From a virus, in the IMG/VR virus record IMGVR_UViG_3300023174_000752, positions 1 through 20,510 of that record: a stretch of DNA of 20,510 bases, one strand, 5' to 3'. This document shows, piece by piece, positions 1 through 20,510 of this stretch. The notes beneath the pieces are model-generated. The model was not told the origin of the DNA. It made no database searches and saw only the letters and a program-made list of their open reading frames with translations. The stretch's first letter is position 1. Every line of letters starts with the position of its first letter. A program made the translations under genes and the position numbers.

Positions 1-1069
1 ATATACTATCATCACTCCAACAAGAACACCGACCCCTACACCAACCATTACACCAACACCCACAGTAACTAAAACACCTACACCCACACCCACCATCACA
101 CCCACACCAACCATTACACCGACACCCACAGTAACTAACACACCTACTCCTACACCTTCTATAACACCAACTCCTACTATAACACCAACCCCAACCAGAA
201 CACCAACTGCCACACCAACATCAACCCCCACACCTACTCCGACCCCATCACCTACTGCTACTAACGCTCCAACCTTTACACCTACTCCCACACCCACTAT
301 AACACCAACTGCCACACCAACATCAACTCCCACACCTACTCCCACTGCTACACCAAACTTTTTAAGCTTAACTATTGGCACACTCAATACAAATACACTA
401 AATGTAAATTTGCGTGATATATATAACACAGCTACAGGAAATGCTCCGGTAACACGACCTATAGTGTTTACTGTGCAAGGCAATATTGGATCTGCATCTG
501 CAGCAGCTAATACATATGCAATAAACACAGGCGAATGGCCTCTTGGTGCTGATCTTACTCTAATTATTCCTGCCATTTCAGACAACACAGCAAATCCAGG
601 TAATGGTATTGTGGCCGGCAAGGGTGGGATCGGTGGTGGGTTTAATGGCGGTGGTGTTGCATCTGGCGAAAATGGTGGTGCAGCTATAGGCGTATTTACA
701 GATATCAAAATTATAAATAGAGGTATTCTGGGTGGTGGCGGTGGTGGTGGGTCAGGATCAGGGTATAACTCTCACGGTTACTATTACCACGGAGGCTGTG
801 GTGCAGGTGTTTCTATAACTGGTAATGGTTCTTACCGATACAATGGATCTGGATGCAACTATAATAATTCAAACCATGGGGGTAATTTAGGCGAACCTGG
901 AGCTTCTAACTCTACTAATTCTTGTGGGTGGTGGTATAATCAAATAAACCCAGGATCTGCTGGTGCAGCTATCATTAATCCCTATGGGTATGTATGTACT
1001 ATTACAAACGAGGGTAACGGTGTTGTTTATGGACCAATAAAAAACAATTGCTACGGCAACTGCTTCTAA
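1..1069 (+). CDS. Thr-Pro-repeat, Gly-rich tail adhesin (5' truncated by window edge)
   Basis: The reading frame is open from base 2 to the TAA at 1067-1069, so the gene begins upstream of the window. The TTG near 410 is only an internal codon. Codons up to about base 358 encode a low-complexity Thr-Pro linker (TPTPT with I, V, R, A or S at every few positions). A short bridge ([18 protein letters not shown]) follows, then a module with [16 protein letters not shown] and then [16 protein letters not shown]. The last 90 residues are rich in Gly, Asn, Tyr and Cys and end in CYGNCF. The same module order occurs in the genes at 1112 and 6996. The Gly-run architecture resembles the polyglycine sandwich of gp38-type receptor-binding adhesins on T-even phage tail fibres. 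A virion-surface adhesin is inferred from that resemblance and from the neighbours. No catalytic motif is visible. Confidence 0.75.
2..358 (+). repeat. Thr-Pro coding repeat (ACACCN hexamer-type), copy 1
   Basis: Imperfect tandem ACA/ACT-CCC/CCA/CCT codon pairs encode (TP)n, interrupted about every third pair by I, V, R, A, S or K. It contains the island [12 protein letters not shown] (263-298), which recurs in the two other Thr-Pro linkers. The left end lies outside the window. Confidence 0.9.
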
Positions 1070-1099
1070 CAAAGTAGTATTTAAAATGATCTTCTTCTG

Positions 1100-1105
1100 T
1101 AAATA
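1100..1105 (+). promoter_or_regulatory. Late-promoter-like TAAATA, 6 nt before ATG 1112
   Basis: TAAATA followed by AT lies 6 nt upstream of the ATG, and no Shine-Dalgarno sequence is visible. The core matches the TAAATA of the T4 late promoter TATAAATA. Promoter function is inferred. Confidence 0.5.
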
Positions 1106-1111
1106 ATTATA

Positions 1112-3748
1112 ATGCAAATTTATAGTCTAGATTCGTATAATATAACGCCATTATCTAGCAACTATTATAATGACAGCAATGTACAGTTTCATAAAAACAC
1201 CTTATTTACTGAAAATAACATTTTTATTAATTTAGAAAAAATCTCAGAAAATCTTAATGATTTTAGTATTAATAATTATTCTGCATTATCTTTAACAGAT
1301 AGAAAAAACCTCAGTGATGTGTTAGAATTAACTCCATTAGCTCCACTAGAAGATGAAGGGTTCTCAACATACCTGGCAGCTAATGCACTATATAGTATAA
1401 CAGATAGATCTCGCTACTGGGTTGTTGAAGAGCCACCTGTTTCCTTTAATACAGCGTCTATTAAAGTCTCAGGTACTACTGATAAGATGGACAATCGCTA
1501 TTATTTTGAAATTATTTTTCTAGATAGTAATAAATGTAAAGTAGCTCATGAAAATGACGGTACAAGAAGATATCTTACAACAGATACAACTGACTCACTC
1601 CTTTTTTGTAAGGAAGCTTCCCTAGACAATTTAGGCGAATACAGCCCGCAGATTTTCTTGTACACATATGACAGAACAAACGATTTAATTGTTTTTTATA
1701 AAAATTTATCTGATATTATTTACTATGTAGCGTATGACAGTGCAATGCAAGAACTTACTCTCATTTCTACAGTAACTGGAACTAATTTAAATTTTACAAA
1801 TCAAACAGTTTTTCGCTGTCAACAGAGAGTGGATGATTCGAACATTACACCTTTAATAGACCCATGGGTCTCTTATGAAAAAAACTCTAATAATGCTATT
1901 CCAATATATAAAAAATTGAGCCATGAGGATATTGAATCTAATATGCTTCTCAATTCGCAGTATTCTACTATTACTGGAACTGAATTAAACACCAATATAT
2001 TATCCTTAAAAAATACTAATACACCAGAAAATTATCAATCTAGAGCCAATCCTTTCTTTCAAGAACCAGGTGTTCTCATGAGAGAATATAAAAAACTCTT
2101 TACTGGATCAAATCAAGAACTAGGAAATGATAATATAACTGTAGGATACGAAGCCTATACAGCAAATGTAATTTTAAAAAGAGATAAAGTAACATACTTC
2201 CATGTACCTCAAAACTTTTTTCCTCTCAAAATTCTTAATTTAAATGATTCAGCGCTAGCAGAAGCAGGAGCTATAGCAGGTGACCATCCAATTAAAAGCG
2301 ATAAAATCTTTAAAAAGAAAGCCAACTATAAATTTACCAGCCCTTATGGCAATACAAAATTAGAAAACACAGGCAGTTTTCTGTGTTCTTGGTTATCAGG
2401 CAATGCCAACGCGTACACACGCCCTGTTTGGGTAGATAGATATTATTTTCCATCCAAAATATCTTTTCTCGGTGCACTCACAGCAACAGATTTTAATGCA
2501 ATAGAGTATCAATCCGGCTATGATTGCTTACGAAACATATTTCCATCACAAATACAAGTAGTTGATATTATTTCAAACTCTATTTTTGAGCCTGGTACTT
2601 ATTATGCTTATCAGCATCTTGGTTCTGAATTTAGTAAAAAATATATTGAATCAAAACAAGCCGGTTTAGTACAATTTGGTATAACCGCCAATATTATTTT
2701 ACAAAAAGAAACAGCTACTAGTGGTAAATCTACATATAGTAGTTTTATTAGTGGCGCAACACCCATACCACCTATTACACCCACACCAACATTAACACCT
2801 ACACCCACACCTACGCCTACTCCCACTATAACACCTACACCCACTGTAACATCCACACCCACACCCACACCCACATATACGCCCACGGGCGCGCCCACCT
2901 TTACACCCACACCAACACCCACTATAACACCCACGCCAACCATCACTCCCACACCCACAATATTAGCACCAACACCTACACCAACTATTACTCCCACTCC
3001 AACATCAGAATTTGTATATTTAGGTCTACCTGCAACTCTTAATTATAATCTTGATCTAGCAATAGAATACAAGAAGTTTACAGGGAATAATATAGGATCT
3101 GTTCCTAGAAATGTTGCTTTCACATTGCTTGGTAATGCAGGCAGTGTAGTCACTACTGCACCTGCTATTAATACAGGAAATGGTTGGCCCGCTGGATCAA
3201 GAATTACTCTGACAATTCCTGCTGGCAGCTTTGTACATGGTGCTGGTGGTAGAGGCTCTTATGTGATATCACCTCCAACTATACTGTCTGCAGAGAAAGG
3301 TGGTACAGCTATTAATATTACTGAAAACTCTAGTATTACCTTTAATATTGTTAATAACGGGGTGTTAGGTGGTGGTGGTGGAGGTGGTGGAGTAGGTGTA
3401 GTGACTGATACTGCATTTTGTGGAGGTGGTGGCGGTGCAGGTGATGGCCCGGGCTTTGGAGGTGTTGGTTACGGGTCAGCTGCTACTAGGGATGCTGGCT
3501 TCTTCGCAAGATATACAGCAGCTCCTGGTGGCTCTCCAGGTAGCAGCACAGCAGGTGGTGCAGGTGGGGCAATTACTGTGGGAATATATGGTGGTACTGG
3601 GGGTAGCTTAGGTCAAGCTGGTAATTCAGGTAGAGGCACTGTTGCATCAGGAGACGGGGTTGGTGCAGCTGGTGGTAAAGCTGTTGCTCTCAATGGAGGT
3701 ACTGTTACTATTACAGGAACAGGCACAGTATTAGGAGCTGTTTCATAA
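1112..3748 (+). CDS. Large tail protein with Thr-Pro linker and Gly-rich adhesin-like C-terminus
   Basis: This 878-residue virion-surface candidate has three parts. Residues 1 to about 549 are an unrecognised Asn/Tyr/Ser-rich structural region. Residues about 550-632 are a Thr-Pro repeat containing [12 protein letters not shown]. Residues about 640-878 are a Gly-rich domain with [18 protein letters not shown], then [13 protein letters not shown] near residue 750, then many GG turns and a Thr/Gly/Val tail ending TGTVLGAVS. The C-terminal half is paralogous to that of the left-edge gene. The plan suggests a tail or baseplate protein that displays a distal adhesin on a flexible or rigid Thr-Pro stalk. 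The ATG at 1112 sits behind a TAAATA element 42 nt after the previous stop. Function is inferred from architecture and position only. Confidence 0.75.
2760..3005 (+). repeat. Thr-Pro coding repeat, copy 2
   Basis: About 82 codons of imperfect Thr-Pro pairs with I, V, S, Y, F or L substitutions. The [12 protein letters not shown] island at 2888-2923 matches the islands of copies 1 and 3 at the protein level but uses different synonymous codons. The reverse complement gives an open Val-Gly frame, which is an artefact of the repeat. Confidence 0.9.
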
Positions 3749-3761
3749 TAAAAAAATATAG

Positions 3762-3767
3762 TAAATA
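3762..3767 (+). promoter_or_regulatory. Late-promoter-like TAAATA, 5 nt before ATG 3773
   Basis: TAAATAAT lies in the 24-nt gap after the previous stop, with no Shine-Dalgarno sequence before the ATG. Promoter role is inferred from its recurrence at other starts. Confidence 0.5.
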
Positions 3768-3772
3768 ATATT

Positions 3773-5527
3773 ATGACAGTTTTTAACACTAATGAAGAAA
3801 TTGTATTTGACAGCTATACGTACTGTGTAACTGAAAATCTTTCTTCAATTAATAATAGTAATCAATTTACTATTATATTTGATTTATATAATGATGATTG
3901 GTCTAAACCATTTGGCTATCAGTTGTTAGGAAACTATACTACCGACGGTTTTGGTATTTTTAATACCAATAAAGTTACTCCAACACTGTTTATCAATAGC
4001 AATAGTGCCATTGAAATAACAAATCTTAATTTTGAACGCTTAGATACACTAGAATTATCTTCTTCTGCAAATGCAATTATACGGCTAGATGATCTTAGTT
4101 ATTATTATATTATAAACTCTTCAGGTTTTTTTGAAAAATATAACAACAATAATGCTCTATTATATAAAATTTCTAGTCCAAGTCTGTCTTTTGTATATGA
4201 TTACGATTACGATAATGAAAACTGCTATGTATTATGCTATAATTCTAGTTTTGACCGTACAGAATTATTAAAAATACAGCTAGATACAGGTATTATACAA
4301 CAAATTTTACCTACTTCTAAATCATATAATTTTTATTATTACAATGTACCGCTTGACTCATTTTATAATGCTAGAACAATTAATTATAAAAATAATAACT
4401 TTTATTTTACTACTGGTGATAAGGCTGAGAGATATCTTGATACAATTTATTTTAGAGTAGTAAGTGGAACAGGATTCGGTATATACAGCTGGAACATTAC
4501 AGACAACTCGACAAGTCCTGAGGTAATATCTCTTGTCTTATCTGCTTATAATTCTCTTGAAGATTACGATATTGATATTGATGGGAATTTATGGGCGTTG
4601 TATGATTATACCAATTATGTAAAAATAAATAGTAATCGAATAGTCACCTTATCAGGTACACTGCCACTATCATCATGCAAATCAACTAATATTGATTTTG
4701 GAATAAACTTAAATGGCAATGAACTACAACAATACGCCTTTATTTCTACTTTAACTGAAGCTAATAAAAACATTACCTATAAACTCGATACTAATGGTAA
4801 CCTCATATCTGTATATTATGCAAAACTTGACGGTCCAAATAATACCAGCATTACTCAATCTAGTTTTTTAAGATACTATTATGACGACCTATACTTTGGC
4901 AATATTTTAAACTTGAAACTAAAATTAAAGAATTTTGCCGATCAAAATGATACAGCTATGTTAAACCTTTTTTACCCGCTTTCTTCTTTAGCGCAAGGGT
5001 ATCACAATTTTGCTATTAGATTTAATAGTGATGGTGGTTCTTTTCATCTAATTGTAGATGGTAAGATTGTATTACAAGAACAGTTTACACCTAAAAAATA
5101 TAAATTTTCAAATTTATTCTATAGACCATTTCTTATAGGCACTGCAACGCATACAAATAATATACCATTATTTCAATATTTAAATGACGTCTCTTTTAAT
5201 TGTAGAGGTATTAAATTGAAAAATTTCTATCTATATAACCAAGCTCTTAATTATTTTGATATACTATTTCATAACAGAATTTATCAAAAAGTTGAAGATA
5301 TTGTGCTTGACTTACCATGTGGTAAGCGAAGCTATATAGAAGAAATTGAACGATATTTTAAATTTAGAACACCTGGAAATAAGTCACCAATTATAAATGT
5401 TGTTTTAAAGAATAGTGGTATAAATAATCAACAATTAAGAAATGAAATTGAGAAAAGAATCTATAAATTATTACAACAGACTGCACCGGTGTATACAAAA
5501 GTAAACCAATTTAAGTGGAGTAATTAA
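3773..5527 (+). CDS. Tail/baseplate-associated protein with lectin-like (LamG-type) region
   Basis: This 584-residue protein has no certain family. Residues about 60-340 are beta-rich, with phrases such as DIDGNLWALYDYTNYVKI that resemble a propeller or WD/NHL-like blade. Residues about 405-495 contain GYHNFAIRFNSDGG and FHLIVDGKIVLQEQF followed by a PFLIGT strand. That pattern is typical of concanavalin A-like/LamG lectin folds. The C-terminus (LQQTAPVYTKVNQFKW) resembles C-terminal tails of phage baseplate proteins. It is the first gene of a coupled trio: its TAA shares the A at 5527 with the next ATG, and that gene shares its stop the same way with 6996. A carbohydrate-contacting virion protein is inferred, not shown. 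Confidence 0.65.
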   Translation: MTVFNTNEEIVFDSYTYCVTENLSSINNSNQFTIIFDLYNDDWSKPFGYQLLGNYTTDGFGIFNTNKVTPTLFINSNSAIEITNLNFERLDTLELSSSANAIIRLDDLSYYYIINSSGFFEKYNNNNALLYKISSPSLSFVYDYDYDNENCYVLCYNSSFDRTELLKIQLDTGIIQQILPTSKSYNFYYYNVPLDSFYNARTINYKNNNFYFTTGDKAERYLDTIYFRVVSGTGFGIYSWNITDNSTSPEVISLVLSAYNSLEDYDIDIDGNLWALYDYTNYVKINSNRIVTLSGTLPLSSCKSTNIDFGINLNGNELQQYAFISTLTEANKNITYKLDTNGNLISVYYAKLDGPNNTSITQSSFLRYYYDDLYFGNILNLKLKLKNFADQNDTAMLNLFYPLSSLAQGYHNFAIRFNSDGGSFHLIVDGKIVLQEQFTPKKYKFSNLFYRPFLIGTATHTNNIPLFQYLNDVSFNCRGIKLKNFYLYNQALNYFDILFHNRIYQKVEDIVLDLPCGKRSYIEEIERYFKFRTPGNKSPIINVVLKNSGINNQQLRNEIEKRIYKLLQQTAPVYTKVNQFKWSN

Positions 5528-6996
5528 TGAATATTACACAAGAAGTTAATAATTATGAGATGATTTATGATAGATACCCATCTCAACTTATTTCATTACC
5601 ATATTCTTTAGAAGAGATTAAAATACAGCCAAATGATACAGTTAATAGCGATGTTATAAATCTCAAACTACAGCATTTATATGAAAATTTTCTCTATATT
5701 TATACTAAGAGTAAAATAGCTTCAAATATTATACCAATTAGTTCTACAGCAGTTTTAGGAATGAGTACTTACTTTACATATTTAGCGTGGAATTATAATT
5801 TATCTAGCTCTGAATTCAAACCTGTTACTTGGAGTTTGCCTGATGCATTTAATAATATTAAAACAATTCATGCTATCTCTTCACCTGATCTCGGTGAATA
5901 CTCTATTTTTGGTTCAAATGGAAAAACGTTATTTATCGTACGATCTACTGATACTGAAAGTGAAGTTCTTTCTACTTCAGTTATTACTCAATTTAATACC
6001 CCAGCTTCAAACAATGTGTCTTTTACTAATATTGAAGCAATAACAGATGGACCAGATCAAAGCATTCTTGTTTTAGATAGTGGCAATAACAGCCTTTATC
6101 AATATGAAGCAAGAGGATACACACAAGACAATAATGTGTTTTTTAATAGACTAGTTTTTAAGAATTTGCTTGGAGGATATGGGTCTGCAGACGATAAACT
6201 TTCATTTAATGCACCTACAGATGTAGTTTCCTATAATGGTAATGTATATGTTTTAGATACTGGTAATAGCTGTGTTAAACAGTATGATCAAAATTTAAAC
6301 TGGGTTAGTACATATAGACTAAATCGCGACTTTTTAAATACCCCGCCAAAAAAACTTACAGTTGATGCTGGTGGTAATTTCTTTTGCTTACTTTCTGGAA
6401 ATAGAATAAATATTTATTCACCTAATTTTCAACAAAAGACAGAAGTTGCTATAGATTATCTCAATAAAACAGAGACTATTATTGATATTGTTTTTTCTAA
6501 AACAGATGCAAATATATATTATGTAGTAACTAACGAAAATATATACAAAGGATTAGTTAACAACCCAGGCAACACAATAGGCAAATATTTATTGTATTTA
6601 CATAGGTATAACGACACACAAACTATATCAGCTTTCACTTCTATTGGCATTGGTAATAATGATAGAAACTTAATAGTCTCAAAAAACCCTTCAACCAATG
6701 CACAGATTATTGGAGCATTTTATGATAATATAAATTTATATGATATACTAACTATACCTAATTTTGACATATATACAATGAATGACATTTCAATAAAGCC
6801 TGAAGAATATGTTCAGAGCTGGGTCATTAATAAATCACTTGTTAAATTGGTTACCAATCATCTTAGATTTATTGATCAAATTATAGGCAAGTTTCAATTT
6901 AAATTTGATTCAAGAAGAAATTCAGTTTTTCAGTTCACACGGTACTTGACAGCACGTGAACAAACAAATCTAACGCAAAGAGCGGAGATCCTATAA
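5527..6996 (+). CDS. NHL/beta-propeller-like structural protein
   Basis: This 489-residue protein carries at least two NHL-like blades. [17 protein letters not shown] starts near residue 177 and [18 protein letters not shown] near residue 235. The [VL]xDxGN[NS]x[VL]xxY signature is characteristic of NHL repeats. The C-terminal 70 residues ([20 protein letters not shown], then [13 protein letters not shown]) look helical and may be an attachment segment. The start overlaps the previous stop in a TAATG, and GGAG sits 7 nt upstream, so this start appears to be reached by ribosomes already on a polycistronic message. No -10-like hexamer precedes it. Its place between two adhesin-type genes suggests a baseplate or fibre-base protein. 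No enzymatic motif is evident. Confidence 0.65.
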
Positions 6997-8321
6997 TGAA
7001 TCAAGATTTTGATAATTATATAGGTCAAAATGAAATTGTTACAGATTCTGCTATTAACAGATGCTTAGAAAATATATTTAATTTGCAGCAGCATCTTGTT
7101 GATACTTTACAGGATGAACTTACACCAGAAGCTCTCAACCTGCCTTTTATATTGAACATTCCCTGGACACCCACACCCACACCCACCCCAACACCCACTA
7201 TTACTCCTACACCCACTGTTACTCCCACTATAACGCCCACACCTACTAATACGCCTACTAATGCGCCTACATTTACTCCCACACCCACACCGACTCGTAC
7301 TTTAGTACCCACGCCCACACCTACCACAACACCTACACGCACACCTACACGCACACCTACCCCCACACCTACAGCAACTGTAGATCCTTATGAGAAATTA
7401 TCGGTCTTGATTTTTAATCAAAAAAGTTATATAGAAGCTTCTATTAACCTTTACGATTATATGTGCCAGTATCTAGGCCGCACCCCTGCTAGCTTCACTA
7501 AAGCTTTAGATGTATTTTTTTATAACGGTTCATTAGTTGGTTGTAAGAAAGGGTATAATTATGCCATGCGTACTGGTACTGGTTGGCCTGCAGGTAGTAA
7601 AATTCAAATATACAATCCGCCTGTAAAAATTAGTGCGAGTGCGCCATATGATCTGGCTGGAAATTACCCAACAGCTAACAGCCCTGTAACTGGTCCAATT
7701 GCAGGCGTTATAATGGGAAGAGGCGCAGATGGTCAGTGTGGTGCTAGCATGTGTTGTGGGTGTTACTATTGGAATAACTGGCAGACATATTATAATTGTG
7801 ACCTAGCAGAGACAGCATGGGGCCTTTGTGGCAATGGATGTTCTGGTACACCTGGTGATGCAATTTGGATTGATGCTGGTCTTACTATGGTAGAAATATA
7901 TAATGAAGGTGTTATTGCTGGTGGTGGTGGCAACAATTCATATGTTGACAGAGGCCGCGGTGGAATTGGTGCTGGTGGTGGTGGTTTGCCAGGCGGTAAA
8001 GGCAACCTAGGGACTTTAGGATATGCGAATACACGCGAAAGTCGCTGCAACGCATATCAATTATCTGATTGGTCTGGTGGTTATCAAGGAGCTCAAATGT
8101 TCAATGCTGGTTATAATGGCAGTGCAGGGTTTGCTGGTGGAGCAGGCAATTATGGTGGTAGCGCACCAGGATATGCTTTAAAAACGTTCGGCCATCCATA
8201 TCAATGGAAGACAGGGCTCAGTCCCGCAGGATTACCGCTTTTCTTACCAGTAGGTGGCGGTTCTGGTCGAATTGATCCATTTAGTTCTACTGTTATACGC
8301 AATGGGTTAATAGGCCCTTAA
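6996..8321 (+). CDS. Thr-Pro-linker adhesin with Cys-rich and Gly-rich C-terminal domain
   Basis: This 441-residue protein has a short helical N-terminus (residues 1-55), a Thr-Pro linker (58-128) with [12 protein letters not shown], and a C-terminal domain. That domain contains [13 protein letters not shown] (near 194), a cysteine cluster (C248, C253, C254, C256, C268, C278, C282), and [11 protein letters not shown] followed by many GG turns. It is the third copy of the linker-plus-Gly-rich plan in the window, with the shortest N-terminal part. The start is coupled to the previous gene by TAATG, with GGAG 8 nt upstream. The cysteine cluster is unusual for a phage fibre and could form disulfides or bind metal. 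The receptor-binding role is inferred from resemblance to gp38-type polyglycine adhesins. Confidence 0.75.
7165..7380 (+). repeat. Thr-Pro coding repeat, copy 3
   Basis: About 71 codons of Thr-Pro pairs, including an Arg-bearing stretch ([11 protein letters not shown]) absent from copy 2. The shared island [12 protein letters not shown] is at 7260-7295. Confidence 0.9.
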
Positions 8322-8350
8322 ATATTTAATTGTAAATCCCAATGATTAAA

Positions 8351-8356
8351 TAAATA
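8351..8356 (+). promoter_or_regulatory. Late-promoter-like TAAATA, 6 nt before ATG 8363
   Basis: TAAATAAT lies in the 41-nt gap that ends the adhesin operon. There is no Shine-Dalgarno sequence. ATTGTAA (8329-8335) and TTACAAT (8358-8364) form a weak inverted repeat that covers the start codon. Confidence 0.5.
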
Positions 8357-8362
8357 ATTACA

Positions 8363-8836
8363 ATGGCAAGCGTCTCTATAGTTAAAATTAAGGTAAGAAG
8401 AGGCACAGATTCTGAAAGAAAGCGAATAGTGCTTGATAACGGAGAATTGGGGTATGTAACTGACACAGGCGGAAGAAGGTTGTTTATTGGAGATGGTCTT
8501 AAAAAAGGCGGATATCCCATTGGCACAGCATTATTTTATAATGCTGACTTAAATTCACCTGAAACATACAAGTATGCTCAAATAGGTGATGTGCTGTACG
8601 ACAACACATCTACAAAATTATATACTATTACCGACATAGATAGTAGTACTACACCTGCGTTGTACACTTTTAAATTTATAGGACCAGCTGTTGATAATAC
8701 TTCTGTTGCATATAACCTTCAAGGAAGTTTATCTGTTAATTTAAGTGGTGTAGATGGCACTTCTTTACCCACCTCTAATCCTGGTGGAGGATCTAAAAAA
8801 TTATGGAATGACGGTGGATTTGTAAAGGTAGCATAA
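8363..8836 (+). CDS. Short tail fibre protein with Mtd-like N-terminal domain
   Basis: This 157-residue protein opens with VKIKVRRGTDSERK, then LDNGELGYVTDTG and LFIGDG. This RRGT...GELGY...DT...IGDG pattern is the N-terminal domain found in major tropism determinant-like and many other phage fibre proteins, and it is thought to attach the fibre to the virion. A second small region (YAQIGDVLYDNTSTKLYTI) follows. The protein ends with SLPTSNPGGGSKKLWNDGG, a C-terminal phrase common in short phage tail proteins. The first 100 or so residues are paralogous to the next gene, but the long shaft is missing. It may be a short fibre, a connector, or a partner that shares the docking site of the larger fibre. 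It starts after a TAAATA element. Confidence 0.8.
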   Translation: MASVSIVKIKVRRGTDSERKRIVLDNGELGYVTDTGGRRLFIGDGLKKGGYPIGTALFYNADLNSPETYKYAQIGDVLYDNTSTKLYTITDIDSSTTPALYTFKFIGPAVDNTSVAYNLQGSLSVNLSGVDGTSLPTSNPGGGSKKLWNDGGFVKVA

Positions 8837-8837
8837 T

Positions 8838-10931
8838 ATGGCATTTGAAATTACAAGTGATACAGTTGTAAAAATTCTAGTCCGTAGAGGACTAGAAGTT
8901 GAGCGTCTTGAAACTCTCCTATCTGAAGGTGAACTTGGTTTATCTGTAGACACACGCAGAGTTTTTGTTGGTGATGGTTATACCCTGGGCGGAACCCCAG
9001 TTGGCAGTATTAATTTTGGCATTATTGGTGATCTTGTAAATATAACACCATATGCCCAACCTGGTGACATGGCTTCATGTAAAAATATAAATTATGTTTT
9101 CAATAATAATAGCTGGAATATGGTATCACCTAAAACCTATATTGAACTTTTCGCTGATACACCATATGCTTGCCAGACATTAGAGTATTCACCAGATCCT
9201 TCAAATTCACTTAGATTGTCAGATACTGGATTAGGTGACGGTCTATTAATTGATTACAGCCAAGGCCCTAGTGGTGAAAAAAATAACACAATACAAAAAA
9301 CATATGGTCAGTTAAATTTTGATGCGCGATTTTTGTCATTATGCGCTTATAGAACAATTTATGATAATAACGATGGGCCCCGTGTAGGCAGTTTCTATTT
9401 TGGTAATATTTTTACCAAGACTATAACAGATCATCTTTCTACTACAGTTAATATAGAGAAAAATCTGTCTATAAATGATCACTCTTTATCTGCTTTTCAA
9501 TTGAAAATGACTGCACGCAGTGGTGATTATAATGGCAGTCTCATTGATGCTACTAGTGGCAGTCTGTATATCAGAAGCCCGGGACAAATTTTTCTTGGTA
9601 CGAAGAGCAATGGCTGCAGCGGGTTGAGTGTTGAGAACAATAACGTTACAGTGTTTGGTAATTTATCTGTTTTGGGTGATGTTGCTTATTTGAATTCCAT
9701 AGTTTCAGTGACCAGTGCTTTGAGTGTTGTTAATAGCGGCACAGGACCAGCATTGGTGGTGAGACAAAATGGCACCCAACCTATTGCTACATTTTTTGAT
9801 GATACGCAGAGTGCCTTAAGAATAATGGATGGTGCTAAAATTCAATTTTTTGAAGAAAATAGTTCTGGTGGTATAGGTATCAATACTACCAATACAAGCA
9901 ACGCACTTTCTCTAAAAGGTACCATTTCTGCTTTAGGTGAACCTATTTTTAGAGCTCTTGCAACTGATGGTTCCGGGGTAACAATAGCTGGCCCAAATAC
10001 TACCAATGACCCTCAGTTGCAAATTTCTAGACTTGATGCAGATAAATTTAACTTTAGAGTCCGTGGAGCTACAGGAGCAGCTCATCTCAACATTTATGAT
10101 CAGATCAATGGTTCTGTTGGTAATGGCATTGTATTAAAAGGAAACAATGTGGGCATAGGTACTGATACACCAGAACAAAAACTACATGTTTTAAAGGGTT
10201 CTGCAGGTATAGTGACTGCAGAAATCAACAGCATTGCTGTGTTTGAAGGCGATGGCTCTAATCACATATCCATTTTAACTCCAAACGGCAACACTGGAGG
10301 TGTGGTGTTTGGCAGCCCATCAGACAACTATGGTTCATACTTGTCCTGGAATTATACTAATAGTGAATTGAAGCTTGCAACTGCAAAGGCTGGTGGTTTC
10401 ATATCACTCTTGACTGACGATGAAACAACACAAGCTGTAAGAATTACAAACACTGGCAATGTGGGCATTGGCACAACAGCGCCTCTAACTAAATTAGAAG
10501 TTAATGGAAGCCTGAGAGTGGGTCGCGGCAATGATCTTCAGTTTAATTCTGCACTAAAATGGTCTGGGGCTGGAACTACTGATGCTAACAGTTACATGTC
10601 TGGCATTGCTAATAGTACTGAGCAAATACGCATTGATACCAATGGTGTTAAAATAAGTGACAGCAAAACTCTCACTCTGGGTGTGGGTACCAATGTTGCT
10701 CTGGATACTGCAACTGGTTCCAAGATTGGAACAGCAACCACACAGAAGCTCAGTTTCTACAATGCAAACCCCATAGTGCAACCTTCATCTGCCAATCAAG
10801 CAGCACTTGCAGCATATGTTGGAGGGGCCAATGGGTACAGTACTACAGCTCAAGCTCAAGCAATAATTACATTAGTAAATGAAATACGTACCACTCTTGT
10901 TAATCTCGGATTAATGAAGGGTTCAGCTTAA
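8838..10931 (+). CDS. Long tail fibre protein (Mtd-like N-terminus, shaft repeats)
   Basis: This 697-residue protein begins with the same attachment domain as its neighbour (VKILVRRG, LSEGELGLSVDT, VFVGDG). A long beta-rich shaft follows. It includes two copies of the fibre phrase NVGIGT.xP...KL.V (near residues 435 and 540) and GSLRVGRGNDLQF. The C-terminus has GSKIGTATTQKLSFYNANP and then VNEIRTTLVNLGLMKG, the standard ending of many trimeric phage fibres with a terminal helix. No intramolecular chaperone (S74 peptidase) domain is seen at the end. It starts 1 nt after the previous stop with no -10-like hexamer in the gap, so it is probably co-transcribed and translationally linked. The role as a fibre is well supported; the receptor is unknown. 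Confidence 0.85.
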   Translation: MAFEITSDTVVKILVRRGLEVERLETLLSEGELGLSVDTRRVFVGDGYTLGGTPVGSINFGIIGDLVNITPYAQPGDMASCKNINYVFNNNSWNMVSPKTYIELFADTPYACQTLEYSPDPSNSLRLSDTGLGDGLLIDYSQGPSGEKNNTIQKTYGQLNFDARFLSLCAYRTIYDNNDGPRVGSFYFGNIFTKTITDHLSTTVNIEKNLSINDHSLSAFQLKMTARSGDYNGSLIDATSGSLYIRSPGQIFLGTKSNGCSGLSVENNNVTVFGNLSVLGDVAYLNSIVSVTSALSVVNSGTGPALVVRQNGTQPIATFFDDTQSALRIMDGAKIQFFEENSSGGIGINTTNTSNALSLKGTISALGEPIFRALATDGSGVTIAGPNTTNDPQLQISRLDADKFNFRVRGATGAAHLNIYDQINGSVGNGIVLKGNNVGIGTDTPEQKLHVLKGSAGIVTAEINSIAVFEGDGSNHISILTPNGNTGGVVFGSPSDNYGSYLSWNYTNSELKLATAKAGGFISLLTDDETTQAVRITNTGNVGIGTTAPLTKLEVNGSLRVGRGNDLQFNSALKWSGAGTTDANSYMSGIANSTEQIRIDTNGVKISDSKTLTLGVGTNVALDTATGSKIGTATTQKLSFYNANPIVQPSSANQAALAAYVGGANGYSTTAQAQAIITLVNEIRTTLVNLGLMKGSA

Positions 10932-10959
10932 TAGTACTTGCAAGTTCATTTTGTTATAT

Positions 10960-10965
10960 TAATAT
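10960..10965 (+). promoter_or_regulatory. -10-like TAATAT, 6 nt before ATG 10972
   Basis: TAATAT overlaps TATAAA in the 40-nt gap after the fibre gene. No Shine-Dalgarno sequence is present. A short palindrome (acttgcaagt) lies just upstream of it. Confidence 0.4.
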
Positions 10966-10971
10966 AAACAC

Positions 10972-11172
10972 ATGTTCATCGACAAATACACATTCCACGT
11001 CAGAGACAATACCACCAAGAAAACATTCAAAATTACTTTGGATGAAGACACCCCACAAGATGCACACAAGAAGATCTACAACAGGCTCAATTACTATCAA
11101 GACATTGTAAAAGTAGAAGATTTTGAAAAAAATACAGTGTTTGATCCAGATCGGGGCTTCATAAATAATTGA
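10972..11172 (+). CDS. Hypothetical 66-aa protein
   Basis: The gene encodes a small soluble protein (MFIDKYTFHVRD, then TFKITLDEDTPQDAHKKIYN, then FDPDRGFINN). It looks like a compact beta-beta-alpha protein with an acidic centre, and the family is not recognised. It leads a tight run of three small genes: its TGA at 11170-11172 is directly followed by the next ATG. Its last codons contain the TAAATAAT element of that next gene, so the coding sequence doubles as a regulatory site. Confidence 0.65.
   Translation: MFIDKYTFHVRDNTTKKTFKITLDEDTPQDAHKKIYNRLNYYQDIVKVEDFEKNTVFDPDRGFINN
11162..11167 (+). promoter_or_regulatory. Late-promoter-like TAAATA, 5 nt before ATG 11173
   Basis: TAAATAAT is embedded in the last codons of the preceding gene (coding IleAsnAsn-stop). 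In context it reads CATAAATA, close to the T4/cyanophage late consensus. Confidence 0.5.
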
Positions 11173-11352
11173 ATGATAAGTGACTTCTTTGAAGACAACA
11201 AACCATGTCCTCCAGAGATTGTTAACTGTGAAAAGCTTAGATTGGAATACAAACAAGAAATATCAACCATTAATCCCCGTGCATGCACACCTTGCATGAT
11301 CAATGGCATAAAGTCAAAATATCTCAATATCATTAGCAACAGCAACCGATGA
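11173..11352 (+). CDS. Small Cys-rich protein, 59 aa
   Basis: A 59-residue frame runs from the ATG at 11173 to the TGA at 11350-11352. It starts MISDFFEDNKPCPPEIVNCE and contains four cysteines in two pairs, C12/C19 and C38/C41 (CTPC), separated by a charged helix (EKLRLEYKQEIS). The arrangement suggests a small zinc-binding or redox protein. Small proteins of this look occur next to a CPFC membrane protein in some marine phages; that is from memory, not checked. The stop overlaps the next ATG in ATGA. The start directly abuts the previous stop and has a TAAATA element. Confidence 0.65.
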   Translation: MISDFFEDNKPCPPEIVNCEKLRLEYKQEISTINPRACTPCMINGIKSKYLNIISNSNR

Positions 11353-11669
11353 TTGAAGCATTCACAGTATATTTAATTTCACAAGCTGCCAACTTAGTTT
11401 GGTTTTCATCACCATTGAAGTTGTCTCTGTACAGCCTCTTGACAAAGAAAATTACTTTCCGTCATGAAGATTTTGACTTACTGCTTTTAACTGCCTCTCC
11501 TTTGCTCAAAGTATTCACTTGTCCTTTTTGCTTTAGTTTTTGGACCAGCACAATTGTTTCTGCTATTCTGTCTGATAGTTTTATAGGTTTCATAATAAAC
11601 ACAAGCACCAGCATTGTGCTCATTTATCTGTATGAAAATGTAATTAATTTTCTAAAAGGAGTTGATTAA
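11349..11669 (+). CDS. Small membrane protein with CPFC motif
   Basis: This 106-residue protein is largely hydrophobic. Likely membrane segments lie near residues 5-20, 44-58, 64-76 and 79-96. The motif C58-P-F-C61-FSFW sits at the start of a membrane helix, which resembles the C..C..FW motif of small uncharacterised phage membrane proteins (DUF1360-like). It overlaps the preceding Cys-rich gene by ATGA and has no promoter-like hexamer or Shine-Dalgarno sequence, so it is probably translated by coupling. The adjacent CxxC proteins may work together, for example in thiol chemistry or metal binding at the inner membrane. That is inference. Confidence 0.65.
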   Translation: MIEAFTVYLISQAANLVWFSSPLKLSLYSLLTKKITFRHEDFDLLLLTASPLLKVFTCPFCFSFWTSTIVSAILSDSFIGFIINTSTSIVLIYLYENVINFLKGVD

Positions 11670-11683
11670 ATAATTTTTTAATT

Positions 11684-11689
11684 TAATAT
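11684..11689 (+). promoter_or_regulatory. -10-like TAATAT, 6 nt before ATG 11696
   Basis: TAATAT lies 6 nt upstream of the ATG. A TAAATAAT also sits further upstream at 11667-11674, overlapping the preceding stop. The two sit within an AT-only inverted repeat region (ATTAAAT / ATTTAAT). Confidence 0.4.
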
Positions 11690-11695
11690 ATTGTT

Positions 11696-11869
11696 ATGCC
11701 AGACACAACAACTCAAGAATTGCAAACAGAAATAACCCTACAAGATTTAAAAGTTCTAGCCAACTTGATTGAAGCAGCTTCTGCAAGAGGCGTTCTCAAG
11801 GGGGCTGATCTCACCGTTGTAGGCGGTGTATACGACAAGATTGTTACCGTGATTAATACTTCCAAATAA
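11696..11869 (+). CDS. Small conserved-type phage protein, 57 aa
   Basis: An ATG at 11696 opens a 57-residue frame ending at the TAA 11867-11869. The core (ITLQDLKVLANLIEAASARG, then VLKGADLTVVGGVYDKI) matches, from memory, a short helical protein widespread in marine T4-like phages, where it is annotated as hypothetical. It predicts two or three amphipathic helices. The stop shares its last base with the ATG of the next gene (TAATG), so the two are translationally coupled. No function is known to me. Confidence 0.75.
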   Translation: MPDTTTQELQTEITLQDLKVLANLIEAASARGVLKGADLTVVGGVYDKIVTVINTSK

Positions 11870-12087
11870 TGAAAATTGAACTGGTCAATGTTCAAAACAT
11901 GCACACAGGAATGCATGTAAAAGTCTTGGCTGATAGCAAAGAAGTTGGTGTGCTCTACTTGAGCAATGAAGAATTGGATGCTTTTCTTGACTTAATCCGC
12001 AAAGGTGTCACAAAAAGTGACACAGAATTTGTTAATAGCTTGCATACTGACGACGGCTTAGAAGATTACGAAGATCAAGACGACTAA
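11869..12087 (+). CDS. Hypothetical acidic-tailed protein, 72 aa
   Basis: The 72-residue product begins MKIELVNVQNMHTGMHVKVL, continues with a helix (SNEELDAFLDLIRKG), and ends in a strongly acidic tail (DDGLEDYEDQDD). The start is coupled to the previous gene by TAATG. No family is recognised. The acidic C-terminal tail could be DNA-mimicking or simply solubilising; nothing in the sequence decides this. Confidence 0.65.
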   Translation: MKIELVNVQNMHTGMHVKVLADSKEVGVLYLSNEELDAFLDLIRKGVTKSDTEFVNSLHTDDGLEDYEDQDD

Positions 12088-12104
12088 TACACTCTCTTTT
12101 TCAT

Positions 12105-12110
12105 TAAATA
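12105..12110 (+). promoter_or_regulatory. Late-promoter-like TAAATA, 5 nt before ATG 12116
   Basis: TAAATAAT lies in the 28-nt gap between two small genes, with a pyrimidine-rich stretch upstream and no Shine-Dalgarno sequence. Confidence 0.5.
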
Positions 12111-12115
12111 ATATA

Positions 12116-12331
12116 ATGAAAGAGATTGACTTTATTCAATCCATATGTGAAGAGTTCACTGATATTGTCATCACTGACAAGAAGAAAAACTCTGTAATTT
12201 TTCACCTGCCTGCCAAGTATTTCAAAGACCTCAATAAACGGTTGATTGACAAGGGGTTTGAGCTCACATTTAAAAAGGCCATTAGCAAAGGCCATTATAC
12301 TTGTTCTTATACACTCAAAAAAAACAAGTAG
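12116..12331 (+). CDS. Hypothetical basic protein, 71 aa
   Basis: The 71-residue, Lys-rich product begins MKEIDFIQSICEEFTDIVIT and ends SKGHYTCSYTLKKNK. It probably folds as an alpha/beta unit: a helix, a beta hairpin and a second helix (KYFKDLNKRLIDKG). The family is not recognised. It stands alone between a TAAATA element and a TATAAT element, so it is probably its own transcription unit or the start of the nuclease/deaminase group. Confidence 0.65.
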   Translation: MKEIDFIQSICEEFTDIVITDKKKNSVIFHLPAKYFKDLNKRLIDKGFELTFKKAISKGHYTCSYTLKKNK

Positions 12332-12350
12332 AATCATTTTTAATTTCCTG

Positions 12351-12356
12351 TATAAT
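12351..12356 (+). promoter_or_regulatory. -10-like TATAAT, 7 nt before ATG 12364
   Basis: A perfect TATAAT lies in the 32-nt gap. No recognisable -35 TTGACA sits 17 nt upstream. Confidence 0.4.
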
Positions 12357-12363
12357 AGGGTTA

Positions 12364-13038
12364 ATGTTAAAGTTCGACAAAGTAAAGCATTGCTATAGAA
12401 ACATACATACCAATGAGGAATACACTTCCGCCACAACACTCATTGGCAAGTTTAAAAAGAAGTTTGATGTGGAGTTCTTTGCCAAAAAGACTGCTGATAA
12501 AGAAGGTATTACTGTGGAAGAAGTCAAAGCCAAATGGCAGAAGATCAATGCAGACAGCAAGATAAGAGGCAGTTCCATTCATAGTGCCATTGATGAATAC
12601 AATAAAACAGGAGAGAAACCCCAAGAATTCAAGGATATCCTGGATTCTCTTGAGTCTCTCAAATTGTATGATAGATCCATTGCCAAATGTGAAGAACTGG
12701 TTTATAACCACAATTACCGTTTAGCAGGCACAGCAGATTGCATTGAAGATTTAGGCTCCACCTTCAATGTGTATGATTACAAGACCAACAAGAAGTTCAA
12801 TCTGTATTCACAATACAATTCTTTCTTTCTGGATCCTGTTGCTCACTTGAGTGATTGTGAATACAATGCCTATTCATTGCAGCTCTCTTTGTATGCTTAC
12901 ATGTACCAAAGCATGACTGGCAAAAGAGTGGGCAAATTAGGCATAGCCTACCTAGATGGTGACAACAAATTCAATGTATACTACTCACCATATTTGCTCA
13001 CAGATGTTCAGAAGATTTTGAACCATGCCAAGAATTAA
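12364..13038 (+). CDS. PD-(D/E)XK (RecB-like) exonuclease family protein
   Basis: The likely start is the ATG at 12364, giving 224 residues; the open frame extends back to a TTG at 12301 inside the previous gene. The PD-(D/E)XK nuclease core is visible. It has RGSSIH with H73, E110/E111 ahead of the beta-hairpin, GTAD with D125, and the catalytic DYK with D138 and K140. The RecB-type QxxxY motif follows (Q173, Y177). These are the metal and catalytic residues of RecB/Cas4/lambda-exonuclease relatives. The protein probably acts on DNA ends in replication, recombination or host DNA degradation, but its substrate is unknown. Its last 14 nt overlap the start of the deaminase gene. Family assignment is strong, exact function inferred. 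Confidence 0.8.
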   Translation: MLKFDKVKHCYRNIHTNEEYTSATTLIGKFKKKFDVEFFAKKTADKEGITVEEVKAKWQKINADSKIRGSSIHSAIDEYNKTGEKPQEFKDILDSLESLKLYDRSIAKCEELVYNHNYRLAGTADCIEDLGSTFNVYDYKTNKKFNLYSQYNSFFLDPVAHLSDCEYNAYSLQLSLYAYMYQSMTGKRVGKLGIAYLDGDNKFNVYYSPYLLTDVQKILNHAKN

Positions 13039-13468
13039 TTGGGAAGAGCATGCCCTTTTAATTGCTTGGGCTGCTACTCTGCGGTCTGAAGATCCCTACA
13101 TGAAAGTAGGAGCATGTGCATTGGGCCATCAAAGGGAAGTGCTGGGTGTTGCTTACAATGGCTTAGCCCCAGGCAAAATAGTTTCACAAGATTTCTGGTC
13201 TGACAGGCACAAGCGCAGACCATTCATGATTCATGCTGAAGCAAATCTATTGGCAAGAATTAGCAAAGATGAAGCACATACCATTGGTGTAACTCTGCAG
13301 CCTTGCAGTTGCTGTGCACAATCCATGGTAGCACATGGAGTCAAAAAAGTAGTATACACAGAGAAGTATGATTTTGACAAAGGTGGTTTGGACATTTTAA
13401 AATTTTATGGTGTGGAGTTGATTTGCATTCCTAAAGATCACATATTAAATAAACTCAAATCATTATGA
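13025..13468 (+). CDS. Cytidine/deoxycytidylate deaminase-like protein
   Basis: This 147-residue zinc-dependent deaminase fold has HAE (H70, E72) followed by PCSCC with C94 and C97. These are the zinc ligands and proton-shuttling Glu of the dCMP/cytidine deaminase superfamily. The N-terminus (WEEHALLIAWAATLRSEDPYMKVGACALG) is typical of dCMP deaminases, which convert dCMP to dUMP to feed dTTP synthesis. T4-like phages commonly carry such a gene, and the length fits. Substrate specificity (dCMP versus other deaminase substrates) cannot be fixed here. The start overlaps the end of the nuclease gene, and the stop overlaps the next ATG (ATGA), so the three are co-translated. Confidence 0.8.
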   Translation: MPRINWEEHALLIAWAATLRSEDPYMKVGACALGHQREVLGVAYNGLAPGKIVSQDFWSDRHKRRPFMIHAEANLLARISKDEAHTIGVTLQPCSCCAQSMVAHGVKKVVYTEKYDFDKGGLDILKFYGVELICIPKDHILNKLKSL

Positions 13469-13905
13469 GATTCTTAGATGTAATCATAGAAAATTCCCCT
13501 GTTAAAGAAGCCAAGCTTTATAGCCCTGCTCAAAAAGCAGCAGAGAAGCCTGACAATGGTGTCACAATTCAAAACCCTGCTGCATATCATGTAATTCAAG
13601 ACTGTGCCAAGATGACTGTTAAGTTTTTACCCTTTTATGTATTTGGTTTGTATGCTCATCCTTTTGATGATTTGAAGGGCAAGTATAATTTCAAAGACAT
13701 CAAAGAATTTGTGGATGCAGCTTTTAGTGATGTTACGTTGAACCAACTGTTAATTCTTATCCTAGATAAGATAAAGAAGTTGCCTTATACTCCCTCTCAA
13801 AGTGCCAATGATCCTTATGGTGATTATGAAAGCTTTGAAGGGGTGAACGAAAAAGATGTAGTATCGCTTTTATGCAAAGCCTTTAACGTTCCTGTCTTGA
13901 AATAA
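13465..13905 (+). CDS. Hypothetical protein, 146 aa
   Basis: The 146-residue product starts MRFLDVIIENSPVKEAKLYS and contains helical stretches (EFVDAAFSDVTLNQLLILIL). No enzyme motif is seen and the family is not recognised. It overlaps the deaminase stop by ATGA, so it belongs to the nuclease-deaminase group. It ends exactly where the converging minus-strand gene ends (13905/13906), leaving no intergenic terminator space. Confidence 0.65.
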   Translation: MRFLDVIIENSPVKEAKLYSPAQKAAEKPDNGVTIQNPAAYHVIQDCAKMTVKFLPFYVFGLYAHPFDDLKGKYNFKDIKEFVDAAFSDVTLNQLLILILDKIKKLPYTPSQSANDPYGDYESFEGVNEKDVVSLLCKAFNVPVLK

Positions 13906-14205
13906 TTACGCCAACTCTTTAACGTAACTAACAGGACGCAGATTCAGATTCAATTTGAAGCTATTAACTGGCAATCCACTATCAAATCTCTTGATAAAAT
14001 TTGATGTTGATTTGGTTAATGCAGCTTTGAATGCTGATGTTTTCTTATTCTTTTTGACAACAAGATAAACGCTATCAGGAAAAACTCCAACCTTGTCCAG
14101 GTTATGAATCTTGTCCTTCAGAGCTCTGGCGATGGCACAATTTTGTGGATTGGCTTTCTCACCGAACTGGATATGCTTATCTTTAATGCCTAAGCTTATT
14201 TTCAT
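13906..14205 (-). CDS. Hypothetical protein, 99 aa (minus strand)
   Basis: This 99-residue product, read right to left, begins MKISLGIKDKHIQFGEKANP and contains NCAIARALKD. The layout of a short beta strand, 'I..GE', then 'CxIARAL' resembles a small phage protein family of unknown function; that is from memory. The C-terminus is basic and Ser/Asn-rich. It is the only minus-strand gene between 1 and 14597, converges with its plus-strand neighbour, and is divergent from the gene at 14238, with which it shares a 32-nt intergenic region carrying an element for each direction. Confidence 0.65.
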   Translation of the reverse strand: MKISLGIKDKHIQFGEKANPQNCAIARALKDKIHNLDKVGVFPDSVYLVVKKNKKTSAFKAALTKSTSNFIKRFDSGLPVNSFKLNLNLRPVSYVKELA

Positions 14206-14210
14206 GTAAT

Positions 14211-14216
14211 TATTTA
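14211..14216 (-). promoter_or_regulatory. Late-promoter-like TAAATA on minus strand, 5 nt before ATG 14205
   Basis: TAAATAAT reads on the minus strand, followed by TAC and the ATG. It shows the same layout on the opposite strand as the plus-strand sites, so the pattern is not a strand-bias artefact. Confidence 0.5.
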
Positions 14217-14225
14217 GTCATAGAA

Positions 14226-14231
14226 TAAGTA
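14226..14231 (+). promoter_or_regulatory. -10-like TAAGTA, 6 nt before ATG 14238
   Basis: It differs from TAAATA by one base. The surrounding sequence (AGAATAAGTACTTTTAATG) closely parallels AGAATAAATACTTTTATG before the holin candidate at 17180. Confidence 0.4.
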
Positions 14232-14237
14232 CTTTTA

Positions 14238-14597
14238 ATGAAACTAATAGCTCCATTTGTAACATTACAAGAGCAATTGCGCATATTTCATTGGCAATCT
14301 GAGACTTATGCACAACACAAAGCATTTGGCAAAGCATATGAAGCGCTTGGTGATCTTATAGATAGCTTTGTGGAAGTGTATTCTGGCAAATATGGCAAAC
14401 CCAGAGCCAAGTTGAAATACAGCTTGAACCTGAGCAATTTTGATGGTGATTATGCAGAGTTTATTGACAGTAGCATTAGCTTCTTGGATGGGTTTAATGC
14501 AGAGTTTGATGCTAATAAAGACAGTGATCTTCTCAACATCCGTGATGAAATGAAGTCTGTTTTAAATCAATTGAAGTACTTACTAACATTAAAATAA
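14238..14597 (+). CDS. Small helical protein, possibly Dps/ferritin-like (DUF5856-like)
   Basis: The 119-residue, nearly all-helical product contains LQEQLRIFHWQSETYAQHKA followed by EALGDLIDSFVEVY. The spacing of F-H-W-Q, the helix after it and the E/D-rich helix recall ferritin/Dps-like four-helix proteins. Small phage proteins with this N-terminus have been labelled DUF5856 (from memory). Whether it binds iron is not evident. It is divergent from the minus-strand 99-aa gene, and it converges end to end with the minus-strand methyltransferase (14597/14598). Confidence 0.65.
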   Translation: MKLIAPFVTLQEQLRIFHWQSETYAQHKAFGKAYEALGDLIDSFVEVYSGKYGKPRAKLKYSLNLSNFDGDYAEFIDSSISFLDGFNAEFDANKDSDLLNIRDEMKSVLNQLKYLLTLK

Positions 14598-15110
14598 TTA
14601 CTTTATCCAATACCAAGAAGTAGTTGGAAAGGGTGTAACCGTCCTCTCAACTTCAAGAGCAAACTGATCTACCGCTCTGACTACAGCAGGTATTTGTGGA
14701 CCGTAATCATGCCCTGCACATACACCACCAGTCTTCAGTTTAGAATAATAATTTCTACAATCTTTTAAAACTTGTTCATATGTATGTAGCCCATCAATAA
14801 AAATAAAATCAAAATAATTATCAGCAAAATCTGATATTGCATCATCTGATGTTTTTTTATGAAGAATAAATCGGTCACCGTATTCTTCTAATTTCTTTTT
14901 TGCAATTAATTCTGTTGTACTGTCATCATGAAAAACAGTACCACACCAATCTGTGTATGTAATATAAGGATCTATACCATGTAATGTAAGTGTAGGTAGT
15001 TTTGATAGAAGCGCATTTGATCCACTCCCATCCATTACTCCTATTTCCAACCCTATTAAAGGGGCTGTAGTATTGCAAAAAAGATCTGTCAATCCAATTG
15101 TAGATGCCAT
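14598..15110 (-). CDS. Class I SAM-dependent methyltransferase (Methyltransf_24-like)
   Basis: The ATG at 15110 gives 170 residues; the frame could extend to a TTG at 15146, but the ATG is preferred. Motif I is LIGLEIGVMDGSGS. An acidic residue after strand 2 is in HGIDPYITY. DFIFIDGLHTYEQVLKD is the hallmark of the Methyltransf_24 family, often linked to glycan or small-molecule methylation. The substrate is unknown. It lies on the minus strand with a second methyltransferase at 15279-15884, separated by plus-strand tRNA-Tyr. By eye both read as more AT-rich than the flanking epimerase and deaminase genes, which fits acquisition as cargo next to tRNAs. Confidence 0.8.
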   Translation of the reverse strand: MASTIGLTDLFCNTTAPLIGLEIGVMDGSGSNALLSKLPTLTLHGIDPYITYTDWCGTVFHDDSTTELIAKKKLEEYGDRFILHKKTSDDAISDFADNYFDFIFIDGLHTYEQVLKDCRNYYSKLKTGGVCAGHDYGPQIPAVVRAVDQFALEVERTVTPFPTTSWYWIK

Positions 15111-15181
15111 ATAGTAATATATTAAGTTGTTGCTGTTCTTTATCAATGTATTAAAATAATGATTAGTTCTTTAAAAGATTT

Positions 15182-15266
15182 TGGGTAGATACCGAAGTGG
15201 CCAAACGGGGTGGACTGTAAATCCACTGGCTTACGCCTTCAGTGGTTCGAATCCACTTCTGCCCAA
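15182..15266 (+). tRNA. tRNA-Tyr (anticodon GTA)
   Basis: This is a class II tRNA of 85 nt. The acceptor stem TGGGTAG (15182-15188) pairs with CTGCCCA (15259-15265). The anticodon stem is GTGGA/TCCAC with loop CTGTAAA, and the anticodon GTA is at 15217-15219. A long variable arm and a T-arm (AGTGG/CCACT with TTCGAAT) follow. CCA is not encoded. It lies between the two minus-strand methyltransferase genes on the opposite strand. Confidence 0.95.
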
Positions 15267-15278
15267 TAAATTTAATAA

Positions 15279-15884
15279 TTAATTCGTAGGTTTATATACA
15301 ACAAAAGAATCCCATGCATTATTTCCATAGTGTATATGGGTAATGCTAGCATTTGGTACATCTAAATTTTTAAAATGCTGTATATCGCTAGCTCTAACAT
15401 CCTCTACTATATAAACCCCATTTTCTTTTAAATGTTTTGATAAAAATAATAAAGAGGTAACTTGATGATTCAAGTCATGTGACCCGTCATCAATAATGAT
15501 ATCAAATTTAAATTCATTACCATTAAAGTCAAACATTTTTTGCAAAACATTTTGTAATCCTGTATTGTTTGATTGATCTCCTTGAAAACATTTTATTCTT
15601 TCTTCTTCAAACACAACATTTTCAACAATATCAAATGCATAAATTTGAGAATTTATAAAAAAGTCTCTCCAAGCTCTTAAACTCGCACCAGGCTTGTATT
15701 CTTCGCCAACTAAATAAACCATAGCATCTCTAGTGCCTATGCCTATCTCCAGTATATTAAGTTTTTTTTCCTTTAAATCTTTGAAAAGATTATAATATTC
15801 AGAAGAGTATGAGTGTCCTCTACCATTCCAATTAGTTTTATCAGCTAAATACTTTTCAAACAACTCACATAATTCCGTTTTCAT
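15279..15884 (-). CDS. Class I methyltransferase, sugar O-methyltransferase-like
   Basis: The 201-residue product has SAM motif I (NILEIGIGTRDAM), then GASLRAWRDFF and QIYAFDIVEN (acidic residue after strand 2). DIIIDDGSHDLNHQV carries the D-D-G-S-H signature of the family around the macrolide-sugar and rhamnosyl-tetracenomycin O-methyltransferases (MycE-type, metal-dependent). The DDGSH-type residues in that family contribute to metal and catalysis. The substrate is not known. With the nucleotide-sugar genes nearby, glycan methylation is plausible. It is the outer gene of the minus-strand pair, and a TAAATA element sits 5 nt before its ATG. Confidence 0.75.
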   Translation of the reverse strand: MKTELCELFEKYLADKTNWNGRGHSYSSEYYNLFKDLKEKKLNILEIGIGTRDAMVYLVGEEYKPGASLRAWRDFFINSQIYAFDIVENVVFEEERIKCFQGDQSNNTGLQNVLQKMFDFNGNEFKFDIIIDDGSHDLNHQVTSLLFLSKHLKENGVYIVEDVRASDIQHFKNLDVPNASITHIHYGNNAWDSFVVYKPTN

Positions 15885-15889
15885 TATAA

Positions 15890-15895
15890 TATTTA
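15890..15895 (-). promoter_or_regulatory. -10-like TAAATA on minus strand, 5 nt before ATG 15884
   Basis: It reads ATTAATAAATATTATA then ATG on the minus strand. It is a second independent minus-strand instance of the plus-strand layout. Confidence 0.45.
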
Positions 15896-15936
15896 TTAAT
15901 ATTTGATTACTAATTTAAGCAGAGTTGATCTATTAC

Positions 15937-16060
15937 AACTGATGTGTAATTAGTGGGCAATCAGTTCTATATTTGCCTTGTGGTGTAATGGTAACACAGC
16001 GGTCTCTGAAGCCGTTTTTCTACGTTCAAGTCGTAGCAAGGCAAAGTTGATAACTGATTG
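15937..16060 (+). repeat. Three-part inverted repeat around tRNA-Gln
   Basis: CAATCAGTT (15958-15966) is complementary to AACTGATTG (16052-16060) on the far side of tRNA-Gln. A third element, AACTGAT (15937-15943), can pair with the same left arm. Only one of the two pairings can form at a time. Confidence 0.5.
15974..16044 (+). tRNA. tRNA-Gln (anticodon CTG)
   Basis: The gene is 71 nt. The acceptor TGCCTTG (15974-15980) pairs with CAAGGCA (16037-16043), and the discriminator is A. The D arm is GTGTAATGGTAACAC. The anticodon loop CTCTGAA gives CTG at 16006-16008. The T arm is CTACG/CGTAG with loop TTCAAGT. The U1-A72 pair fits Gln identity. CCA is not encoded. It decodes CAG. Confidence 0.9.
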
Positions 16061-16068
16061 AATTAAAG

Positions 16069-16074
16069 TATAAT
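16069..16074 (+). promoter_or_regulatory. -10-like TATAAT, 6 nt before ATG 16081
   Basis: A perfect TATAAT lies between tRNA-Gln and the epimerase start. No Shine-Dalgarno sequence is visible. Confidence 0.4.
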
Positions 16075-16080
16075 ACTATA

Positions 16081-17070
16081 ATGAAACATTGTTTGGTTCT
16101 TGGTGCAGGTGGATTTATTGGTAATCATTTGGTTAATAAATTAGTCAAGCAAGGCCATTGGGTCAGAGGTGTTGATATTAAAACACCTGAATATGGCGAA
16201 ACTAAAGCCAATGAATTTTTAACATTTGATTTGAGGAAAAATAAACTGGTAATGGAGTCTTTTGATTACTGTCCCAATGGTGAAGGGTTTGATGAAGTGT
16301 ATCAATTGGCAGCTGACATGGGTGGTGCAGGTTACATATTTTCTGGAGACCATGATGCAGATGTGATGCACAATTCAGCTCTTATTAATTTGCATGTGTG
16401 CGAAAATGCCATCAAGTTTAAAACCAAGAAAGTATTTTATTCTTCTTCTGCTTGCATGTACCCAGAGCACAATCAATTGGATCCCAATAATCCCAATTGT
16501 GAAGAGAGTTCTGCTTACCCTGCAAATCCTGACAGTGAATATGGGTGGGAGAAACTTTTCAGTGAACGTCTTTATTTAGCTTTTAACCGCAATCACAATT
16601 TAGATATTAGAATTGCCAGGTTTCATAACATTTTTGGACCTTATGGGTCTTGGAACAATGGCAAAGAAAAAGCACCAGCTGCAGTGTGCAGAAAAGTAGC
16701 ACAAGCACAAGATGGTGGTGAAATTGAAATCTGGGGTGATGGTAAGCAAACACGCAGCTTTCTTTACATTGATGAATGCTTGGAAGCAGTTGAGAGGTTA
16801 ATGAATTCAGATTTCAAAGGACCTGTGAACATAGGATCTGAAGAAATGGTTACAATTGATCAATTGGTTGATTTGACTTGCAAGATAGCAAAAAAGAAAG
16901 TTGTTAAAAAACATATTCCTGGCCCTACAGGTGTTCGCGGCAGAAGATCAGACAATAAACTCATTAAAGAAAAGCTTGGCTGGGCTCCACAGATTCCATT
17001 AACATATGGTTTGCAAAAAACCTATAAATGGATTTCTAAGCAGATAAGCACCTGTAGCTCAGCTGGATAG
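16081..17070 (+). CDS. GDP-mannose 3,5-epimerase homologue
   Basis: This 329-residue SDR-family sugar epimerase has the NAD-binding GAGGFIG (8-14) and LAADMGGAGYIF (77-87). The catalytic Cys is in SSSACMYPE (C125), the Tyr/Lys pair in SEYGWEK (Y154, K158), and the second acid-base Lys in KEKAPAAVCR (K197). RFHNIFGPYG and HIPGPTGVRGR complete a sequence very close to plant GDP-mannose 3,5-epimerases. Those enzymes convert GDP-D-mannose to GDP-L-galactose and GDP-L-gulose. All three catalytic positions are present, so it is probably active. The gene runs 23 nt into tRNA-Arg, whose D-loop provides its stop codon (17068-17070). The last residues STCSSAG are therefore tRNA-encoded. A role in host or virion glycan building is inferred. 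Confidence 0.85.
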   Translation: MKHCLVLGAGGFIGNHLVNKLVKQGHWVRGVDIKTPEYGETKANEFLTFDLRKNKLVMESFDYCPNGEGFDEVYQLAADMGGAGYIFSGDHDADVMHNSALINLHVCENAIKFKTKKVFYSSSACMYPEHNQLDPNNPNCEESSAYPANPDSEYGWEKLFSERLYLAFNRNHNLDIRIARFHNIFGPYGSWNNGKEKAPAAVCRKVAQAQDGGEIEIWGDGKQTRSFLYIDECLEAVERLMNSDFKGPVNIGSEEMVTIDQLVDLTCKIAKKKVVKKHIPGPTGVRGRRSDNKLIKEKLGWAPQIPLTYGLQKTYKWISKQISTCSSAG

Positions 17071-17121
17071 AGCAGCAGATTTCTAATCTGCGGGTCACAG
17101 GTTCAAGCCCTGTCAGGTGCA
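17048..17121 (+). tRNA. tRNA-Arg (anticodon TCT)
   Basis: The gene is 74 nt. The acceptor GCACCTG (17048-17054) pairs with CAGGTGC (17114-17120), and the discriminator is A. The anticodon stem GCAGA/TCTGC encloses loop TTTCTAA, with TCT at 17082-17084. The T arm is ACAGG/CCTGT with TTCAAGC. It decodes AGA, a common Arg codon in AT-rich genes. The 3' end of the epimerase gene overlaps its 5' half. Confidence 0.95.
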
Positions 17122-17168
17122 CTGGATTAATATTCTTTTCCGAATAAGTTATAGCATGAACAATAGAA

Positions 17169-17174
17169 TAAATA
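17169..17174 (+). promoter_or_regulatory. Late-promoter-like TAAATA, 5 nt before ATG 17180
   Basis: AGAATAAATACTTTT immediately precedes the ATG of the holin candidate. It supports the 17180 start over the upstream GTG (17117, inside tRNA-Arg) and the ATG at 17156. Confidence 0.45.
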
Positions 17175-17179
17175 CTTTT

Positions 17180-17422
17180 ATGAAAGATTGTGCTTGGCTA
17201 AGAGCGTTTTTGTATTTTTCTATTGCGGCATTGCCTGCATTAATTACTGATATGAGCCAATACAAAACCTTTGCAGACATATCACCTGTAGCATTGACTG
17301 TTATTACAGCCAACGTACTGCTTCAAGGGTTTATTGCTGTGCGAGCTTATTTGGATCAATCCATAACAAGAATTCAGAAGGATAAAAAAGACAGCAAAAA
17401 GGTTGATCTAATTAATGAATAA
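17180..17422 (+). CDS. Holin candidate (two membrane segments)
   Basis: The preferred start ATG at 17180 gives 80 residues. The frame opens earlier at a GTG inside tRNA-Arg, with another ATG at 17156. Two hydrophobic segments (residues about 8-23, AFLYFSIAALPALI; about 36-57, PVALTVITANVLLQG then FIAVRAYL) are joined by a short polar loop. A Lys-rich C-terminal tail (RIQKDKKDSKKVD) follows. This is the size and topology of a small two-TM holin that would let a signal-less endolysin reach the wall. Its place at the head of lipoprotein and endolysin genes supports that role. The stop overlaps the upstream ATG option of the next gene. Confidence 0.6.
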   Translation: MKDCAWLRAFLYFSIAALPALITDMSQYKTFADISPVALTVITANVLLQGFIAVRAYLDQSITRIQKDKKDSKKVDLINE

Positions 17423-17424
17423 CT

Positions 17425-17430
17425 TAAGTA
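17425..17430 (+). promoter_or_regulatory. -10-like TAAGTA, 5 nt before ATG 17436
   Basis: TAAGTAATTAT precedes the ATG that gives a proper lipoprotein signal. It is one base from TAAATAATTAT. Confidence 0.35.
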
Positions 17431-17435
17431 ATTAT

Positions 17436-17882
17436 ATGAAAACCATATTGCCCTTCATTTTGATTCCTTTGTTAGTTGCTGGCTGCGTCACCACAGGTCC
17501 TGACAACAAAGTGGACCCAGCACAGACAGTGGAGAATGCTCTGCCTTACATTGCTCCTGCTGTTACCTTGACTTGCACCATAGTATTGGATCAAGCAGTT
17601 TCAGGCAGTGATAGAGTCGAGAAGGCCAAGATGATTAACAATGTTGCCACCATTGTGGAAGGGTTAACTCGCGGAGCAGCTCCCACACCAGATCAACTGC
17701 AAAAAGCTCTTTCAGATTATCTTCCTGTTGAAAAGACTCATTGGGCCAAGTATGTGGTGACCATCAAAGATCTGTACGCTACTCAATTCAACAAAGTGGG
17801 TGGCAACACAAAACTTGCTGTGGATGTGCTCAATGCCATTGCCAAAGGATGTAAGGACGCTACAGAAAGTTACGTAGACTAA
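17436..17882 (+). CDS. Lipoprotein in lysis cassette, 148 aa
   Basis: The ATG at 17436 yields MKTILPFILIPLLVAGC, a classic signal peptide with lipobox VAGC and lipidated Cys17. An upstream in-frame ATG at 17415 would add seven polar residues before it. The mature part begins with a Thr/Gly/Pro linker and continues as a mostly helical domain (DQAVSGSDRVEKAKMINNVA, then LSDYLPVEKTHWAKYVVTI). Two further cysteines (C47, C139) lie in the mature domain. Lying between a holin candidate and an endolysin, it may be an outer-membrane lysis factor (spanin-like) or a superinfection or envelope protein. Its length exceeds that of typical o-spanins. Its stop overlaps the next ATG (TAATG). Confidence 0.65.
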   Translation: MKTILPFILIPLLVAGCVTTGPDNKVDPAQTVENALPYIAPAVTLTCTIVLDQAVSGSDRVEKAKMINNVATIVEGLTRGAAPTPDQLQKALSDYLPVEKTHWAKYVVTIKDLYATQFNKVGGNTKLAVDVLNAIAKGCKDATESYVD

Positions 17883-18082
17883 TGCCTGCGGGAATCTTAC
17901 AAGCATTATTAAGCGCCATTTCTGGAATCTTTGGAGCCATTAACAATGTGTTTGGAGCTAAGAATACACCAGAGATGAAAAAAGCTCAAGAACAACAGAA
18001 AGAAGTTGACTTCAATAGTGAAGTGGAAAAAGCCATAAAGGATAAAAATGTTAAGAAAATTCGCGATATTCTCTCTGAGTAG
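17882..18082 (+). CDS. Small amphipathic protein in lysis cassette, 66 aa
   Basis: The first 25 residues (MPAGILQALLSAISGIFGAI) are hydrophobic and Gly/Ala-rich, compatible with a membrane-associating helix. The rest is a highly charged helix (KKAQEQQKEVDFNSEVEKAI) ending in DILSE. It overlaps the previous stop in TAATG, and its last 35 nt overlap the next lipoprotein gene in another frame. A membrane anchor plus a charged helix overlapped by a lipoprotein gene recalls the i-spanin/o-spanin layout (Rz/Rz1). However, the anchor is weak and the protein is short, so an antiholin or unrelated small protein is equally possible. Confidence 0.6.
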   Translation: MPAGILQALLSAISGIFGAINNVFGAKNTPEMKKAQEQQKEVDFNSEVEKAIKDKNVKKIRDILSE

Positions 18083-18467
18083 TTTTTTACTTTGTAGTTG
18101 CACTACGGTAACTCCTGATAAAGTAAATGATGAAATTGCTTCGTATGATGCATCAACACCTGCAGGTTATGATGTCCAAAATTCTGGATTTATTGGTTTT
18201 CTTGATGATGGGCGAGGTATTATAACACCTTTTGGTCTATTACGCTACAATACTCTTATTAAAACATACAAGATAAGGTTCAAATCATTTAAAGGTGTAG
18301 ATCTTAATGAAAATGATGGAACAGTAGAATTTACAGATAAGAAAGGCAATAAGCTTTATATCATTGATCAGCAGCATTTGGTCTATTATGCTGTTCTTAA
18401 CAGCTGGCGCAAAGATGGTAAAGAACCAGATTCTATCTGGGATAAAGCTAAAGACATAGTTAAATAA
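18048..18467 (+). CDS. Second lysis-cassette lipoprotein, 139 aa
   Basis: The N-terminus MLRKFAIFSLSSFLLCSC is a signal peptide with an atypical lipobox (L-C-S-C), the modified residue being Cys18. The mature domain (DGRGIITPFGLLRYNTL, FKGVDLNENDGTVEF, then a charged C-terminal helix) is beta-rich and not recognised. AAGGA lies 5 nt before the ATG, a real Shine-Dalgarno sequence, consistent with internal translation from a polycistronic message. The gene begins inside the previous small gene. It may be an o-spanin partner or an envelope-modifying lipoprotein. Confidence 0.65.
   Translation: MLRKFAIFSLSSFLLCSCTTVTPDKVNDEIASYDASTPAGYDVQNSGFIGFLDDGRGIITPFGLLRYNTLIKTYKIRFKSFKGVDLNENDGTVEFTDKKGNKLYIIDQQHLVYYAVLNSWRKDGKEPDSIWDKAKDIVK
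18461..18466 (+). promoter_or_regulatory. Late-promoter-like TAAATA, 7 nt before ATG 18474
   Basis: It is embedded in the Lys-stop codons of the preceding lipoprotein gene. The spacing favours the ATG at 18474 over the TTG at 18468. Confidence 0.45.
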
Positions 18468-18473
18468 TTGCAT

Positions 18474-19082
18474 ATGGGATGGTCATCCAAAGACAATGCA
18501 CTGCCCAGAAGAACACCTGCACCTACTTCCATACCTATCCCTGTACCACCCAAACAAACACCACAAAACACAGCTCAAGTATTGCCTTTGAATCAGGAAA
18601 AAACAGATTTGAGTGTATTGGATGAGAGAAGTGCAAAAAATGTGGCTACACTGCATCACAAAGTGCAGCAAGTTTTTAAAAATTGGATTGCTGAATGTCA
18701 AATTTTAGCCAAAGCATATAATTATGAATACAAAGCGATTTCAGGCAACAGAACTTGGGAAGAACAAGCCAAGATTTACGCACAAGGCAGAACTGCGCCC
18801 GGTACAATAGTTACTAATGCAAAGCCTGGGTACAGCAACCATAATTATGGAATTGCTGTGGACATGGGTGTATTTGCAAATGGAAAATACTTGGATGCAT
18901 CAAACCCTGTGAAAGCAGAAGCATTTCACCGTGAAGCAGCAAAAATAGCTGAAAAATATAATATTGAATGGGGTGGCAGTTGGAAAACTTTTAAAGATTA
19001 TCCTCATTTTGAATACATAACTGGTAAAACACTGGCTCAACTCAGACAATTGGTCACAGAAGGCAAAGATATTCTCGCATAA
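18474..19082 (+). CDS. Endolysin, M15 L-Ala-D-Glu peptidase (VanY/T5-endolysin-like)
   Basis: The 202-residue endolysin has an N-terminal Pro-rich tail (residues about 10-32, PRRTPAPTSIPIPVPPK) and a peptidase domain. The M15 zinc motif is SNHNYGIAVDMG, with ligands H123 and D130. The second motif DYPHFE supplies D175 and H178 with the D-x-x-H spacing of the T5-type endolysin. GNRTWEEQ (R93) is also family-typical. The predicted reaction is cleavage of the L-alanyl-D-glutamate bond of peptidoglycan stems. There is no signal peptide or membrane segment, so export needs a holin, and the candidate at 17180 fits. The ATG at 18474 is preferred. The Pro/Thr tail could be a linker or wall-contact arm; its function is unknown. 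Confidence 0.9.
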   Translation: MGWSSKDNALPRRTPAPTSIPIPVPPKQTPQNTAQVLPLNQEKTDLSVLDERSAKNVATLHHKVQQVFKNWIAECQILAKAYNYEYKAISGNRTWEEQAKIYAQGRTAPGTIVTNAKPGYSNHNYGIAVDMGVFANGKYLDASNPVKAEAFHREAAKIAEKYNIEWGGSWKTFKDYPHFEYITGKTLAQLRQLVTEGKDILA

Positions 19083-19085
19083 ATA
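19080..19085 (+). promoter_or_regulatory. Late-promoter-like TAAATA, 5 nt before ATG 19091
   Basis: It overlaps the endolysin stop codon (CATAAATAAT). No Shine-Dalgarno sequence follows. Confidence 0.45.
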
Positions 19086-19090
19086 ATTGT

Positions 19091-19237
19091 ATGACCTTCA
19101 AAGAGTTCTACAAGAAAATAAAGAAGAAAAAAAGCAAATTGCCCCAAGCTAACAACATTCACACAGATACTTCTAACATGCCCAACACTGCTGCTTTGCC
19201 TGCTGCTACTGCAGGCAATCAACCCAGATTGTCTTAA
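19091..19237 (+). CDS. Small basic protein, 48 aa
   Basis: The 48-residue frame begins MTFKEFYKKIKKKKSKLP, continues with a polar Asn/Thr/Ser stretch and ends PAATAGNQPRLS. The N-terminal 17 residues are very basic and possibly helical; the rest looks disordered. It follows the endolysin with a TAAATA element 5 nt before its ATG. The start layout matches the other genes of the window, which argues that it is real. Function unknown. A DNA-, RNA- or membrane-binding role is possible but unsupported. Confidence 0.55.
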   Translation: MTFKEFYKKIKKKKSKLPQANNIHTDTSNMPNTAALPAATAGNQPRLS

Positions 19238-19263
19238 CAGTTGAATTAATAAACACGGGTCGC

Positions 19264-19269
19264 TAATAT
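19264..19269 (+). promoter_or_regulatory. -10-like TAATAT, 6 nt before ATG 19276
   Basis: It lies in the 38-nt gap between the basic protein and the dehydratase, followed by an AT-only spacer. There is no Shine-Dalgarno sequence. Confidence 0.4.
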
Positions 19270-19275
19270 TATTAT

Positions 19276-20244
19276 ATGCCGAAAATACTTGTCACAGGTG
19301 GCTATGGATTCATAGGTACCCATTTTCTCATACGTCTCTTAGAAGATACAGATTTTGTTGTGTACAATGTTGATTGTGAATCCTATGCAGCTAATAAAGA
19401 CAACATAAAAATGTATCTCAAGTACAATAAACAATACCGCAGAAGACTCAAACTGTTTAAAAAAGACATATCTAATAAGAAGCAATTGGATGCATTGTTT
19501 GCAAAAATTAAGCCAGATTATGTGGTTAATATTGCAGCTGAATCTCATGTGGATAACAGCATCACAGGACCTGCACCTTTTATTCATTCTAATATTGTGG
19601 GCACATTTAATTTACTAGAGTGTTCCAGGAAGTATGATGTGAGCAAATACATTCAAGTGAGCACAGATGAAGTGTATGGGCAGTTGCATGATTTAAATGA
19701 TGCTCATTTCAAAGAGAATGACAGCTTGCATCCTAGCTCTGTGTATTCAGCTTCTAAAGCTTCTGCAGATTTATTAGCTCTGTCTTATTTCAAGACATTC
19801 AAGCTTGATGTGTGTGTTACTCGTTGCTGCAATAACTATGGCCCTTATCAGCACAAGGAGAAACTGTTACCCAAGACTATTCTCAATGCTTTGGGTAATT
19901 TACCAATTCCAGTGTATGGCAAAGGTGAAAACATGAGAGAATGGATACATGTGCAAGACCATTGCAAAGGCATTCTTGCTGTTCTCAATGAAGGTGTACC
20001 AGGTGAAATATACAACATTGGCACTGGCACAGTTTTGACAAATATCAAGCTTGTTAAACAGGTAATTGAGTTAACAGAGAGAAAAGAAGATCTTATTGAA
20101 TTTGTTGAAGACAGAAAAGGACATGATTTTATATATGCTACCAACAGTGACAAGATTGCCAGTGAATTGAAATGGCTACCCAAGATAGATTTTCAGGAGG
20201 GGTTGAAGCAAACAATTGCATGGTATAAAAAACAGTTGAATTAA
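19276..20244 (+). CDS. rfbB: dTDP-glucose 4,6-dehydratase (RmlB/RfbB-like)
   Basis: This 322-residue extended-SDR enzyme has the NAD-binding TGGYGFIG (7-14), NIAAESHVDNSITGP (85-99) and the catalytic triad T130-D131-E132 in QVSTDEVYG. YSASK carries Y157 and K161, followed by CCNNYGPYQHKEKLLPK, REWIHVQDH and GHDFIYATN. These are the family signatures of dTDP-glucose 4,6-dehydratase, which makes dTDP-4-keto-6-deoxyglucose, the precursor of rhamnose and other deoxysugars. It is slightly shorter than the bacterial norm of about 350. No RmlA, RmlC or RmlD is in the window, so the product may be used by host enzymes or by genes outside. With the 3,5-epimerase it suggests phage-directed glycan synthesis. 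A related CDP- or GDP-sugar dehydratase is a lesser alternative. Confidence 0.85.
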   Translation: MPKILVTGGYGFIGTHFLIRLLEDTDFVVYNVDCESYAANKDNIKMYLKYNKQYRRRLKLFKKDISNKKQLDALFAKIKPDYVVNIAAESHVDNSITGPAPFIHSNIVGTFNLLECSRKYDVSKYIQVSTDEVYGQLHDLNDAHFKENDSLHPSSVYSASKASADLLALSYFKTFKLDVCVTRCCNNYGPYQHKEKLLPKTILNALGNLPIPVYGKGENMREWIHVQDHCKGILAVLNEGVPGEIYNIGTGTVLTNIKLVKQVIELTERKEDLIEFVEDRKGHDFIYATNSDKIASELKWLPKIDFQEGLKQTIAWYKKQLN

Positions 20245-20285
20245 TTAACTATACATGCATAATTAATTATAGTTCATTAACAACT

Positions 20286-20510
20286 GGGGCTGTAATGGTA
20301 TCGATTGAACAGTGGAGTTTGCAAGAGCAAGTACCGGGGCATGCCGGTTTACCAATAGCAAAACAACATTAAATGCCGAAGATAACTTCGACATGGCCAT
20401 GAGTCTAGAAGAAGCTGATGCAATCCTTGCAACAGCAGGCTTTGTTGATTCAGAAGCCACACTCGAGCTAGTTTAACTACTCGATCGTTCTACTGTAGAT
20501 TAAAGCTTGT
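20286..20510 (+). ncRNA. ssrA: tmRNA (transfer-messenger RNA), 3' end beyond window
   Basis: The sequence GGGGCTGTAATGGTATCGA at 20286 is the conserved 5' end of one-piece tmRNAs (tRNA-like acceptor and D-loop half). A stem ACCGG/CCGGT (20333-20337 with 20344-20348), containing the conserved GGCATGCC, fits pseudoknot 1. After the A-rich AACAACATTAAAT comes a resume codon GCC at 20375 and an open tag frame to the TAA at 20474-20476. The sequence after the stop would form helix 5 and later pseudoknots. The 3' tRNA-like half (T arm, CCA side) lies past the window edge, so the molecule is incomplete here. A TATAGT (20268-20273) upstream could be a -10 box for a precursor with a short leader. Confidence 0.85.
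20375..20476 (+). other. tmRNA tag reading frame (33 codons, then TAA)
   Basis: From the GCC resume codon the frame reads AEDNFDMAMSLEEADAI, then LATAGFVDSEA, then TLELV and TAA. No ATG, GTG or TTG start in this frame lies close upstream, so it is a tag rather than a normal gene. It has nine acidic and no basic residues and ends LELV rather than the common LAA. The exact resume codon is inferred from alignment to known tmRNA layout. Confidence 0.7.

Follow-up and report, generated by a model that had tools for sequence, protein, structure and literature searches.

A tmRNA gene at the end of a 20,510-base viral fragment from IMG/VR (this whole fragment is the window referred to below) encodes a 33-residue tag, the internal core of which recurs in the tags of other environmental phages, while its last four residues, LELV, are strictly kept among its closest relatives. 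Judged by its sequence, the gene at 20286 is a genuine phage tmRNA of the known, one-piece kind, and its 33-codon tag frame is under purifying selection at the peptide level. We propose, with rather more belief than doubt, that it is a functional tmRNA with a two-part tag (the core and LELV), which would steer proteins away from the usual ClpXP pathway. The record ends in the middle of the gene, the window holding the following parts of it:

20286 to 20510, plus strand: 5' 225 nt of the tmRNA gene (ssrA), cut by the contig end, the 3' end being expected at about 20696; 96% identity with the relatives L010 and L011
20286 to 20292, plus strand: 5' strand of the acceptor stem, GGGGCTG, including G3 of the expected G3-U70 alanine identity pair
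20333 to 20359, plus strand: PK1-like region with a GC hairpin, ACCGGGGCATGCCGGT...AATAGC, following the 5' domain and preceding the resume codon; conserved, with compensating changes
20375 to 20473, plus strand: tag frame of 33 codons with the resume codon GCC, AEDNFDMAMSLEEADAILATAGFVDSEATLELV; an open frame under selection
20402 to 20443, plus strand: core of the tag, residues 10-23, SLEEADAILATAGF; pN/pS 0.03 at residues 10-19, recurring in other phages
20462 to 20473, plus strand: C-terminus of the tag, LELV; pN/pS 0.03 at residues 30-33
20463 to 20484, plus strand: hairpin of the helix 5 type, spanning the tag end and the stop codon; predicted in every relative examined
20474 to 20476, plus strand: stop codon of the tag, TAA, as read from the sequence

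The sequence at 20286 (GGGGCTGTAATGGTATCGATT...) is the 5' strand of the tRNA-like domain of a tmRNA. The window by itself gave no tmRNA call with ARAGORN or with the Rfam model RF00023, because the record stops mid-gene. The same tmRNA was found in 29 other IMG/VR contigs of 19 to 230 kb (28 by scans for a sequence pattern and for the tag, and L182 by a later scan). L010 and L011, whose tags are identical to that of the window, run on to a complete tRNA-like 3' half that ends about 186 nt past the equivalent of 20510 and leaves the acceptor stem fully paired; the 3' partner of GGGGCTG that the preliminary description had expected downstream is therefore present in these two relatives. Full-length copies are 400-413 nt long. 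With RF00023, seven full-length relatives of the clade scored 84.9-99.9 bits and L182 scored 92.1 bits, about twice the gathering score of 47; a permuted, two-piece tmRNA was rejected, RF04321 giving 16.7-27.4 bits against a cut-off of 47.

The acceptor stem is paired in 7/7 positions, and both the G3-U70 pair and a 5-bp T arm are present, in 28/28 full-length relatives, the window contributing only the 5' strand; acceptor pairs 5-6 carry compensatory changes among these relatives. Compensating changes are also seen in the alignment of the PK1-type stem (ACCGG/CCGGT, ACTGG/CCAGT and ATTGG/CCAAT). The discriminator base is A in 27/28, the exception being L034, which near 6323 reads CGCCTCC-T and has U in its place. 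Like bacterial one-piece tmRNA (RF00023), the clade combines the one-piece layout with G3-U70, the T arm, a tag frame and a stop hairpin. It differs from it in that UUCGAC of the 5' domain is replaced by AUCGAU or UUCGAU, in that CCA is not encoded, and in the tag, which in bacteria has about 10 residues and ends in LAA, whereas that of the window is 33 residues long, acidic and ends in LELV. The two-piece tmRNAs of Melnitz and its relatives, which are aquatic myophages (PMC9004378), are permuted, unlike the one-piece molecule described here.

The record further carries tail-fibre, exonuclease, dCMP deaminase, endolysin and sugar-epimerase genes along with three tRNA genes, and the last epimerase gene ends at 20244, upstream of the tmRNA start at 20286. 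Two nucleotide-sugar epimerase genes, both phrog_540, lie within a short distance (16081-17070 and 19276-20244), and two proteins encoded at 1112-3748 and 6996-8321, one of them tail-fibre-like, contain long PTPTPT repeats beside glycine-rich domains. The nearest cultured relatives of the terminase are T4-like phages, rhizobial phages first, at 34-39% identity, which is too distant for naming a host. Neither DNA comparison nor tblastn with the tag, both limited in sensitivity by the short query and low-complexity filtering, found a relative of the tmRNA in cultured phages.

The tag frame is open in 24/24 distinct tag DNAs, while the other two forward frames always contain stops. Across these 24 sequences pN/pS is 0.24 in the tag frame versus 1.14 (+1) and 2.29 (+2) in the others, and by segment it is 0.15 for residues 1-9, 0.03 for residues 10-19, 0.54 for residues 20-29 and 0.03 for residues 30-33. 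This pattern of selection fits a two-part signal, since the core and the last four residues are fixed and the linker between them is relaxed. ARAGORN independently called the same 33-residue frame in L005, L014, L019 and L218 (L005 and L218 being one contig); the short AEAKLELV frame that it picked in L022 is unsupported by the alignment and the codon analysis. The claim of a phage-borne tmRNA with a long, 33-residue tag ending in LELV, made in the preliminary description from the letters alone, is thus borne out by the RF00023 matches in the relatives, the ARAGORN frame and the codon selection, and the nine acidic and no basic residues were recounted as such. AlphaFold2 predicted helices at residues 11-20 and 26-31 around a GF turn (mean pLDDT 75), so that the helix-GF-helix shape suggested earlier reappears as a prediction of moderate confidence. 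The tag had no match in PDB or Pfam and no significant match in PHROGs.

Within the clade the tag ends in LELV in 28/29 cases and in FELV in 1/29, one of the 29 having an added Tyr, and a ClpXP-type ssrA tag with a C-terminal LAA or AA was rejected accordingly. The LELV codons sit in the stop hairpin, and part of their constraint is therefore at the RNA level. The two strands of this hairpin co-vary (CGAG/CTCG, CGAA/TTCG and TGAG/CTCA) by synonymous changes that leave the peptide as ELV, which implies that the RNA helix and the end of the peptide have both been preserved.

A control set, assembled from viral contigs with a generic tmRNA 5' pattern, yielded 68 tmRNAs with 29 distinct tags, 28/29 of which end in AA and 28/29 of which are 8-23 residues long; as it takes in ends of prophages and attachment sites of hosts, it allows only a rough comparison. 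In the tmRNA database paper the commonest tag length is 10 residues (PMC11915505). Cultured actinophages already provide examples of phage tmRNAs and of tags that are long or end in LV: the tag of Mycobacterium phage Kumao has 31 residues and ends in ALVAA, and that of Gordonia phage BlueNGold (EEANAPVVTEADFAEIEAFANSEAAALV), the tmRNA of which lies among tRNA genes, has 28 and ends in AAALV. The tag of Bxz1, long and with an ALV end, fits this group. These actinobacteriophage tmRNAs (Bxz1 group, BlueNGold and Kumao) resemble that of the window in being phage-encoded and in their long tags, some ending in -ALV or -ALVAA, but differ from it in RNA sequence and host group. The window tag has no significant similarity to the Bxz1 tag (shuffle P 0.79), and its assignment to a Bxz1/Gordonia tag type was rejected for want of any likeness past the final LV, the Gordonia tag being compared by eye. 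The tag of Bacillus phage G has 13 residues; directly upstream of its tmRNA lies a tRNA with the stop-type anticodon TTA (L247, 605-678).

The core was found starting from a control tag that resembles that of the window (L129), followed by profile scans. About 27 further viral contigs have tags with [DE][MFL]A[PM]S[VL]xEA[DN]xIL-xxx-G[FY], with few departures, examples being ANSFDMAPSVEQADAILAATGYVETELATA (L176), AESNFDFAPSVAEADAFLKASGFVDAELLAA (L188) and ANSDIDMELAPSVAEADAILAKYGYAEEELQLAA (L208). RF00023 matched 18/18 core-sharing loci scanned (69-148 bits), and each of the four core-sharing tags tested beat all 5,000 shuffles in comparison with the window tag, whereas unrelated tags did not. 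Outside the window clade the ends of core-sharing tags are mostly LAA-like. The tmRNAs of L174, L176, L188, L208, L222 and L230, for instance, have the same internal core as the window tag and match RF00023, but their tags end in LAAA, LATA, LLAA, LQLAA, LQPVA and LLLVE, and RNA identity across the core-sharing groups is about 46% (about 44-50%). The phages that carry these tmRNAs differ: a Terminase_6N match was clear in 7/7 window-clade contigs tested, compared with weaker matches in 2/10 core-sharing contigs. Other non-LAA ends (ALVIA, LLLVE) occur on core tags outside the window clade in L204, L205, L207 and L230, which suggests that departures from the LAA end arose more than once. Another tag-like stretch, in G006 (E 0.007), falls in a reverse-strand frame with nothing remarkable about it and was put down to chance.

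The preliminary description had also read the LV end as a possible phage-specific tag type. This stands in so far as long -LV tags exist in actinophages (BlueNGold); it does not hold as a general phage type, because most phage tags with the motif end in an LAA-like sequence, and what these tags have in common is their internal core. We put forward only tentatively that diverse environmental phages use a phage-specific tag, consisting of the helix-GF core on dissimilar tmRNAs, to which a T4-like clade adds an invariant LELV in place of the ClpX-type end. If this is true, infecting phages would possess a protein-tagging system of their own, served by a dedicated reader. In the literature searched, which largely excluded subscription journals, we found no account of the shared core or of the conserved LELV end.

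In concert with SmpB, tmRNA releases ribosomes that have stalled on nonstop mRNA and adds a tag, and the final LAA of ordinary tags is the contact for ClpX. We propose that during infection the phage tmRNA would be charged with alanine, bind SmpB and EF-Tu of the host, enter ribosomes stalled on broken mRNAs and free them, and that the unfinished protein would thereby gain Ala and the 33-residue tag. A search of 26 related phage contigs, up to 230 kb in length, revealed no gene for SmpB, which implies the use of the host SmpB; ClpP and SspB were likewise absent from the phage contigs tested, which may be fragments. The first part of the tag would be the helical core (S-L-E-E-A-D-A-I-L-xxx-G-F), common to other environmental phage tags and presumably read by an adaptor or unfoldase of host or phage. 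The second part, the C-terminal LELV, would replace the LAA read by ClpX and may hand the protein over to another reader, for instance a protease with a preference for C-terminal Val, instead of the usual ClpXP route. LELV may commit the tagged protein to another protease, or else to stability.

The tag could alternatively be the normal degron of a host, the gene having been derived from a bacterial lineage with the same core. Some phage tmRNAs do group with host-lineage tmRNAs (PMC9004378), the core is found in phages with very different or undetected terminases, as expected of a host source, and most core-bearing tags have an LAA-like end. However, a tag-motif scan of about 85,000 GTDB species found no relative of the window tag, and a profile search of 1,191 genomes (398 of Pseudomonadota, 395 of Bacteroidota and 398 of Bacillota, a sample that left out Actinomycetota, PVC phyla, Cyanobacteriota and others) gave no tmRNA-type match to the core, only short matches inside long frames. 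The best bacterial profile match (L252, E 1.6e-4) was discarded, ARAGORN finding no tmRNA there, and a scan for a bacterial source with the 5'-end pattern returned six loci, none with a tmRNA. We regard a host-derived tag as possible, albeit doubtful. It is unlikely that the molecule rescues ribosomes without promoting degradation, LELV blocking proteolysis and the fragments persisting as with the laboratory tmRNA-DD variants. LELV lacks the terminal AA contacted by ClpX, and the clade kept the core but lost, or never had, LAA, both of which agree with such a role; yet escape from ClpX alone does not call for a near-invariant LELV (pN/pS 0.03), as ends selected merely for escape should drift, and hydrophobic C-terminal residues suit proteases like Tsp/Prc.

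The two helices predicted by AlphaFold2 would allow the tag to be a small peptide with an activity of its own, carried on truncated proteins, but the lack of any match in PDB or Pfam, or of a significant one in PHROGs, speaks against this, and we hold it to be very unlikely. A further idea is that the molecule is a decoy, titrating SmpB and inhibiting trans-translation in the host, a role proposed for the RNA of DS6A, which lacks a tag. There is a precedent in a phage RNA comprising little beyond the tRNA-like domain, and a similar molecule is an inhibitor of tmRNA (PMC4131195). Here, in contrast, conservation extends over the whole mRNA-like part, the resume codon, the tag and the stop hairpin, and selection acts on the frame, which makes a decoy highly improbable. 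That the long tag is a neutral extension, a product of functionless drift, would be in line with the relaxed residues 20-29, but deserves hardly any credence, being contradicted by the codon analysis of residues 10-19 and 30-33 and by the occurrence of the core in phages whose tmRNAs are only about 46% identical.

tmRNA genes are found in about 2% of sequenced phages (402/18,146; PMC9004378). The presence of one core across dissimilar phage tmRNAs, together with a strict non-LAA end, makes it a testable matter which factor reads the core. The tag may direct unfinished proteins in a phage-specific way, and this class of tags also raises the alternative of a phage redirecting or sparing tagged proteins. 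The core-sharing tags also offer degron research a collection of natural tags that is ready for use.

Upstream of the tmRNA the window has one further conserved element:

20272 to 20282, plus strand: conserved leader, GTTCATTAACA, shortly before the tmRNA and downstream of an AT-rich box

In most relatives the corresponding motif, GTTC[TA]TT[GA]A[CT]A, precedes the tmRNA by 12-16 nt, and the loci contain it almost nowhere else; the window has one match, versus 0.2 expected. The motif may indicate where transcription begins or represent an RNase P leader. In loci L010-L037 the leader is kept whether it is preceded by a tRNA-Met gene or by an AT-rich box resembling TATAAT or TATAAATA.
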